Positions 1 to 64,000 of a stretch of DNA of 64,000 nucleotides are shown one piece after another. The stretch lies in contig NZ_CP011272.1 in NCBI RefSeq assembly GCF_001610875.1, positions 4,321,988 through 4,385,987 on the forward strand, in the 5' to 3' direction. This DNA comes from Pirellula sp. SH-Sr6A (lineage in GTDB: Bacteria > Planctomycetota > Planctomycetia > Pirellulales > Pirellulaceae). Under the pieces are notes generated by a model. The model made no database searches and was not told where the DNA came from. It was given only the letters and a program-made list of their open reading frames with translations. The position numbers and the translations under genes were made by a program. Within the stretch, counting starts at the first letter, position 1. The number at the start of each line of letters is the position of its first letter.

Positions 1-2
1 TC

Positions 3-1427
3 GGGCTGTTCCAAATCAGCGCCGAAGTTGGCCAAGGCATGTGTTTGTGGCTTCCAAAGGGCGCTCGCATTCGCAGTTTGCTCGAAGATTTCTTGCGCAA
101 AGAAATGCTCAAACGGGGTTATGAACCGGTCTACAGTCCTCACTTGGGCCGCGTCGAACTCTACGAAACCAGCGGTCACTTCCCCTATTACCGCGATAGT
201 CAGTTTCCCCCCCTTTTCGCCAGCGACGCCGGTGCATTGGTCGACGCTTGGATCCGACGACTTGAGGATCCAAATGGGTTGCAGCAGGTCCACGAAACCG
301 CCTTCCTCCAATCCGCAGAAGTGCTCGGTTGCGAGTTGAAGGGCTACGATCTACTGTCTCCAGCTTCCGATCGGATCGCGATCCTGCAACAGTGGCAGCG
401 TCAACATGAACGCTATTTGGTCAAACCAATGAACTGCCCGCACCACGCGCAGATCTTCAAAGCAGCACCTCGATCCTACAAGCAGCTTCCACTGCGCCTC
501 TTTGAATTCGGCACCGTGTATCGCTTTGAACAAACCGGTGAGCTGAACGGGATGCTGCGCGTTCGGGGGCTGACCCAAGACGATGCGCACATCTTCTGCA
601 CCCAGGACCAAGTCGAACAAGAGTTTCGTAATACCATCGAGTTGACACGACTGGTGCTCGAGTCGGTGGGGTTGAAGGACTATCGCGTTCAATTGTCCCT
701 TCGCGACCCGAAGAGCGATAAGTATGTCGGTTCGGAAGAGAATTGGCAAAAGGCCGAAGCGGCCTTGCGTCGCGTCCTCACGGAGTCAGGTCTTAACTTC
801 TCTACGGCCGAAGGAGAAGCTGCGTTCTACGGTCCCAAGGCAGACTTCATGGTCCGCGATTGCATCGGTCGACAGTGGCAGCTCGGTACCGTTCAGCTCG
901 ATTACAACTTGCCAGAGCGGTTTCAGCTGGAGTATGTCGGAGCGGATAACAAAACCCACCGCCCCGTCATGATCCACCGAGCTCCGTTTGGTTCGATGGA
1001 GCGATTCGTTGGTATGCTGACCGAGCACTTTGCGGGTGCGTTCCCGATGTGGCTGGCTCCCGAGCAAGTGCGCATTTGCCCGTTGAGCGAGAAGTCGAAC
1101 GATTACGCGCTCGAGCTGGAAAAGCGATTCACCGAGGCGGGATTCCGAGTCACTACCGATTTGCGCGGTGCGAAAGTCCAAGCCAAGATTCGCGACGCCC
1201 AACTAGAGCTGATCCCCTATATGGCCGTCGTGGGCCCGCGCGAAGCGGAAACCCAATCGATCGCGCTTCGGGATCGGATCTCCGGTGAGCTCGGAACCAT
1301 GCCCGTCACGGAAGTTCTCGAGCTATTGGGGAGCGAAGTGCAAGAGCGTCGGATCCGTCAAGTCGCTGAAAACAAGCTGGTGGCGACATCAGAAGAGCCC
1401 CAAGAAACCGCAGAGAACGAATACTAG
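3..1427 (+). CDS. thrS: Threonyl-tRNA synthetase, 3' part (5' end outside window)
   Basis: Class II synthetase that charges tRNA-Thr in the cytoplasm. The open frame runs in from the left edge: codons before the first internal ATG read [12 protein letters not shown], normal ThrRS sequence, so this is a truncated gene and not a start at that ATG. Visible features are the catalytic MNCPHH segment (zinc-ligand Cys), the motif 2 region with [14 protein letters not shown], motif 3 around [11 protein letters not shown], and the C-terminal anticodon-binding domain beginning near PEQVRICPL. The TGS and editing domains would lie upstream and cannot be seen. Two oddities: about 60 extra residues sit between the QFPP segment and MNCPHH (roughly bases 210-415), and there is a charged tail of about 35 residues after the anticodon domain. 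A promoter for the next gene begins directly after the stop codon. Confidence 0.96.
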
Positions 1428-1455
1428 TTGACACCCCGGTCTGGTAATCTATAGA
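1428..1455 (+). promoter_or_regulatory. Sigma-70-type promoter for the small gene at 1520
   Basis: A perfect TTGACA -35 box (1428-1433) begins at the first base after the thrS stop. It is followed by a 16-bp spacer and TATAGA (1450-1455) as the -10 box. Transcription would start near 1462, leaving a leader of about 58 bases before the ATG at 1520. This is read from sequence only. Confidence 0.6.
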
Positions 1456-1519
1456 GGTTGGTAGTCTACAGGTGAGCACTACCTCCTCCCAACTCAGTGT
1501 GGTTCTCAAAACGATTATC

Positions 1520-1801
1520 ATGGCAAACGAACTTCCCACGCGCAGCGCTGACAAGATTCTGAGCGAAGAATATCTCGTTGCGCGCGCGAAAATACTGGAG
1601 CTTGCAGCGACCCTGGATCGATTGGCCCGGGCACCCGGTGAAGTCGATTCGCTCCCGCAAAAGAAGCTGCTGGATCAAGCCATGAAGATCTTGATCGACC
1701 ACGAAGGCGACAAAGCGAGACGCGTGCAGTTACTGCTCAGCCGACAATATGAAGCCGACTGGCGAGCGAAATTGGAGGTCGACGCGGGGCGAGCGCGCTA
1801 G
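1520..1801 (+). CDS. Small conserved hypothetical protein
   Basis: A 93-residue, probably cytoplasmic, all-helical charged protein with no signal peptide or membrane segment. It begins MANELPTRSADKILSEEYL and ends DWRAKLEVDAGRAR. I do not recognise a named domain. The frame is open back to a GTG at 1472, but the ATG at 1520 gives the more natural start and leaves room for a leader behind the promoter at 1428-1455. The gene lies between thrS and the convergent ftsK, whose stop is 29 bp away. Its own promoter makes it an independent unit. The function is unknown; the helical, Arg/Lys/Glu-rich make-up is equally compatible with a small regulatory or RNA-associated protein. Confidence 0.6.
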   Translation: MANELPTRSADKILSEEYLVARAKILELAATLDRLARAPGEVDSLPQKKLLDQAMKILIDHEGDKARRVQLLLSRQYEADWRAKLEVDAGRAR

Positions 1802-1830
1802 TCATACTGCTGCGATGGCGACCGTTCGGC

Positions 1831-4800
1831 TCACTCGTCGTCTTGCCAAATGATTTCGTCGTCCTCCCCGTCGGAGCCGACGAAGGCTTCTTCGGATTCC
1901 GATTTGCTTCGACTCTTCCGTTTTTTGCTTGATTTCGGTGGCTTGGCTTGGCTCAGCCCCTCATCGCGACGCATCTTCTTGCCGCGGCCCTTGCTGGTCG
2001 GAGCGGGTTCTCCCTCTGCGTTGGCACGCATTTCCTCCCATTGCTGAACGGTTATCTGCACCTCGCGCGCTTGCGACCCGTTGTACTCTCCCACGATGCC
2101 GTCTTCGGCCATGAAGTCGATCAATCGGGCCGCTCGACCGTAGCCTACGCCTAAGGCGCGCTGCAACAACGAACAACTACCGCGTCCTTCTCGGACCACG
2201 ATATCGACCGCCGCCTCGTAAAGATCATCCCGCTTCTTGAAGCTCCCCGGCTTCACTCCTTCCCCTTCGTCTTTGTTGACCTTGAGCTGAACAAGCTCTT
2301 GAACAAAGTTCTGCACCCCACCCATGCTGCAGTGATCGACGATCGCGTTGATTTCATCGTCGCTCAAATAGGTACCTTGACCGCGCAGCAATTGGCTCGT
2401 TCCCGGCCAGAGGAATAGCATGTCGCCGTTCCCCAACAGTTTGTCCGCTCCCATTTCGTCGAGAACAACGCGGCTGTCGGTTCGGCTGGCGACTTGGAAA
2501 CTGATACGGGCTGGCAAGTTGCTTTTGATCAACCCCGTGATCACATCGACGGTCGGTTTTTGGGTAGCAAGGATCAAGTGGATTCCCACCGCTCGACTCT
2601 TTTGGGCCAACCGAATGATGTGGGCTTCAACTTCTTTTCCAGCAGTCATCATCAAGTCGGCCATTTCGTCGACCACGATGACGATGAACGGAAGATGATC
2701 CGGGATGAGATCCGCTTCGTCATCGTTCTCCGGCTTCAATCGATCCAGTAACTCTTCCCGACCCAGCTGGTTGTAATTGGTCAAGTGACGAACACCAGCG
2801 CGCGCGAGGAGCGCGTAGCGTTCCTCCATCTTGTCGACGGCCCAAGCCAATATGGCTTCCGCTTTTCGCATGTCGATGACGACAGGGTGCATCAAATGGG
2901 GCAAACGACCGTAGCAACTAAGCTCGACCATCTTCGGGTCAATCATCAGCATGCGAACCTCGTCGGGCCGTCGCGTCATCAAGATCGAGGAGATGATGGA
3001 ATTCAAACAGACCGATTTACCCGTACCTGTTCTACCCGCGATGAGCAAGTGCGGCAGGCTAGCCAAGTCGACGGTGAGAGATTTGCCCGATACGTCTTTA
3101 CCGAGGAATAGGGGGATCTTTTGTTTGCGAATCTGCGGACCGCTTTCTTCGATCACCTCTCGCATACGTACGATCTGCCGTTTCTCATTGGGTACTTCGA
3201 TACCAACGCTGTTCTTGCCAGGAATAGGGGCGACGATACGAACGCTGGGAACTCGAAGGGCGATGGCTAAGTCATCTGCCAAACCAGTAATCTTGCTCAA
3301 TCGCAATCCGGCTTCCAACTCGATTTCGTATTGGGCGATCACCGGTCCCGTTTCGACTTCGACAACACGAACATTGAATCCAAAGTTTGCGAAGGTCTGC
3401 TCCAGCACCTTCGCCTTTCGCTTTACCTCTTCGGTTTGTTCGTCATACGAGATGTCATCCGATTCGGTGAGGAGATCGAGACCAGGGAGTGCGTACTCCT
3501 CGGTTCCTTCGGGAAGCTTGGTGTCGTCCATCTCTTGGAGAGAGTCCGCGGGATCTTCTTCGACAGGCACTTCTTCTGGTGGCGGCTCCTTTTTCTTGGA
3601 CTGCCCAGTCTTGATCTTGGGGACCCGTTCTTCGATATGCGTCGCGTCGGAACGGATCGTCAGACTTCGTTTTTTGCGAGGTTCAGGAGAAATAATTTCT
3701 TCCGGCTCTTCCTCTTCGGTGTGGACCTCATCCTCTTCGCCATCGTCATAATCACCTTCATCCTCTTCGGAGTACTCTCCATCGTCGTCGTACTCTTCGT
3801 CCTCCGCATACTCGTATTCGTCTTCGAGCTCCTCGTCGCTGTCGAGAAGTTCGTCATCCGGCGGTGGTCCGTTTTTCTTAGCATCCCCTAAAAGACCACC
3901 TGCAATCGCAGGAAGGGTAGGGGGAGTTTTCGGTTTCGGGAACGAAAGATCGGTTCGAACGGATGCCTTTGCATCTGAGGCCAGATCGCTGGTACTGATG
4001 GTTGCGCTGGCCCGTCGGCCGATCCGAATCTGGGGACCGTCCGGACCCTCGTGGTGTTGGTCTTGGTGCGACTCACCCTCTAGTTCGTCATTCGACTCGG
4101 TTTCTCTAGCAGGCCCCGTAAGGGCTTGCGTTACACTTTCGACGGCGCTGCGAATCGCTGACATCCCCATGACACTCGTACTCTTCGGCGCAGCAGTTTG
4201 TTCGACCATGGCGGAGACGGACGTTGGATCCTGCCGCATGGTAACCGAATTGGGCAAGTCGGCTCGCTTTGGGGAGAATACACCTGTAAGCAGCTCTTGA
4301 TGCCGACGCCATGACCATGTTGGAATTCGGAAATAACGAGCGGCGATGAGACTGCCTGTCGCCGCATACCCGAAATAGCGGACCAACGCGTATTCGGTAC
4401 TCAGCAACATCCCTCCTGCGAAGATTCCGAGAACGAGGATCGTCCCTCCCGCATGGGCCAAATGGTTGTCCATCCAGAGATTGCAAAGGGTTCCCAAGTA
4501 ACCACCCGCTCCAATTGGAACGGGAATGCTCGGCTGCATTCCCAATCGCCCTGGCAAGCAGCAAACGCTGAGGAGAATGAGGGACCAACCCATCGACCGT
4601 CCCAACGAGGACGCCCACGGCTTCTGTCGGAGCATGACGATTCCAGATAGCACCATCAATCCTGCGAGCAGATAAGCGCCGATGCCGGTGGCTTGCAACA
4701 GAATATCGCTTAGCAATGCACCGATATAGCCACAACTGTTTTGCACCGATTCATTCGCCGGGTAGGCCGGTGCCATGGGCGTGTAGAGCATCTGAACGAT

Positions 4801-4923
4801 CCGCGGCATTTCACCGAGATTGTCCGCAGCATCGTGCGAGAGGAGCGATAGCCAAACCAGCGACGATGCAGCAAACATGACGACTGCAGCGACATCCCAG
4901 CGAACTGATCTTTGGTTTTCCAT
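1831..4923 (-). CDS. ftsK: FtsK/SpoIIIE-type DNA translocase
   Basis: A 1030-residue membrane-anchored ATPase that pumps chromosomal DNA at the division septum. The N-terminus has about four membrane helices (for example around AAVVMFAASSLVWLSLL and GGTILVLGIFAGGMLL). A long hydrophilic linker follows and becomes extremely Asp/Glu/Tyr-rich at roughly residues 360-470. The motor domain carries Walker A GRTGTGKS (near residue 626) and Walker B IVIVVDEMADLM. A C-terminal gamma winged-helix domain (near VVREGRGSCSLLQRALG) should read KOPS orientation sites, and a Lys/Arg/Ser-rich then acidic tail follows. The frame is open 57 codons further upstream, but I chose the ATG at 4923 because MENQRSVRW leads directly into the first helix and a GGAG lies upstream. 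The gene is divergent from truB, 128 bp away. Confidence 0.95.
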   Translation of the reverse strand: MENQRSVRWDVAAVVMFAASSLVWLSLLSHDAADNLGEMPRIVQMLYTPMAPAYPANESVQNSCGYIGALLSDILLQATGIGAYLLAGLMVLSGIVMLRQKPWASSLGRSMGWSLILLSVCCLPGRLGMQPSIPVPIGAGGYLGTLCNLWMDNHLAHAGGTILVLGIFAGGMLLSTEYALVRYFGYAATGSLIAARYFRIPTWSWRRHQELLTGVFSPKRADLPNSVTMRQDPTSVSAMVEQTAAPKSTSVMGMSAIRSAVESVTQALTGPARETESNDELEGESHQDQHHEGPDGPQIRIGRRASATISTSDLASDAKASVRTDLSFPKPKTPPTLPAIAGGLLGDAKKNGPPPDDELLDSDEELEDEYEYAEDEEYDDDGEYSEEDEGDYDDGEEDEVHTEEEEPEEIISPEPRKKRSLTIRSDATHIEERVPKIKTGQSKKKEPPPEEVPVEEDPADSLQEMDDTKLPEGTEEYALPGLDLLTESDDISYDEQTEEVKRKAKVLEQTFANFGFNVRVVEVETGPVIAQYEIELEAGLRLSKITGLADDLAIALRVPSVRIVAPIPGKNSVGIEVPNEKRQIVRMREVIEESGPQIRKQKIPLFLGKDVSGKSLTVDLASLPHLLIAGRTGTGKSVCLNSIISSILMTRRPDEVRMLMIDPKMVELSCYGRLPHLMHPVVIDMRKAEAILAWAVDKMEERYALLARAGVRHLTNYNQLGREELLDRLKPENDDEADLIPDHLPFIVIVVDEMADLMMTAGKEVEAHIIRLAQKSRAVGIHLILATQKPTVDVITGLIKSNLPARISFQVASRTDSRVVLDEMGADKLLGNGDMLFLWPGTSQLLRGQGTYLSDDEINAIVDHCSMGGVQNFVQELVQLKVNKDEGEGVKPGSFKKRDDLYEAAVDIVVREGRGSCSLLQRALGVGYGRAARLIDFMAEDGIVGEYNGSQAREVQITVQQWEEMRANAEGEPAPTSKGRGKKMRRDEGLSQAKPPKSSKKRKSRSKSESEEAFVGSDGEDDEIIWQDDE

Positions 4924-5051
4924 CACTCCACACTCCAGAAGAGGGCGATACAATTTCCCATTGTCCTCCTTCGGCAAAAGTCTCCGATTTCCTCCAAAGA
5001 ACCGCGAATTGCCTAGCCTTCGCGTTACAACCCCTACAATCCACCTACAAA

Positions 5052-5975
5052 ATGTTTGGACTGCTTCCTCTTTACAAACCGAGCGGTCCCACAAGCCGAG
5101 ACTGCGTGAATCAGGTCCAACGCCTGATCAAGCCCGTGAAAGTAGGGCATGCAGGGACGTTGGATCCCATCGCATCCGGAGTCCTCCTCCTGCTAGTCGG
5201 CAACGCAGTACGGCTAACCGATGAATATCACGAATTGGACAAAGAGTACATTGGCTCGTTTCAACTCGGCCGCACCAGTCCGTCGACGGATACCGAAACG
5301 CCTTGCACGCTCCTACCCACCGCTCCGAGTTTCACGCGAGAAGACCTAAACTCGGTGCTACCTCAGTTCCTTGGCGAGATCGAGCAGATTCCGCCGACCT
5401 ACTCTGCCGTGCGAATCGATGGGGAGCGTGCCTACGATTTGGCCCGTAGTGGAAAGACAGTCGAGATGCCATCCCGAATGGTCACTATCTCGTGTATTGA
5501 AGTTCTCTCGCTCTCGGTGGAAACCGATTCGACTCCGACGATGACGCTTCGGGTCGTCTGCGGGACAGGAACTTATATCCGTTCTCTAGGGCGGGACATT
5601 GCTCGAGCGCTCGGAAGCGATGCCGTGATGAGCTCGCTCGAGAGGACTCGCGTCGGGTCTTATTCTTCAGCGAATGCCATTGGTGCGGACACACTAGCGA
5701 ATCGGCAAGATATCGCGAACGCTCTCGTATCTCCTCAATGGGGACTCGGGCAGCTACCGCACGTAACACTCGACGACGATATATTGAATCGATTTCGGAT
5801 GGGGCAAAAATTGGACTGGACTGATACCCCGGAATTGCCCCTTGCTTCCAAGGTTCTGGCGAGCGATTCCCAAGGGCGTTTGCGGGCCGTGCTTCGCTTC
5901 GTGCCACGTGACTCTATGGAAGGCGAACCCAAGGACGTTGGGCTTTGGCGAACGGAGAAATTCTTCAACGATTGA
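5052..5975 (+). CDS. truB: tRNA pseudouridine(55) synthase TruB
   Basis: Makes pseudouridine 55 in the T-loop of tRNAs. This 307-residue protein has the family signature GHAGTLDPIASGVL, with catalytic Asp38, near the N-terminus. It also has the KEYIGSFQLG segment and the RIDGERAYDLAR and GTYIRSLGRDIA motifs, so the catalytic core is complete. The C-terminal part, from about residue 225, is a short divergent tail of the kind that replaces a full PUA domain in many bacteria. The stop lies 6 bp from the stop of the convergent exbD gene, so there is no room for separate terminators. In many bacteria truB sits beside rbfA and infB; here it stands alone next to ftsK. Confidence 0.95.
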   Translation: MFGLLPLYKPSGPTSRDCVNQVQRLIKPVKVGHAGTLDPIASGVLLLLVGNAVRLTDEYHELDKEYIGSFQLGRTSPSTDTETPCTLLPTAPSFTREDLNSVLPQFLGEIEQIPPTYSAVRIDGERAYDLARSGKTVEMPSRMVTISCIEVLSLSVETDSTPTMTLRVVCGTGTYIRSLGRDIARALGSDAVMSSLERTRVGSYSSANAIGADTLANRQDIANALVSPQWGLGQLPHVTLDDDILNRFRMGQKLDWTDTPELPLASKVLASDSQGRLRAVLRFVPRDSMEGEPKDVGLWRTEKFFND

Positions 5976-5981
5976 TCACGA

Positions 5982-6467
5982 TCAAGGCTGAGGTTTTCGC
6001 GGCGGAGCGAACTTGATCCGTTCCACCAACCGAGTCACATTATCTCCCTGCTTTTGACCGGTCACGGCTGTGATCGCTTGGACGACGTAAACGTATCGAA
6101 GGCTATAATCAAGGTCGATTTCAACCTCGGGCCCCTCTTCGGGGCTAGGTGGGGCAATTCCCCCGGTCAGTTGGAGGATGAACTCACGCAGCTTTCCGAA
6201 ATCGGATCCGAAGGATTGTTGATCATTGATAACAATATCCGCAAGTTCCCCATCGGCGTTGGCTCGCAGTCTTAGTTTGATCGGAATGCTCGTGTTGTCG
6301 GGAGAACCCGAACCGCCCCCCAGGGGCATCCGGATGTTAAAGTCACCTTCTTGTGCAACGATCTTGAAGGTCATAATGAAGAAGATGAGAAGCAAGAAAA
6401 TCACGTCGATCATGGACGTGAGCTGCAATTCCACCTTCTCGTTGGAGCGTCTGCCTCGAAATTTCAT
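5982..6467 (-). CDS. ExbD/TolR-type biopolymer transport protein (second copy)
   Basis: A 161-residue single-pass inner-membrane protein. The order is a basic N-terminus, one helix (TSMIDVIFLLLIFFIMTF) containing the conserved proton-path Asp21, then a periplasmic domain. In ExbB/ExbD and TolQ/TolR machines this Asp carries protons that drive an envelope partner. It is the last gene of a five-gene minus-strand unit and starts 5 bp after the stop of the first exbD copy, so the two are surely co-translated. The two copies share the MKF...TSMID start and Asp21 but diverge in the periplasmic part, suggesting a heteromer rather than a simple duplicate. The periplasmic part has a Gly/Pro-rich stretch and an acidic loop (SPEEGPEVEIDLD). 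Confidence 0.9.
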   Translation of the reverse strand: MKFRGRRSNEKVELQLTSMIDVIFLLLIFFIMTFKIVAQEGDFNIRMPLGGGSGSPDNTSIPIKLRLRANADGELADIVINDQQSFGSDFGKLREFILQLTGGIAPPSPEEGPEVEIDLDYSLRYVYVVQAITAVTGQKQGDNVTRLVERIKFAPPRKPQP

Positions 6468-6472
6468 GATGC

Positions 6473-6910
6473 TCAGTCTTGCTCCTTGACCCGCAGGGTG
6501 AACTGTTCAAAACCAAGCTCTTGACATCGTTTGATCAAATCTTGGAGGACACCACCGGGAGTGCTTTGATCCGCTCGGATGATCAGGTTGGCTGTCTTTG
6601 CCGATTCGCCATTCCCCTCGAGTACCGTGATCTCGGTGCGGAGCAGAGGCGCGAGCGACTCCACCGTCGCGGTATTGGAACCCATGTAGACGGCGGAATT
6701 CGCACCTAAGTGGATATAGATTGAATTCTTCAGGGGTGCGTCAGCTGGTTTTGCAAGCTCGCTGGTGGGGAGCTTGATTTTGTCATTCTGATCGTCTTGG
6801 GAAAAGTTGATCAGCACCATGAAAAAGATAATGAGCTGAAAGACCATGTCGATCATGGACGTCATATCCATTTCGGCCGCTTTCGCCTCGAATCGCTGTT
6901 TGAATTTCAT
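6473..6910 (-). CDS. ExbD/TolR-type biopolymer transport protein (first copy)
   Basis: A 145-residue protein with the ExbD layout: short cytoplasmic N-terminus, one membrane helix (TSMIDMVFQLIIFFMVLI) with the conserved Asp21, and a periplasmic alpha/beta domain containing ADQSTPGGVLQDLIKRCQELG, typical of TolR/ExbD. It should form a proton-driven motor with the ExbB-type protein encoded 64 bp upstream. The downstream exbD copy starts 5 bp after this stop. No TonB or TolA gene accompanies the cluster, so the partner that receives the energy is not evident from the neighbours, unless it is one of the two secreted TPR proteins upstream in the operon. Confidence 0.9.
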   Translation of the reverse strand: MKFKQRFEAKAAEMDMTSMIDMVFQLIIFFMVLINFSQDDQNDKIKLPTSELAKPADAPLKNSIYIHLGANSAVYMGSNTATVESLAPLLRTEITVLEGNGESAKTANLIIRADQSTPGGVLQDLIKRCQELGFEQFTLRVKEQD

Positions 6911-6974
6911 GTCTTGCCCTACTTGCTCACGACCGACCGTTCGATGCTCCCAACCGTTCTCAACATGGCGGCCG

Positions 6975-7721
6975 TTACTTCACAAAGGGCATAAACTTTT
7001 CAAGCAGGTCTTCCGATTGGACGCCGGCAAGGAGCGTGTTGCGCTGCACTCGATTTCGGAGGATGTTGTAAACGGTGATCGCGGGAATTGCCAACAAAAG
7101 TCCCACGAGCGTCGTGTAGAGGGCTTGCTCGATCCCACCCGCCAATTCATTGGGTTTGGGGGTTTGGGCGCTCGCAGCAATTTTTCCGAACGACGTCACC
7201 ATCCCTTGCACGGTCCCGAGCAGTCCCACCATGGGGGCGATGTTTCCAATGAGGGCCAGATAGCCTAGCAGATGCTCCAGCTTCATGATCTCCGCTTCGC
7301 CGATGATCTGCATGGCTTCGTAGGCTTCTTCCTTTCCTTTTTGCAATTTCCCCAACCCTGCGGTCAGAACTTGTCCAAGGAAACTGTCGTCGGCTTGCAC
7401 CAAGTCGACGGCGGCCTGAGCGTTCTTCTCTGCCAAGCTGGCTTCGATGCCTTGGACCAAGTCATCGGGAATGAAATTGCTCTTTTGTACTGCGAGGATG
7501 GCTCGGACCACCAACGCAACCAAGATGATCGACATGATCAAAAAGGTGATGGCGTACGAGGCACCGAGGGCCACCCACGTCTTAACGAGCATGTTCTGCT
7601 GAGCGGGAGCTGCAGGTTCCTGAGCATAGAGGGCTCCCGTCATCAGGAACCAACTCACGGCGCATGGCAAAGTGATGCGTGCCCAGGCTGCGAAACTCGA
7701 ACGGAAGGAAGCAAAACGCAT
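6975..7721 (-). CDS. MotA/TolQ/ExbB-type proton channel protein
   Basis: A 248-residue inner-membrane protein with three predicted helices after an N-terminal signal-like segment ending around LYAQEPAAPAQ. The signature GNIAPMVGLLGTVQGMVTSF, the helix 2 hallmark of TolQ/ExbB, is clear, and a third helix is seen at LYTTLVGLLLAIPAITVYNIL. The extra cleavable-looking N-terminus before helix 1 is common in ExbB of planctomycetes and Bacteroidetes. The start chosen is the ATG at 7721, which has GGAG seven bases upstream; the TTG four codons earlier is less likely. It is the third gene of the TPR-TPR-ExbB-ExbD-ExbD unit and should form the ring in which the ExbD proteins sit. Confidence 0.92.
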   Translation of the reverse strand: MRFASFRSSFAAWARITLPCAVSWFLMTGALYAQEPAAPAQQNMLVKTWVALGASYAITFLIMSIILVALVVRAILAVQKSNFIPDDLVQGIEASLAEKNAQAAVDLVQADDSFLGQVLTAGLGKLQKGKEEAYEAMQIIGEAEIMKLEHLLGYLALIGNIAPMVGLLGTVQGMVTSFGKIAASAQTPKPNELAGGIEQALYTTLVGLLLAIPAITVYNILRNRVQRNTLLAGVQSEDLLEKFMPFVK

Positions 7722-7786
7722 GAAAGTCTCCAAGACTACCGACTAGGAAAACGGTGACGAGATGGATGGAGGATCAACCCTCAAAG

Positions 7787-8860
7787 TTACTTTTTGGCCC
7801 ACGAGGAATTCGGGTACAGCTTGACCAATTCGGATTTGGCATCGGCTGCACGAAGGGGTTCCCCCAGTTTGTTCCAGAGCACCGATAAATTGTACAGTGC
7901 TTCGGCATGGGCATCGGCTTGGGTGGAGTAAAGCAAGTGGGTTTTTAGGAAGGAAAGGATCGCTTCTTGATGGTTATTCTGGCTTGCATAGATTGCCCCC
8001 AGGCTATTGAACAAGGCGGCAAATAATTCGGCATCCGAGGAATCTCCGTCATCGACCATTTTTTCTAGCGAAGCAACTGCGTCCTTCCCTTTCCCCTGCG
8101 CGGCGTCGCATTGGATCAATCCTATTGCGGCCATCTTCTGAACCTTGAGCATCGCGGCATCCGAGACACTCGCTTGTGTCACTGCTGCCAACTTGCTGCG
8201 GGCTTCGTCGACCTCCCCTTGGAGAAGCAATGCTTTACCTTGCAGGTATCCCCCTCTCAATTTGAGCTCGGGGAAAGGAGCACCGGCGACAGCACCATAG
8301 TATCGAGAGGCTTGGTTAGGCACTCCCAGAGCGATAGCCAAATTACCTAGAGTTTCGGACGCGGCATAAAAGTTCGGGGAACTCGGATAGGTTTTCGCCC
8401 AGTCCAAAAGCAACTTGGTGGCGTTCACCAAATCCCCCTTGCCGCGCATGGCTTGGGCTGCAGCGAGATAAGCTTTGTAAAAAGCGAAGTCCTCTTTCAT
8501 GGCATCGGTTTTCAAAGCCGAAGCTGCCACGTCGGCAATTTCTGTTTCCGCTTGATCGAATTGGCCTTGAACAATACTGTCCTTCGCTCGCGAAAGCGTC
8601 TGGGGTTCCCCATCGTAAACGACCCGTTCGACGTCGATGGTATCAAACGATTGCGTCGTTCCGCGATTGGACTCCAACACGATCTTATCCCGTGTTCGCT
8701 CGGTGATGCGTCCCGTAGCCGCAGCGCCACCTTTAGTAGGGAAGACGCGGTCTCGATCTTGCGCCGTAGCGCTCGATACTGAAACCAATACGATAGCGAG
8801 CGAGGTCCAAATCGTTCGGCCGGAGAGGGGTATCGCACGATGGATCAATGAAGAAAACAT
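7787..8860 (-). CDS. Secreted TPR-repeat protein
   Basis: A 357-residue protein with a signal peptide (hydrophobic TSLAIVLVSVSSATAQ, cleavage after ATAQ). A short beta-rich segment follows at about residues 40-85 (GRITERTRDKIVLES), and helical TPR-type repeats run from about residue 95 to the end. The repeats are recognisable by alternating Ala/Gly/Leu spacing, as in LFNSLGAIYASQNNHQEAILSFLK. The protein probably acts in the periplasm as a scaffold. It lies between the larger TPR protein and the exbB gene with gaps of about 65 bp on each side, and all five genes read the same way. That context suggests it is a structural partner of the proton-driven complex. I know no precise family name for it. 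Confidence 0.75.
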   Translation of the reverse strand: MFSSLIHRAIPLSGRTIWTSLAIVLVSVSSATAQDRDRVFPTKGGAAATGRITERTRDKIVLESNRGTTQSFDTIDVERVVYDGEPQTLSRAKDSIVQGQFDQAETEIADVAASALKTDAMKEDFAFYKAYLAAAQAMRGKGDLVNATKLLLDWAKTYPSSPNFYAASETLGNLAIALGVPNQASRYYGAVAGAPFPELKLRGGYLQGKALLLQGEVDEARSKLAAVTQASVSDAAMLKVQKMAAIGLIQCDAAQGKGKDAVASLEKMVDDGDSSDAELFAALFNSLGAIYASQNNHQEAILSFLKTHLLYSTQADAHAEALYNLSVLWNKLGEPLRAADAKSELVKLYPNSSWAKK

Positions 8861-8926
8861 AACTTGGTTTGTCGCAATGGGTAAGTTGGATTGATGGCAG
8901 CGTGTGAGCTGTGGGTCAGTAAATCG

Positions 8927-11900
8927 CTATCGATTCAAATCCTGCTGAAGTTCCGCTTCCAGTCGTTCGAATTTCGATTTGAACTCGGGAGTTCCAAAGT
9001 TGGGGTGGAGAACTTTGGTTTGACGAATCACGGTCATGGCTCGGTTGAGTTCCTTCTTGCGGGCCTCTGGATCGGTCTCCAGCAAACCGCTTGCGCGCTG
9101 GCAAGTCGCAATGTTGAAACGGGCTTCGAAGTAGATGTCGCGGAAACTATCCTCCTTGACGCGTGATGCGGTGAGTTGCGCGATTCGATTCCAACCCCAA
9201 ATCGCATTGGCTCCCTTGTCGTTCGGTTCGGTCCCCGCCCAAGCTTTGTAGAGCAAATCTTTATCGCGATTGCCACCCCACGCCTGCAGATTCTTAGCGG
9301 CCGCAATCTGAAACGTCACATTCATCGGTGTCTGCTTCAGGACATCGACAAAGATCTTGTGCGCCTCTTCGTACTTTCCTGCGCCGGCACGAGCCATTGC
9401 GATCCGCATTTGAAACTCTTCCGGCTTGCGATTGGCCGCCGCAATTTCTTCTGCGGTTTTCGAGGCGATCTTACTGTAGGCTTGGTCGGCAATCTCCATC
9501 AGCTCTTTCGATTGGACGGCGAGCCCGGGGACTTTTTGCAAGTTGCTAGCCAAAACGAAAACAGAACTGCCTGCTGAATCGAGAACGCTGATGTCGGATG
9601 TGAGCGCAACAAGCTGCTGCACCAACACACCTAAGGCTCCTCCGAGTCGAGCCTGATCCTCCAAGCTGCTAGTTTGTGAAACCTTGGTCGTGATCGAGTA
9701 GGCCAAATTTCGCAGAGCGTTGGTCAACAAGGTGTCGTCGGCGCCCGCCAAGGCCTTCATTCGGTCGACTGTTTCCGTCAATTGCTGCGTATCGAGTGGT
9801 TTGGCATTTGGCAGTCCTGCAGCTTGCACCATTGCTTGCAAACGGAGTTTGTAGGATTCCAGCTTATCTTTGGCTTCCAGCTTGTCGTTCGTCTCCATCA
9901 AGACCAACGTTCCCTTTTGAGGATCGTTGAGTATTTGATTGGCTTCGTCGATGCGATCGGCCGCGAGATAGATCGATGCAAGAGCATTGGCGCCGTGGAT
10001 CGAGACGTTATCGGCTTTGTTGGAAGAAAGGTTTTTCCAAGCTCCCTGAAGAAGGGATTCGGCTTTCGCGAGAAGCGCTTTGTCTTCGGCGGTTTCCTCC
10101 GTCTTGTTGGTTCGATGTTCTGCAGCCCGCAACTGGTAGTCGCGCCAAAGCATTTGCCCCAATAGACTCGCACCGCCGATCGAATTGCCGCCGGACATTT
10201 CGACATAACGCTCCGCGTCCTCGTATTTTTTCTCGCGAATGGATAGCGTGACCAGGACATCGACCGCATTGCGACTCGCATCCGTGCCTGGCGCGATTTC
10301 TAGCATGAGTTTGGCGATTGTTTCCAAAGTCGGAATCAAGCCGGCTTGTTGATCTTTCGGTGTTGCGTCGATGAGTCGGGAGAGGGAGACCAATGCAAAT
10401 TCGCCGCACTGGATGGCCTTGTCCGTATGGCGATCTGCCTGCAGGACGGCTTGCGAAACTGCCAACGCTTCCCAGAGCTTATCTGTCCGAAGGTATAGAT
10501 AGGCCAAAAAGTACTTGCTCTCAAGCAACGCTTCGCGTCCATCGGCCTCGCGAAAGAGCTCGAGCGATCGACGATAAAGTGCAATGGCTTGTTCGCGATC
10601 CCGGGCGACATCGGCCGCAAGCTTGTCGATGTCGTCAGCGGAAGCATTTTGTTGTTTCAGGATGGGAAGGGTTCGTTCACTGTTTTCGGCTCGCTCCAAT
10701 CGAATCTTCGCTGCAGCCGTCGCTTCTTGAAAGCTCTTGGTCTCGGGTAAGCTCTCGTCGTTCGCGGGCGCTGTGTCGAACCCCAATTCGGACAGCCCCT
10801 TCGCCGCACGTTCCTTGTGAGGCCCGTTGATTTTCAAAAGGTTTTGATAGGTGTCGCGGGCTGCTTTGCGATTATTGCGGAAAAGGTTTCCGTCCTTACC
10901 CTCGGTAAGCGTTTTTCCATACGCGAGACGCGCATCGGCCAACGCCAATTGCAGTTCGATACCCTGTGGTTCGCTTCGTTCCTGGGCGGAAAGGGATTTG
11001 GCCAGCTCGTCTCCCAACCCAATGGCTGCCTCGTATTTGGGAGGTTGTTGGGCCAACTCCAATCGCACGAGTCCCGCCGTCGCCTCGATTTTCCAAGTGC
11101 GAAAGATCCCTGCTTCATTGATTTCGGTGACACGGGTGAAGCTCTCCCTCGCTTCCTTCCACTTGCCCAGCTTCGCTTGGACTTGACCACGATAAAGCAA
11201 ACAGAGAATACGTCGCCCGGCTTCTCGTGAGGATGTCGTTGTCTTTTCAATAATCTCACTGAGTTTGGCTTCGGATTTTTCAAGCCATTGCTTCCAATCG
11301 GTTGACCCATCTGGGTAGGTCTGGCTCAAGAACTCAAGTGTCTTGGCGTGCAAGATCTCGGCTTGCCGGTACTCTTCTTGGTAGCGGTCTCGAAGAGCCT
11401 TGTCCTCCGCCGTTTGAGCTCGGTTACCAGCTAGGTTTTGCAGGATGGGCTTGAGCTCTTCGTTGATGCTCACATACAGGGCTATTGCATCGCTGTAACC
11501 TTTGCGGGCTTTCTCCTTCAATTCCTCGGACTTGGCGGAGTTCTCCGGTTTTTTGCTTTCTTGGATAGCAAACGCAGCCCGATCGCGTAGCAAATCCCCC
11601 AATCGAGTTTGGGCTTCGCTTTTGCGAGGATGAGAACCGGCTGACGCGAGAAAGCTACGGAGTTGCTCCTCGAGCTGCCTCATCCTCGCCTCGATTTGAT
11701 CGGGCTTTTGCAATGTGAGAAGCGAATCCTGTAGGAGACCTATCTTCTCCAAAGGCAAATCCGCTCGCAGACTCTCCGGGATCCGATTCCGCTTTTCCGC
11801 GATCTCGATGTATTGGATGCCGATATCAAAGAGTTGCTCGTCCCGCAGCCGCTCCAAGAATCGCTTCGCCGGTTCCTCCGCGACCATCGAAGGTGCGGAT

Positions 11901-11962
11901 GCGGCTCCGCAAGCGAATGCAAGGCAGGTCATCCAACCGGATCGATTCGAAAAAATAGACAT
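8927..11962 (-). CDS. Large secreted TPR/helical-repeat protein
   Basis: A 1011-residue protein with a signal peptide (LAFACGAASAPSMVAEEP). Almost the whole mature part is helical and charged, with irregular TPR-like repeats; examples are GKWKEARESFTRVTEINEAG and KYEEAHKIFVDVLKQTPMN. It is presumably periplasmic and is first in the operon with the second TPR protein, ExbB and the two ExbDs. No catalytic motif, transmembrane segment after the signal, or OmpA/peptidoglycan-binding motif was seen. Large TPR proteins next to ExbB/ExbD genes recur in planctomycetes to my knowledge, but their role is not established. The inference is that it couples the motor to an outer-membrane or cell-surface process. 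Confidence 0.75.
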   Translation of the reverse strand: MSIFSNRSGWMTCLAFACGAASAPSMVAEEPAKRFLERLRDEQLFDIGIQYIEIAEKRNRIPESLRADLPLEKIGLLQDSLLTLQKPDQIEARMRQLEEQLRSFLASAGSHPRKSEAQTRLGDLLRDRAAFAIQESKKPENSAKSEELKEKARKGYSDAIALYVSINEELKPILQNLAGNRAQTAEDKALRDRYQEEYRQAEILHAKTLEFLSQTYPDGSTDWKQWLEKSEAKLSEIIEKTTTSSREAGRRILCLLYRGQVQAKLGKWKEARESFTRVTEINEAGIFRTWKIEATAGLVRLELAQQPPKYEAAIGLGDELAKSLSAQERSEPQGIELQLALADARLAYGKTLTEGKDGNLFRNNRKAARDTYQNLLKINGPHKERAAKGLSELGFDTAPANDESLPETKSFQEATAAAKIRLERAENSERTLPILKQQNASADDIDKLAADVARDREQAIALYRRSLELFREADGREALLESKYFLAYLYLRTDKLWEALAVSQAVLQADRHTDKAIQCGEFALVSLSRLIDATPKDQQAGLIPTLETIAKLMLEIAPGTDASRNAVDVLVTLSIREKKYEDAERYVEMSGGNSIGGASLLGQMLWRDYQLRAAEHRTNKTEETAEDKALLAKAESLLQGAWKNLSSNKADNVSIHGANALASIYLAADRIDEANQILNDPQKGTLVLMETNDKLEAKDKLESYKLRLQAMVQAAGLPNAKPLDTQQLTETVDRMKALAGADDTLLTNALRNLAYSITTKVSQTSSLEDQARLGGALGVLVQQLVALTSDISVLDSAGSSVFVLASNLQKVPGLAVQSKELMEIADQAYSKIASKTAEEIAAANRKPEEFQMRIAMARAGAGKYEEAHKIFVDVLKQTPMNVTFQIAAAKNLQAWGGNRDKDLLYKAWAGTEPNDKGANAIWGWNRIAQLTASRVKEDSFRDIYFEARFNIATCQRASGLLETDPEARKKELNRAMTVIRQTKVLHPNFGTPEFKSKFERLEAELQQDLNR

Positions 11963-12018
11963 CGCGAAAAGGTTCGATATCGAGAAAAGGGGAAAGCGAG
12001 ATCCACTCGTTCAGTATA

Positions 12019-12055
12019 GCGTCTCGACGCTTTCAAGTGCGGTACAGCGAGACGC
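12019..12055. repeat. Inverted repeat in the larC / TPR-operon gap
   Basis: Eight-base arms GCGTCTCG (12019-12026) and CGAGACGC (12048-12055) are perfectly complementary around a 21-base loop. The element lies in the 168-bp gap between larC (ending at 12131, minus strand) and the TPR operon start at 11962. It has no U-tract, so it could equally be a factor-assisted terminator for larC or a leader structure of the TPR operon. Confidence 0.4.
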
Positions 12056-12130
12056 ACCCAAAGGGACGTTCCACCTCCAGCCCCGTGTCAACGCTACAAG
12101 CCGGAACAATGTACTCAACAGAATGATCGA

Positions 12131-13531
12131 TCAGGGCAAGTCCCTGTCTTCATCGCGTGGCCATGGGGCGCTGTCCCATCGATAAAAGGTGTCTCGATCG
12201 GTCGCCGAGCGATCTTGGTCCTCCATCGCCGCTTGCTGCAATTCGAGATTCAGCGACGCGGCTGGATGCGTAGGAGATGCGATGGAGGGTAGGGACGAAT
12301 CCGCTGGTAACTCTTGTTGTTCGGGTGGCAGGGGATACTCGTGTTGCAGCGATTCCTCCGCGCGATAGCAGCGGCTCACTTCCTCCACGACATCTTGCAA
12401 TCGTATGCAGCGCTCCTTCGCTATCCAACAGCAGTCGTCGTACTCGGGGGAGAAATCGACTTCCCCTGTCGGGAGTTTGGACACTTTGCCTCGCACCAGG
12501 CCCCACGGTGTACCGACGCCGATCGATGCGCGGGGAAGCACCAACCGCGCTTGCTTGCGTACACGGATTCCCAAGGTGCCGGTGTGTCGGAACAACTCCG
12601 ACTCCAACGCTTGGCGGTCTTCACGCCGGCAAAGAACGGTTAGCATGACACCTGGACGCTGCTTCTTCATTTGGATCGGGGTCGTGAATACGTCGAGAGC
12701 CCCGGTTCTCCAAGCAGCTTCGATGGCGAATCCGATCCGTTCCCCACTCACATCGTCGAGATTTGTCTCCAAGACCCACACCATATCCATATCTTCCGAA
12801 GCGGGGCGAGTCGGAATCGCATGACCTATGAGGATTCGGAGCAGATTGGGGCGATCGGGGACCTCTCGGCTTCCGGCACCATATCCGATGCGGTTGACCT
12901 GCATCGCCGGTATCGGACCATATTCGGAAACCAATTCCGCGAGAAGAACAGCCCCGGTCGGGGTTGTCATTTCGAAGGGGAGCCCGCATGGAGCAATCGG
13001 AATGTCTCGGAGCAACTCCGCCGTTGCAGGAGCTGGTAAGGGCACCACGCCATGGGAGATCTTTACCGTCCCGCTTCCTGTTGGAACCGGGGAGGCAACG
13101 GCCTTCTGGATGTCGAGTTCGTCCCACGCGACGGCCACGCCGACCATATCGACAATCGAATCGATCGCACCTACTTCGTGAAAGTAAACTTGATCGATCG
13201 TTGTCCCGTGTACCTTGGCTTCGACTCTGGCAAGTCGCTCGAAGAGTCGATGGGCGATTTCGGCCGCGTTCTTGCTCATCGTCGCGCGCCGGATCAAAGC
13301 AAGGATATCGAGCAAATTGCGATGCGCATGCTCCTTGGGATGTTCGATGACCAAATGCTGACCGCGAAATCCTTTGCGAGTTGCAGCCTCCGATCGAATC
13401 GATACTTCGGGAAGCCCCATAGAATGAACAACTTCCTGCACCGACTTGAGCGATGCACCGGCGTCCAGAAGCGCTGCCAAGGTCATATCGCCACTGATAC
13501 CGCTGTGGCAATCGAAGTAAGCTATTCGCAT
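12131..13531 (-). CDS. larC: Nickel-pincer cofactor biosynthesis protein LarC
   Basis: LarC (formerly DUF111) inserts nickel into the pyridinium bis-thiocarboxylate mononucleotide, in a CTP-dependent step, to finish the cofactor of lactate racemase and related LarA enzymes. The 466-residue protein begins MRIAYFDCHSGISGDMTLAA, the family signature. It has the His-rich TTIDQVYFHEVGAIDSIVD segment and the PVPTGSGTVKISHGVVPLPAPAT core. The reading frame is continuous, unlike Lactobacillus plantarum where larC is split by a programmed frameshift. The last 75 or so residues are a low-complexity, Pro/Ser/Glu/Asp-rich extension. The ATG at 13531 is preferred over an in-frame TTG two codons upstream. 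No larA, larB or larE is in the window; the aldolase gene lies 27 bp upstream and may be co-transcribed. Confidence 0.92.
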   Translation of the reverse strand: MRIAYFDCHSGISGDMTLAALLDAGASLKSVQEVVHSMGLPEVSIRSEAATRKGFRGQHLVIEHPKEHAHRNLLDILALIRRATMSKNAAEIAHRLFERLARVEAKVHGTTIDQVYFHEVGAIDSIVDMVGVAVAWDELDIQKAVASPVPTGSGTVKISHGVVPLPAPATAELLRDIPIAPCGLPFEMTTPTGAVLLAELVSEYGPIPAMQVNRIGYGAGSREVPDRPNLLRILIGHAIPTRPASEDMDMVWVLETNLDDVSGERIGFAIEAAWRTGALDVFTTPIQMKKQRPGVMLTVLCRREDRQALESELFRHTGTLGIRVRKQARLVLPRASIGVGTPWGLVRGKVSKLPTGEVDFSPEYDDCCWIAKERCIRLQDVVEEVSRCYRAEESLQHEYPLPPEQQELPADSSLPSIASPTHPAASLNLELQQAAMEDQDRSATDRDTFYRWDSAPWPRDEDRDLP

Positions 13532-13558
13532 GGTCAATCCGATTCCACAAAGGGATTA

Positions 13559-14482
13559 TTAGCGTTGGATCCAGTCAAGGAACCCCATGGACTCGAGATC
13601 GCTTCGCAACTGTTTTTTCGTAGCGTCGCAGATCGGGTTGCAAGGGAGTCGCGGGGGGCCAATTGGGACGCCAACCATGTCCATAACCTCTTTGGCCGAC
13701 GCGACGTAACTTACGCTGAAAAGCTTCCGCACCAACAGAACGCTGCGGTATTGCTCGAGTCTCGCTGCTTCGAAATCACCGCGTTGGAAGGCGGCGTGCA
13801 GGCGATGGTAGATGGGAGCGGCGAAGTTATAAGTGCTCCCGACAGCCCCCTTTGCGCCGAGGCTTAGTGCTGCGAGCAACGCCTCATCGCAACCGAAGGG
13901 GATGTCCCATGGGCCGCGCGGATGGTGCAGTAGCTCTTGATACATCATCAAATCGGAGTTGGTGAACTTGAGTCCGACCAAGTTCGGAATGGAATCGGAG
14001 GCTTTTTCCATGAACGAAGTCATCGAAAGTTGAACGCCGGTCATGGATGGAATGTCGTAGAAATAGAATGGTAGCTGGGGGGCCGATCTGGCGATCTGTC
14101 CCATGCACTGAACCAGCGTATCGACGGAATTCGGCTTGAAGTAGCTCGGGCTGAAGGCCGCGACAGCGACTGCCCCGAGTTCCTGAGCTTGCTGGGCTAA
14201 GGTGCACGCATCGGTTAGACAGTTCCCTCCCACATGGACCACCACTTGGAGCGAGGTGCCGCGCACGACCTCCATCCAGCGTTTGGCCAAGGCGAGTCGT
14301 TCGTCCACGGAAAGCGAATGGCATTCCCCTGTTGTTCCGCCTATGAATACAAAAGGGACGCAATTCGCTTCCAAATGGGCCGCTTGCTTCTCGACGACCT
14401 CCAAATGAAGATCGCCGTTGGAGCGAAACGGGGTATGGGTGGCAGCGACAAGACCATGCAAAGGAATGTGGTGAATTGACAT
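13559..14482 (-). CDS. N-acetylneuraminate lyase-type class I aldolase (DapA/NanA family)
   Basis: A 307-residue (beta/alpha)8 lyase. The pattern fits sialic acid lyase more closely than dihydrodipicolinate synthase: GTTGE (residues 49-53), YFYDIPSMTGV with catalytic Tyr142, the Schiff-base Lys172 in GLKFTNSD, and GAKGAVGSTYN downstream. The HVG segment and FGCDE also follow the NPL/NanA type. The expected reaction is reversible cleavage of N-acetylneuraminate to N-acetylmannosamine and pyruvate, though related 2-keto acid aldolases cannot be excluded. It is transcribed with larC (27-bp gap). A nagA gene is present 48 kb away in the same window, which would process the amino sugar after further steps, but no sialidase or sialic acid transporter is adjacent. 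Confidence 0.82.
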   Translation of the reverse strand: MSIHHIPLHGLVAATHTPFRSNGDLHLEVVEKQAAHLEANCVPFVFIGGTTGECHSLSVDERLALAKRWMEVVRGTSLQVVVHVGGNCLTDACTLAQQAQELGAVAVAAFSPSYFKPNSVDTLVQCMGQIARSAPQLPFYFYDIPSMTGVQLSMTSFMEKASDSIPNLVGLKFTNSDLMMYQELLHHPRGPWDIPFGCDEALLAALSLGAKGAVGSTYNFAAPIYHRLHAAFQRGDFEAARLEQYRSVLLVRKLFSVSYVASAKEVMDMVGVPIGPPRLPCNPICDATKKQLRSDLESMGFLDWIQR

Positions 14483-14517
14483 GAAGGATTCGTCTGAGGG
14501 AGGAATGGTCGGGGGTG

Positions 14518-15561
14518 TTATTCTTGATTACCCATGAGTAGGCTGCCGAGTCCGAGGCCTCCGAGTACGGAGCCTTCTTCGGCATGTTTGCTGGTACCCC
14601 GCGCGGCGGAAACAATGCTGGAGGCCAGTCGGGAAAAGGGAAGACTCTGGAGCCAAATGGGACCCGGGCCTGTCACGGTCGCCATGAACAGACCCTCTCC
14701 ACCGAAAAGGGTGTTTTTAAAACCTCCGACAAACTGCACGTCGTACTCGACGGTGGGCCCGAGCGCCATCAAGCACCCCGTGTCGAGTCGGATCCGCTCG
14801 CCCGGTGCTAAGACGCGATGCACCATTGCCCCCCCTGCGTGGACCAGCGCGATACCGTCACCGCGGATGCGCTGCATGATAAATCCTTCGCCGCCAAAGA
14901 GTCCCACACCTATCTTCTTTTGGAAGGCGATTGAGACTTGAAGCCCCTTCGCTCCGCAAAGGAACGCGCCCTTTTGGCAAATGATCTCCCCACCCATCTG
15001 ATCCAAGTGCATCGGTGTGATCCGACCAATCGTCGGAGCTGCAAACGCGATATGCTCCCGACTTCTGGGGTTGTTGTTCGTGAAAGTGGTCATAAACAGC
15101 GACTCGCCCGTGAGGACTCGCTTCCCGGCAGAGACCACTTTGTTCCAAAAGCCACCACTGCTGCTCGATGGATCTCCAAAAACAGTTTGCATTTCAATGC
15201 CCGACGTCATGTACATCATGGCACCAGACTCCGCAATGACCGTTTCGCCCGGGTCGAGCGTCACTTCCACAAATTGGGAGTCGTCCCCGTGAATGGTGTA
15301 ATCGATCTGGTCCGAAACCCCTTGCTTTCCCGAGGGGGACTGAAACGAACGGCTGACTGGGAAAGCCGCCTGCCCTGCATGCGACGATGGGGGGGGCGAA
15401 ATCGAGGGAGGGGAAGTGTTCAGCGGCGCAGTCGGCAATGAAGATGTTTCTTGAATCGCTTCGAAAACCTGGGAGCAATCCTGACAGCGAACCGATTTGC
15501 CAAGATGTTCCGGAGCGAGCCGATAGGCTTTGGTGCAATGAGGGCAGCGGATTGTGAGCAT
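14518..15561 (-). CDS. AIM24/TIGR00266-family protein with N-terminal MJ0042 zinc ribbon
   Basis: A 347-residue protein in two parts. Residues 1-35 form an MJ0042-type zinc finger with Cys6, Cys9, Cys26 and Cys29 (CPHC...CQDC). A Ser/Pro-rich linker follows, and residues from about 95 to 330 form the TIGR00266/AIM24 beta-barrel domain (VEVTLDPGETVIAESGAMMYM, GGEGFIMQRIRGDGIALVHAGG). AIM24 proteins include the yeast mitochondrial inner-membrane factor Aim24; bacterial members have no settled function. There is no signal peptide. The protein ends LLMGNQE. It lies 35 bp upstream of the aldolase gene on the same strand. The fusion of zinc ribbon and AIM24 is unusual outside planctomycetes as far as I know. 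Confidence 0.85.
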   Translation of the reverse strand: MLTIRCPHCTKAYRLAPEHLGKSVRCQDCSQVFEAIQETSSLPTAPLNTSPPSISPPPSSHAGQAAFPVSRSFQSPSGKQGVSDQIDYTIHGDDSQFVEVTLDPGETVIAESGAMMYMTSGIEMQTVFGDPSSSSGGFWNKVVSAGKRVLTGESLFMTTFTNNNPRSREHIAFAAPTIGRITPMHLDQMGGEIICQKGAFLCGAKGLQVSIAFQKKIGVGLFGGEGFIMQRIRGDGIALVHAGGAMVHRVLAPGERIRLDTGCLMALGPTVEYDVQFVGGFKNTLFGGEGLFMATVTGPGPIWLQSLPFSRLASSIVSAARGTSKHAEEGSVLGGLGLGSLLMGNQE

Positions 15562-15622
15562 ATTTCAGCGTGAGATCATTCGAACGGAAAGCGAGGAGAT
15601 GGTAAAAGCTCGCAAATTGTAA

Positions 15623-15648
15623 CGCTTTCCCAAGATGTTCGGAAAGCG
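15623..15648. terminator. Hairpin between the membrane-protein gene and the AIM24 gene
   Basis: Perfect eight-base arms CGCTTTCC (15623-15630) and GGAAAGCG (15641-15648) enclose a ten-base loop. The hairpin sits 33 bp beyond the stop of the minus-strand membrane-protein gene and upstream of the AIM24 gene. There is no strong U-run, so it may be a weak terminator or an RNA-end stabiliser. Confidence 0.45.
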
Positions 15649-15680
15649 GACTCCATAACAATCGCGGATTTCGACGGAGT

Positions 15681-16286
15681 CTACGAAACGACGTACTTCT
15701 CACTCAATTCGGACTCCGTGGACCTCAGCTCTGGTGGTTCGTCCGACTGCAGCATCAATTTGAGGAACAACCAAATCGACACCCAAACGATCAGCAGCAC
15801 CACATGCATGACGATGGCATGGGTGATCGTCCAAAGAAAGACCGCCAAAAATGCCATGCTCGTCGCCGGGACATCGGGGCGCATCTCGAGTTGAAACGGA
15901 GAGACGATCACGGCGGAGCAAAAACCGCACATCAGATCGATAAAAGTGCCGATGGGAAAGATGATCGATGCGATGAGCCGGAGGATGTAGGTTGCATAGA
16001 GGGAATACCGGATCGCTTTGCGCTGCCGAAAAGCCTTGTCGTGTGTCCGATAGTCCATCAGTACATAAAGAACGATGAAGATCGCGATTCCTACCAGCAT
16101 CGCCGGCCAAGTCCCGCGAGGAATAATACTGGTGGCGATAATGAAACTGGGGGCGGCGGCCACGCCACAGACGAGTGTCCAAGTCCCAAACGAGCGGAGG
16201 TAGGAAAAGCTCGTCGGAGTCGACGGAGCGGATGCCTTGATCGGTTCTGTATAAATGGACGCTTGGTATGGGTTGATTTCGGACAT
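15681..16286 (-). CDS. Four-helix membrane protein of unknown function
   Basis: A 201-residue protein. The first 25 residues are polar (MSEINPYQASIYTEPIKAS, with an NPYQ motif seen in many planctomycete membrane proteins). Four hydrophobic segments follow: around TWTLVCGVAAAPSFIIATSI, AMLVGIAIFIVLYVLM, LRLIASIIFPIGTFIDLMCG and TITHAIVMHVVLLIVWVSIWLFL. A short acidic C-terminal tail closes the protein. No catalytic motif is visible. It is divergent from polX with a 94-bp gap and is followed by a hairpin. I cannot assign a function. Confidence 0.7.
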   Translation of the reverse strand: MSEINPYQASIYTEPIKASAPSTPTSFSYLRSFGTWTLVCGVAAAPSFIIATSIIPRGTWPAMLVGIAIFIVLYVLMDYRTHDKAFRQRKAIRYSLYATYILRLIASIIFPIGTFIDLMCGFCSAVIVSPFQLEMRPDVPATSMAFLAVFLWTITHAIVMHVVLLIVWVSIWLFLKLMLQSDEPPELRSTESELSEKYVVS

Positions 16287-16380
16287 ATAAAGTTGCCTGG
16301 GCGCGGGCGATGGATGTTATCCGGTTCGAACGACCATTGTAGACCGTTTTTATTCTCCGGGTTGCATGGAATTGGCTGTC

Positions 16381-18111
16381 ATGATTTCAAACGTCGAAAT
16401 TGCGAATCTCTTTGAAGAAATGGCGGACTTGCTCGAGCTATCTGGCGAGAATGCATTTCGCATCCGAGCCTACCGCAATGGGGCCAAGGCCATCGCCGAA
16501 ATGTCCGACAGCGCTGCGACCTGGGTCCGCGAGGAAAGAGATCTCACGAGCGTAGAAGGGATCGGGGAAACGTTGGCCGAAAAGACGAAGGTCATCGTCG
16601 AGACAGGACATTTACCTCAACTCGAAAAACTGCGAGCCGCCGTCCCTGCATCGTTGCGGTCTATCATGGCGATCCCTGGACTGGGGGCCAAAAAAGCGAT
16701 GAAGCTCTTCCAAGAGCTGGGCGTTCAAGATCTCGCAGGGCTCCGATCCGCGTGCGAATCCGGCTTGGTCGCTAACCTCAAAGGATTCGGCGAGAAAACG
16801 CAAACCAGTATCCTTGCGAACATGCAAATCGCCGAGAAAGCCGCAACCCGGATCTTGTCCGATGCAGCGGAGACTCTCGTTCAGCACATTCGCAAGCACA
16901 TGTCGCAGTGCCCGACGCTGGAGCGAATCGAGTTCGCCGGAAGCTACCGACGGGGTAAGGAATCGGTCGGCGATCTCGATGTGTTGGTCACCAGCGTCGA
17001 TCCTACTGCGGTGATGGATCACTTCGGAAAACTCTCCATGATCCACGAAGTCATCCAGCGAGGCGACACAAAGATGAGCGTACGTGTCCAGGATTCCTTT
17101 CAAGTCGATTTGAGGGTTGTCGACGATGCGAGCTGGGGTGCTGCCCTTCAGTACTTCACCGGCAGCAAAGAGCACAATGTTCGCATTCGGTCCATGGCAA
17201 AAGCGAAGCGGTACAAGATCAACGAGTATGGTGTTTTCACTACGGCAGATGGAGCACATCGTGTCGCGGGCGCGAACGAAGAGGAAATCTATCGGTTGCT
17301 CGATCTGCCCTGGATCCCCCCCGAGTTGCGTGAAGACCGTTTGGAGTTTGAGCCTGATAGCAACAAAACGATTCAGCAACTGATCGAGCTTGGAGACGTT
17401 CGCGGGGATCTACACATGCACACCCATGCGACCGACGGCGAAAACTCGATCGAAGAGATGGTAGAGGCGGCCAAGCAACGAGGGCTTTGTTACATCGCGA
17501 TCACCGATCACTCGAAACGGGTTAGCATGGCTAGGGGCTTGGATGAAAATCGCTTGCGTGAGCAATGGAAGACAATCGATGCTATCAACCGAAACTCAGA
17601 CGGCACTTTCTGGATCTTCAAAGGAGTCGAATGCGACATACTCGAGAACGGGAAAATGGATTTGGCCGACGACTGCCTCGCAGAGGCGGATTGGGTGATC
17701 GGCAGTATTCATTACGGGCAAAAGCAACCTCGAGCCCAAATCACCGAACGGATTCTCAATGCGATTCATCACCCGCATGTCCATATGATTGGACACCCAA
17801 CAGGTAGGCTGATTGGCAGACGCGAGCCCTACGACGTGGATTTGGAGCAAGTCATGTCGGCCGCTGTCGAAAAAGGAAAAGTGCTTGAACTCAACGCCAA
17901 TCCCCATCGACTCGATTTGAACGATCTCCACACGACCACCGCTGTGAGACTAGGGATCACGATCGCCATCGATACCGATGCGCACTCTACCCAGAGCTTG
18001 GATTTGATGAAATTCGGAGTGCGCCAAGCTCGTCGCGCTGGAGTGAGGGCATCGCAAGTGCTCAATACCCTTTCCCTTTCCGATATTCGACCGCGTCTAG
18101 GAGTTCGGTGA
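16381..18111 (+). CDS. polX: Family X DNA polymerase with PHP domain (PolX)
   Basis: A 576-residue DNA polymerase beta-like/PHP protein thought to fill gaps in base-excision repair, with 3'-5' exonuclease or AP-endonuclease activity from the PHP part. The N-terminal 8-kDa helix-hairpin-helix region (EGIGETLAEKT, IPGLGAKKAMKLF) is followed by the Pol beta nucleotidyltransferase motif GSYRRG...GDLDVL (about residues 186-203) with its metal-binding Asp pair, and the third Asp in FQVDLRVV. The PHP domain starts at about residue 340 with DLHMHTHATDGE and continues with ITDHSKR and DTDAHS. All key residues are present. The ATG at 16381 is favoured; an ATG five codons upstream is possible. The stop overlaps the nadD start by four bases (GTGA). 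Confidence 0.95.
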   Translation: MISNVEIANLFEEMADLLELSGENAFRIRAYRNGAKAIAEMSDSAATWVREERDLTSVEGIGETLAEKTKVIVETGHLPQLEKLRAAVPASLRSIMAIPGLGAKKAMKLFQELGVQDLAGLRSACESGLVANLKGFGEKTQTSILANMQIAEKAATRILSDAAETLVQHIRKHMSQCPTLERIEFAGSYRRGKESVGDLDVLVTSVDPTAVMDHFGKLSMIHEVIQRGDTKMSVRVQDSFQVDLRVVDDASWGAALQYFTGSKEHNVRIRSMAKAKRYKINEYGVFTTADGAHRVAGANEEEIYRLLDLPWIPPELREDRLEFEPDSNKTIQQLIELGDVRGDLHMHTHATDGENSIEEMVEAAKQRGLCYIAITDHSKRVSMARGLDENRLREQWKTIDAINRNSDGTFWIFKGVECDILENGKMDLADDCLAEADWVIGSIHYGQKQPRAQITERILNAIHHPHVHMIGHPTGRLIGRREPYDVDLEQVMSAAVEKGKVLELNANPHRLDLNDLHTTTAVRLGITIAIDTDAHSTQSLDLMKFGVRQARRAGVRASQVLNTLSLSDIRPRLGVR

Positions 18112-18752
18112 GAATCATGCAACGCATCGGTATGTTTGGTGGCTCGTTTGACCCGATTCACATCGCCCATCTCATCCTGGCGGAGTGCTGCCGAGAAGCC
18201 TTGGAATTGGAGCAAGTCCTATTCATTCCGGCGTTTATTTCCCCCCTCAAGCAAGACTCCCATCCCATCGATGCCAAACATCGTGTCGAGATGATTCGAC
18301 TGGCGATAGGCGGTAATCCTGCCTTCCGTATCGACACGCGCGAGCTGGACCGAGGAGGGGTGAGTTATACGATCGATACGGTACGCGATTTGAGGCAGGA
18401 GTATCCGAATGCGGAGTTGGTTTTATTGATGGGAGCCGACTCGGTTCGAGATCTTCCAAAGTGGAGATCGCCGGGGGAATTGCTCGAGTTGGTTTCGATA
18501 GGCGCTATATCGCGTGGTGGGCTCGGTGAGCCACCGTGGGAGTCAATCCGCGGTTTGGTCAACGAGGAACGCTGGCTTCAATTGCAGAAACGAATCGATG
18601 CACCGCAGTTGGAGCTGAGCTCCGGTTCGCTGCGACAGCGGATCGCGTCAGGGCAGTCGATACGTTATCAAGTCCCTGCACCGGTTGAAATGTATATCCA
18701 ACAACATCAGCTTTATTTCAATGCGGCCAAGCAGTACTCGCGGCGGTTGTGA
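18108..18752 (+). CDS. nadD: Nicotinate-nucleotide adenylyltransferase
   Basis: Converts nicotinate mononucleotide and ATP to deamido-NAD in NAD synthesis. The 214-residue protein has the nucleotidyltransferase signature GMFGGSFDPIHIAH with the HxxH motif, the LLMGADSVRDLPKW segment and a C-terminal SSGSLRQRIASGQS in place of the usual ISSTxIR. The GTG at 18108 overlaps the polX stop (GTGA) and has a GGAG upstream; an ATG at 18117 is the alternative start. Translational coupling to polX is likely. In many bacteria nadD is beside obgE and rsfS; here it follows a repair polymerase. Its 3' end overlaps the convergent methyltransferase gene by 40 bp. Confidence 0.94.
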   Translation: MRIMQRIGMFGGSFDPIHIAHLILAECCREALELEQVLFIPAFISPLKQDSHPIDAKHRVEMIRLAIGGNPAFRIDTRELDRGGVSYTIDTVRDLRQEYPNAELVLLMGADSVRDLPKWRSPGELLELVSIGAISRGGLGEPPWESIRGLVNEERWLQLQKRIDAPQLELSSGSLRQRIASGQSIRYQVPAPVEMYIQQHQLYFNAAKQYSRRL

Positions 18753-19774
18753 GCCAATTGCCGAGCGTCGACCCGGGAGTATCCCCAACTGTGGACGCGT
18801 TCCAAGTGATCCGGGATCAACTTTGCATGTTCCCAGTCGGAAAGTTTGATCGTGAGAATCAGGCCTTCGATGCGGGAGGTGGGGTAGGTCACGATGGCCT
18901 CGATTGTATCGAGCGTGTAGTTCGGGGCGACGTTGGCATCGCAAATCAAGTACTTGAACGGGGCGAACTCCTTTCGCTTCACTTGTAGCGAGCGTGAACG
19001 CCAATGCGTGAAGGATGGATGGTTTGCGATCCTCTCGTCCATATCTGCAGGGTCGACACCGGTCACCTTGGCGCCGAGGTCGAGAAGAAGTTGGCAGGCG
19101 CCTCCGGGGGAGGATCCTATTTCCACGACACGATCGCCAGGCTTGATCGGCATCTCGCTCCATCGAATGGCCTCCGCCAGTTTCAAATAAGCGCGGCTGA
19201 TCATTCCATCGGGAATGGGCGGGGCATAGACGCCGCCGGCCCAGCCGTCTTCGGTCGTTTGAACCGGTTTGGCTGCCAACCACCAACGATTCGGTTCATC
19301 GAGGCAAACCTCCAGAATTTTGGTATCCGCAGAGGCGATATGGTCGCTCGAGGCCCGCCGGGAGTCCCCTCGTTTGTCCAGCGCTGCGTTGAATTTTTCG
19401 ACCAAGAACGAAGCCAGAGCCGATCGCCCCGGTTCGAAGCCATGCCAGCCGGGTTGGGCGATGTCCCGCTGCCAAATGTGGAGGTGCTCCCAATCAAGTT
19501 CGCCCACCTTCTGCAGGATGGTCTCGATCATCGGCTCGGCCAACTCCCCTTCGAGCCGTTCCAGCACATGCCCTCGCGAACGGATCAGGGGGTGATCGGG
19601 AAGGGAACGAGACCAAGGTGGAGTAGCAAGGTTCGATTTAAACGTAACGAATCCCTTTTGCGAGTAAGCCAATCGGTAAGGCCCGAGCGGCTCGCACAGC
19701 AGCTCCTTGAGGATCTTCTCGGCGCCGTGCTGGCATGCTGCGTAAACAAAGGGACTGGTGAAGGGTTGGTTCAT
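18713..19774 (-). CDS. RlmM/FtsJ-type RNA 2'-O-methyltransferase
   Basis: A 353-residue SAM-dependent methyltransferase. The C-terminal half has the Rossmann motif I VVEIGSSPGGACQLLLDLGA and motif II VTGVDPADMD. Together with conserved Lys/Asp positions further on, these match the FtsJ/RrmJ fold and specifically RlmM, which methylates C2498 of 23S rRNA in Escherichia coli. The N-terminal half (about residues 1-170) resembles the RlmM N-terminal THUMP-like region. The frame extends 30 codons upstream, but ATG 19774 (MNQPFTSPFVYAACQHGAE) starts the recognisable domain. The target base is inferred from family only. The 3' end overlaps that of nadD by 40 bp in convergent orientation. Confidence 0.8.
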   Translation of the reverse strand: MNQPFTSPFVYAACQHGAEKILKELLCEPLGPYRLAYSQKGFVTFKSNLATPPWSRSLPDHPLIRSRGHVLERLEGELAEPMIETILQKVGELDWEHLHIWQRDIAQPGWHGFEPGRSALASFLVEKFNAALDKRGDSRRASSDHIASADTKILEVCLDEPNRWWLAAKPVQTTEDGWAGGVYAPPIPDGMISRAYLKLAEAIRWSEMPIKPGDRVVEIGSSPGGACQLLLDLGAKVTGVDPADMDERIANHPSFTHWRSRSLQVKRKEFAPFKYLICDANVAPNYTLDTIEAIVTYPTSRIEGLILTIKLSDWEHAKLIPDHLERVHSWGYSRVDARQLAHNRREYCLAALK

Positions 19775-20059
19775 GCGTTGGGTGAGGAATCGGGAGGACA
19801 AAGCGAAAAAGATCGCTCTGCCACGGATGGAGGGCGCTCGACGGAGGACTTGGGATCCGCACAAAGAGATAGCATGATATTTCGTAAATTCTTCATGAAC
19901 CCTCTGAAAGTGGAGAGAAAAGCGTACTTTTCAGACTCTTTGAAGTGGACGATGGTCGTCGTGCTCGCCTATAACTATGCAATCGGCGGCAGAATTGTTT
20001 GACGCATGACACCATCCGCCGGGGGGACCCCGCCCAGCAGTATCCAGCCCTAGAGATTT

Positions 20060-20281
20060 ATGGCAAAGAACGAAGAAGCATTCGAAGTCGAAGGTACCGT
20101 AACCCAAGCGTTGGCCAACACCCGTTTCCGCGTCCAGTTGGAAACAGGTTCGGAGGTTCTCGCGCACGTGGCCGGAAAGATGCGAAAGAACTTTATTCGT
20201 ATCGTCCCCGGAGACAAGGTAAGGGTTGAGCTTTCCCCTTATGACCTGGGCAAAGGTCGAATCGTCTTCCGAGAACGGTAA
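20060..20281 (+). CDS. infA: Translation initiation factor IF-1
   Basis: A 73-residue S1/OB-fold protein. The sequence [21 protein letters not shown], then [40 protein letters not shown] and a terminal GRIVFRER is a full-length, highly typical IF-1, which binds the 30S A site during initiation. The gene stands alone here, not in the usual spc ribosomal-protein context. No clear Shine-Dalgarno precedes the ATG. The stop is followed by about 350 bp without a supported gene. Confidence 0.97.
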
Positions 20282-20633
20282 GCCGTCCCCGTCGCGAGCG
20301 AGTCTAGGCTCCGTCGAACGGCACCTTCGAACGGCGTTGATCGCTGTCGTTGTCGCTCTCTCATGGGTAGCGGATCCGCCCAGTTATTGGCTTGCACCTC
20401 GCGGGCCGCTCTCACTCCGTCGGCCGCCATCTTCTACGGTTCACCGCGGAATTTGCTCTGTTCTCAGCTCGCAGCCCACGCGCCACTTCGATATATTTCT
20501 TGGCGGGCGAGGATAATGTTTTGTTCCAAGATGCCGAGTTTTGGGGCGAATTGGTTTCGCTCGGTTGCAGATGCCATCCGTATTTCGCTCGCGTTCTCTT
20601 GTCAGTGAAGTTTTGATCGTCTAGGAGTCTTAA
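20282..20633. other. Non-coding gap between infA and the secreted protein gene
   Basis: About 350 bp without a supported gene. Short overlapping open frames occur on both strands (up to about 96 codons), but none has a ribosome site or a protein-like composition. I saw no convincing hairpin terminator for infA and no structured RNA that I recognise. The last 15 bases contain a good ribosome site (AGGAG, seven bases before the ATG at 20634) for the next gene. Confidence 0.5.
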
Positions 20634-22328
20634 ATGAAGATGAAGTGGTTTGTTCGTTCAAGTGTCATCGCTGCCCTCGCGTTTGCAGCTCCGACACCAG
20701 CCGATTTGCTATATGCGCAGGGAGCGAAGAGCCAATCAGCTTCTGCCGTGATCGAAGAGGCAGAGGATGCCTCTGTCGTCGTCGTCGGATTGGCACCGGT
20801 CGATACGATGCTCCCCAACGTCCAGCACTTGGCCCGCCTCATCGCAGGTGGTGGGGGCGCAGGTACGGTCGCAACCCTGATCAAACAATACACGGGCGGC
20901 CTCGATACCGCGCGTCCAGCTGGGGTCTTTGTGGAACTAGATGAGTCGGGAACTCCTTCCCCCATCGCATGCCTTCCCCTGCGTAACTTGGACGAGTTCT
21001 TTCAACAGCTTGTGATCTTCGGCGAACCCGAAGACCTCGGCGACGGACTCTACTCTTTCAACATCGGCAACTCGATCTACCTTCGCAAAGTGGAAGGCTG
21101 GCTCGTGGTTGGCCAATCCGAAGATGCTGTATTGAATTTCGATACGACCGTCGCGGAGAACTTAAAAGGAATGGTCGCGAAGTACGATTTGCGCGTCCAA
21201 GTCAATCCGCAAAACATTCCTGATGAACTCCTCCAGTTCTTCATGAGCCAAATGCAAGCTGGCATTGAACAGGGTATGGCGAGCAACCCGAACATGAGCG
21301 AAGAGCAAGCCGAAGCGGCCCGTGCAAATGCAGAGCAAATGATGGCGAGCTTTCAAGAAGGCATCGAAGGCACCGAGAAGTTCGTGATCGGTCTCGCTGT
21401 CAACAAAGCCGACAAAAAGACGATGCTGGACGTCGGTACCAAGTTCGTCGAAGGCTCCAAGTTCGCTACCCAAATCGAGAAGGTCAAGGGAAGCATGGCG
21501 ACCCTCGCCGGGATTCCTCAAGACGCATCGATGATGAGCGCTCAATCCTTGCAACTGATCGCTCCCGAAGAAGTCAAGCAACTGGAAGACACGATGAGCT
21601 CCTCGATCGAAGCTGCGTTCAAGCAGATCGAAGAGAATGCGAAGAATCCCGAAGATGCTGCCAAAGCAAAGGATTTCATCAACCGACTTGTTGAGCTTGT
21701 CATGGACAGCGCTCGCGAAGGAAAAATGGAATCGGCTCTCAACATCACCGTGGAGAAGAATCTCAATGCCGTCGGTAGCTTCACCGTGGCAGACGGAAAG
21801 AAAGTCGAAGCCCTCGCTGCGGAAGCGTCGAAGGCTCTCGCCACGGAAAAAGACGTACCCGTCAAACTTCAAGTCAATACGGGCAAGCACGCCGGTGCAA
21901 ACCTTCACAAGCTGACCGTTCCCCTCCCACCCGAAGCGGACGATTCGGCTCGCAAGGTGTTCGGCGATCAAGTCACCGTTGCCATCGCAACCACTCCGAA
22001 GGCCGTTCACTTGGCATTGGGCAAGGACTGCGACACGGTGATCAAGTCGACCATCGATCGCGTGACCGCAAAGCCATCGTCTCCAGCGGAAATGGTCAAG
22101 GCTCGTTTCAATTTGACCCAACTCCTCACCTATATCCAATCGATCAAGTCCAATCCTGTCGTCGATGCCATGCTGGAAACAGCATCCGGCGGCGCTGACA
22201 AGGTGATGGTCGATTCCAAGGTGGGGGATCGCGAGTCCGTCGTTCGAATCACCTTCGAAGACAACGTGATCAAAGCGATTTCTTCCGGCGCAAAGGCTGC
22301 TCAGGGTGGTGGGCAAGGGGGCTTCTAG
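20634..22328 (+). CDS. Secreted protein of unknown function, Ala/Glu/Lys-rich
   Basis: A 564-residue protein with a signal peptide (MKMKWFVRSSVIAALAFAAPTPADLLYAQG, cleavage near YAQG). The mature part is mixed alpha/beta with long charged helices in the middle (for example SNPNMSEEQAEAARANAEQMM) and a Gly/Gln tail (GGGQGGF). No enzyme motif, membrane helix or repeat was recognised. The start is supported by AGGAG upstream. The gene is monocistronic, with no partner in the 350 bp before it, and a strong hairpin terminator follows within 50 bp. Codon usage matches the neighbours and suggests good expression. I believe similar secreted proteins exist in planctomycetes, but no function can be offered. 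Confidence 0.75.
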   Translation: MKMKWFVRSSVIAALAFAAPTPADLLYAQGAKSQSASAVIEEAEDASVVVVGLAPVDTMLPNVQHLARLIAGGGGAGTVATLIKQYTGGLDTARPAGVFVELDESGTPSPIACLPLRNLDEFFQQLVIFGEPEDLGDGLYSFNIGNSIYLRKVEGWLVVGQSEDAVLNFDTTVAENLKGMVAKYDLRVQVNPQNIPDELLQFFMSQMQAGIEQGMASNPNMSEEQAEAARANAEQMMASFQEGIEGTEKFVIGLAVNKADKKTMLDVGTKFVEGSKFATQIEKVKGSMATLAGIPQDASMMSAQSLQLIAPEEVKQLEDTMSSSIEAAFKQIEENAKNPEDAAKAKDFINRLVELVMDSAREGKMESALNITVEKNLNAVGSFTVADGKKVEALAAEASKALATEKDVPVKLQVNTGKHAGANLHKLTVPLPPEADDSARKVFGDQVTVAIATTPKAVHLALGKDCDTVIKSTIDRVTAKPSSPAEMVKARFNLTQLLTYIQSIKSNPVVDAMLETASGGADKVMVDSKVGDRESVVRITFEDNVIKAISSGAKAAQGGGQGGF

Positions 22329-22373
22329 GCCGACTTGAACCGCTTAAAGCGAAACCGATTCGTGAATCATCAA

Positions 22374-22403
22374 GAAGGGGAGAGTAAAAACACTCTCCCC
22401 TTC
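22374..22403 (+). terminator. Strong hairpin after the secreted protein gene
   Basis: A perfect 12-bp stem (GAAGGGGAGAGT at 22374-22385 with ACTCTCCCCTTC at 22392-22403) has the six-base A-rich loop AAAAAC. It lies 45 bp beyond the stop at 22328. There is only a short T content after the stem, so this is an imperfect intrinsic terminator. Confidence 0.75.
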
Positions 22404-22549
22404 GTCATTGAGTGCCCCCAGCATCTCTCGCTTGAGTCTCTCGCATCGACTTCGTATACAACCATTCGCTTCCGGGCCAGAAGGCTTGGTGCGGGTACGC
22501 CTACGGCTGACTCTTCAACGATTTGCTGTACGCGGGATACGAAGAAGTC

Positions 22550-24565
22550 TTAAGGAACGAAGAGGAATTCATTCGTATTGAGGAGCACGTTTGCCAACTC
22601 GGCTGTCGTGGCTTGTTCGAGATAGCGCATGCTTTGTTCGAGCTCTGATTTCGATGGTCCGCGGCAGAGGATGCGTTCGAACAAGGTGGTAACGATTTTC
22701 TCCTGATCATTAAACAGTACGGTGATTGACGCGTCGATCCTTTGCGCTGCTTGCACGGCGAGCTCGCTATTGAGCTGCGCGAGAGCTTGCGGAGCGACGA
22801 TCGAGACATCGCGCCGGCCGCATGAAGTAGCGTTCTCGGGCTGGTCAAAAGTCTCCATCCAGGGCAGTCGCAACGTACGCTTCTGAATCAAATACAAGCT
22901 CCTCACATTTTGTTTGGACGGGGGTGAGGGATACCACCCTTTGGTTTTCTCTTTGTTATCGTCGAGAATCGCCGGATTGGTTTGGAGGATGTCTTGGCTC
23001 AAATCAGGCCACACTGGTTTGTCCACCTCTTCCAAGATGAGCAGCCCCGAGGTCGATAGGATAGCATCGCGCAACTCTTCGGCTCGCAATCGATGCAACG
23101 TTCGGCGCGGACTTGCCCACCGAGCCGTTTGCGGCGAAATCGTGCCCATCGCATCAGAAACTGCGATCTGCCGGTAAGCGTGAGAAGTGAGGATCAGCCT
23201 CTGGATGGATTTGATCGACCAACCACTCGCCATCAATTCGGAGGCCAAGTAATCGAGCAAAGGCAGATTGCTCGGTGTCGCTCCCGTCCAACCGAAATCA
23301 TTCGGCGATTCAACCAGTCCAACTCCGAAATGATGCTGCCAGAGTCGATTGACCAATACGCGAGCTGTCCATGGATTTTGGTCCGATCCGATCCACCGAG
23401 CTAACGCAGTTCTTCGACCTGTTGTCTCGCCATGGGAAGGTATCGAGATCTCAGGAGGGATCGGAAATATCACGCTTGGAAAGCCGGGAGTAACTGCTTC
23501 CCGTGGTTGTCGATGATCTCCTTGGTAGAGCACTCGCGTTTCCTCCAGCTTGCCCACCGATTCACGAACCAACAACGCGTCGGAACGGGAATTGTCGATC
23601 TGGCACGCGGCAAAGAAGGCTCGAAAGCGGTAATGGTCCGCCTGGGACAAGGGATCGGTCTTGTGATCATGGCATCGGCAACACCCCATCGTGAGTCCCA
23701 AAAACGCGCTGGCGGTCGTTTCGGTTAAATCTGCCATCCACTCCGACCTTGCCCGGTCTTCCTCTTGAAAGAGTTTGGCCGCATTGTCATAGGGTCCCAA
23801 TCGCAAATAACCGGTTGCGATCAACGAATCAGGAGTATTGTCAGCCGTGGATTCAACTGAAGGTGCAACAGATGGTTCTGTGTTTCCCTCCATCAGCTCG
23901 TCGCCCGCGAGCTGTTCCATAACAAATCGATCGAATGGCTTATCGTGATTCCAAGCTCGGATGACATAGTTGCGAAATCGCCAAGCCCCTGGACGAAACT
24001 CATCCCAATCGAATCCATTGCTATCGCTATAGCGCACCGCATCCATCCACATGCGAGCCCAGTGCTCTCCATAGCGAGGGGAATTCAAGAACAAATCGAT
24101 CTGCTTGGTATCCCGATCAGGAGCCACATCCAGCTCGTACTCGGTCCAGTCTTCGTGACGGAGCGGCAACCCGGTAAGGTGAACAGAGAGCCGCTTCAAC
24201 CAAGTTTTATCATCCACGTCAGGTGCAGGTGTTTGTTCAGAATCTTCCCATTGTGCTAATAGAAACGCATCGATCGGGTTCCATACCCAGTCCTGGTGCT
24301 CCACCGCGGGAACGTTGGGGTTGGTGATGGGGCGAAGGGACCAGAGTTGCAGCCGAGCATCGCCAAAAAGTTTGCGAATCGGATTTTCGGGATTGTGTAG
24401 CTCCGCAAACTCCATCGGCTTGCTCGGTTTGGAATTAAAAGCGGGGGTTTCCTCAGCAAGGGCCGTGCACGATAGCGAGGTGAGCAGGGCGGCGCTGCAG
24501 CATACTTCTCGGGCGAGCAGGAAGCGGGGGACACCTGATCCAAATCGAAAGAAAGGCAATCTCAT
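22550..24565 (-). CDS. DUF1549/DUF1553 secreted protein (PSD1 type, no cytochrome domain)
   Basis: A 671-residue protein with a signal peptide (VCCSAALLTSLSCTALAEE). It has the DUF1549 domain in the first half (NPIDAFLL..., LTGLPL, LNSPRYGEHWARMWMDAVRYSDSNG, FVMEQLAGDEL) and DUF1553 in the second half (GRRTALARWIGSDQNPWTARVLVNRLWQHHFGVGLVESPNDFG). A GCCRCHDHKTDP motif in the middle resembles the Cys/His site seen in this family. The N-terminal PSCyt1 heme domain found in many relatives is missing. ATG 24565 has GGAG six bases upstream. It lies 13 bp after the DUF1501 gene on the same strand. These families are hugely expanded in planctomycetes; some are placed near sulfatase or polysaccharide genes, but the biochemical role is not settled. 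Confidence 0.9.
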   Translation of the reverse strand: MRLPFFRFGSGVPRFLLAREVCCSAALLTSLSCTALAEETPAFNSKPSKPMEFAELHNPENPIRKLFGDARLQLWSLRPITNPNVPAVEHQDWVWNPIDAFLLAQWEDSEQTPAPDVDDKTWLKRLSVHLTGLPLRHEDWTEYELDVAPDRDTKQIDLFLNSPRYGEHWARMWMDAVRYSDSNGFDWDEFRPGAWRFRNYVIRAWNHDKPFDRFVMEQLAGDELMEGNTEPSVAPSVESTADNTPDSLIATGYLRLGPYDNAAKLFQEEDRARSEWMADLTETTASAFLGLTMGCCRCHDHKTDPLSQADHYRFRAFFAACQIDNSRSDALLVRESVGKLEETRVLYQGDHRQPREAVTPGFPSVIFPIPPEISIPSHGETTGRRTALARWIGSDQNPWTARVLVNRLWQHHFGVGLVESPNDFGWTGATPSNLPLLDYLASELMASGWSIKSIQRLILTSHAYRQIAVSDAMGTISPQTARWASPRRTLHRLRAEELRDAILSTSGLLILEEVDKPVWPDLSQDILQTNPAILDDNKEKTKGWYPSPPSKQNVRSLYLIQKRTLRLPWMETFDQPENATSCGRRDVSIVAPQALAQLNSELAVQAAQRIDASITVLFNDQEKIVTTLFERILCRGPSKSELEQSMRYLEQATTAELANVLLNTNEFLFVP

Positions 24566-24578
24566 CGCGGGCTCCGTT

Positions 24579-26129
24579 TCATCCCTGGAGCAAGTCCAAA
24601 AGTGGTTTTGCTGACCCGGAGACCCCGGTTAGCCGCTCGTCCCGACCGTTGACCAGGTAAGAGAGGTCTTCGCAGTCAATTCCCATGGCGTGGAGGATCG
24701 TGGCATGGAGGTCTCGAAAGGGAATAGGGCGTTCGACGGCCATCAACCCAATCTCGTCGGTCGCGCCGATCCGCAACCCGGGGCGAATCCCACCTCCGGC
24801 CATCCAGATGGTAAACCCGGCCGCATTGTGCTGCCGCCCCTTGTCCCCCTGCATCATAGGTGTCCTACCGAATTCGCTCGCCCATATCACTAACGTACTA
24901 TCTAGCAGCCCGGTTTGCTTGAGGTCATTTAGCAATGCCGCGACCGGTTGGTCGGTCCATCTCGCTCGCGGAGTATGGTTCTCGACCAATTTGCTATGCG
25001 CGTCCCAACCATCTTTATCAGGCATGTCGTAGAGCTGAACGATTCGAACTCCCTTCTCCACCAGCCTTCTCGCCAACAAGCACTTGCGTCCAAAGCTCTG
25101 CGTCCGCTTGTCTTCGTGGTCGAGCCCGTACATGGAATGAATGTGTTTCGGTTCATCCTCCAAACGCCCGATTTCCAATGCTTCCGATTGCATGCGATAC
25201 GCGAGCTCGTAGGAAGCGATCCGGGCATCGAGTTCTTGCATACCCGGATGCTGTTGCTGGTGTTCGCGATTGAGGGACTGCATCAAGTCGATCGATTCCC
25301 GCTGGTGTGCTGCAAACGCAGGTGGAGGAATCAAATGGGGAACCGGTTCACCCAGCGAGCGGATTCGCGTCGATTGAAACGCAGGGGGAAGAAATCCGTT
25401 GCTGTAATTAGCGGATCCTCCCAATGGGCCCGCATCGAAGAGGACCACATAGCCAGGCAAATTCTCATTCTCCGAGCCGAGCCCATAGGTGATCCAAGAA
25501 CCGAGACTCGCCTTCCCAGCCCGGACGTCTCCCGTATGTAGTTGATAACTGGCAGGTGCGTGATTGTTCGAGTCCGCCTGCATGGAATGGATCAAGCAGA
25601 TGTCGTCGACGTGTTCAGCCATGTGCGGGAACAAATCGCTCACCCAAGTGCCCGACTGCCCGTACTGCTTGAAAGTATACGGGCTGGCTAAGATTTTGTC
25701 CTCACAGCCATGAAACACGTTCGAGTGCACCGACTTGTTCAACGCTTCTCGAATCGACTCGGGGACTTTTTGGCCATCTAGCTTTTGCAGTTCGGGTTTG
25801 TAATCCCAAGTATCGATCTGGGATGGTCCGCCGACCAGGAAGAGAAAGATGACCGATTTGGCTGTTGGGGCGAAGTGGGGTTGGCGGGCTGCCATGGGGC
25901 GAAGGGGATCGATGTGCCCGAGAGCATGGAGTGGCGGAGCTGCCCGTATAAGATCCTGGTGCAGGAGGGCCAAACCAGCGGCAGCGCCAAACCCTCCTCC
26001 GAGAGATTGGAGGAAGCCGCGGCGATTTGCCGTTTCGCGGAAGACACCACGCGATGGAGGGGGATTAGGAATTTGGTGGAGAGGCATAGCCGGTATAGTA
26101 TACTCCAGCGGCACAAGTTCGTTGGCCAT
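24579..26129 (-). CDS. DUF1501 protein with Tat-type signal
   Basis: A protein of about 516 residues. Near its N-terminus is NRRGFLQSLGGGFGAAAGLALL, a twin-arginine-like export signal. The DUF1501 domain (a sulfatase/alkaline-phosphatase-like fold) follows, with PTAKSVIFLFLVGGPSQIDTWDYKP, LIHSMQADSNNHAPASYQLHTGD, WDAHSKLVENH and VIWASEFGRTPMMQGDKGRQHN, the latter with conserved Asp/His residues. Possible starts are 26189, 26129 and 26087. I chose 26129 (MANELVPLEYT), because 26189 would overlap the divergent lipoprotein gene start and GGTGG lies just upstream of 26129. The DUF1549/DUF1553 gene begins 13 bp downstream, so the two products should work together. In most relatives the order is the reverse. 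Confidence 0.88.
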   Translation of the reverse strand: MANELVPLEYTIPAMPLHQIPNPPPSRGVFRETANRRGFLQSLGGGFGAAAGLALLHQDLIRAAPPLHALGHIDPLRPMAARQPHFAPTAKSVIFLFLVGGPSQIDTWDYKPELQKLDGQKVPESIREALNKSVHSNVFHGCEDKILASPYTFKQYGQSGTWVSDLFPHMAEHVDDICLIHSMQADSNNHAPASYQLHTGDVRAGKASLGSWITYGLGSENENLPGYVVLFDAGPLGGSANYSNGFLPPAFQSTRIRSLGEPVPHLIPPPAFAAHQRESIDLMQSLNREHQQQHPGMQELDARIASYELAYRMQSEALEIGRLEDEPKHIHSMYGLDHEDKRTQSFGRKCLLARRLVEKGVRIVQLYDMPDKDGWDAHSKLVENHTPRARWTDQPVAALLNDLKQTGLLDSTLVIWASEFGRTPMMQGDKGRQHNAAGFTIWMAGGGIRPGLRIGATDEIGLMAVERPIPFRDLHATILHAMGIDCEDLSYLVNGRDERLTGVSGSAKPLLDLLQG

Positions 26130-26178
26130 CGGGGATCCACCCCTTGTTCCTCCCCATCCCTTATCCATCTTTTGGGCA

Positions 26179-27774
26179 ATGCGTTCCATTTCTGTTTGCT
26201 ATCGACTCAAAGCCTGGTGCTTGATCGGGTGTTTCCTCGCGGGCTGCGATACATCTCCCGACTTGGAAACACCTTCCTCATCGGTTGAAGATTCGGTTAC
26301 CAGCACCCGGGCTGCCCTGGACGAAGCGACCATCGGGAAGATCGAGCGGTTTTGCGGCGATTGCCACCCGCTACCTATCCCGACCACTTTTCCACGAGAG
26401 AAATGGGCCGAGGAAGTCCGGCAAGGATTCAAGTTCTACATCGAATCCAAGCGGACCGATTTGCCCGAGCCAACCCAGCGGGATGTCATTCGCTATTACG
26501 AGGAGCAAGCTCCCGAGTTGGTGGTCGTTCCGCGTGCCGATGAGATGAAAGAATCGCAAAGTCCCGTTCAGTTTCAACGCGGCGAACCTCTCGCGGTTGC
26601 AGACGTCGCACCCGCCACCGCACACCTTGTTTGGCAACCTGCCGATGGAAGCCTCCTCTTCACCGACATGTATTCCGGCACTCTGAAACGCTGGACTCCC
26701 CCGTCTCCATCTCCGTCTCCATCCAAAGTGTCAGCGACCGATTCTGTTCGCACGATCGCAGAGGGCAGGAACTTCTGCCGCGTCGTCCCATTCGATTGGG
26801 ATGGGGATGGCCACATGGACTACATCGTTGGCGAAATGGGTAGCTTCCGCGTAGGGGACCATGAGAACGGTCGCGTTTCTATTCACTTCGGGGGCGAAGC
26901 TCCTGAGTCCATCGTGATCGCAGAGGGGATTGGTCGGACCGTCGAGGCCAAACCTTTTGATTACGATCAAGACGGGGATCTCGACCTTCTCGTCGTCGAC
27001 TTCGGCTGGCGCGATTCGGGGTCGTTCAAGCTGCTGCGGAACGACGGTGGAGAGAAACGCTCGCCTCGTTGGAAGCTGGAAGTGATCGATGATCGGCACG
27101 GCGCGCTGGGGGTGGAATTCGCCGATCTCGATCAAGACGGCAAAATGGATTTCGTCGTCGCCTTCGCCCAGGAGTACGAGACCGTCGAAGCCTTTTTGCA
27201 ACGCGAGAATGGTACCTACGAGAAGCAATTGATTCTTCAACTTCCCGATCCTTCGTACAATTCGAGCGCCTTTCAGTTGGTGGATCTCGATCAAGATGGG
27301 CGGATCGATGTCGTGCACACCTGCGGCGATGTCATGGATTCCTTACTCCCGAAACCCTACCACGGATTGCGATGGGTCAAGAATCTGGGGGATAGCAAAT
27401 GGGAGAATCGAGAGTTGGGATTGCTCGTCGGAGCACTCCAATCCGCGGTGGCGGACTTCGACGGGGATGGGGATCTCGATATCGCATGCGTCGGCCTCTT
27501 TCCCCATGGTGGTAGTTCGGGGCCAGGCGCTTTTGACTCGATTTGTTGGTGGGAACAGAAAACATCGGGCGAGTTCCAAAGGCATAGCGTAGAACGGGAT
27601 CACTGTTCCCATGCGTCATGCGTTGCCGCCGATGTTGACGGGGACTCTCGTATCGATCTCGTGGTCGGTGAGTGGTTGGATGACAAACAAAAAGGGGCCT
27701 TTCGGGTCTTCCGAAACCTTCCTGCGACAACCCCCGTATCATCTGCTTCGCACGACAGCAGCGAAGTGGACTAA
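26179..27774 (+). CDS. VCBS/FG-GAP repeat lipoprotein with a CxxCH motif
   Basis: A 531-residue predicted lipoprotein. The signal ends in the lipobox LAGC (Cys23). Cys59-x-x-Cys62-His63 follows (CGDCHPLP), a possible heme c attachment site as found in many planctomycete VCBS proteins. Six or more calcium-loop repeats of the DxDxDGxxD type then build a beta-propeller (DWDGDGHMDYIVGE, DYDQDGDLDLLVVD, DLDQDGKMDFVVAF, DLDQDGRIDVVHT, DFDGDGDLDIACVG, DVDGDSRIDLVVGEW). A short Ser-Pro alternation (bases 26700-26730) lies between the first and second parts. I chose ATG 26179 because it leads into the lipobox signal; the longer frame back to 25849 has no signal. The gene is divergent from the DUF1501 gene and probably shares its control region. 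Confidence 0.85.
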   Translation: MRSISVCYRLKAWCLIGCFLAGCDTSPDLETPSSSVEDSVTSTRAALDEATIGKIERFCGDCHPLPIPTTFPREKWAEEVRQGFKFYIESKRTDLPEPTQRDVIRYYEEQAPELVVVPRADEMKESQSPVQFQRGEPLAVADVAPATAHLVWQPADGSLLFTDMYSGTLKRWTPPSPSPSPSKVSATDSVRTIAEGRNFCRVVPFDWDGDGHMDYIVGEMGSFRVGDHENGRVSIHFGGEAPESIVIAEGIGRTVEAKPFDYDQDGDLDLLVVDFGWRDSGSFKLLRNDGGEKRSPRWKLEVIDDRHGALGVEFADLDQDGKMDFVVAFAQEYETVEAFLQRENGTYEKQLILQLPDPSYNSSAFQLVDLDQDGRIDVVHTCGDVMDSLLPKPYHGLRWVKNLGDSKWENRELGLLVGALQSAVADFDGDGDLDIACVGLFPHGGSSGPGAFDSICWWEQKTSGEFQRHSVERDHCSHASCVAADVDGDSRIDLVVGEWLDDKQKGAFRVFRNLPATTPVSSASHDSSEVD

Positions 27775-28598
27775 AGCCCAATCGTTTTTTTCGTGAAGCG
27801 ATCGACCGAGACAGCCCCTGGCTTGTATTCCAAAATGTCGATCACTTGCAAGGATTTGCCTGACTCCGACTTCGTCTCGATGGTCGCTTTCTTCGGTGCA
27901 ACGGACTTGCCATGCGCTTCGTGCTCCAGCTTGCCGCTGATGATGAGACCTTCTTTTACAAAGCGATATCGAGAAGGGACAAAGCCTGCCACGTTGGTAA
28001 ATTCGATTTCCCATTCGATTTGCGACTTGCTAGGCCCGATCACTTCTGCCTTCAAAAGGACTTTCTCGGGTGAAGTCGTGTCTCGTTTGAATGATAAGGC
28101 CACAATCTCTTGATCCTCTTTGTTTAAAAGCCAGTTCATTGGTATGGCGCTGATCTGTGTGAATGAATCGAGGATGTTTAATGACCGAGAGTAATCGTCT
28201 TCCGATTGTAGTTTGAGTTTGCCATCTGTTTTCACGGCACTGAACGAAACGGTAGGTGACGAAACTTGATAAATCGTCTTTCCGTCCTCCTCGATATCCT
28301 CGCGAAAGTACCCCTCCAGCTTGCTCGTGTCGACGCTGCCGAAGAATGTAACAGACTTGATCCGGTCGTAGTCTCGGGCGGGTTCATTCGCATCCTCTCC
28401 CGTCTCGCGCACGGTTGCTTTGCCATGTCCGTTGTACATCCCGATCGCAACGCTTTGAAGATCGTGGAGAATCTGTGTTGCCAAGGGATTGTCGATGCTC
28501 TTCATTCGGTCGGCGATACTTTCGGATCGTCCCTCGTCGGTCAGCCAACTGGACGTTAGCAGGACGAGCGTAGCGAAAAGGAATAGCGTAGTCTTCAT
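27771..28598 (-). CDS. Secreted protein of unknown function
   Basis: A 275-residue protein with an N-terminal signal (MKTTLFLFATLVLLTSSWLTDEG). The mature part is beta-rich with a repeated polar pattern, reminiscent of the LolA/LppX-type half-barrel, but the similarity is too weak to assign. ATG 28598 is supported by AGGAG eight bases upstream, so I rejected the frame start at 28613. Its stop overlaps that of the convergent VCBS gene by 4 bp. No catalytic residues or lipobox are visible. It appears to be a single-gene unit. Confidence 0.75.
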   Translation of the reverse strand: MKTTLFLFATLVLLTSSWLTDEGRSESIADRMKSIDNPLATQILHDLQSVAIGMYNGHGKATVRETGEDANEPARDYDRIKSVTFFGSVDTSKLEGYFREDIEEDGKTIYQVSSPTVSFSAVKTDGKLKLQSEDDYSRSLNILDSFTQISAIPMNWLLNKEDQEIVALSFKRDTTSPEKVLLKAEVIGPSKSQIEWEIEFTNVAGFVPSRYRFVKEGLIISGKLEHEAHGKSVAPKKATIETKSESGKSLQVIDILEYKPGAVSVDRFTKKTIGL

Positions 28599-28795
28599 GA
28601 GCGTGCTCCTCATTGTTTGCGGGGTGTGGGCCTGTGGGGTGATGGAGGTGTGGGGCGACCAAGAGTAGATATGCGAACTAGCCCTTAGTTTATGAGATGG
28701 GTGGAATCGACATCGCCCAGTATCGAGGTGATAATTTCAAGGGACTGGGATATCCGCCTTTGAAAACTTGGGAAGACAAACGTGGAGGAGAAGCT

Positions 28796-29089
28796 TTGGC
28801 AGCATACATTTTGGTGAGAGTCGAACTGACCGATCCGGAGCAATACAAAAAGTACACGCAAGAAACGCCGGCGGTGATCGCGCAGTACGGTGGCAAGTTC
28901 ATCGTCCGAGGAGGCCCGATCGAGAACATGGAAGGCCCCGAGGAGACGGCAAGGATCGTTATCCTCGAGTTCCCGACCATGGACGACGCGAAGCGATTTT
29001 ACCACTCTGAGGAGTATCAACGCGTTCGGCTCCTTCGCGAGGGTGCTGCTCAGGTGCAGCTTTTTGCCATCGATGGATACAAGGGATAG
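28796..29089 (+). CDS. DUF1330-family dimeric alpha/beta-barrel protein
   Basis: A 97-residue protein of the ferredoxin-like DUF1330 family: AYILVRVELTDPEQYKKYTQETPAV, GGKFIVRGGPIENMEG, RIVILEFPTMDDAKRFYHSEEYQ. The start is a TTG at 28796, five bases after a perfect GGAGGAG, and this gives the normal family length; the ATG at 28697 would add 33 residues of unrelated sequence. DUF1330 proteins have no firmly established reaction; relatives include monooxygenase-like and isomerase-like folds. The gene is alone between two secreted or membrane loci and precedes fliP by 150 bp, without evidence of co-transcription. Confidence 0.85.
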   Translation: MAAYILVRVELTDPEQYKKYTQETPAVIAQYGGKFIVRGGPIENMEGPEETARIVILEFPTMDDAKRFYHSEEYQRVRLLREGAAQVQLFAIDGYKG

Positions 29090-29242
29090 GAATGGCTCTC
29101 GGGACATCAAAGGTCCCTGATTTCCTCGACATCCAGGAGAGCGACGGAAGGCACCGATGGAGCACTTGGTCTAGATTTCAACGCCCGGATCCGCTACTTG
29201 AGTAATTCTGGCCAGAAAGGCGGAAATTCAAGCGGTGGTCCC

Positions 29243-30205
29243 ATGCTAGCAAATCTCAACACTCCGACAGTCTCGCGAATTCGTTCGAGGGGCATTCGTT
29301 TGTTGGAATCGGCCTATGCGTTGGTTCTGGTCGTCGTCGCAAGCCTAGTCTTGAGTACTGCATCCAGCGCGATGGCTCAAACGAGCACGGACGATTTTCT
29401 GTCGCGAGCGCAACAAATCCGTGACAGTGCTCCGGTGAGGAAAGCCACAGCAGAGAACGAGCGGGCAACGGACCCTGGAAGCGGCCTCGAGCAATTGGTC
29501 GACCGAGTCGGGGGAGGTCCCGCAGAGTGGATCAGCCCCCGAGGGCTTTCGAGTTCCCTGCAAATCCTTTTATTGCTGACCGTTCTTAGCCTTGCTCCAG
29601 CGATCTTGTTGATGACGACATGCTATGTTCGCATCATCGTGGTGTTTGGATTATTGAAGCAGGCTCTAGGAGCCCAACAGTTACCTCCGAGTCAGGTCAT
29701 CACCTCCATCTCGTTGTTTGTCACCCTTTTCGTGATGAGCCCGGTATGGAATCGCGTGTATGAGGATGCCATCGAACCTTATACAACGGAGGGTTCGCGC
29801 ATGACCGCCACCGAAGCTTGGGACAAAGGAGTAGGTCCTATTCGCGAATTCATGATCCGGCAGATTGATTTGGCGGACAACCATGACGACGTCCATTTGT
29901 TCTACAGCCGGTATGCGCCAGGCAGCCAAGGCCCATCGAGCTTTGACGATGTTCCACTCCAAGTCCTATTACCAGCCTACATGCTCAGCGAGCTCAAGAC
30001 TGCTTTTTTGATGGGATTCAAGATCTACCTCCCCTTCTTGATACTCGACATCGTGATTGCATCGGTGACGGTTTCGATGGGGATGATGATGCTCCCTCCT
30101 GCCTTGATCTCGACTCCATTCAAGCTCTTGCTATTCGTTTTGGTCGATGGTTGGCGACTGGTCGTTTCGATGTTGCTCGACAGCTTTGGAACGTTATCAA
30201 CGTGA
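29243..30205 (+). CDS. fliP: Flagellar type III export gate protein FliP
   Basis: Core export-gate subunit of the flagellar type III secretion system. The C-terminal 230 residues match Fli[81 protein letters not shown], and the final [27 protein letters not shown]. The N-terminus is long: a hydrophobic signal-like segment ([21 protein letters not shown]) precedes about 70 polar residues. FliP proteins usually have a cleaved signal, but this spacer is longer than normal. ATG 29243 is preferred over the TTG at 29198. It is the first of fliP, fliQ, fliR and flhB, all on the same strand with small gaps. Confidence 0.95.
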
Positions 30206-30254
30206 CCGGTTCATTCTCCTTCCATCCCGCAACTCCCATTCAACAAGGTGACAC

Positions 30255-30530
30255 ATGACTTCGAGCGAAGCGGTGGATTTGGTCCGCGAAGCGATTTTGA
30301 TGTCGCTGATTCTCGGTACTCCGTTGCTGGTCATCGGAATGGTCGTCGGGTTGGCGATTGGATTGATCCAAGCGTTGACGCAGATTCAAGACCAAACGGT
30401 GAGCACGGTTCCTAAGCTGGTCGCGATGACGCTGGGGATTGTCGTTTGCCTCCCGTGGCTGGCCGACCGAATGATCGATTATTCTCGCGATCTCTTTCAC
30501 GAGATCCCGCTCCACGTCTCGAAGCGATAG
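30255..30530 (+). CDS. fliQ: Flagellar type III export gate protein FliQ
   Basis: A 91-residue protein with two membrane helices, SLILGTPLLVIGMVVGLAIGLIQALTQIQDQTVSTVPKLVAMT and then LGIVVCLPWLADRMIDYSRDLF, the full FliQ pattern with the conserved QIQDQT turn. In the assembled gate, four FliQ copies wrap five FliP and one FliR. AAGGTG lies just before the ATG. The gap to fliP is 49 bp and to the fliR start 3 or 18 bp, so the genes are co-transcribed. Confidence 0.95.
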   Translation: MTSSEAVDLVREAILMSLILGTPLLVIGMVVGLAIGLIQALTQIQDQTVSTVPKLVAMTLGIVVCLPWLADRMIDYSRDLFHEIPLHVSKR

Positions 30531-30548
30531 TGCTTGAACGTTGCCCTC

Positions 30549-31349
30549 ATGTTTGACAGCGTCGAGTTTTTAAAGAGTTTGCTTTACGGGCCGATGTGGA
30601 CGTTTCTCTGCATCGTTAGTCGCATTGGCCCGATGTTGGTACTCATGCCGCCGCTGCAAGGGGCCTCGGTCCCCAACCGCGTCAAAGTGATGATTGTCTT
30701 GATGGCTTCAGCGACAATCACCCCGATTGTGATGGAGTATTCCACGCCTCTGCCCGGCAATCTCGCGGACATCGTACTGGGCATGATCAAGGAACTATTG
30801 CTGGGGCTACTTTTCGGATCTTCGGCGCTGATCATCGTTACATCGCTGCAGATCGGCGGGCAAGTCATCAGTTCGCTCGCGAGCCTCGATGTAGCCCAAG
30901 CCGCTGATCCGACGACGCAGGAGAGCATCACAGTCGTTAGTCAGATGCTCTCATGGGTAGCCATGATTCTGTTCGTCACGTTGGGGGGGCATCGCGTCAT
31001 CATCGGCGCGTGTGTCGACAGTTTTGCAACGTACCCGGCGGGTGGCGTCCTTTTAGAAGAATTCTGGCTCTTGCATCTGCATGAACTGTTTGGGCACAGT
31101 GTAGCCATCGGACTGCGCGCCGCAGCACCTCCTGCGATCGCGCTGCTGTTAGCAAACTTTGTCACCGCACTGATCGGCCGCACGCTCCCGCAGTTGAACA
31201 TCATTGCAGTCGGTTTCAATCTCAACGTGTCGATCCTACTCATCATCTTGACGTTGTCGATCACCAGTATCGGGTGGGTCTTTCAAGACGAATTCGTTGG
31301 CTGGATCGAACGCACGACGGAACTGTTTCCTGCAGGTGGTCGCAGCTAA
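30549..31349 (+). CDS. fliR: Flagellar type III export gate protein FliR
   Basis: A 266-residue polytopic membrane protein. The pattern FLCIVSRIGPMLVLMPPLQGASVPNRVKVMIVLMASATI, then LLLGLLFGSSALIIVTSLQIGGQVIS, and ALLLANFVTALIGRTLPQLNII matches FliR. The first ATG is at 30549; a TTG at 30534, three bases after the fliQ stop, is an alternative. Neither has an obvious Shine-Dalgarno, which fits translational coupling to fliQ. The stop is 21 bp before the flhB ATG. Confidence 0.94.
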   Translation: MFDSVEFLKSLLYGPMWTFLCIVSRIGPMLVLMPPLQGASVPNRVKVMIVLMASATITPIVMEYSTPLPGNLADIVLGMIKELLLGLLFGSSALIIVTSLQIGGQVISSLASLDVAQAADPTTQESITVVSQMLSWVAMILFVTLGGHRVIIGACVDSFATYPAGGVLLEEFWLLHLHELFGHSVAIGLRAAAPPAIALLLANFVTALIGRTLPQLNIIAVGFNLNVSILLIILTLSITSIGWVFQDEFVGWIERTTELFPAGGRS

Positions 31350-31370
31350 AAAAGGGAGGCTTCGCCGTCG

Positions 31371-32507
31371 ATGGCGGATGATAGCGGAGAGAAAAAACAC
31401 GAGGCAACCGACTTTCGCAGGCAGAAAGCCCGCGAGGATGGTAATGTCGCGCGCTCCAGCGACTTGACCTCAGCCATTCTCTTGCTCGTCGGCGTCGTGC
31501 TTCTCGACACCACGGGGCCGGCGATCGCCAATTCTTTGATCGGTCTGCTTCATGAAGTTCTCACGTCGGAAGCGACGTTCAAAACCGACTCTCGCACCGT
31601 CATGATCGATTTGATCCGGCAGACAGGCCAATCATCCTTGGCCTTGCTCCCCCTCTTGCTAGGGATGTTGGCGACATCGGTCATTGTTCACTACGCGCAA
31701 GTGGGACCGCTATGGCTTCCAGAAAAGCTGGGGATGGATATCACTCGTATCGATCCGATTCAGGGCTTCAAACGGTTGCTTTCGATCACCAATGTCACGC
31801 GGCTCGGGTTTGGGTTGGTGAAGATTGCACTGGTGACTGGGATTTTGGTTGCAGGTGTTTGGTCCAAGTGGGATTCGATCCTCGCGTTAGGTACAACGGG
31901 TATCGGTGCGGTAGGAGGATTCGTCTGGGAAACAATGATCGAACTTTGTCGCAATGTCGCGATCGCGCTCGTGATTCTTTCGATCATCGATTACGCGTTT
32001 CAACGCTGGAAGTACGAGCAGGATTTGCGCATGACCGACGAGGAAATGCGTGAAGAAATGAAGATGACGCAAGGGGATCCTCACACGAAGTCGCGCCGTC
32101 GCAAGGTCCAGCGGGATCTGGCGCAACAACGCCTCTCGGTCGATGTCCCCAAAGCGGACGTCGTCGTCACCAATCCCACCGAACTTGCGATCGCATTGCA
32201 GTACGACCCAAAGACCATGCGTGCTCCGATCGTCCTGGCGAAAGGGGCGGATTTGGTGGCGGCCAAGATTCGAAAGATTGCATTGCAGCACGGGATCCCC
32301 ATCGTCGAACGCAAACCGCTTGCTCAAGCCCTTTTCCGGGAAGTGGACGTAGGCAAACCGATCCCAGCCACGGAATACACCGCCGTCGCCGAGGTCCTCA
32401 AATACGTCTACCAAGTCAAAGGACGCTCGATCCAAGAAATCACGGAGACGCTGCAATCGCAAACCGAGCCGATCAAAAAAGATCCGAAACTGGGCCAACC
32501 CACCTAG
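31371..32507 (+). CDS. flhB: Flagellar export switch protein FlhB
   Basis: A 378-residue membrane protein that switches substrate specificity of the flagellar export apparatus. The N-terminus (EKKHEATDFRRQKAREDGNVARSSDL), four helices and the EEMKMTQGDPHTKSRRRKVQRD linker match FlhB. The cytoplasmic domain follows, with VVTNPTE at residues 268-271. This is the normal site of Asn-Pro autocleavage, where almost all FlhB/YscU proteins have NPTH; here the His is Glu. The remainder (AKGADLVAAKIRKIALQHGIPIVERKPLAQALF) is normal. The protein has a C-terminal extension of about 25 residues after the YVYQVKG end. The ATG follows GGGAGG by 11 bases. No flhA or other flagellar gene follows. Confidence 0.95.
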   Translation: MADDSGEKKHEATDFRRQKAREDGNVARSSDLTSAILLLVGVVLLDTTGPAIANSLIGLLHEVLTSEATFKTDSRTVMIDLIRQTGQSSLALLPLLLGMLATSVIVHYAQVGPLWLPEKLGMDITRIDPIQGFKRLLSITNVTRLGFGLVKIALVTGILVAGVWSKWDSILALGTTGIGAVGGFVWETMIELCRNVAIALVILSIIDYAFQRWKYEQDLRMTDEEMREEMKMTQGDPHTKSRRRKVQRDLAQQRLSVDVPKADVVVTNPTELAIALQYDPKTMRAPIVLAKGADLVAAKIRKIALQHGIPIVERKPLAQALFREVDVGKPIPATEYTAVAEVLKYVYQVKGRSIQEITETLQSQTEPIKKDPKLGQPT

Positions 32508-32646
32508 TTTGTTGAGTGGGGAAAATGGCTACATCTTTCACCGGAAAGCCGTCTGCGAGGGCCTTGTGTGCTATGGTTCATGGTGAGTTCACCCCATCCG
32601 ATTCAAATGGAATCCAATCGATACATAGAGTTCCTTACAATCCGCC

Positions 32647-33363
32647 ATGCCCGACTTGAAATCCCATCGTCTCGCAGTGCTTATTGACGCCGACAACGCC
32701 CAGCCCATGGTCGCAAAGGAAATTCTCTCGAAAGCTGGACGATACGGGACAGCGACAGTGAGGAGAGCATATGGGGATTGGACCACCCCAAATCTCAATG
32801 GATGGAAGGGGCATTTGCACCAGCTCGCCATTCTTCCGGTTCAGCAATTCCGGTTCACCTCGGGAAAGAATTCGACCGATTCCGCGATGATCATCGATGC
32901 CATGGATTTACTTCATGGCGGCACCGTCGATGGCTTCTGCCTGGTGTCATCCGATAGCGACTTCACACGCTTGGCCACTCGCATCCGAGAAGCAGGACTC
33001 TCCGTATACGGCTTTGGAGAGAAGAAGACACCCACGTCCTTCGTTGCAGCCTGCAACAGCTTCGTCTTCACGGACCTCAAGGCAACTTCTAACCAGCTAA
33101 GTTCTGTCGCGAGCGACCAGCCCCCGCTCAAACCGATTTTGATCCAAGCAGTTGCGGACGCGGCGGGGGACGATGGCTGGGCTCTTCTGGGCATTGTGGG
33201 AAGTCGTGTGAAGCAGTCCCATCCCGAATTCGATCCACGTAAGTACGGCAAGCCTAAACTCAGTGAATTGGTGAAGTGCCAGTCGTTCCTGGAGGTGAGA
33301 AAAGACCCGAAGAACGACGGCTCTCGCGGCGACCTTCTTTATGTCCGAGCCAAAGTGATCTGA
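32647..33363 (+). CDS. NYN-domain (PIN-like) nuclease with C-terminal LOTUS/OST-HTH domain
   Basis: A 238-residue cytoplasmic protein. Residues 8-145 are a NYN/LabA-type PIN-like domain: VLIDADNAQP, KNSTDSAMIIDAMDLL, and GFCLVSSDSDFTRLATRIREAG, which hold the acidic metal-binding residues. Residues about 158-236 form a LOTUS/OST-HTH domain (LIQAVADAAGDDGWALLGIVGSRVKQSHPEFDPRKYG). The family combination is found in bacterial DUF88-type proteins and in eukaryotic limkain-b1/MARF1, where it cleaves or binds RNA. RNase activity here is inference from the fold. It lies 139 bp after flhB and has its own 12-bp hairpin terminator. The start has no clear Shine-Dalgarno. Confidence 0.9.
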   Translation: MPDLKSHRLAVLIDADNAQPMVAKEILSKAGRYGTATVRRAYGDWTTPNLNGWKGHLHQLAILPVQQFRFTSGKNSTDSAMIIDAMDLLHGGTVDGFCLVSSDSDFTRLATRIREAGLSVYGFGEKKTPTSFVAACNSFVFTDLKATSNQLSSVASDQPPLKPILIQAVADAAGDDGWALLGIVGSRVKQSHPEFDPRKYGKPKLSELVKCQSFLEVRKDPKNDGSRGDLLYVRAKVI

Positions 33364-33372
33364 CTTTCTGTT

Positions 33373-33401
33373 CAACATAGGAGACTTACTCTCCTATGTT
33401 G
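33373..33401. terminator. Hairpin between the NYN-LOTUS gene and prs
   Basis: A perfect 12-bp stem (CAACATAGGAGA at 33373-33384 with TCTCCTATGTTG at 33390-33401) has a five-base loop and begins 9 bp after the NYN-LOTUS stop. The convergent prs gene ends at 33469, so the hairpin can serve either strand. No T-tract follows. Confidence 0.7.
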
Positions 33402-33468
33402 CATGCGTTGGTTTCCTGACTCGATCGTCCCTACTTTTCGTATTGCCAGCCGTCGTCGTCGGTTACCG

Positions 33469-34431
33469 TCACGAATCGTCGGGACCGCTGGAGAACATTT
33501 GACTGATCGAACGGTTCGAGTGGATCCGCCGAATTGCTTCTGCCAAGAGAGGAGCCACGGTCAGTACGTGGATGTTATCTAGTCGTTTCTCCGGAGGGAG
33601 AGGGATCGTATTGGTGATGACCAAGCTATCGATGGGAGCGTTCTTGAGATTCTCGATCGCGGCTCCACACAGGACACCGTGGGTCGCGGCGAGATGGATC
33701 TCTTTCGCGCCTGCTTCATGAACAAGTTTTGCGGCGCCGCAGATCGAACCACCCGTACTGATCATGTCGTCGAACATCAAACAGATCTTCCCTTCCACAG
33801 GGCCGCCGATGATGTTCTTTTGTTGGGTCTGCAGTGCGTTCTCTCGAACCTTGTCGACGATGGCGAGTTTGCCACCCAATCGCTTCGAGTGTCCCTTCGC
33901 GCGCTTCACGCTTCCTTCATCGGGACTGACCACGACGATGTCGGCCGGGTCATACGATTTGCTCTGGAAGTAGCTGGTCAAAACGGGAGCAGCGTAGAGG
34001 TGGTCCACGGGAACATCAAAGAAGCCTTGAATCTGCGGGGCGTGCAGATCCATGGTAAGAACACGGTCGGCACCCGCTCGTGTGATGACGTTCGCTACCA
34101 ACTTTGCGGTGATCGGGGTGCGCCCCTCGTCTTTACGATCTTGGCGAGCGTAACCGTAATAGGGAATGACGGCCGTAACGCGTGCGGCGCTAGCCCTTTT
34201 GCAGGAGTCGATCATGATGAGCAACTCCATCAAATTGTCATTGACGGGTGGGCAAGTGGGCTGAATCAGGTAGACATCTCGGCCGCGCACATCCTCTTCG
34301 ATCTTGCAAAAATTCTCGCCGTCGGGGAATTTTCCAAGTGCGATGGAGCCGATTTCCAGGTGAAGAAACGCACAGATGTCGCGAGCCAGTTGTGGGTTTG
34401 CTCTTCCGCTGAAGATCTTTAGTTCGCGCAT
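33469..34431 (-). CDS. prs: Ribose-phosphate pyrophosphokinase
   Basis: Makes PRPP from ribose 5-phosphate and ATP for nucleotide, histidine and NAD synthesis. The 320-residue protein has the full family set: MRELKIFSGRANPQLA start, FPDGENFCKIEEDVRGRDVYLIQ, YYGYARQDRKDEGRTPITAKL (catalytic flexible loop), MDLHAPQIQGFFDVPVDHLYA, VVSPDEGSVKRA and the PRPP-binding LMFDDMISTGGSI. The gene overlaps the 3' end of the upstream nucleotidyltransferase gene by 13 bp, so its translation is coupled to that gene. A similar glmU-prs order occurs in Firmicutes. The gene ends convergent to the NYN-LOTUS gene with a hairpin between them. Confidence 0.97.
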   Translation of the reverse strand: MRELKIFSGRANPQLARDICAFLHLEIGSIALGKFPDGENFCKIEEDVRGRDVYLIQPTCPPVNDNLMELLIMIDSCKRASAARVTAVIPYYGYARQDRKDEGRTPITAKLVANVITRAGADRVLTMDLHAPQIQGFFDVPVDHLYAAPVLTSYFQSKSYDPADIVVVSPDEGSVKRAKGHSKRLGGKLAIVDKVRENALQTQQKNIIGGPVEGKICLMFDDMISTGGSICGAAKLVHEAGAKEIHLAATHGVLCGAAIENLKNAPIDSLVITNTIPLPPEKRLDNIHVLTVAPLLAEAIRRIHSNRSISQMFSSGPDDS

Positions 34432-35180
34432 GGATACCCCATTTCTTGCATTTTGGCTTCGACCGCTTTCAGTTCATCGAGGGTGTTGATACTAAGCGCT
34501 TCGCAGTCGCTCAGCACGGGCTTGGCCTCGACCTTTTTCCCAACAGAGAGAAGATAGGCCGGGCAGTCCGTTAAATAGTACTCACGTTGTGCGTTGTTGT
34601 TGCCAAGATTCTCGAGCGCCTGAAGGAGACCGTCGCGATCGAACGCGTAGGTGCTCATGTTGACCTCACGAATGGCTTGCTCCGCCTCGGAAGCATCTTT
34701 TTGTTCGACGATACGCGAGAATCGACCGTTTGCATCGCGGACGATACGACCTAATCCGAAGGGATTGTCCTTGAGAAGGGTCCCCATGAAGCAATCCCAC
34801 CCTCCCTGTTGAAACTCGTTCAAGACGGCACGGACCGAGTTAGGTTGAATCAAAGGGGAGTCTCCGGCGACCACCAAGATCGGGCCGGTCGGCCCGGTTT
34901 CGAGCAGGGGTCGGCACATCTGCACGGCGTGGCCGGTTCCCAGTTGCTCCGCCTGCAGAGCGAATTCGATCCCTGTTCGGCCGGCCAATTCGCTCCGAAC
35001 CAAATCGTCTCGGTAGCCGACGACGACGATCTTTCGGGTGACCCCGGAGGTTTCCAGTGCGTCGAGTACCCAGTGAATCATCGGCCTGCCGAGAACCGGG
35101 AAGAGAACTTTGGGAAGATCGCTTTTCATGCGAGTCCCTTTTCCAGCGGCAAGAATCACCGCGGTTGAACGCACCATCAT
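34419..35180 (-). CDS. GlmU-type UDP-N-acetylglucosamine pyrophosphorylase domain only
   Basis: A 253-residue sugar nucleotidyltransferase. It has the signature AVILAAGKGTRMKSDLPKVLFPVLGRPMI at its start, VVVAGDSPLIQ (binding the nucleotide) and a final SINTLDELKAVEAKMQE, as in the GlmU N-terminal domain. The C-terminal left-handed beta-helix acetyltransferase domain of ordinary GlmU (about 456 residues) is absent, so this enzyme should only make UDP-GlcNAc from GlcNAc-1-phosphate; the acetyltransferase must be a separate protein. ATG 35180 and the next codon, ATG 35177, both fit a GGAAGTGGAG ribosome site. The gene overlaps prs by 13 bp downstream. UDP-sugar substrates other than GlcNAc cannot be ruled out. 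Confidence 0.85.
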   Translation of the reverse strand: MMVRSTAVILAAGKGTRMKSDLPKVLFPVLGRPMIHWVLDALETSGVTRKIVVVGYRDDLVRSELAGRTGIEFALQAEQLGTGHAVQMCRPLLETGPTGPILVVAGDSPLIQPNSVRAVLNEFQQGGWDCFMGTLLKDNPFGLGRIVRDANGRFSRIVEQKDASEAEQAIREVNMSTYAFDRDGLLQALENLGNNNAQREYYLTDCPAYLLSVGKKVEAKPVLSDCEALSINTLDELKAVEAKMQEMGYPCAN

Positions 35181-35362
35181 ATCTCCACTTCCTCGAAGCA
35201 ACGAAATCTCACCGAGCCCACATCTTGCCAAATTTCTATCGACTGTCCAAGGTCGGAGACCTCGCTGGCAAGGAAACATTGACGAATATGGCGATTCCAG
35301 CTAATCTTGGGACCTCATATTGGCAAATTCTGGTCAACATCATCCGTAGACAGTTGGAAACC

Positions 35363-35542
35363 ATGGCAGGAACCGAACGACAGCGAGAATTGCGCCGACG
35401 ACGCAATCGAAGTAAGAAGCTCACTCTTCTTCAGAAGAAAGCGGAAAAATCGTCCAAGACGGAAAAAGCGGTCATTGCGCACAAGCTTCGCAGACTCAGC
35501 CCCGGTGCCGAGCAGCTGATCAAGGCTTGGAAGCTCGTTTAG
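35363..35542 (+). CDS. Small basic protein of the DUF6800 type
   Basis: A 59-residue, very Arg/Lys-rich protein (TERQRELRRRRNRSKKLTLLQKK...KAVIAHKLRRLSPGAEQLIKAWKL). I believe this pattern is the small conserved planctomycete family DUF6800, possibly ribosome- or RNA-associated because of its charge. The open frame extends upstream to 35057 and an ATG at 35288, but the conserved part begins at ATG 35363. The gene is divergent from the nucleotidyltransferase gene and is followed by a good intrinsic terminator at 35651-35684. Confidence 0.7.
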   Translation: MAGTERQRELRRRRNRSKKLTLLQKKAEKSSKTEKAVIAHKLRRLSPGAEQLIKAWKLV

Positions 35543-35650
35543 TCGTTGACGGCCATTTCTTCATCGATGGCCATGGGGTTTTGGGACGGTCCTCTGTAAT
35601 TTGTGGAGCGACTCCGGAACGCCTAATTCGTACCGACATTCAAAACATAA

Positions 35651-35684
35651 AATTCCCCCGCGCACGTTCACGGGGGATTTTTTG
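35651..35684 (+). terminator. Intrinsic terminator after the DUF6800-like gene
   Basis: CCCCCG (35655-35660) pairs with CGGGGG (35671-35676) around a ten-base loop, with further A/T pairs outside, and is followed by a run of six T (35678-35683). The shape is that of a Rho-independent terminator and lies 29 bp before the RidA gene. Confidence 0.8.
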
Positions 35685-35712
35685 TGGCTGCACCCGTTGT
35701 GAATGAGATTCC

Positions 35713-36078
35713 ATGCCTGAAATCAAACGGTTCGGAGTGACCCGTCGGTGGTCAGATGCGGTCGTTTTTCAAAACACCGCCTACTTCGTCGAAGTACCGG
35801 ACGACGCGACACTCTCCCCTGGTGAGCAATTTGCGATGCTCTTTCAGCAGGTGGAGTCCCGTTGCACCGCGCTGGGAACATCGATTCGCAACCTGATGCA
35901 GGTTCTGATTTACTTGCCCTATCCCGAGGATCTTCCCGAATTCAATCGGCTGTGGGATGAATGGATCCCGGCAGGATGTGCCCCGGTTCGGGCCTGCTGC
36001 CATCCTGCGTTGGCCGATAAGGGATATCGCGCCGAGCTTATCATTACGGCGATGATTCCCGATCTCACCGCCTCCTAA
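35713..36078 (+). CDS. RidA/YjgF-family protein
   Basis: A 121-residue trimeric RidA-fold protein. RidA hydrolyses reactive enamine/imine intermediates made by PLP enzymes. The key Arg is present as Arg93 in APVRACCHPAL and the Glu equivalent is Glu108 in YRAELIITAMI, matching the active-site Arg105/Glu120 of E. coli RidA in spacing and context. The N-terminal strand (RFGVTRRWSDAVVFQNTAYFVEVP) differs from classical RidA, so it belongs to another Rid subgroup; the exact substrate is unknown. It sits between a terminator and the ECF sigma gene. It has no clear partner. Confidence 0.85.
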   Translation: MPEIKRFGVTRRWSDAVVFQNTAYFVEVPDDATLSPGEQFAMLFQQVESRCTALGTSIRNLMQVLIYLPYPEDLPEFNRLWDEWIPAGCAPVRACCHPALADKGYRAELIITAMIPDLTAS

Positions 36079-36135
36079 AGACTCGTGCGTCCCTCGTGAA
36101 GGGCTTCGTTGTTTTCCCTTCTGACTTCTTCCTTT

Positions 36136-36161
36136 GGAACCGAATAGCATGAGGAACCGTC
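36136..36161 (+). promoter_or_regulatory. ECF-type promoter upstream of the sigma factor gene
   Basis: GGAACC (36136-36141) and CGTC (36158-36161) are separated by 16 bp, the classic ECF sigma arrangement of -35 GGAAC and -10 CGTC. Transcription would begin about seven bases after CGTC, that is almost at the first ATG (36169) of the sigma gene. This suggests autoregulation and a leaderless or nearly leaderless mRNA, unless translation starts at the second ATG (36181). Confidence 0.55.
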
Positions 36162-36168
36162 CTTAACT

Positions 36169-36801
36169 ATGGAATCCAAAATGGAGGATAGGGACTTGAT
36201 TGAAAGGGTGAAATCGGGCGAGAGCCAATTCTTTGCCGAGCTTGTGCTGCGCTACGAACGACCGGTATTTCAGTCGGTCTTTGTCTTCCTGGGGAATCGT
36301 CAGGAAGCCGAAGATGTGACGCAGGACGTCTTCGTGACCGCGTTTCGTAAGATCGCCAGTTTTGAATATCGAGCCAGTTTTTTAACGTGGCTCCGTCGCA
36401 TTGCATTCAACCAATGTGTGGACGCCCGTAGGAAGAGCAAGAGTCAACGCACGACGTCTGTTGATTTCGAGTACGAGCCTCAGCAAGTTTCCGAAGTCAA
36501 CTCTCCGGATAGCGTTGCTCAAGGCAAAGAGTTAGTCGATCGCGTTCGCGGCGCGATTGATTCCCTGGGAGAGGAACAGCGTTCGATCATTCTGCTGCGA
36601 GACATCGATGGCCTCGATTATTCCGAGATCGCAGGCCTTCTCGGTATCCCAGTGGGGACCGTCCGGAGTCGCCTTCACCGAGCGCGCTGTGAGTTGCGAG
36701 AGGTCATGGAGAAACGGGGATTGCAGAATCTCTTAGACGGACCTGGTGCATTGGAATCGTCCGTGGAAAAGCTCAAGCATGGGGAAAAATCAAATGGATA
36801 A
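36169..36801 (+). CDS. ECF RNA polymerase sigma factor
   Basis: A 210-residue sigma-70 family protein with only regions 2 and 4, the ECF layout. Region 2 is AELVLRYERPVFQSVFVFLGNRQEAEDVTQDVFVTAFRKI plus TWLRRIAFNQCVDARRK; region 4 is SLGEEQRSIILLRDIDGLDYSEIAGLLGIPVGTVRSRLHRAR. A Ser/Gly-rich tail follows. ATG 36169 and ATG 36181 are both in frame. A candidate ECF promoter stands directly upstream. The anti-sigma gene starts inside the end of this gene (overlap of 8 bp), so the pair is translated together. The target genes are unknown, but the small secreted Tyr-rich protein downstream is a good candidate. Confidence 0.93.
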   Translation: MESKMEDRDLIERVKSGESQFFAELVLRYERPVFQSVFVFLGNRQEAEDVTQDVFVTAFRKIASFEYRASFLTWLRRIAFNQCVDARRKSKSQRTTSVDFEYEPQQVSEVNSPDSVAQGKELVDRVRGAIDSLGEEQRSIILLRDIDGLDYSEIAGLLGIPVGTVRSRLHRARCELREVMEKRGLQNLLDGPGALESSVEKLKHGEKSNG

Positions 36802-38122
36802 TCAGCCCATGGATGACTTCGACGAATCTTGGCTCTCAGCCTATTTGGATCACGAACTGAGCCCCGACCAGCGGCATCGCGTGGAGACCATGCTAGAGAC
36901 GCGGGCCGACCTTCGACTGACGCTCGACCGTTTGGTCCGCGTTCGCGCCGCCATCGCGGCTTGCAAGATCGAGTTGCCCAGCGACGCGCGTATCGTCCGC
37001 TCGGGACCTTGGGATGCACCGAAGCTGCAAGCTTCTCCGACAATCGAATCCGCCTCGAGTTCTTCCACCTCCTCCCAAGGGAAATGGTTCCTGCATGCCC
37101 CCTCTTGGTTGCTTACTGTTGCCGCGTCCCTGTTGGTGATCGGTTCGCTATCGATTCTTTATTGGTTCCCCATGGGCAATGGGGGAAATGGAATGATTGC
37201 GACGCGAATGGATACCAGATCGCAGGCCCCAGCTCCAGAAATGCAAGAGAAGGCGGACATAGCAGCAAAGGAGTTTCGCTCCAAAGAAATTGCCGCGGAT
37301 CCAACGAACGCGCCAACCGGATTCGCTCCGAAGATACCATCCGATTCGGATGGTCCGCCTCCGCCCTCGCCGATGCGATCGGAAGCTGCGTCCTCGACGA
37401 TGTCCTTGGATTTTTCCGTGGAAACGTTGCGAGAAACTCGCCCCGACGTGCTATCGCGGAACGACTCATTCTTTTCTTATTTCTTGGGGGCCAAGGAGAG
37501 CGTGGCAATTCTCGGCGTGGAAGCTACCGAGACTACCGACTTGCCGACTCTCGCCAAACGACGCGACGTGTGGGAATTTCAATGGACATCCGTAGATCGC
37601 GCGAAGGATATTGAACGCTCCACCCCGTCGATTGCAGATCGAGCCATCGTTTTGTTCCAGCCCACGACCGGCACTGCTTCTTCCCAAGCAAACGCTTTTC
37701 AGGAAAGCAACCTAGCTGAGTGGAGCGAGTCCTCGCCGAAAGCGAGCCGTGGACTGGAAGATGGAAACGACAAGATGATCGACAGAAGCGTTGCACTGAG
37801 TCGGGGCATGCCATCATCCGTAGCGGCGGGAAGCGACGGAGACAAGGGACGCGAGCCGGGTATTCTCGAGCTGCGCATACCGGTGGCATATTGGGGTGAG
37901 GCTACTCAGTCGCTTCGAGAAAAAGGATTCGAGATTCCGGAGACGCTTCAGCCTGGTGATTATCAGTTCGAACCCGAGGTGAACCCAGGGAATCCTGCCA
38001 AGCCGTGGACGGTTCGTCGGCTGGGAGGAGAGCCGGCGGTGGCCAAGGATCAAACGCCAGCATATTACACGTTGACCGTGATTCTCCACAAACCCGAAGC
38101 GAAGTCGGGTAGTAGCGAATAA
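36794..38122 (+). CDS. Anti-sigma factor, single-pass membrane protein
   Basis: A 442-residue membrane protein. The cytoplasmic N-terminus (DDFDESWLSAYLDHELSPDQRHRVETMLETRADLRLTLDRLVRVR) has the helical ASD fold of anti-sigma factors but lacks the zinc-binding HxxxCxxC motif. One membrane helix follows at about residues 103-125 (SWLLTVAASLLVIGSLSIL). The periplasmic part is about 310 residues, low in complexity first and then with a folded C-terminal domain. ATG 36794 is chosen because it overlaps the sigma stop by 8 bp and has GGGGA eight bases upstream. The periplasmic part presumably senses an envelope signal that frees the sigma factor. No zinc or proteolysis motif can be named. Confidence 0.85.
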   Translation: MDNQPMDDFDESWLSAYLDHELSPDQRHRVETMLETRADLRLTLDRLVRVRAAIAACKIELPSDARIVRSGPWDAPKLQASPTIESASSSSTSSQGKWFLHAPSWLLTVAASLLVIGSLSILYWFPMGNGGNGMIATRMDTRSQAPAPEMQEKADIAAKEFRSKEIAADPTNAPTGFAPKIPSDSDGPPPPSPMRSEAASSTMSLDFSVETLRETRPDVLSRNDSFFSYFLGAKESVAILGVEATETTDLPTLAKRRDVWEFQWTSVDRAKDIERSTPSIADRAIVLFQPTTGTASSQANAFQESNLAEWSESSPKASRGLEDGNDKMIDRSVALSRGMPSSVAAGSDGDKGREPGILELRIPVAYWGEATQSLREKGFEIPETLQPGDYQFEPEVNPGNPAKPWTVRRLGGEPAVAKDQTPAYYTLTVILHKPEAKSGSSE

Positions 38123-38127
38123 AATTT

Positions 38128-38187
38128 CAATTCCGGTTGTAGGAATTGCCGATGGATGAGTTGTTCGAAAGAACCATGAACGAACAA
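38128..38187 (+). promoter_or_regulatory. Two hairpins in the leader of the Tyr-rich protein gene
   Basis: First hairpin: CAATTCC (38128-38134) with GGAATTG (38142-38148), a seven-base loop, directly after the anti-sigma stop. Second hairpin: TTGTTCG (38161-38167) with CGAACAA (38181-38187), a 13-base loop. They lie in the 85-bp gap before the gene at 38208, whose ribosome site GGGGGGAG (38195-38202) follows 7 bases after the second arm. GGAAT...GTT could also form an ECF-like promoter here, but the spacing does not match that at 36136. Confidence 0.45.
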
Positions 38188-38207
38188 GAATCCTGGGGGG
38201 GAGAATT

Positions 38208-38537
38208 ATGATCCGCAAGGCCTTGATGGTCGCAGCGTTGGGTGCCGTAGCTGGCCTCAGCATTTCCGAGAGCGCTCAAGCACAGCAACCGCAAGCTTAC
38301 GGGCGTTCCTGGGGTGGAGCCGCTGGTGCACGTGACTACCAGCGTTTCAACCACTATCCGTACGTGTACTATCCTCAAAACTTCTGGGGTAACGAGTACT
38401 ATCGCAGCAGCGACAGCCTCTATCACCGCTATCCCGCTGAGATGCAGATCCCGGTGTACAACCGCAAATGGGCTAACTACTACCCCACGCAGCAACGATA
38501 CCACTGGGGCCATCACTTCATTCTCGACGTGTTCTAA
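38208..38537 (+). CDS. Small secreted Tyr/Trp/His-rich protein
   Basis: A 109-residue protein with a signal peptide ([21 protein letters not shown], cleavage at AQAQQ). The mature part of about 84 residues holds 14 tyrosines, four tryptophans and several histidines and asparagines ([20 protein letters not shown]...[22 protein letters not shown]). There are no cysteines. It has a strong ribosome site (GGGGGGAG) and a strong intrinsic terminator. It follows the sigma/anti-sigma pair by 85 bp, so it may be part of the same regulon. The composition suggests a surface-exposed or cell-wall protein that could be cross-linked or oxidised, but there is no known homologue I can name. Confidence 0.8.
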
Positions 38538-38577
38538 GAACCGTCGAACGGAAGCTGATAAAGAATTTTATTCCCGC

Positions 38578-38614
38578 ACACTGTGGAGTTCGACTTCGCT
38601 CCACAGTGTTTTTT
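38578..38614 (+). terminator. Intrinsic terminator after the Tyr-rich protein gene
   Basis: An 11-bp perfect stem (ACACTGTGGAG at 38578-38588 with CTCCACAGTGT at 38599-38609) has a ten-base loop and six T at 38609-38614. It is 40 bp after the stop at 38537 and just upstream of the SDR gene. Confidence 0.85.
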
Positions 38615-38635
38615 CGTATTGAGACGGGCTCTGCT

Positions 38636-39409
38636 ATGTCGGATGTTTTCGATCTCTTTCGACTGGATGGTCGAACGGCGCTGATAACCGGTGGATCGCA
38701 AGGTCTTGGGCTCCATCTCGCGAAAGGGCTGGCCCAAGCTGGGGCGCAGATCGTTATCGTGAGCCGACGCTTGGAGATGTGCCAATCCGCCGCCCGAGAG
38801 ATTGAAGCAGCAACTGGCCGGAGAACCTGGGCATTTTCTGCCGATGTGACCCAAGCCGAACAAGTTCATGAGTTGTTCACTTCGGTGCAACGCGATGTCG
38901 GAAATGTCGACATCCTTCTCAACAGCGCCGGGCTCAACAAACGTGGATCGATCGAAACTCTTTCGGTCGAGGTTTGGGATGAGGTCGTCGATGCGAACTT
39001 GAAAGGCCCCTTCTTAATGGCGAAAGCCTTCGGGCCCGAGATGGCGCGTAGGGGTTGGGGGCGGATCGTCCATTTTGGATCGATCCTGTCCACGATCGGA
39101 ATCGCAGGTAGGACACCGTACGCTTCTTCCAAAGCGGGCTTGCTGGGGCTGACGCGTGTGCTGGCTCTCGAATGGGCCCCCCAAGGAGTTACCGTCAATG
39201 CCTTGTGTCCAGGGCCGTTTGCGACGGAGATGAATCGCCCATTGCTAAATGATCCTGTCCAGTACGCGAACTTCGTGTCGAAGATACCGATGGGTCGCTG
39301 GGGAGAACTGAACGAGTTGACCGGTGGCGTTCTGTTCCTTTGCTCCAATGCGAGCTCATTCATGACAGGGTCCACCCTGACCATCGACGGTGGGTGGACC
39401 TGTCAGTAA
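38636..39409 (+). CDS. Short-chain dehydrogenase/reductase (gluconate 5-dehydrogenase-like)
   Basis: A 257-residue classical SDR. The nucleotide-binding TGGSQGLG motif is near residue 18, DVT and NSAG follow, the active-site Ser is in FGSILS, the Tyr-x-x-x-Lys pair is in PYASSKAG, and [12 protein letters not shown] and STLTIDGGW complete the pattern. These fix an NAD(P)-dependent oxidoreductase fold; the sequence most resembles gluconate 5-dehydrogenase-type enzymes, but substrate is uncertain. ATG 38636 ([13 protein letters not shown]) is chosen; the frame starting at 38606 would begin inside the terminator hairpin. The stop is 35 bp from the convergent phosphoesterase stop. Confidence 0.9.
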
Positions 39410-39443
39410 GCTTCGACTTCGCTTGCGATCTAGGTCCTACTTA

Positions 39444-41129
39444 TTAGCGAACGGCAGTAGGTGGAGTCGCTCTCGGTCGCGCTGGCGGGGCAGGCTGCGG
39501 TGGAGCGACTACCCGAATCGATTCTCGATCGACATAGACTTGCCCGTGCATATCCGTTGTGCGGACTTCGAACATATGAGTCCCCACGGGGAGCATCGCC
39601 GGGAGAAGTCCACGCCAAAGGTGATCGGTGACGGAGGGCTGTGGGAGCGGTGTACCATTGGGTGGAGTAGAACCCGCTTCGAGAGCTTTGATATCGGCGA
39701 GGAAGGGATCGACTCCGTCCACCCGTTCCAACTCCTTCCATTCTCCATCGGGCAGTAGTCGCATCTCCGCTTTGGACTTCTTCGTTCCGTTGAAGACATT
39801 GACCACCAGAGCCGTCGTAAGGGACTGCCAAGAGTGGATTTCTTGGGGGAGATAGATGCTCATCTGATGGCTCGCAGGGCGACGCGCGGCTCGGTATTCC
39901 AGTTTGTATTGGGAGCCATCGAAGCTCAGGATGGAATAGCCGTTTGCGCCTCCATCGCTCATGGTAGCATGCGGAATCCCAAGCTCATCGGTAGCACCTC
40001 GCCACCAACTACCGCACACGGTGACGTTCACTATGTGATGGTGCGGTTCCTTGCCTTGCCAGCCGTCTTCTTTGTCAATGAAATGATGCTTGACGAAGTG
40101 CGTGTGGGCGGAGAGGGAAAGTGCGAAGGGACGCTCTTCGATCAGTCTGTAAAGTTCCTGTCGATCTTCCACGTTGACCAATGGAATGTGCATCAGGAGA
40201 ACAACGAGTTGATCTTTCGGGATCAGAGCCAAGTCATTCTTAATGAACTCCATTTGCTCTTTCCCAAGTCCACCTTGGTAATGCCCGCGCTGACGCTCGG
40301 AAGCGCCGATCCATTCCACATCGTCGAGGGCCAAAAAGTGAACGGGCCCGTAGTCGAATGAATAGTAACTGGGACCGAAGTGGCTCTCGAAAGTCTCATC
40401 GGAGAGTTTATCGTTCGGTGCATCAAGATTGATGTCGTGATTCCCGATGACGTTGTACCACGGGATTCCAATCATCGCGATCGCTTGATTGTGCGGTTTG
40501 AAGACGCTCAAGTCATCGAAGACGATATCGCCAAGCGTAACACCAAACGAAGCGTCGTGCGCATCTTCTTCCACGATTTGTTCGATGATATCGTGGGCCA
40601 TGTATTCGACTTCTTGAACGTTGCGAGGTTGTGTGTCCCCGAACATCAACGCTTTGAATTGATCGGGTTCCTCCTGCTGAGTCAGGGGAAAGTCGACAGA
40701 CTCTGGCAGCGGCCCCGTCGGTGCGACTCCTGGGAATCGGGAGTCCGGCGAACCGTTTGGTTTGTGAATGTAATAGAACTCGGGGAGCTTCAACGCATTG
40801 ACGGGGGTCATCCAGCCTCGCGGCTTGATAATAAATACGATCGAATCCTCGCTGATCCCGATCTCGTACCGGCCTTCTTCGTTGGTGAGGACGATTTCTT
40901 TCCCATTCGATACGCGTGCTCCCTCCATTCCTTTTTCATCGGGATCTCGCTTTCGGTTTCCGTTTGTATCTTGGAAGACGAAACCTCGGCATACGTTCTG
41001 CGGCGCATTCGCTGCGGAGCCCTGAGTCGAAACTTTATGGAACGCGGGGGGATGTGCCCAAGCCGTTGGGGGGGAAATAGCAGGAAAACAAACCAAGAGA
41101 AGGAACGTTCGGAAATATCGTTGCTGCAT
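39444..41129 (-). CDS. Secreted calcineurin-like phosphoesterase with N-terminal beta domain
   Basis: A 561-residue secreted phosphoesterase of the MetallophosN/MetallophosC type. After a signal peptide (MQQRYFRTFLLLVCFPAISPPTAWA), residues of about 40-115 resemble a carboxypeptidase-regulatory/SdrD-like beta domain (GFVFQDTNGNRKRDPDEKGMEGARVSNGKEI). The metallophosphatase domain has its metal ligands in GDTQ, LGDIVFDD, VIGNHDIN, LMHIPL and SAHTHFVKHHF. A beta-rich C-terminal domain ends the protein. It should hydrolyse a phosphoester outside the cytoplasm; the substrate is not apparent. ATG 41129 is preferred from the signal-peptide pattern; in-frame starts at 41171 and 41318 exist. The gene is divergent from the antiporter; the shared 287-bp gap contains a G-quadruplex motif. 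Confidence 0.88.
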   Translation of the reverse strand: MQQRYFRTFLLLVCFPAISPPTAWAHPPAFHKVSTQGSAANAPQNVCRGFVFQDTNGNRKRDPDEKGMEGARVSNGKEIVLTNEEGRYEIGISEDSIVFIIKPRGWMTPVNALKLPEFYYIHKPNGSPDSRFPGVAPTGPLPESVDFPLTQQEEPDQFKALMFGDTQPRNVQEVEYMAHDIIEQIVEEDAHDASFGVTLGDIVFDDLSVFKPHNQAIAMIGIPWYNVIGNHDINLDAPNDKLSDETFESHFGPSYYSFDYGPVHFLALDDVEWIGASERQRGHYQGGLGKEQMEFIKNDLALIPKDQLVVLLMHIPLVNVEDRQELYRLIEERPFALSLSAHTHFVKHHFIDKEDGWQGKEPHHHIVNVTVCGSWWRGATDELGIPHATMSDGGANGYSILSFDGSQYKLEYRAARRPASHQMSIYLPQEIHSWQSLTTALVVNVFNGTKKSKAEMRLLPDGEWKELERVDGVDPFLADIKALEAGSTPPNGTPLPQPSVTDHLWRGLLPAMLPVGTHMFEVRTTDMHGQVYVDRESIRVVAPPQPAPPARPRATPPTAVR

Positions 41130-41259
41130 AGTCGTGATCGGGAGGAAAGGAGGATGAAAAAGGTAAAGCATGGCCCGTGATTTTCTCAGGCTTGATTCTC
41201 TGGACGGAGGTTGGTGTCCAGTGAGGGCGGGATGAAAAATGCGCGAAGGTTCGGGCCCT

Positions 41260-41280
41260 GGGTGGGGGGTGGGGGCGGGG
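41260..41280 (+). promoter_or_regulatory. G-quadruplex motif in the divergent gap
   Basis: On the plus strand four G-runs of 3, 6, 5 and 4 bases are joined by single bases (T, T, C). Short one-base loops give very stable parallel quadruplexes. The motif lies in the control region between the phosphoesterase (minus strand, start 41129) and the antiporter (plus strand), 97 bp before the antiporter -10 box start. Confidence 0.5.
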
Positions 41281-41376
41281 CTGGTTAGGGTGCGCCAACC
41301 TCTAGAATAGCTCCCCACTGCAATAAATCGGAACGTCTACCCACCAAATCCTTGGCTAATTTCCGATTTAGCTGTC

Positions 41377-41405
41377 TGGACATTGATTGTTTGAACATGT
41401 ATTCT
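41377..41405 (+). promoter_or_regulatory. Sigma-70-type promoter for the antiporter gene
   Basis: TGGACA (41377-41382) and TATTCT (41400-41405) are separated by 17 bp. Transcription would start near 41412, five bases before the GTG at 41417, so that start would be almost leaderless. The TTG at 41465 would leave a normal leader. Confidence 0.5.
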
Positions 41406-41416
41406 GATCGACGTGC

Positions 41417-42727
41417 GTGAAAACGTTTTGGTTTCGAATTCTGGTTAGTGAAGGGTGTGCGAGCTTGAACAACGTGCATTTGGCGGTGCAGTTTTTTGCG
41501 CAGATTGCTGTCATCCTTCTGTTTTGTCGGCTAGTGGGAGTTGCAGCGAAGTGGGTTGGGCAACCGCAAGTTGTCGCCGAGATGATTGCCGGGGTATTGC
41601 TTGGTCCGTCTTTGTTCGGACTGTTTTGGCCCGAGTGGCAGTCCTGGCTCTTTCCTTGGGATGTAGCGCAACAGACTCGCGACACCCAAAGCTATTTGTT
41701 TCCTGCATCGCAGCTGGGACTCGCTTTGTACATGTTCATTGTGGGGCTTGAGTTTCGCGTCGATATTCTGCGAAGCCATTTCAAGAGTTCGGTGGCAGTT
41801 TCCTTGGCTGGAATGATAGCGCCGTTCGTACTCGGCGCGGGACTAGCTTATTACTTCATCTACAACAGTTCCCTGTTTCCTGAGAAAACAACTCCCTTTG
41901 AAGCGATGCTATTTTTGGGTGCATCGATGTGCATTACCGCTTTCCCCATGTTGGCCCGAATTATTCACTTCAAAAAGTTGGCGGGAACAACGATGGGGAC
42001 AGTCGCGATCGGCGCCGGTGCGATCGATGATGCGATGGCTTGGTGTCTGCTCGCATTGGTGCTCGCTAGTTTTGACCAGGATCCCTCGAAAGTCGTAATG
42101 AGTTTTGGTGGGGGGATCGGCTATGTCGTGTTTGTATTTGCCCTGGTTCGACCCATTATGAAGAGGATCGAGGGTTGGTTTTTGCGAGACGGGGTGTTGA
42201 CCGAGGGTGGGCTCGTCATTGGTTTGGCGTTGATGTCATTGGGCGCATGGTGCACCGACTTGATCGGGCTTCATGCCGTCTTTGGTGCCTTCCTCATGGG
42301 GGCTGCGATGCCTCGCAAATTCATGTCCGAGCAACTCATTGACCGCATCCAACCCTTGGCGGTCGCTTTGCTGCTTCCTCTCTTCTTCACTTACTCTGGA
42401 TTGAACACCAAAATCGGATTGTTGAACAATCCGTCTCTTTGGGGATATTGCCTGCTGGTTTTGTTTGCTGCGATCGCAGGAAAGGGAATCGCTTGCTGGT
42501 TGGCTGCCCTAGCAACAGGTCTGCCCAACCGAGAGGCGATGGGGATCGGTACGCTCATGAACTCGCGTGGGTTGATGGAGCTAATCATCATCAACATCGG
42601 ATTGCAGCGAGGAGTCATCTCAGAAGAGCTCTTCGCGATTCTTGTGATCATGGCGATCATCACGACCCTTATGGCCTCGCCATTGTTTGAATGGTTGGTG
42701 GGCAAACGGCCTGCAGTCCCGCAATAA
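41417..42727 (+). CDS. Kef-type cation:proton antiporter (CPA2 family)
   Basis: A 436-residue polytopic inner-membrane protein with about 12 hydrophobic segments. The first helices (AQIAVILLFCRLVGVAAKWVGQPQVVAEMIAGVLLGPSLFG) and the MFIVGLEF segment are typical of Kef/Na-H exchangers of the CPA2 family; the core GAIDDAMAWCLLALVL contains the paired Asp of the ion-binding site (AIDD). There is no C-terminal TrkA-N nucleotide-binding domain, so it is not a full KefC. It likely exchanges Na+ or K+ for protons. Start choice is open: GTG 41417 gives the full frame; TTG 41465 with an AGGGTG upstream is a good alternative giving a shorter N-terminus. A candidate promoter is at 41377-41405. Confidence 0.92.
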   Translation: MKTFWFRILVSEGCASLNNVHLAVQFFAQIAVILLFCRLVGVAAKWVGQPQVVAEMIAGVLLGPSLFGLFWPEWQSWLFPWDVAQQTRDTQSYLFPASQLGLALYMFIVGLEFRVDILRSHFKSSVAVSLAGMIAPFVLGAGLAYYFIYNSSLFPEKTTPFEAMLFLGASMCITAFPMLARIIHFKKLAGTTMGTVAIGAGAIDDAMAWCLLALVLASFDQDPSKVVMSFGGGIGYVVFVFALVRPIMKRIEGWFLRDGVLTEGGLVIGLALMSLGAWCTDLIGLHAVFGAFLMGAAMPRKFMSEQLIDRIQPLAVALLLPLFFTYSGLNTKIGLLNNPSLWGYCLLVLFAAIAGKGIACWLAALATGLPNREAMGIGTLMNSRGLMELIIINIGLQRGVISEELFAILVIMAIITTLMASPLFEWLVGKRPAVPQ

Positions 42728-42734
42728 CCGTTTG

Positions 42735-45700
42735 CTAACTGCGAAGTCCACGAAGCTTTTCGATTGCTTCCTCCGCAGCGACACGTTGCTGCATGAGGTC
42801 TTGAAGGGCTTGCCGTTCCTTTTCGATGATGTCAGCAGGTGCTCGGCTCACGAAGGACTCATTGGACAGTCGGCTCTCTTTTCCTTGTATTTGTTTTACC
42901 AAATTGAGAAGAAGCTTTTCATTTCGAGCGATCTCCGCTCCCACGTCGATGAACTGAGAAAGATCGACATACACATCCATCTCGGGGATCGAGACATGAG
43001 CGTGCACCGAAGGAATTTCTGGGGACTCGCTCCACTGGACAGCATAAGCGCTCGCCATCGACTCTAAGAATCGGGACATCGGCGCAAGTAACTGTTCTGT
43101 ATCTCGATTGCAACGAACGGAAAACCCGACGCGATCCTTGGGCGCAATGTTCTGACGCGAACGAATCTCTCTGACCGCACCGATCAAATGAACAAAGTGC
43201 GAGAATTGCTTTTCGACTTCCGGCCGAATGAACGCTTCGTCCACAGCTGGCCAAGCCGCTTGGACAATCCACTCGGTCGCAGGCTCGCCCGTGATTCCAT
43301 CTCGTTTAGGTGTGATCTGGGCGAGTTGCTGCCAGATCGCTTCAGTGACGAAGGGGGTGATGGGGTGAAGCAATCGGAGCATTCGATCGAGGACGTGCGC
43401 CAAGACACGTTGAACTTGGGCTCGCGTGACGGGGTCTTGCAATCGAGGTTTCGCCATCTCCACGTACAGGGAGCAGAAATGGTCCCAAGCAAAGTCATAA
43501 ACACATCGAGCCGCATCGGCGTAGCGATAGTGTTTGATATCCACCTCGACCTGTTGGGTGACGGTCGCCAGACGGGAAAGGATCCATTGGTCCTCGAGCG
43601 GGAGATCTGATTCCGATAGGGGTGCGAATTCGTACCCGCTGAGATTGAGCATGACGAATCGGGACGCGTTCCAGAGCTTGTTCACGAAGTTCCGGGCGAC
43701 CTCGAATCGTTCGCTCACCACGGGGGCTTTCGGATGTGCCTTATCGGCGTCGGATTCGGCCCATTGCGTCGAGAATCGCTTCTTGCACTTGTCGCACGCG
43801 ACGGTCGGGCTTTGGCGATTCTCTTTCGTCTGATTGACTTTGGCTTCGCAGTGCGGGCATTCGTATTGAACGGGCATGCGAACGTCTTGCGTTTCGGTAC
43901 AGAGCCACGCCAACCCGAATCGGAGCGCATCGGGACCGAACTTGTCGATAACGTCGATCGGATCGACCCCATTCCCTTTGCTCTTGGACATGGTCTCGCC
44001 GTATCCATCGAGAATCTTTGGGTGGATAAAGACTTCGCGGAACGGGATCTCGCCGATGTTATTAAGCCCCATCAGCACCATGCGTGCGACCCACAACGTG
44101 ATAATATCGCGGGAGGTGATGAGTGCGGAGGTTGGATAGAAGTATTGGAGCTCCGGCGTTTGTGCAGGCCACCCTAGCGTGGAGTGGGGCCACAGCGCAG
44201 AGGAGAACCATGTGTCCAAGACATCGTTTTGTCGAACGAGCCCCAGAGACTCCAGCTTGACTTCGATGCCGCGATCTTCGTTTTTCACGCAAACGTGAAG
44301 CGTCGCGGGTTCCTCGATATGAGCAACGATCAACCCTGCCGCACGTTCGGACATCGCCTCGACTTGGAATTGGAGCGATGCCGCTTGCTGTGGTGAGTCA
44401 AAGGTTCGACTCCAAATTGGGATCTGGTGTCCCCACCACAATTGCCTACCGACCGGCCAATCCCGTTTCTCACCTAACCAGTCCAGATAACCGTTCGCGT
44501 ATCGAGGCGGATAGATCTTCACTCTTCCATCGGAAACAGCGTCCATCGCCGATTGGGCCAATCGGTCCATTTTGACAAACCACTGGTCTGCCAAATAAGG
44601 TTCGATCGGCGTTTTGCTTCGGTCGCTGTGCTTGAGCTCAATTTCGCGATCTTCCACTTTGAGGAGCAACGACAGTGCATCGAGTTGTTCGACGACTTTC
44701 TCGCGTGCCTTCGTCATCCGCATCCCGGCGAATTCGCCACCGTTTTCGTTGACCGTCCCGTCCGAATTCATGATGTTGATCATCGGAAGATCGCAACGGA
44801 GCGCCACTTCGTAGTCATTGGGATCGTGGGCGGGGGTGATCTTTACACATCCGCTCCCCAATTCTGGTTTTGCCCACATATCGGCCACGATGGGGATGGG
44901 GCGATTGACGAGGGGAAGCATGACCTGCCGACCCGCCTTGGCCATGCTAGCTAGCGTTTCCAAAGTCGGCAGTAGGTTTGTCTTGCGGGCTTCAAGCTCC
45001 TCCAATTGGGCCTCGATCGCGGGGCGGTCTTTGGCGGATGCTTCGGACAATTTCTCTCGCAAGGTCGCTTCGACTCGCTCCAGAGCTTCACGCGGGTTGG
45101 GGTGCACGGCGACCGCAGTATCGCCCAACATGGTCTCCGGACGGGTGGTAGCGATCGCCACATGGGTCGGTTCACCCGGCAGAGGATCGATCACTGGATA
45201 CTGAAGGTGCCAGAAATGACCTTGGACGGTCTCGGGTGTGACTTCGTCGTCGCTGACCGCGGTCTGCAAATAAGTGTCCCAGTTGACCAAACGTTTGCCT
45301 CGATAGATAAGTCCTTTGGCAAAGAGGTCATAGAACGTGGTCCGAACAGCCTTGGCGCATTGATCGTCAAGCGTGAACCGGGTTCGCCGCCAGTCGCAGG
45401 AGCAGCCCATCCGTTTTAGCTGTCCCAGGATGCGGGCTTCGTATTGGTCCTTCCATTGCCAAATCCGTTCGACCAATTTCTCCCGTCCCAAGTCATGGCG
45501 GGTCTTGTTTTCGATTTCCTTCAACCGTCGCTCAACCACGGCCTGCGTTGCAATCCCCGCGTGATCGGTTCCTGGCATCCAGAGGGCCTCGAACCCCATC
45601 ATGCGATGCATCCGAATTTGGATGTCCTGCAAGGTATTATTGAGGGCGTGTCCCAAATGCAACGCACCAGTGACGTTCGGAGGCGGGATGACGATCGTGA

Positions 45701-45827
45701 ACGGCTTCTTACTCGGATTGACCTCTGCATCGAAGCAACCGTGGCTTTGCCAAGATTGATAAATCTCGGCGCAAGCAGTCGTGAAATCGAAACGGTTGGG
45801 GATTTCGTGCGTTTCAGCGTTCATCAT
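42735..45827 (-). CDS. valS: Valyl-tRNA synthetase
   Basis: Class I synthetase charging tRNA-Val, with editing activity. The 1030-residue protein has the HIGH motif as LHLGH in PPNVTGALHLGHALN near residue 55, an editing domain containing ATTRPETMLGDTAVAVHP, a KMSKS motif as TMSKS at about residue 612, the anticodon-binding domain, and a C-terminal coiled-coil tRNA-binding arm (LLNLVKQIQGKESRLSNESFVSRAPADIIEKE). Unusually, a zinc-ribbon sequence sits after the KMSKS loop, with Cys657, Cys660, Cys678 and Cys681 (CPHC...CDKC). ATG 45827 or 45824 both fit; the frame starting at 45905 carries unrelated sequence. The stop is 8 bp from that of the convergent antiporter. Confidence 0.97.
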   Translation of the reverse strand: MMNAETHEIPNRFDFTTACAEIYQSWQSHGCFDAEVNPSKKPFTIVIPPPNVTGALHLGHALNNTLQDIQIRMHRMMGFEALWMPGTDHAGIATQAVVERRLKEIENKTRHDLGREKLVERIWQWKDQYEARILGQLKRMGCSCDWRRTRFTLDDQCAKAVRTTFYDLFAKGLIYRGKRLVNWDTYLQTAVSDDEVTPETVQGHFWHLQYPVIDPLPGEPTHVAIATTRPETMLGDTAVAVHPNPREALERVEATLREKLSEASAKDRPAIEAQLEELEARKTNLLPTLETLASMAKAGRQVMLPLVNRPIPIVADMWAKPELGSGCVKITPAHDPNDYEVALRCDLPMINIMNSDGTVNENGGEFAGMRMTKAREKVVEQLDALSLLLKVEDREIELKHSDRSKTPIEPYLADQWFVKMDRLAQSAMDAVSDGRVKIYPPRYANGYLDWLGEKRDWPVGRQLWWGHQIPIWSRTFDSPQQAASLQFQVEAMSERAAGLIVAHIEEPATLHVCVKNEDRGIEVKLESLGLVRQNDVLDTWFSSALWPHSTLGWPAQTPELQYFYPTSALITSRDIITLWVARMVLMGLNNIGEIPFREVFIHPKILDGYGETMSKSKGNGVDPIDVIDKFGPDALRFGLAWLCTETQDVRMPVQYECPHCEAKVNQTKENRQSPTVACDKCKKRFSTQWAESDADKAHPKAPVVSERFEVARNFVNKLWNASRFVMLNLSGYEFAPLSESDLPLEDQWILSRLATVTQQVEVDIKHYRYADAARCVYDFAWDHFCSLYVEMAKPRLQDPVTRAQVQRVLAHVLDRMLRLLHPITPFVTEAIWQQLAQITPKRDGITGEPATEWIVQAAWPAVDEAFIRPEVEKQFSHFVHLIGAVREIRSRQNIAPKDRVGFSVRCNRDTEQLLAPMSRFLESMASAYAVQWSESPEIPSVHAHVSIPEMDVYVDLSQFIDVGAEIARNEKLLLNLVKQIQGKESRLSNESFVSRAPADIIEKERQALQDLMQQRVAAEEAIEKLRGLRS

Positions 45828-46239
45828 GGATGGAGATTGGGTGATAAATAGATGGCACTCCAGGCAAGTCGGGGTCGAACCGTCTTGGGTAGGGTATTTG
45901 AACAAAAAATCAGAATCTGAACACTCTTAACCGCAGGGCGAATCGAAGCCATCTCGCTCGGATATCTGGGAAAGCCTGGACGAATAGTCAAAACAGTGAA
46001 GAGGACTGCGAATCGGAAAGTTCCTCCCAAAGCTCGGTTTTCTGGAACGCCTCTTTCTCCCCAGGAGTCTAACTGTCGTCGCCTCCGGTTTCCCTTCCAT
46101 TTCGAAGGGCTGGGGCTAAGAAGTGATACGCTCCAGCGTATTTCTGGTAACTTGGATTCCTGCGGCTCCATGGAGCGGGTCGCTTCGGGGGCAAGGTTGC
46201 TTCGGGGTCCCCCCTTCTCATCGGTTGGAGTTCGAAAAG
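45828..46239. other. Divergent control region between valS and the alpha-2-macroglobulin gene
   Basis: About 410 bp without a supported gene. A 16-bp near-palindrome (arms ATACGCT and AGCGTAT, 46127-46142) lies 98 bp before the alpha-2-macroglobulin ATG and could be an operator. No clear -35/-10 pair was found on either strand. A ribosome site GGAG precedes ATG 46240 by ten bases. Open frames running into this region are extensions of the flanking genes without support. Confidence 0.4.
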
Positions 46240-49200
46240 ATGAAAGTGTGGAAGTCATTGAGAACGCTATCAGTCGCGTCGTTTTGTGCACTAGCGTGCA
46301 CCGGAACGGTCCTCTGCCTCAGCACAGTCTGGATCACATCTGTCCTGGCCTATCAATCGCCGCAATCACCGAAGCCTCCCCAATCAGAAGGTTGGATCAA
46401 AGTGGAAGACGCCATAAAAAAGGGGCTCCCTAAAACCGCTATCGAGCAGCTCGGTCCTATCATCGAGGCGGCGCTGGAAAACAAGCGTTACGCAGAAGCC
46501 GTGAGGGGCATCGCGAAGCGGATCGCGTTGGAGACGCAGATCGAAGGCCGGCTTGCCGAAGAAGGAATCCGACTCATGGATTCCCAAATTGAAAAGGGAC
46601 CAGACGAAATTCGTCCCATCCTGCAAACCCTTCAAGCCCACTACTACTGGACTTACTTCCAACAGAACCGATGGCGGTTCGCGCAGCGGACATCGTCGTC
46701 CTCGGCACCCGGTCCCGATTTCACCACCTGGGATTTAAAACGGCTCTTCGAAGAAATCGAGAAACATTATTCTGCCGCTTTGGCCGCAGAAACGCAGCTC
46801 CAACAGATCCCGATCGCAACCTACAACGATCTGCTGCCTCCTGGGACATTGCCCGACAACTACCGTCCGACTTTGTTCGATTTCGTCGCTTTCGAAGCAC
46901 TGGATTTCTACAACGCGGGGGAGCAAGCCGGCGCGAAGGCGCAAGACGCTTTGGAACTTGAAGCCGATTCGGCTCTCTTCGGGTCCACCGAAGATTTCCT
47001 CGCTTGGAAGCCTGTTACGACCGATGAAAAGTCGCCCAAGCTGCAAGCGATTCGCCTCTACCAAAAGCTTCTTCGATTCCATGCCGACGATGAAGATCGA
47101 AGCGCTTTTCTCGATGCGGATTTGGCTCGACTCCAATTTGGATACGTTCACGCGGTGGGCGACGAAAAATGGGATCGATACGTTGCCGCGTTAAAACGAT
47201 TCGCCAACGCGCACGCATTGCACGAACTTTCCGCCGAAGCACGTCATCGTTGGGCTCGCCTCTTAATGGAGAAGAGCCAGTTCGTGGAAGCTCGATCGGT
47301 TGCTCAAGTAGGTGTGTCAGCCCACCCGGAAAGCGTCGGTGGCAAACACTGCGCGAACCTCATCGCGGAGATCGAGGCCAAGAGTGTTCAAATCACTACC
47401 GAGCGTGTTTGGAGCGATCCTCCTTCCGCGATTCGGGTGCTTTATAAAAACATCACCAAAGTGCACTTCCGACTCTATGCGGCGGATTGGAAGGGGCGCG
47501 TGCGCGAGACCAAGCAATCCCCCGCTTATCTCCAACCGCCCGAGATCGAAAACCTTTTTCGTTCAACACCCGTTCGCAGTTGGAGCGTCGACCTCCCTGC
47601 CACCGAGGATTACAAGCCAACGACTCTGGACTTCGATGCTCCCGATGACTTGCCGTCGGGCTATTACTACCTCTTTGCCAGTCCGCAGGAAGGGTTTCGC
47701 GATACCAATAATGTGGTATCCGCGGCTTCGCTTTGGGTCACCAACCTTGGCCTCGTCCTGAATCAAGCTTGGAATTCGGACAAACTCGATGGCTTCGTGG
47801 TCGACAATCGCACCGGACTTCCCGTATTCGGCGCGACCGTAACGGCGATGGTGCAAGACCCCCGAAATCGAGGAAATCTGAACGAACAATCCATCGTTAC
47901 CAATGCTGACGGCCGGTTTACATTCTCCTTGCGCGAGAAGTCTTTGTTCTTGATCGCTCAAAAAGGAAATCAACAACTAGCTGTTCGCGACAATTTGTAC
48001 GTCGGAACCACTCAGCCAGAGCGTGAACCCGGAATCCAATGCGTTCTGTTTACCGACCGCTCGCTGTTCCGCCCTGGACAAACAGTTCAGTTCAAAGGGG
48101 TATGCATGCTCGCAGACCCTAAATCGAATCGTTACAAGGTCGTTCCCAATCACACCGCCACGGTGAGCTTTCGAGATATGAATGGGAACGAAATTGGGAA
48201 GCAATCGGTTCGATCCAATGACTTCGGCAGCTTTAGCGGTCTGTTCCAAATTCCCCGCGACCGCGGCACAGGCGCGATGTCTCTCCAAGTCGAAGGTTTA
48301 GTCGGAACAACAATTCAGGTCGAAGAGTACAAACGTCCGAAATTCATCGTCGAACTAACCACCCCCGAAACGTCACCAAAATTGAACGAGCCGGTCGTGG
48401 TCTCAGGGAAAGCGAACAGCTACACCGGCGTGTCGATCCAGAATGCGAAAGTAACCTATCGCGTCACTCGGGCTGTTCGCTGGCCTATCTGGTTCTCCTC
48501 GTTTTACCCCTGGCGAATCCCACCCCAATCGGGCGACCAGCAAGAGATCGCACACGGAACGACAACCACCGATACGGACGGCAAGTTTCAAATCACCTTT
48601 GTGGCGAAACCCGATCGAAGTGTTTCCGAAGAGACCAATCCAATCTTCCGCTATGAGATTATCGCGGACATCACCGATTCCACCGGTGAGACACGATCCG
48701 ATAGCCTGTCCGTCTCGGTTGGCTATGTCGCGATGGAAGTCGGCATCGCTGTCGACGAGTGGCTCACGACAGAGAAACCTGTTTCGTTCGGGATCAAGAC
48801 GACCTCGTTCGATGGCAAAGCGGTCCCGGCTGCAGGCAAACTGAAAGTCTTTCGCTTGATCGATCCGGAGAGCGTTGTGCGGCCGGATATCCTTGGAGGG
48901 GGTGCCCCTATTCCTAGACGCCGTACGATGCAGAGAAGAGGTTTACCCAGCGGAGTCCCGCAAAGGGATGGTCCCAAGGACCTGTCCAATATAGCGAACT
49001 GGGAGCAGGGAGAATTGGTATCGGAGAAGGGCTTTGAGTGGAACGACGATTCGCACCCGCCCATCGAACTTCTTCTCGGCAAAGGATCCTATCGCGCAGT
49101 CGTCGAAACGAAAGATCGGTTCGGTAAGCCCGTCGAAGCGATCGCGAATTTGCAAGTGATCGACCCAGCTGCGAAATCCCTAGGCCTGAAGATCCCCCAT

Positions 49201-52200
49201 TTATTCCGCGGCGAGAAGTGGAGACTCGAACCGGGCGAAACGTTCCGCGCGGTATGGGGAACGGGCTATGAGAGTGGTCAGGCCTACGTGGAGGTCCTGC
49301 ACGGGACAGAAGTCTTGCAACGGTTCTGGACCAAGCCCGGGACCACGCAAATTCCCATCGAGCAAGCGATTTCCGAGGGGATGCGAGGTGGTCTGCAAAT
49401 CCGCGTCATGTTCGTCCGCGAGAACCGATGCTATCTAGAATCACGGACCATCGATGTTCCTTGGACCAATAAAGATCTCAAGCTGCGTTGGGAACGATTG
49501 GTCTCCAAATTGGAGCCTGGAAAGAAAGAGAAGTTCAAATTGATTGTGGAGGGGCCTCAAGCATCGAAGGCCATTAGCGAAATGGTTGCTGCGATGTATG
49601 ACGGTTCGCTCGACGCCTACTATCCCCACCAATGGACGCAGAGGTTCAACGTCTTTCGTCAAAATTACGCTTGGTCGAACTGGGTATTCCAAAACAATCC
49701 CGAGGGCTTGATGCCCATCCGCGGCATGTTCGCAGACCGTTTGCAATCGGTCGTTGCGACCTATCGCGACTTTCCTACGGACTTGTTGCTTGGCGGGCGT
49801 GGTCCGGGTGCCCCCGGCATGATGTACCGTCGCGGAGGGATGGGAGGCTATGGTGGGGAAGCAGAAATGCGTTTCGGTGCAATGGCCCCTGCGAGCGCCG
49901 ATTTTGCTTTGGCCGATGCAGAGGGTGCAGGAATGGGTGGCGCCATGGCAAAGAGTTCGCTCGCTCTGGGGGCAGAAGTGAATTCCGGAGGCGCTGCACC
50001 TCCCAATGATATACCTAAACCGCAAGTCGATTTGGAGGGAGTTTCACCTCGTAAGAATCTGGCGGAGACCGCGTTCTTCCTTCCGCACGTGACGGCGAAC
50101 GCCGATGGCGGATATGAGTTGGAATTCACGGTCCCTGAGGCCCTCACATCATGGCGCATCATGGCGTTTTCCCATGACCGCGAACTCAAGAGCGGGTACT
50201 TGGAAGCAAAGGTTGTCACGTCCAAAGATTTGATGGTCGAACCCAACCCTCCACGCTTCCTGCGAGAAGGGGACATTCTGGAATTCAGCGTCAAGGTATC
50301 GAATACCACTGCGGAGGAACTTTCGGGCAAGGTTGCATTGAGACTGTCGAGCGCAATGCAAGACGAATCGGTCGACGCGGCATTCGGAAACGGAGAGAAT
50401 GAAAAAGCATTCACGTTGAAGGCCAACGAATCGAAGAGTTTCTCGTGGCGGCTTCAGGTTCCTGACGAATCCCTGCCGATCATCTATCGCGCCATCGGCA
50501 GCACCGGCGCGACCTCCGATGGAGAGGAGGGAATGCTCCCCGTACTCTCGAACCGTGTCTTGGTGACCGAGTCGTTGCCTTTGCCTATCCGAGGTAAAAC
50601 GACCAAAGAATTTGAGCTGAAGAAATTGTTGGAGTCGGCCGGATCGGAAACGATCAAACACCAATCGGTTACGGTTCAGATGGTCTCCCAGCCGTCTTGG
50701 TACGCTGTTCTCGCGCTTCCTTACTTGATGGAATATCCCCATCAATGCAGCGAGCAAACGTTCAACCGACTCTACGCCAATACCTTGGCAAACCACATCG
50801 CGAAAAGCGATCCAAAGATTCGGCGCGTGCTCGATGTCTGGAAGAATCTCCAGCCTGACGCGCTCCAATCTCCCTTGGAAAAGAACGAAGACTTGAAGTC
50901 GGTTCTTATTCAAGAAACACCCTGGTTGCGTGACGCGCAACAGGAAACGCAGGCTCGGCGAAACGTCGGTCTCCTATTCGATGAAACGCGATTAGCCAGT
51001 GAGAATGCAAGGGCGATGAAGCAACTCATGGAGATGCAAAACGAGAATGGTATGTGGCCCTGGTTCCCCGGTGGACCGGACAATGAATACCTCTCGCTTT
51101 ACATCGTCACCGGATTCGGAAGGCTGAAGCATTTGGGAACTGCCGCAGATATCGGACCGGCGGTGCGAGCCCTTAACAGCTTGGACAGCTGGATGAAGAA
51201 GAAGCACGATTGGATCTTGACCCATTCGCCGGATCCCACAAAGGACCACCTGTCGTCGACGGTTTGCCTCTATCTTTACGGTCGAAGCTTCTTCATGAAC
51301 GAGCTTCCAGTCGCCGAAGAAAATCAAAAGGCATTCCAATATTGGCAAGACCAGGCTCGCAAGTATTGGTTGTCGCAAGCTCGTCAATCGCAAGGTCATA
51401 TCGCCATCGGATTGCACCGGTTAGGGGATCGCGAAACACCCAAGGCGATTCTCAAGAGCATCACAGAGTTCTCTTCTCAGAATGAAGAGATGGGAATGTT
51501 CTGGCGAGACCAGGAACAATCCTGGTGGTGGTATCGCGCACCGATCGAGACCCAGGCCTTGATGATCGAAGCCTTCGATGAAGTGGCGAAGGACGCCAAG
51601 TCGGTCGAAGAGTGCAAAGTTTGGTTGCTTAAACAAAAGCAAACACAGAACTGGAAGACAACGAAGTCAACCGCCGATGCCGTCTACGCGCTTCTGCTAC
51701 GCGGTACAAACCTTCTCGCTTCAGATGCCTTGGTCGAAGTCGAGGTTGGGAACGAAAAGATCGAGCCTCAAAATGTCGAGGCAGGAACCGGCTTCTACGA
51801 AGAGAAGTTTATCCGCCGAGAGGTCAAACCGGAGTACGGCAAGATCAAGGTTACGAAAACCGATGAGGGGGTTAGCTGGGGAAGCATCCACTGGCAATAC
51901 CTCGAAGACATCAGCAAAGTAACCCCCTGGGAAGGGACCCCTCTCAAACTTGAGAAGCAGCTTTACAAGAAAGTGCTCACGAAAGAGGGGCCACAGTTGG
52001 TTCTGGTCGATGGCCCTGTGGAAATCGGGGACGAATTGGTTTGCCGGATCGTTCTTCGCGTCGATCGGGACATGGAATACGTCCACTTGAAGGACCATCG
52101 CGGCAGCGGAACCGAACCGGTGAACGTGCTGAGCCAGTACAAGTACCAAGATGGGCTGGGATACTACGAAAGCACACGCGATACCGCGTCTCACTTCTTC

Positions 52201-52362
52201 ATCGACTACTTGAGCAAAGGGACGTATGTGTTCGAGTACTCGCTGCGGGTTCAACACGCCGGTAAATACCCAAGCGGATTGGCCAGCATCGAGTGCATGT
52301 ACGCTCCCGAATTCAACAGTCACTCGGGTAGTGTCATGATCGAGGTTCGCGGCAAGCAATAA
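46240..52362 (+). CDS. Alpha-2-macroglobulin family protease inhibitor, very large
   Basis: A 2040-residue protein with a signal-type N-terminus (SVASFCALACTGTVLCLSTVWITSVLAYQ). A helical region comes first, then a chain of MG-type beta domains (LFTDRSLFRPGQTVQFKG; YKRPKFIVELTTPETSPKLNEPVVVSG). A Gly/Met/Ala-rich insert lies at about residues 1183-1257, followed by the A2M domain (ETAFFLPHVTANADGGYELEFTVPEALTSWRIM). The thioester motif Cys1503-Ser-Glu-Gln1506 follows in YPHQCSEQTFNRLY, then the alpha-alpha toroid. Bacterial A2Ms are thought to trap attacking proteases in the periplasm through the reactive thioester. ATG 46240 has GGAG ten bases upstream. The usual partner PBP1C is not adjacent. 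Lipid attachment is not supported, as no proper lipobox is seen. Confidence 0.9.
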   Translation: MKVWKSLRTLSVASFCALACTGTVLCLSTVWITSVLAYQSPQSPKPPQSEGWIKVEDAIKKGLPKTAIEQLGPIIEAALENKRYAEAVRGIAKRIALETQIEGRLAEEGIRLMDSQIEKGPDEIRPILQTLQAHYYWTYFQQNRWRFAQRTSSSSAPGPDFTTWDLKRLFEEIEKHYSAALAAETQLQQIPIATYNDLLPPGTLPDNYRPTLFDFVAFEALDFYNAGEQAGAKAQDALELEADSALFGSTEDFLAWKPVTTDEKSPKLQAIRLYQKLLRFHADDEDRSAFLDADLARLQFGYVHAVGDEKWDRYVAALKRFANAHALHELSAEARHRWARLLMEKSQFVEARSVAQVGVSAHPESVGGKHCANLIAEIEAKSVQITTERVWSDPPSAIRVLYKNITKVHFRLYAADWKGRVRETKQSPAYLQPPEIENLFRSTPVRSWSVDLPATEDYKPTTLDFDAPDDLPSGYYYLFASPQEGFRDTNNVVSAASLWVTNLGLVLNQAWNSDKLDGFVVDNRTGLPVFGATVTAMVQDPRNRGNLNEQSIVTNADGRFTFSLREKSLFLIAQKGNQQLAVRDNLYVGTTQPEREPGIQCVLFTDRSLFRPGQTVQFKGVCMLADPKSNRYKVVPNHTATVSFRDMNGNEIGKQSVRSNDFGSFSGLFQIPRDRGTGAMSLQVEGLVGTTIQVEEYKRPKFIVELTTPETSPKLNEPVVVSGKANSYTGVSIQNAKVTYRVTRAVRWPIWFSSFYPWRIPPQSGDQQEIAHGTTTTDTDGKFQITFVAKPDRSVSEETNPIFRYEIIADITDSTGETRSDSLSVSVGYVAMEVGIAVDEWLTTEKPVSFGIKTTSFDGKAVPAAGKLKVFRLIDPESVVRPDILGGGAPIPRRRTMQRRGLPSGVPQRDGPKDLSNIANWEQGELVSEKGFEWNDDSHPPIELLLGKGSYRAVVETKDRFGKPVEAIANLQVIDPAAKSLGLKIPHLFRGEKWRLEPGETFRAVWGTGYESGQAYVEVLHGTEVLQRFWTKPGTTQIPIEQAISEGMRGGLQIRVMFVRENRCYLESRTIDVPWTNKDLKLRWERLVSKLEPGKKEKFKLIVEGPQASKAISEMVAAMYDGSLDAYYPHQWTQRFNVFRQNYAWSNWVFQNNPEGLMPIRGMFADRLQSVVATYRDFPTDLLLGGRGPGAPGMMYRRGGMGGYGGEAEMRFGAMAPASADFALADAEGAGMGGAMAKSSLALGAEVNSGGAAPPNDIPKPQVDLEGVSPRKNLAETAFFLPHVTANADGGYELEFTVPEALTSWRIMAFSHDRELKSGYLEAKVVTSKDLMVEPNPPRFLREGDILEFSVKVSNTTAEELSGKVALRLSSAMQDESVDAAFGNGENEKAFTLKANESKSFSWRLQVPDESLPIIYRAIGSTGATSDGEEGMLPVLSNRVLVTESLPLPIRGKTTKEFELKKLLESAGSETIKHQSVTVQMVSQPSWYAVLALPYLMEYPHQCSEQTFNRLYANTLANHIAKSDPKIRRVLDVWKNLQPDALQSPLEKNEDLKSVLIQETPWLRDAQQETQARRNVGLLFDETRLASENARAMKQLMEMQNENGMWPWFPGGPDNEYLSLYIVTGFGRLKHLGTAADIGPAVRALNSLDSWMKKKHDWILTHSPDPTKDHLSSTVCLYLYGRSFFMNELPVAEENQKAFQYWQDQARKYWLSQARQSQGHIAIGLHRLGDRETPKAILKSITEFSSQNEEMGMFWRDQEQSWWWYRAPIETQALMIEAFDEVAKDAKSVEECKVWLLKQKQTQNWKTTKSTADAVYALLLRGTNLLASDALVEVEVGNEKIEPQNVEAGTGFYEEKFIRREVKPEYGKIKVTKTDEGVSWGSIHWQYLEDISKVTPWEGTPLKLEKQLYKKVLTKEGPQLVLVDGPVEIGDELVCRIVLRVDRDMEYVHLKDHRGSGTEPVNVLSQYKYQDGLGYYESTRDTASHFFIDYLSKGTYVFEYSLRVQHAGKYPSGLASIECMYAPEFNSHSGSVMIEVRGKQ

Positions 52363-52387
52363 TCTTGCGGAACCTTTCAAACGTTGA

Positions 52388-52422
52388 TGAGCGACTTCCA
52401 TGCGTGCCATCGAAGTCGCTCA
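52388..52422. terminator. First hairpin in the A2M/ileS convergent gap
   Basis: A perfect 11-bp stem (TGAGCGACTTC at 52388-52398 with GAAGTCGCTCA at 52412-52422) has a 13-base loop and lies 26 bp beyond the A2M stop. It can act for both convergent genes; no strong T-tract is present. Confidence 0.7.
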
Positions 52423-52441
52423 CAACCTTGTACCAAAACAA

Positions 52442-52472
52442 TGCACCGAACTCGCTTGTCAAACTCGGTGCA
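52442..52472. terminator. Second hairpin in the A2M/ileS convergent gap
   Basis: Eight-base perfect arms TGCACCGA (52442-52449) and TCGGTGCA (52465-52472) have a 15-base loop. It lies only 8 bp from the ileS stop codon, so in the minus direction it would be the first hairpin after ileS. Confidence 0.6.
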
Positions 52473-52480
52473 GGTGGTGG

Positions 52481-55400
52481 TTATGCGGACGCAAAGAGTC
52501 CGAGCTGGAGCTCGACATCGGCCAATTCGACGGTGTCCAAAGCGATCCCGTCTGGTGCATTCTCAAACTGAATAGCGGTGCAGAGCGTCTCCGATCGAAT
52601 GAACTCTTCGTTCTCTCGAACGGCCTCGGTGATGGTCGGCGTGCTGCCCACGATCCAAATAGCAATGCGATCGGTAAAGTTACAGTCCCGCTTTTTGCGA
52701 AGGTCTTGAATCAGACGGACAGCGTCTTTGGCAATCCCTCGTCGGATGAGTGCATCGGTTAGTTCCGTGTTGAGCGCCACGACGGCAAACTTGCCTTGCG
52801 CTGCGGCCCAACCCTCTTTCGCCTGCATCCGCACTTGAATCTCTTCACCGTCGAGTTCGAGGGTGCGATTCTCAAGCTCGATCGTAATCTTTCCTTCGCG
52901 GGTCAGTTCATCCAGCAGTTCAGCCCCGGAAGCATTCCCGAGAGCTTGCTTTAGCTTTGGCAAAAGCGGACCAACCTTAGGCCCTAGCTTTCGGAAATTG
53001 GGGTGAACTTGATATTCCACAAACGGGCTTGCGCCGCTGGCGTAATGAATCTCGTCGACATTGAGTTCTTCGCGAACGATGTCGTCGTGCATCTTCAGCC
53101 AGTCGATTTGAGAATCGTCTGCCAGCGAAACTTCGACCCGTTGCAACGGTTGTCGCACCTTGAGCTTCGAATCCATCCGCGCTGAACGCCCAAGGGAAGC
53201 GATTTCGCGAAGCAAACTCATCCGCTGGTTCAAAACGGCATCCGGTTCGCTGAAGTCACCCGTGGGGTAATCGCACAAGTGAACGCTCTCGCGAACCTGC
53301 TGGAGATCTCCCTTGAGATTCTGCCAGAGGGTTTCGGCGAGGAAAGGAGTGAAAGGAGCGATCAGCTTGGTGATCACCACAAACGACTCATAGAGAGTCC
53401 AGTAAGCATCCAGCTTGTCTACGGATTGCTTGTCGGGAGCCCAATAACGCGACCGACTTCGGCGTATAAACCAATTGCTCATCGCATCGACGAGAGCGTG
53501 GAGGGACTGGCAAGCTCCGTAGCTGTCGTACCGATCCATTCGCTCCGCGACATCTCGACAGGTCGACGCCAACTCGCTCATCATCCAGCGATCCAACTCG
53601 CTTCGTTCTGAAATCGGGCGGTAGGTTTTGGCTTGAGCAAGCTCCGCGCTGGAGAGTTGATCCAGCGTACCGGTGATTTCGGATGGACCCGCGAAACCAT
53701 CGATCTCGGCGTAAATGGAGAAGAAGCTGAAGGAGTTCCAGAGCCGCAGGATGAACTCCGAAATGCTATCCCGGATCGCTCGCTCGCTGTACAGGATCGA
53801 ATTCCAGGGGGCTTGGTTGGCAAAAAGGTACCAACGGAGCGCGTCGGCACCATATTTGTCAAAGATTTCCTGCGGGCTTCGGTAGTTGCGAAGCTGCTTC
53901 GACATCTTGCCCGTCTTGACCGTGTAGTCCGATCCGCAAGCGGCCTTAGCCTCTTCTTCGGTCAGGAATCGCTGTTTGCCATCTTTGCTTTCGTACCACT
54001 CCGCCAGCATCAGCCCTAGAACGATGCAGTTCTTAAACGGATGTGGGTAGGATCGTGGCTCACAACCGGTCGGGGCGATCAGCTCTGCCGTATTCTCAGC
54101 CGTCTCCTTGTCCGATCGTCCGAAGAGCATCGTGCTAATAGCCAGCTGGCTATAGAACCAACCCCGCGTTTGATCGATCGCTTCGCTGATGAAGTCCGCA
54201 GGGAATTGCGATGCGAAGGTTTCTCGGTTTTGATGAGGGTAACCCCACTGCGCGAACGGCATTGCGCCGCTGTCATACCAGCAATCGATCACTTCCGTGA
54301 CCCGCCGCATTCGGGCGCCGGTCTCGAATGGCGAATCGTAGGTGATCGCGTCGATGTAAGGTTTGTGTACTTTGAGGTCTTCCACCAAGCTCGGGTTGGC
54401 TTGCTTCGCTTGAGCCCAGACTTCCGTTCCCGTCACGCCGGGCTTTTGAAGTAATTCCTCATAACTTCCCATCGCCTCCATCTGCCCCGTCCGTTCGCAA
54501 ACCCAGATGGGGAGGGGAGTACCCCAATAGCGCTCGCGCGATAGAGCCCAGTCGACGTTGGATTCGAGGAAGTTCCCGAATCGCCCCGGACCGATATGCT
54601 CAGGCAGCCAACCGATTTGGCGGTTGTTCTCGAGCATCGCGTCGCGGTAGTCGGTAGTGCGAATGAACCAGCTTTCACGCGGGTATTGGATCAAGGGATC
54701 TTCAGCGGCTCGCCAACAAAACGGATAGTCGTGCAAGTACTGTTCTTGGTGCCAAAGTTTTCCCGCCTCCTTGAGAGTGCGCTGAAGCGGTTTGTCCGCA
54801 TCCTTTACCCACACCCCTTGATGGTCTGGGAAATCGGAGGTGAATTTGCCATCGGGACCTACCGCGCAGAGCAGGGGAGGCGTGTTGGATTCGGTAAACC
54901 GGGCCCGTTCGTTTGCGAGGACTTCGTAGTCGACTTCACCGAACGCAGGAGCAAGGTGTACGAGGCCTGTTCCAGAATCGATGGTCACAAAATCGGCCGC
55001 CACGACGCGCCAGCACGGGCGCTGCGTCCCACCCGTCTTGAGTGAACACTCCGTTGAGCCTAAGTTTTTCGAGTAGCAGTCGAAGGGAGGCTGGTAGTGC
55101 AGTCCGACCAACTCGGAGCCTCGGACTGTTTTCGATACGGCAAGCTTTCGTTTCGTTTTCTCCGCAAGGGAATCCACGAGCGCCGCTGCTAGGACGACGG
55201 TCTCCCCGGACTCTTCGTCCGTGCAGTATGCGTACTCCAAGTCCGGGTGAACGGCCGCAAACTGATTGCTGGGGAGCGTCCAAGGTGTCGTGGTCCAAAC
55301 CACCAGGGATGTGTTCGGGGTACCTTCGAGAGGAAAGCGAACATAAACGCTCGGGTCGGCGACTTGGCGGTAGCCTTGCCCAACTTCACCGGAGCTCAAT

Positions 55401-55963
55401 GCGGTTCCACCCTGAGCCCACCACCAAACGATCTTGTGTCCACGATAAAGCAGCCCCCGATCAAACAATGTCTTGAGGGACCACCAGACGCTTTCAATAA
55501 AGCTCTGATGGTAGGTCACGTAGGCTTGGGATAGATCGATCCAGAAGCCGAGTCGCTCGGTGACACGCTCCCACTCCTGCATGTACTTCCAGACACTTTG
55601 TTGGCATTTTTGGATGAAGCCTTCGATGCCGAATTGCTCGATTTCATCCTTGCCGTGAATGCCGAGTTCCTTGCAGACTTCGACCTCGACCGGGAGGCCG
55701 TGGGTGTCCCAGCCCGCTTTGCGATCGCAGCGGTATCCTCGCATGGTTCGGTAGCGAGGAAAGAGATCCTTGATGGCACGCGTTAAACAGTGCCCCGGGT
55801 GAGGAAGCCCATTGGCGGTCGGCGGGCCTTCGAAAAAAACGAAGGGTGTACCGTCCTTCCGCAGTTCAAGGCTTTTTTCGTAGGTGCGATGGGACTTCCA
55901 AAAAGCGAGGATGTCCTCTTCGAGTTGCGGAAACTTCGTGTCCTGTTTAACAGCTCGGAACAT
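52481..55963 (-). CDS. ileS: Isoleucyl-tRNA synthetase
   Basis: Class I synthetase charging tRNA-Ile, 1160 residues. The HIGH motif is HPGH (residues 55-58) in [13 protein letters not shown], and the KMSKS motif is KMSKQ (residues 686-690), where the last Ser is replaced by Gln. The long editing domain (residues about 190-400) contains [21 protein letters not shown]. The [10 protein letters not shown] pattern and the length resemble the eukaryotic-like ileS2 type that is often resistant to mupirocin, rather than the ileS1 type; this is inference from the motifs. The C-terminus carries an anticodon domain and a further domain ending in [16 protein letters not shown]. The acidic protein gene ends only 2 bp before this ATG, so they are translated together. 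Confidence 0.96.
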
Positions 55964-55965
55964 GA

Positions 55966-56490
55966 TTACTCGTCCGCGTCCTCGTTGGGCGTTTCGGCCC
56001 CATCCTCTTCGAGCAGTTCGGGGTCCACTTCCTCGGGGACCTCTTCGAAAGCGAAACCATCATCCTTGGGTTCGATTTCGTATTCGTCTTCAAGCTCCTC
56101 TTCGAAGTCGTCATCGAAATCATCGTCGAAGTCCTCTTCGTCGAAGTCTTCGAAGGGATCGGACTCCTCGTCTTCCTCCGCTGCATCTTCGTCAGGGATC
56201 TCCTCATCCACCTCGTCGTCGTCGTCCCCCCACGAGCTCACCACCGGACGAACCACGGGTGCTTCGGTTTGAAGGGCGAGCTCGAACCAATCCGGTTCGG
56301 CCGATGCGGGAGCCAAACAAGCCCCTCCGGCAGTCCCCCTCTGCTTGGAGGCCTTGGGCTGCGGAGCCAGCGGGCAGCGAATGACGAGCAATTCCTCATC
56401 GGTTGGGGCCAGGGACGCACAGCCTGAAAGGGTCTCGACCGATTCCATCTCGATCAATTCCGCTTCCGTGGTTTCCAAGAGCAAATTCAA
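55966..56490 (-). CDS. Highly acidic protein upstream of ileS
   Basis: A 174-residue protein. The first 80 residues are a normal-composition region ([26 protein letters not shown]). From about residue 85 to the end the protein is almost entirely Asp/Glu (short runs such as DDDDEVDEE and [19 protein letters not shown]), so the tail must be disordered. The first start is TTG at 56490; ATG 56448 is an alternative. The stop is 2 bp from the ileS ATG. It may interact with RNA-binding or basic proteins, act as a chaperone, or compensate charge; nothing is known. No family is recognised. Confidence 0.65.
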
Positions 56491-57023
56491 GATCGTGACC
56501 GCCGCAAATCGAGGAATGGGACCGTGAAAAACGCATTAGAGTGTTCGTATCCCAGCAGAATGTCAACTGCTGTTCCACCGGTTGTTTCCGCCAAGTCCCG
56601 GTTGTGGTAGCATAAGCGAAGTCGGCATAAAAAACCGATGCCCAACTGCAAGAGATTCCAGCAACGAGCGCCGAAGCTGGCGGGCGGACTCCACCTTAAT
56701 GGGGCTTCACCTGCCATTCTCGGTCTCGTCGTGTCGTTTGCAGGGTTTGCACGTACCATTATTCCTCCTTGTCCACTCTCCTCTTCCGCCCTCGGTGCGA
56801 ATCGCGTCCCCCGACACCGGTGGCGTGCCCTGTCCTAATATTGAGTCGCGGTTCTCCTCCGGTTCGTCACATGAAGGAGGGGTGATGCCGCGAATCGGGC
56901 CTAGGGACGGAGTCTGACCGCCAGGAGGATAAGCCCTTCGCTCGTCCTTCAACCGCGACTGGCCCCTGAGAATCATTTCCTAATCGGCGCAGGAAGCCCG
57001 CCGCGAACCATAGAAAGCAAATT
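56491..57023. other. Long non-coding region between the ileS operon and rny
   Basis: 533 bp without a supported gene. Open frames exist but look random. A micro-ORF of ten codons at 56885-56917 (MPRIGPRDGV) has a strong ribosome site AAGGAGGGG five or six bases upstream. On the minus strand TTGACA (56566-56561) is a good -35 box, but the nearest -10-like TCTAAT is 20 bp away. I searched for RNase P RNA, tmRNA, SRP RNA and 6S signatures by eye and found none. The region could hold promoters for both genes or an unrecognised small RNA. Confidence 0.4.
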
Positions 57024-58637
57024 GTGTTGAAACTAACCGCAACCCTGGATCGGCTGCAGTTTTTCATCTTGGCCGCAGATTCATCCAGCAGTACGACTGT
57101 CACTGCGATTGTGTTCCTCGTCGGAGTCGCCCTCGGGGCGGGGGCGCTGTACCTCATCAACTACCTGCAAGGCCGGGATGCGAAGTCGCAGTCCCAAAGA
57201 CTGCTCGACCAAACCAAACTCGATTGCGAGAATTTGGTGAAAACAGCAGAACTGGAAAAGAAGGAAAAACTGCTTCAGCTCCAAAGCAAATTCGACAGCG
57301 AAAACCAAAAACAAAAGGACGAGCTTCGCAAACGAGAATCGGAGCTCGATCGAAAAGAAGCGTCGATCAAGCAGTCGTCGGACGATCTCCGCAAGCAAGA
57401 AAAATTCGTTGAAAACAACCAACGCAAAGTCGCGGAACGGATGGAGGATGTTAATCGGAAATCGGATCAATACAACAAACTGATCCAGCAGGCTCAATCC
57501 GACCTCCAACGCATGACCGGCATGTCGATCGACGAAGCGAAGAAACAACTCCTGTCCGTCCTGGAACGCGATCTCCAAGGCGAGATGGGCTCCGTGATCC
57601 TCAAACACGAGAAACGTGTAAGCGAAGTGGCCCAGCAGAAGGCCCAGGACATCCTCCTGACCGCTATGCAGCGGTACGCCTCGGCCCATACCTCGGAAAG
57701 CACCACCAGCACCGTCGACATCCCTAACGATGACATGAAAGGACGCATCATCGGCCGGGAAGGTCGCAATATTCGGGCCTTCGAAAAGGTTTCTGGATGC
57801 GATCTGATCATCGATGACACCCCCGGTGTAGTGATCGTGAGCGGCTTCGATCCCGTTCGACGCGAAATTGCCCGCTCGGCGATGGAGAAGCTTGTCACCG
57901 ACGGCCGCATCCACCCGACGCGAATCGAGGAAATCGTCGCTGCAAGCGAAAAGCAGATGGAGAGTTTCATTCGCCGCAAAGGAGAAGAAGCCGCCCAAGA
58001 GGTCAACATCCAAGGTCTTCACGACCGCACGATCGACATGCTGGGACGCCTCCATTTCCGAACTAGCTACTCGCAAAACGTCCTGCGACACAGCGTGGAA
58101 GTCGCTTTCTTGTCCGGATTGATGGCCGAGATGATCGGGCTGGACCCACAACTTGCTCGCCGCGCAGGCCTCTTGCACGATATCGGCAAGGCAGCGGACC
58201 ACGAGCTCGAGGGGGGACACCCCAAAATCGGAGCGGATATCCTCAAACGCAACGGTGAAAACGACATCGTCGTTCACGCCGCGCTCGGACACCATGATCA
58301 GCTCACCACCGAATACCCCTATACCCTCCTGGTCGCCACCGCAGACGCTTGCAGCGCTTCCCGCCCCGGAGCGCGACGAGAATCTCTCGAGCGCTACATC
58401 AAACGAATGGAAGAGCTCGAATCGATCGCTAAGAATTTCCAAGGGGTCGAGCAAGCGTTCGCGATTCAGGCAGGTCGCGAGTTGCGAGTGATCGTTTCAT
58501 CCAAAAACACCGATGATTCCATCGCAGCTAAGGTCTGTCGCGATATCGCCAAAGCGTTCGAAGAACAACTCACTTACCCAGGGGAAATCAAAGTGACGGT
58601 CGTGCGTGAATCGAGGTTTACCGAAGTCGCCCGTTAA
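57024..58637 (+). CDS. rny: Ribonuclease Y
   Basis: A 537-residue membrane-anchored endoribonuclease that starts mRNA decay. One N-terminal membrane helix ([22 protein letters not shown]) is followed by a long coiled coil (about residues 50-200: [39 protein letters not shown]). A KH domain comes next ([15 protein letters not shown] at about residue 239), then an HD domain ([21 protein letters not shown], with His and Asp ligands near residue 386). All of this matches RNase Y. The start is a GTG at 57024 without a clear Shine-Dalgarno. The gene is monocistronic, with a 533-bp leader region upstream and a 15-bp tandem repeat/hairpin right after the stop. Confidence 0.96.
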
Positions 58638-58661
58638 GCTCACGATGGTATCAACAACGGC

Positions 58662-58731
58662 CATCGTTCTCTGTTTCGGAGAACGATGATTCGGAGAACG
58701 ATGATTCAGAGAACGTTGATTCAGAGAACGT
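58662..58731. repeat. Hairpin with 15-bp tandem repeats after rny
   Basis: A perfect 10-bp stem (CATCGTTCTC at 58662-58671 with GAGAACGATG at 58679-58688, seven-base loop) forms the terminator of rny. The 15-bp unit that contains its right arm is then repeated: 58675-58689, 58690-58704, 58705-58719 and a partial 58720-58731, with one to three changes between copies. The last copy reaches into the 3' end of the convergent gene. This is an expansion of the terminator arm rather than a CRISPR or attachment site. Confidence 0.75.
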
Positions 58732-59467
58732 CGCTGGATGCTGACGAATTTAGCTCTTTCACGATCTCGGTTGTCAACCATTCCTCCAGCCGAGCCAGTG
58801 CTTGTGCGCCCAGCATTCCATCCATCATGCGATGGTCGCATAGCAACACGACGTCCATTGTCCCTCGCTCGGTCAACGGCCCCATGGCGAGGCTGGTGGA
58901 TGTCACCAGCGGATGGTAAGCGTTCAAGCAGCCTTGCCCACCCAGGCTGGATATGGAAAACGTCCCCACGTGCTTTGCTCTTTTTCGGCCGCTCCACCGC
59001 ATGCCCCACCACCATGCGAGCCTGCGAAGAGGTACCGGAAACGACTCGAGGATCAAACCATCCTTGTAGACTTCCTTAAGAGGAGCGGTCACCAATCGAC
59101 CTAAATCCCTCTGAATCTCGATGAGAGATAGCGATTCAGGATTTCGTAACTGCCCCCATATCAAACGTTCGTTTCCGTTGGCATCCAAGCGATGGACCGA
59201 CACCGATGCGACGGAATGGGGATGACGATATAGATGTCGAATCGGATAGCTGACAAAAAGATCTCTCAGCGAGGGCGCTTCGGTGCAGATCATTGCAAAA
59301 GATTTGAGAAACAAGGCAGTCCAGCCGATTTTCACCGGACTTCCTTTTCTCGCGTGTTCCACCGATGCAAGCTGAAACGTTCGGTGGATCGGGAATGCAG
59401 GCACCGTTCGCGAAGCAGCCAATATATCCAGCACCGTCAAACGGTGCCGGGGAAACCGAAGTCGCAT
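58721..59467 (-). CDS. Lone 2-oxoacid dehydrogenase E2-type acyltransferase domain
   Basis: A 248-residue protein that matches only the catalytic (CAT-like) domain of dihydrolipoamide acyltransferases. The active-site motif DHRMMDG (family DHRxxDG) is near the end, in VVLLCDHRMMDGMLGAQALARLEEWL, and FSISSLGGQG stands where E2 has its conserved FTISNLG. There is no lipoyl domain, no peripheral subunit-binding domain and no signal peptide. It starts 9 bp after the SurA-type gene, so the two are one operon. Which acyl acceptor it uses is unclear; it may transfer acyl groups from CoA to another small molecule or protein. Its end overlaps the tandem repeat of the preceding entry. ATG 59467 is the natural start. 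Confidence 0.8.
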   Translation of the reverse strand: MRLRFPRHRLTVLDILAASRTVPAFPIHRTFQLASVEHARKGSPVKIGWTALFLKSFAMICTEAPSLRDLFVSYPIRHLYRHPHSVASVSVHRLDANGNERLIWGQLRNPESLSLIEIQRDLGRLVTAPLKEVYKDGLILESFPVPLRRLAWWWGMRWSGRKRAKHVGTFSISSLGGQGCLNAYHPLVTSTSLAMGPLTERGTMDVVLLCDHRMMDGMLGAQALARLEEWLTTEIVKELNSSASSDVL

Positions 59468-59476
59468 GCTTCAACC

Positions 59477-61354
59477 TTATTTGGGTTGCTGCTCCAAGAC
59501 TTGTTGGGCTTCGCGCAGATCCTGCGAACTAACCCGACTCTTCTTCAAATCGCTGAAATCGACAATCTGAGCATCTTCTCGAAGCTTGCTAAGGCATTGA
59601 TCCATTGCAATACGATGTTTCTTCTCTTCGATTTCACGTTGTAACTCCGTTCGGATCGCTGTGTTCAAGGTGCTGACCACCGGCTTGGTAAAGCCCTGCG
59701 ACTTGAGGATCACATAGCGCCCGTTCACTTCGATGATTCCAGAAAGTGCGCCCGGTTGAAGCTCGAAAGCTGCTTTCTCGAGCGTGGGTTGCCCACCGTT
59801 GCGACGCAAAGGCGGAACCTTTCCAAAGTTGCTGCGCGAGCTGTCTTCCACCGAGTATTGGCTAGCCAGTTCACCGAAGAATTGTTCGCTCGGATTGTTG
59901 CGAGCCATTTCCCAAACTTGCTGTGCCGTTCGTTGATTGCTAAGCACGATAGCCAGGACTTCGGCGCGGGGTCCGTAGTTGGCATCGAATCCCTTTTGAA
60001 TATCCTCGTCGGTCACCGCTACTTTTCCAGCTGTCAATTTTTTGAGAGCAACCGTCGGCCAAATCACATCGCGAACATAAAGTTCGGGAGTCATATTGTC
60101 CTCTTGCTCGATGCTTTCCAGCAATTGCGGGATGTCAGCGGACCCGTCCGCTTTAGCGAATCCGAAGTACTGAGCAGCCCGATGAATCTCCTGATCGATA
60201 TCGGCTTGGGAAATCTGCAATTGGGCTTTGGTCAGCGCCCCCTCAATCAGCTTTCGATTGATTTCCCCGTCCAGGATTTTCTTACCGAATCGCTTCACGC
60301 AGGCATTGTCGTAGGTTTCCATTTGAATGGCTTGCTGATTGACGATGGCTGCAACCCCCGGGTATTGCCGTTCCATCTCCAGCTTGCCATGCACGACCGT
60401 GATGGAGCTCTTTTCACGGAGAGTCAAATAGACTTGCTCTGCCGATTCGCGAAGTTTGCGATCCTCCAACTCGGTCTTGATCCTAGTCTGGATTTCTTGC
60501 ATCTGAGCTTGCGGTGGATTGGCGGGCGGGATGTGCTGCACGCATTGCAGAATGACGTACATTTCCCCGGCGCTGAGGATCTTAGAGACTTCATTGGTTT
60601 GCAGGGCGAAGGCAACGTTCTCGAGTTCTTCGTCTCCCGTGAATCGCCGAATGGGGGGGAGCAATCCCTCGACGCTTGCGCTCGCAGGATCCTCGCTGTG
60701 GTCCTTCGCGAGCACCTTAAACAGCTCGGGCTTCTCGGTCGCTTGCTTTTGAAGCTGAGCCAATTTGGCTTGATCTTTACAAGCGATCATGCGGACTTTG
60801 ACCTTGGGCCCGAACTCGCCTTGAAATTCTCGATCGATTTCTTGCGGAGTGACGGCAATCGCGTCCTTGGCGAGCGATCGCAAAGCCAGCATCGGCCAAA
60901 TGATGTCCGCTGCGTACTGCTCGGGTGAGATGTCCCGTTCATCTTCGATGAGCTTGAGGTACATCTTGGTCGTAAGATTGAACTTGCTCGCCGTCCTCGC
61001 AATTTCTGCTTCGATGTCTTTTTCGCTGATAACGATGTTTTGAGCCTGGCATGCCTGCATGATCACCGTCTTATTGATCAAGTCCTCCAGGATCTCTTCA
61101 CCGAATCGAAGTCGGCATTGGGTCGCAAGCTCGGAGATCGAGATCGGCTGGCCATTTACGACCGCAGCGACACGCGGTGCACCCGCAGCGGCAGGCGTGG
61201 AGGGGGCGTTTTTGGCGGAGGTAGGGGTTGCGCTGACGGCGCGACCCCGATTTCCCGAGGATTGGTCCTGAGCGAAACCAGGTGTCCCGATCAAAAGAGT
61301 CGAGAGCAACGCGGCTCGGAATCCAAGGCGGCGAAGTTGGTAAATTGTTGGCAT
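59477..61354 (-). CDS. Secreted SurA/PpiC-type protein with an internal tandem duplication
   Basis: A 625-residue periplasmic protein with a signal (FRAALLSTLLIGTPGFAQ) and then a Ser/Ala/Pro linker. The rest is two homologous copies, about residues 61-295 and 334-575, each with a SurA N-like helical region and a PPIC-like beta domain. The corresponding phrases are VAAVVNGQPIS / VAAIVNQQAIQ, RFGEEILEDLINKTVIMQA / RFGKKILDGEINRKLIEGA, and DIIWPMLALRSLAK / DVIWPTVALKKLTA. ATG 61354 is backed by AGGAAG in the upstream region, and the open frame to 61498 is rejected. It should help fold exported proteins; whether each PPIC-like part keeps isomerase activity cannot be told. Confidence 0.85.
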   Translation of the reverse strand: MPTIYQLRRLGFRAALLSTLLIGTPGFAQDQSSGNRGRAVSATPTSAKNAPSTPAAAGAPRVAAVVNGQPISISELATQCRLRFGEEILEDLINKTVIMQACQAQNIVISEKDIEAEIARTASKFNLTTKMYLKLIEDERDISPEQYAADIIWPMLALRSLAKDAIAVTPQEIDREFQGEFGPKVKVRMIACKDQAKLAQLQKQATEKPELFKVLAKDHSEDPASASVEGLLPPIRRFTGDEELENVAFALQTNEVSKILSAGEMYVILQCVQHIPPANPPQAQMQEIQTRIKTELEDRKLRESAEQVYLTLREKSSITVVHGKLEMERQYPGVAAIVNQQAIQMETYDNACVKRFGKKILDGEINRKLIEGALTKAQLQISQADIDQEIHRAAQYFGFAKADGSADIPQLLESIEQEDNMTPELYVRDVIWPTVALKKLTAGKVAVTDEDIQKGFDANYGPRAEVLAIVLSNQRTAQQVWEMARNNPSEQFFGELASQYSVEDSSRSNFGKVPPLRRNGGQPTLEKAAFELQPGALSGIIEVNGRYVILKSQGFTKPVVSTLNTAIRTELQREIEEKKHRIAMDQCLSKLREDAQIVDFSDLKKSRVSSQDLREAQQVLEQQPK

Positions 61355-61633
61355 GGTTAGCTTCCTCCGTGAAACCAAGGGGGCCTGGGTGCCCTGCAAT
61401 GGGTGCGTTTTCGCAATCAAATCCGTTGTTTGCTCGCGCAGTGAAATATGCGTAGTCCAGGGAATGTACGAGGAACGCGTTGCGAGGGTCAATATCAAGT
61501 CGCCGCGGAACTCCTAAGGATTCCGGTCGAATGGCACGGCACCTGCACTACTGCGAACTCCTTTTGTCTTGTATAAATCTGGCAGCCGGCGGGTGTTCCC
61601 CGATGTCACTTACTGAATGGAAAGGTTCTCCTC

Positions 61634-61960
61634 ATGGGCAACGCAGCAGAATTCACAGAACAAGGATTCGACTCCGACGTTCTTCAATCCTCACAACCCG
61701 TCCTCGTCGACTTTTGGGCAACTTGGTGCGGGCCATGCCGACAGATCGCTCCGCTTATCGACGAGTTAGCAGTGAAATTCGACGGCAGCGTTCGCATTGG
61801 CAAAGTCAATGTTGAAGACCACCCCGAATTGGCACAGCGCTACGGCATCAACGCGATCCCAACCCTCCTGTTGTTCAAAGAAGGGGAGATCATCGAGCGA
61901 TTTCAAGGAATTCCGCCCCGAACGAAGCTCGAGGCTGCCCTGGAAAGCGCCAAGGCCTAG
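61634..61960 (+). CDS. trxA: Thioredoxin
   Basis: A 108-residue cytoplasmic thioredoxin. The active-site motif WCGPC is at residues 31-35 (LVDFWATWCGPCRQIAPLIDELA), the conserved cis-Pro is in NAIPTLLLFKEGE, and no signal peptide is present. It reduces disulfides using electrons from thioredoxin reductase. An AAAGG ribosome site is nine bases upstream. A TATAAA box (61572-61577) upstream may be its -10 but no good -35 is paired with it. The gene is followed by a large stem-loop and then nagA. Confidence 0.95.
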   Translation: MGNAAEFTEQGFDSDVLQSSQPVLVDFWATWCGPCRQIAPLIDELAVKFDGSVRIGKVNVEDHPELAQRYGINAIPTLLLFKEGEIIERFQGIPPRTKLEAALESAKA

Positions 61961-62005
61961 CGCCTACGCGTCTGGATCAGGCGCATCTAACTCCAAAATT
62001 TGATT

Positions 62006-62027
62006 CGGAGCAGCGAAAGCTGCCCCG
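62006..62027. terminator. Hairpin with GAAA tetraloop after trxA
   Basis: Nine-base arms CGGAGCAGC (62006-62014) and GCTGCCCCG (62019-62027) pair with a single A-C mismatch around the GNRA loop GAAA. It is 46 bp after the trxA stop. No T-run follows, so termination may be weak; it could also be part of the larger structured region downstream. Confidence 0.6.
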
Positions 62028-62035
62028 ATAGGAGA

Positions 62036-62088
62036 GGCGAGACGCTCGTTGCCGGTTGAAACACCGTTCCTGCAACTCGCGTCTCGCC
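62036..62088 (+). ncRNA. Long multi-part stem-loop in the nagA leader
   Basis: A 53-base element that folds, if transcribed, as one long hairpin. The outer stem is GGCGAGACGC (62036-62045) with GCGTCTCGCC (62079-62088), 10 bp perfect. A symmetrical TC/TC internal loop follows, then an inner stem GTTGC (62048-62052) with GCAAC (62072-62076), and a top stem CGGT (62053-62056) with ACCG (62063-62066) closing TGAAAC. A five-base bulge (62067-62071) sits on one side. It ends 30 bp before the nagA ATG. It could be a regulatory leader, an attenuator or the trxA terminator. I know of no family name for it. Confidence 0.55.
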
Positions 62089-62118
62089 ACTCTTGCTTTC
62101 ACTCTCGGATCGTCCGCA

Positions 62119-63042
62119 ATGCGAACTATCGATATCCAAGTCAACGGCGCCTTTGGGATCGACTTCAACGACGACAACCTGGACCTGGATTCTTTTTCCC
62201 ACGCATGCCAAAAACTCGCCGCATCCGGCGTCCAACAGTTCTTTCCGACCCTGATCACCGCGCCCCACGATGCACTCCTCCGGCGCGTCTCGAAAATTGC
62301 AGGATGGGTGACTGCGGATAGTCAATTGCAGGCATGCGTAGGTGGGCTGCATATCGAAGGGCCGTTTATTTCTCCCAAACCAGGTTACCGCGGAACGCAC
62401 CCGCTCGACGCGATAAGACCAGTCTGCCTCGAGTTCCTAAAGGAAATGGTGGAGGCGGGCCGCGGCTTGGTTCGGCAAGTCACCTTAGCGCCGGAAGAAG
62501 ATCCCCAGTTCCTTGGCACGCGATGGCTCGCCGATCAAGGCATTGTTCCTTTCGCAGGGCATACCGACGCATCGCTCGAACAATTGCGAGGGGCCATTGA
62601 TCAAGGACTTCAAGGCTTCACACATCTAGGTAACGGATGCGCTCTCGAGGTATCACGCCATGACAACATACTGCACCGCGTATTGGCTTGCAGGTCCGAA
62701 CTTGTCGTGTCATTCATCGCCGATGGTATCCACGCTCCCTTCTGGCTACTGAAAACTTGGTTGGAACTCTTTGGTCCGGATCGAGTCATTGTCACCAGCG
62801 ACGCGATGAGCGCAGCCGGCATGCCTCCAGGGGAGTACCTGATCGGTGGCCAACCTATTCTGGTTGATGAATCGCGAAGAACCCGTCACCGCGATCACCA
62901 ATACTTGGCCGGCTCCGCATCCCTATTGCAAGACATGGAAAACTTGGGCCCACAATGGATCCGCGACTGGTCTGAGGTGAAGGAGCGACTCTTCTGCGAG
63001 AATGCGAGAAAACTCTTCCGACTCCCAGGGACACCACAGTAA
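62119..63042 (+). CDS. nagA: N-acetylglucosamine-6-phosphate deacetylase
   Basis: A 307-residue amidohydrolase that deacetylates GlcNAc-6-phosphate in amino-sugar and cell-wall recycling. Motifs seen are DIQVNGAFGIDF near the start, HIEGPFISPKPGYRGTHP (metal-ligand Glu and substrate-binding His), AGHTDAS, THLGNGC, and VTSDAMSAAGM with the catalytic Asp. It is shorter than the E. coli enzyme (382 residues) because the N-terminal beta-domain is missing or reduced. ATG 62119 begins MRTIDIQVNG and is preferred to the TTG at 62056. A structured leader precedes it. The downstream membrane-protein gene starts 3 bp after its stop, so the two are co-transcribed. Confidence 0.9.
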   Translation: MRTIDIQVNGAFGIDFNDDNLDLDSFSHACQKLAASGVQQFFPTLITAPHDALLRRVSKIAGWVTADSQLQACVGGLHIEGPFISPKPGYRGTHPLDAIRPVCLEFLKEMVEAGRGLVRQVTLAPEEDPQFLGTRWLADQGIVPFAGHTDASLEQLRGAIDQGLQGFTHLGNGCALEVSRHDNILHRVLACRSELVVSFIADGIHAPFWLLKTWLELFGPDRVIVTSDAMSAAGMPPGEYLIGGQPILVDESRRTRHRDHQYLAGSASLLQDMENLGPQWIRDWSEVKERLFCENARKLFRLPGTPQ

Positions 63043-63045
63043 GCC

Positions 63046-63966
63046 ATGACAAAGCGGACTCCTGCTCAAGAGGAGGGCGATCAAGTCGACGTATTCGCAA
63101 GAACGAATACTACTTCATGGGCGTGTTCTCCCCTATGGTTGATGGTTTACGCGATGATCCTAGCGGGGCTTCTCCATCTCCCCGTGTTTGCTTTCGGCGA
63201 ACGGGATTGGGAGGATCCCATATCGTTCCGAAAACCTATTCTGTTCGGAATCTCCACGGGTCTCACACTGGGTTCTGCACTTTGGGTGTTCAGTAAATTG
63301 CCCCCGAGACGTTGGGACCCCATCCTTCGATACGTGTTGAGCGTTTCGTTGGCGATCGAAGTTTTTTTGATCACCATGCAATCGTGGCGAGGTGCACGCA
63401 GCCACTTCAATACCGAGGGTTGGTTCAACAATGGAGTCGAGAGCTTGATGCTCCTGATGATTTCCACTGCCTCGGTCATCATCGTGTTTCTTACCCTGCG
63501 AACTTGGCTGGAGTTCTCCGAACCAACAGTATCACCGATGCAATCGGCGATTTGGCATGGCATGAATCTCTTGTTGGCTTCGGTCGTGTTGGGGTATGCG
63601 ATCACGATTATCGGAAAATACCTGATAGGAAAAGGCATGGCTCCCGAGTTGGTTCCTCCCGCGGGAGTGTTGAAGTTTCCGCATGGGGCCGGCTTGCACG
63701 CGATCCAAGCTTTGCCATTCCTCGCTTGGGTGACTCGTCACGCGAGCCACAGGTTTTCTCTTGAGGCCGTTCGATGGGGCGCTTGGTCCTGCTACAGCTT
63801 CTTGATCTTTTCGCTTGTTCAAACTGCGAGAGGACGAGAACGATTCGACCTCGACAGCTTCGGCGCTACTCTCTTGGGCGCGACTGCGCTGACGAGCGTT
63901 GCCTGTGTCGCCTATGTCTTGAGATCCCTTCTCAGCATCCGTTCGACGTCCCATTCCGCTTTGTGA
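63046..63966 (+). CDS. Seven-helix membrane protein of unknown function
   Basis: A 306-residue polytopic membrane protein. The first 20 residues are charged, and then there are about seven hydrophobic segments (WLMVYAMILAGLLHLPVFAF, ISTGLTLGSALWVFSK, VLSVSLAIEVFLITM, LMLLMISTASVIIVFLTL, NLLLASVVLGYAITII, AWSCYSFLIFSLVQTA, GATALTSVACVAYVL). The pattern RERDWEDPISFRKPILFGIS and the GAGLHAIQALPFLAWVTRHA segment, with His residues, look conserved. It starts 3 bp after nagA and probably forms its operon partner. No known transporter family was recognised. Confidence 0.75.
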   Translation: MTKRTPAQEEGDQVDVFARTNTTSWACSPLWLMVYAMILAGLLHLPVFAFGERDWEDPISFRKPILFGISTGLTLGSALWVFSKLPPRRWDPILRYVLSVSLAIEVFLITMQSWRGARSHFNTEGWFNNGVESLMLLMISTASVIIVFLTLRTWLEFSEPTVSPMQSAIWHGMNLLLASVVLGYAITIIGKYLIGKGMAPELVPPAGVLKFPHGAGLHAIQALPFLAWVTRHASHRFSLEAVRWGAWSCYSFLIFSLVQTARGRERFDLDSFGATLLGATALTSVACVAYVLRSLLSIRSTSHSAL

Positions 63967-64000
63967 TACTCAGCATCTGCATCACGGGGTTGATCGATTC

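Follow-up and report, generated by a model that had tools for sequence, protein, structure and literature searches.

Identity of the operon

What would a proton motor with two unlike ExbDs and two TPR proteins act on? The question is raised by a five-gene set (TPR-L, TPR-S, ExbB, ExbD1 and ExbD2) at positions 5982–11962 of the window, the 64-kb stretch of the Pirellula sp. SH-Sr6A genome that was analysed here. ORF calling and Pfam searches placed the set on the minus strand throughout, in agreement with an earlier note on this DNA that had described five adjacent minus-strand genes with gaps of 5–66 bp. The genes are as follows.

ExbD2, 5982–6467, minus strand: 161 aa; Pfam ExbD, 48.5 bits; single-helix proton-carrier subunit with Asp21
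ExbD1, 6473–6910, minus strand: 145 aa; Pfam ExbD, 81.1 bits; single-helix proton-carrier subunit with Asp21
ExbB, 6975–7733, minus strand: 252 aa from a TTG start; Pfam MotA_ExbB, 99.8 bits; proton-motor ring subunit
TPR-S, 7787–8860, minus strand: 357 aa; Pfam TPR_16, 35.4 bits
TPR-L, 8927–11962, minus strand: 1011 aa; TPR-like helical solenoid, with TPR models slightly below cut-off

From the ExbD2 side to the TPR-L side, the intergenic gaps are 5, 64, 53 and 66 bp. An alternative ExbB start, the ATG at 7721, gives 248 aa and a gap to TPR-S of 65 bp instead of 53 bp. The adjoining genes in the window are truB and larC (Pfam).

The MotA_ExbB domain of ExbB exceeded its Pfam cut-off by far (99.8 versus 22.9 bits), as a proton-motor ring subunit should, and the protein resembles TolQ and ExbB of known structure in matches to solved proteins; its 252-aa reading has three hydrophobic helices, the first at 64–82. 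Asp21, which the earlier note had reported for both ExbDs, was read in both sequences and is constant in 52/52 rows of ExbD1 and 52/52 rows of ExbD2, so that each carries the Asp of a partner helix; in a wider set, the membrane Asp was constant in all 259 ExbD rows. In an ExbD tree rooted at midpoint, all 52 ExbD2 rows fell inside one clade of 87 ExbDs (support 0.81) without any ExbD1, and the ExbD1 side had a support of 0.41 with other ExbDs also inside, so that monophyly of ExbD1 does not follow from the tree. Being conserved, the ExbD1-ExbD2 pair would make it directly testable whether such motors run with unlike partners.

The two larger genes encode helical-repeat proteins of 357 and 1011 residues, as had been proposed. 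TPR-S consists of a hydrophobic N-terminal stretch, a small five-stranded domain and a TPR solenoid; its AlphaFold2 model (mean pLDDT 91.9) has strands at 37–81 and helices from 87 to the C-terminus, and the TPR_16 score lies above the Pfam cut-off of 32.7. For TPR-L, single-TPR models all stayed under cut-off (the best, TPR_2, at 26.1 versus 27), and AlphaFold2 predicted a solenoid that is helical almost throughout (mean pLDDT 89.7), with a signal-like N-terminal start and no C-terminal membrane helix. In structure comparison both models matched many unrelated TPR proteins, which names no function. SprE of type IX secretion (8gl8_I) reached Z scores of 17.0 and 17.5, not above unrelated rows, and the PflA scaffold chain 9hmf_K ranked 11 and 21, below many unrelated TPR proteins.

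Conservation within the class and the case for a self-contained motor

The earlier note had proposed looking for the same gene order in planctomycete relatives. Under a strict rule, all five genes were found in the same order and orientation in 51 of 60 relatives fetched from the window's class, with TPR-L at the same place in 51/60 class loci. The window's flanking genes truB, larC, ftsK and dapA occurred in 0/60 of the fetched stretches (at most ~9 kb per side, some shorter, and searched with no positive control). Since the five-gene order is kept and the flanks are absent (51/60 versus 0/60), the conservation reflects more than chance; an order not kept in relatives, which the earlier note had named as refuting its idea, is not what we found. 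Identity of TPR-L between the window and its class relatives has a median of 19%; as a query, TPR-L found no relative in the named genome collection and matched in only 13 of 149 phylum genomes, and ExbB was the better bait. An alike-looking TPR-TPR-ExbB-ExbD-ExbD order occurs at eight Kiritimatiellota and Lentisphaerota loci (L169, L170, L176, L178, L182, L183, L188 and L211; the record titles of L182 and L188 read only "uncultured bacterium"), and we dropped these sets as the same operon because their ExbBs form a separate clade in a quick tree. The main text of an essential-gene study of Planctopirus limnophila (PMC10632474) does not mention ExbB, TolQ, MotA, tetratricopeptide or proton channel.

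A TonB- or Tol-type system was dropped, as TonB_C, the TonB-receptor barrel and TolB_N each had 0 Pfam matches genome-wide at E <= 1. The remark in the earlier note that TonB and TolB are missing thus holds for these domains across the genome. OmpA-domain matches numbered two, one of them inside a MotB-like gene, so a Pal may still be encoded.

The genome without TolB_N and TonB_C would suit a self-contained motor, in which the TPR proteins form a periplasmic scaffold and are the sole partner, the class has no secretin for it, and the task is envelope upkeep replacing Tol-Pal; the secretin link of other classes (see below) would then be a separate add-on. Secretin profiles had 0 matches within the 64-kb window, and a first secretin profile found none beside the 60 class loci. 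Weak matches (26–44 bits) of 491-residue TPR proteins in several class loci were left out of the secretin count. Also in favour are a possible tie to the inner membrane, through a C-terminal membrane helix on TPR-L in 25/25 loci of one related family versus 0/26 others, and the example of PflA/PflB in Campylobacter flagella, where two periplasmic TPR proteins scaffold proton motors (stators) (PMC12222027). Nevertheless, the genome retains a secretin that is full-length and of the kind linked to such operons elsewhere, and its ExbB belongs to one clade with secretin-linked ExbBs, and we judge a self-contained motor to be possible but rather unlikely.

A vWA-like gene on the operon strand in 16/60 class loci, in 14 of them directly upstream of TPR-L, could instead indicate a vWA protein as force transducer, as in the published PVC motors, where a TPR gene, TolQ and paired TolRs are proposed to drive a membrane-tethered vWA protein (PMC12204202). 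This is quite improbable for the operon studied here: no vWA gene adjoins it in the window, where truB and larC are the neighbours, the queries used found none in 44/60 class loci, and the 14 genes sit upstream, not downstream. The single case scanned consists of an ECF sigma factor gene with the vWA protein gene behind it, which fits regulation.

Secretins beside the operon in other classes

Secretins are outer-membrane rings and serve as components of ATP-driven secretion and pilus machines. Outside the window's class, 80 loci from 58 families were gathered among matches to an ExbB that itself already lay between secretins (L217 being the query's own locus), and 63 of them (41 families) had at least one secretin on the operon strand, with secretins on both sides in 44/80. 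Where at least 8 kb upstream and at least 4.5 kb downstream were available (n = 50), an upstream secretin was found in 47 loci, secretins on both sides in 39 and none in 3; the 17/80 loci with no secretin include several that lack one through contig ends. At the end of L134, an ORF of 218 residues was left uncounted, as it matched secretin profiles only in an N-terminal part. PF00263 was confirmed by Pfam in 9/9 linked secretins scanned, all with at least a weak TPR match. Upstream and downstream secretins are mostly separate, 33/36 downstream ones falling in one clade (support 0.995). Our literature search found no published description of a secretin link to this five-gene set. The presence of the same five genes beside secretins in many other planctomycete families suggests an undescribed channel machine driven by the proton gradient.

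The linked secretins could also be parts of type IV pili or type II secretion, with the motor genes as mere neighbours that have no mechanical coupling to them. Weak matches to models of pilus and type II secretins (MshL, PilQ, GspD and the Amuc_1098 family) point that way. None of the seven secretins scanned reached an NCBIfam cut-off, but these cut-offs are not decisive, because a GspD-like secretin of the window's genome falls short of its cut-off too (320.7 versus 351.35). We give this explanation little credence: the linkage recurs in 41 families, and the 25 commonest of the 80 families matched by neighbouring genes (131 proteins, 31 loci) include neither ATPases nor platform proteins of type II secretion or pili.

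Two results tie the window's operon to the secretin-linked loci. Firstly, one 161-row clade (support 0.911) unites the class's ExbBs with 66 from secretin-linked loci, and the genome's own ExbB paralogues L123–L125 fall outside it; long-branch rows (L126_10206, L149_3653, L204_8962 and L210_1068) and identical duplicates had been removed beforehand. Secondly, a full-length secretin (L258, 1194 aa) is encoded, unlinked, ~0.5 Mb from the operon in the same genome; almost the entire upstream-secretin profile aligns with it, at 384 bits, whereas the other two secretins of the genome reach 48.5 and 34.7 bits. Class profiles of TPR-L and TPR-S also match their counterparts at L250, L252 and L255, which are secretin-linked, at 96–124 bits, although TPR profiles match loosely. 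The window's operon shares the five-gene order and the ExbB clade of the secretin-linked block and has no adjoining secretin.

A proposed proton-driven machine across the envelope

The earlier note had taken one or both TPR proteins for the part that the motor drives. Both do travel with the motor, but a TPR protein alone is probably not the partner at the far end, where a secretin is indicated; we revised the reading of the TPR proteins as the whole partner because secretin genes adjoin the five-gene set at L150–L153. The TPR proteins look more like adaptors joining the motor and an outer-membrane ring, because many five-gene sets outside the class are flanked by TPR-secretins and the genome has an unlinked secretin of this kind. 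The explanation that we favour, at somewhat better than even chances, is a motor that runs on protons, contains two unlike ExbDs and is coupled to a secretin in the outer membrane by TPR solenoids in the periplasm.

The operon would then supply those components of a proton-driven machine spanning the envelope that lie in the inner membrane and the periplasm. An ExbB ring would surround a pair of ExbD helices, which could be a mixed ExbD1-ExbD2 pair, or there could be one ExbD1 pair and one ExbD2 pair; proton passage at Asp21 would rotate or displace the helices. In the periplasm, the ends of the ExbDs may act on TPR-S and TPR-L. These would extend in the direction of the outer membrane and contact the secretin at its N-terminal, TPR-bearing part, and the flow of protons would thereby open, gate or work a large channel in that membrane; for the window's class, the model has the secretin encoded at an unlinked site. 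Gene order, Asp21, the ExbB clade, the TPR-secretin linkage and an unlinked secretin of the same type were observed in this analysis; ring stoichiometry, the contacts between motor, TPR proteins and secretin, the direction of transport and the substrate are what we infer. For the window's operon, the secretin link rests on relatives and one unlinked gene.

A bolder proposal is that an ExbB ring, the unlike ExbD1-ExbD2 pair, TPR adaptors and a secretin make up a new Planctomycetota machine that imports macromolecules into the periplasm. We regard this as a long shot. As a bold guess, such an uptake machine could underlie two things reported in one study (PMC5394234), the crateriform, press-stud-like complexes of the envelope and a CCCP-sensitive uptake of dextran; the same study reports gene deletion in Planctopirus limnophila.

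Comparison with known systems

Part of the layout is already published, which weakens the novelty suggested in the earlier note; it is the secretin link for which we found no description. The closest published arrangement is that of TPR, TolQ, paired TolR and vWA genes in the PVC group (PMC12204202). These clusters likewise unite TPR coding with a single gene of the TolQ/ExbB type and two of the TolR/ExbD type that are unlike each other. They have one TPR gene and a vWA transducer, and the section of that paper that presents them does not mention secretins. The operon here has a second TPR gene and no accompanying vWA gene in the window, and its relatives in other classes have secretins.

Myxococcus AglRQS also combines one TolQ with two TolRs (PMC3169522), both with the helix Asp, and a mixed AglQ/AglS pair within one ring has been called an open question (PMC9389320). 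TPR proteins belong to the wider gliding apparatus there (PMC3169522, PMC9389320); the Glt genes for gliding are located in separate clusters, and the passages concerned describe no secretin link. PflA/PflB are similar in that a pair of TPR proteins lies in the periplasm next to 5:2 proton motors (PMC12222027), but that system is flagellar and uses MotA/MotB, and its block contains no ExbB, ExbD or secretin.

TonB-ExbB-ExbD and Tol-Pal share the ExbB and ExbD families with the operon, which differs from them in its two unlike ExbDs and in a genome free of TonB_C, TonB-receptor barrel and TolB_N matches. Finally, the PF00263 domain is common to the linked secretins and those of type II secretion and type IV pili; the linked ones differ in having no type II or pilus ATPase among the 25 commonest neighbour families, in their TPR-bearing N-termini and in their linkage to ExbB/ExbD. 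If our favoured explanation is true, a secretin worked by ExbB/ExbD would mean that large channels of the outer membrane can be energised in a new manner.

Conservation of the five-gene operon within the class

The genome of Pirellula sp. SH-Sr6A is a single contig of 6.53 Mb, and the TPR-TPR-ExbB-ExbD-ExbD operon described in the earlier note was confirmed in the window with the same coordinates and strand. It is flanked by truB and ftsK below, and by larC, dapA and an AIM24-type gene above.

5982-11962, minus strand: operon of five genes, TPR-L, TPR-S, ExbB, ExbD1 and ExbD2
6975-7733, minus strand: ExbB, for which an ATG at 7721 is a possible start instead of the TTG at 7733

A class-wide search returned ExbB matches in 118 of 118 genomes. 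By ExbB, the nearest named relative is a Pirellula metagenome bin (74% identity). We fetched 60 class loci, taking the best match per genome for 57 genomes by rank (ranks up to G237) and then three lower-rank genomes (G197, G154 and G155; G244 was also counted among those picks where ranks allowed). The gene order proved to be conserved across these relatives, with TPR-L, TPR-S, ExbB, ExbD and ExbD on the same strand in 51/60 loci under a strict rule. Among the exceptions, L074 runs into a contig end, L075 has all five genes with one overlapping ORF call, L112 and L122 have no recognised TPR-S, and L111 and L118-L121 have no recognised TPR gene. The window's flanking genes truB, larC, ftsK and dapA were found in none of the 60 class stretches, and therefore the five-gene block has been retained while its surroundings vary. 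Median identity of the class relatives to the window was 44% for ExbB, 37% for ExbD1, 43% for ExbD2, 27% for TPR-S and 19% for TPR-L.

Two side observations concern individual loci. A vWA-like gene lies immediately upstream of TPR-L in 14/60 class loci (L069, L070, L073, L077-L080, L082-L085, L100, L101 and L110), with an ECF sigma factor gene preceding it in L069. The ExbBs of the window and of the Pirellula bin locus L132 have a long branch in common (0.71) and deviate from the class at sites that are otherwise conserved.

Secretins flank related operons across the phylum

In L151 and L153, Planctomycetota loci outside the class, PF00263 secretins with TPR N-termini stand on either side of the five genes, and a profile built from them detected secretins on both sides in L150 and on one side in L152. 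With the L151 ExbB as query, 284/294 phylum genomes matched, and 80 matches outside the window's class were fetched (the top 20, 20 from further down the list and 40 mainly one per unsampled family; 58 families in all), including the query's own locus, L217. One or more secretins on the same strand as the operon were present in 63/80 loci (41 families), and secretins on both sides of the operon in 44/80 (26 families); the 17 loci with no secretin include several short contigs. Among the 50 loci with flanks of no less than 8 kb upstream and 4.5 kb downstream, 47 had an upstream secretin, 39 had both and three had none. In 69/80 loci, two TPR-type genes lie upstream and two or more ExbDs are present; several have three or four ExbDs, and L266, L292 and L295 depart from the plain order with two upstream secretin ORFs. 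Pfam confirmed the secretin domain in 9/9 linked secretins scanned, and 33/36 downstream secretins formed a clade of their own (support 0.995). A rough lipoprotein-signal pattern was seen in 39/54 upstream and 33/48 downstream secretins. The commonest neighbours of secretin-flanked operons were HAD-type hydrolases (22/131 scanned proteins, L217-L253 flanks).

In the ExbB tree (219 rows), the window's class formed a 76-row clade (support 0.999), which grouped with 66 ExbBs from secretin-linked loci to give a common 161-row clade (support 0.911) that excludes the own-genome paralogues L123, L124 and L125; the choice of rows is biased towards this clade, since a secretin-linked query had been used to retrieve the second set. 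In addition, the TPR profiles of the window's class matched the corresponding genes of the secretin-type loci L250, L252 and L255 at 96-124 bits. Asp21 was kept in 52/52 rows each of ExbD1 and ExbD2 in the class alignment, and in 259/259 aligned ExbD rows. All 52 ExbD2 rows fell within one 87-row clade (support 0.81) without any ExbD1; this clade also includes the second ExbD of L150-L153, which places the origin of the ExbD1-ExbD2 pair before that of the window's class. The same gene order, with ExbBs in a separate clade, occurs in Kiritimatiellota, Lentisphaerota and two other bacteria (L169, L170, L176, L178, L182, L183, L188 and L211).

No secretin was found in the window. Three secretin-domain genes are present in its genome, and one of them, which encodes 1194 aa and lies near 3.82 Mb, roughly 0.5 Mb away from the operon, scored 384 bits against the upstream-secretin profile with both its TPR part and its ring part covered, versus 48.5 and 34.7 bits for the other two. 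Of these two, Pfam recognised repeated Secretin_N domains in one and a pilus-type N-terminus in the other.

ExbB/ExbD adjoin weakly squalene-hopene-cyclase-like (toroid) proteins in the own-genome loci L123:6537-12760 and L131:8953-11849 and in L170 (Lentisphaerota), L176 (Kiritimatiellota) and L177 (Akkermansiaceae); the toroid-type protein follows the five genes in L170 and L176 and is accompanied by a WD40-like propeller in L177. Also in the own genome, L126:2917-10800 has ExbB and two ExbDs adjoining genes for a PQQ propeller and for a peptide-binding protein, and L130:5893-11892 has two ExbDs without ExbB, with LptF/LptG on one side and AIM24 on the other; an autotransporter gene comes next.

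The TPR proteins and a probable mechanism

In the AlphaFold2 models, TPR-S begins with a small domain of five strands and continues as a TPR solenoid (mean pLDDT 91.9), and TPR-L is a helical solenoid (mean pLDDT 89.7). TPR-L carries a membrane helix and a basic tail rich in proline and serine at its C-terminus in 25/25 loci of one related family (L086-L099, L102-L109, L113-L115 and others) and in 0/26 others; the window's TPR-L has no such helix, nor has any of 62 TPR-L genes of secretin-type loci.

The above analyses confirm the operon and partly support the earlier proposal that TPR proteins are the driven part; seen more broadly, a proton motor is linked with secretins throughout the phylum. 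Most probably, inside the ExbB ring, Asp21 of the ExbD helices would pass protons, the periplasmic ends of the ExbDs would act on the TPR solenoids, and these may in turn engage the TPR part of the secretin and work its channel.

A literature search limited to open-licence papers yielded no description that we recognised of an ExbB/ExbD-TPR-secretin block, and secretins are not mentioned in the section of PMC12204202 on TPR-TolQ-TolR-TolR-vWA clusters of PVC bacteria. Type II or pilus ATPases were absent from the 25 most frequent neighbour families (131 proteins, 31 loci), and peptide ABC importers lie near some loci (11 ABC_tran and three SBP_bac_5 matches in the same set). Together with a report that dextran uptake in planctomycetes is CCCP-sensitive (PMC5394234), these neighbour families and nearby importers weakly favour import over export.
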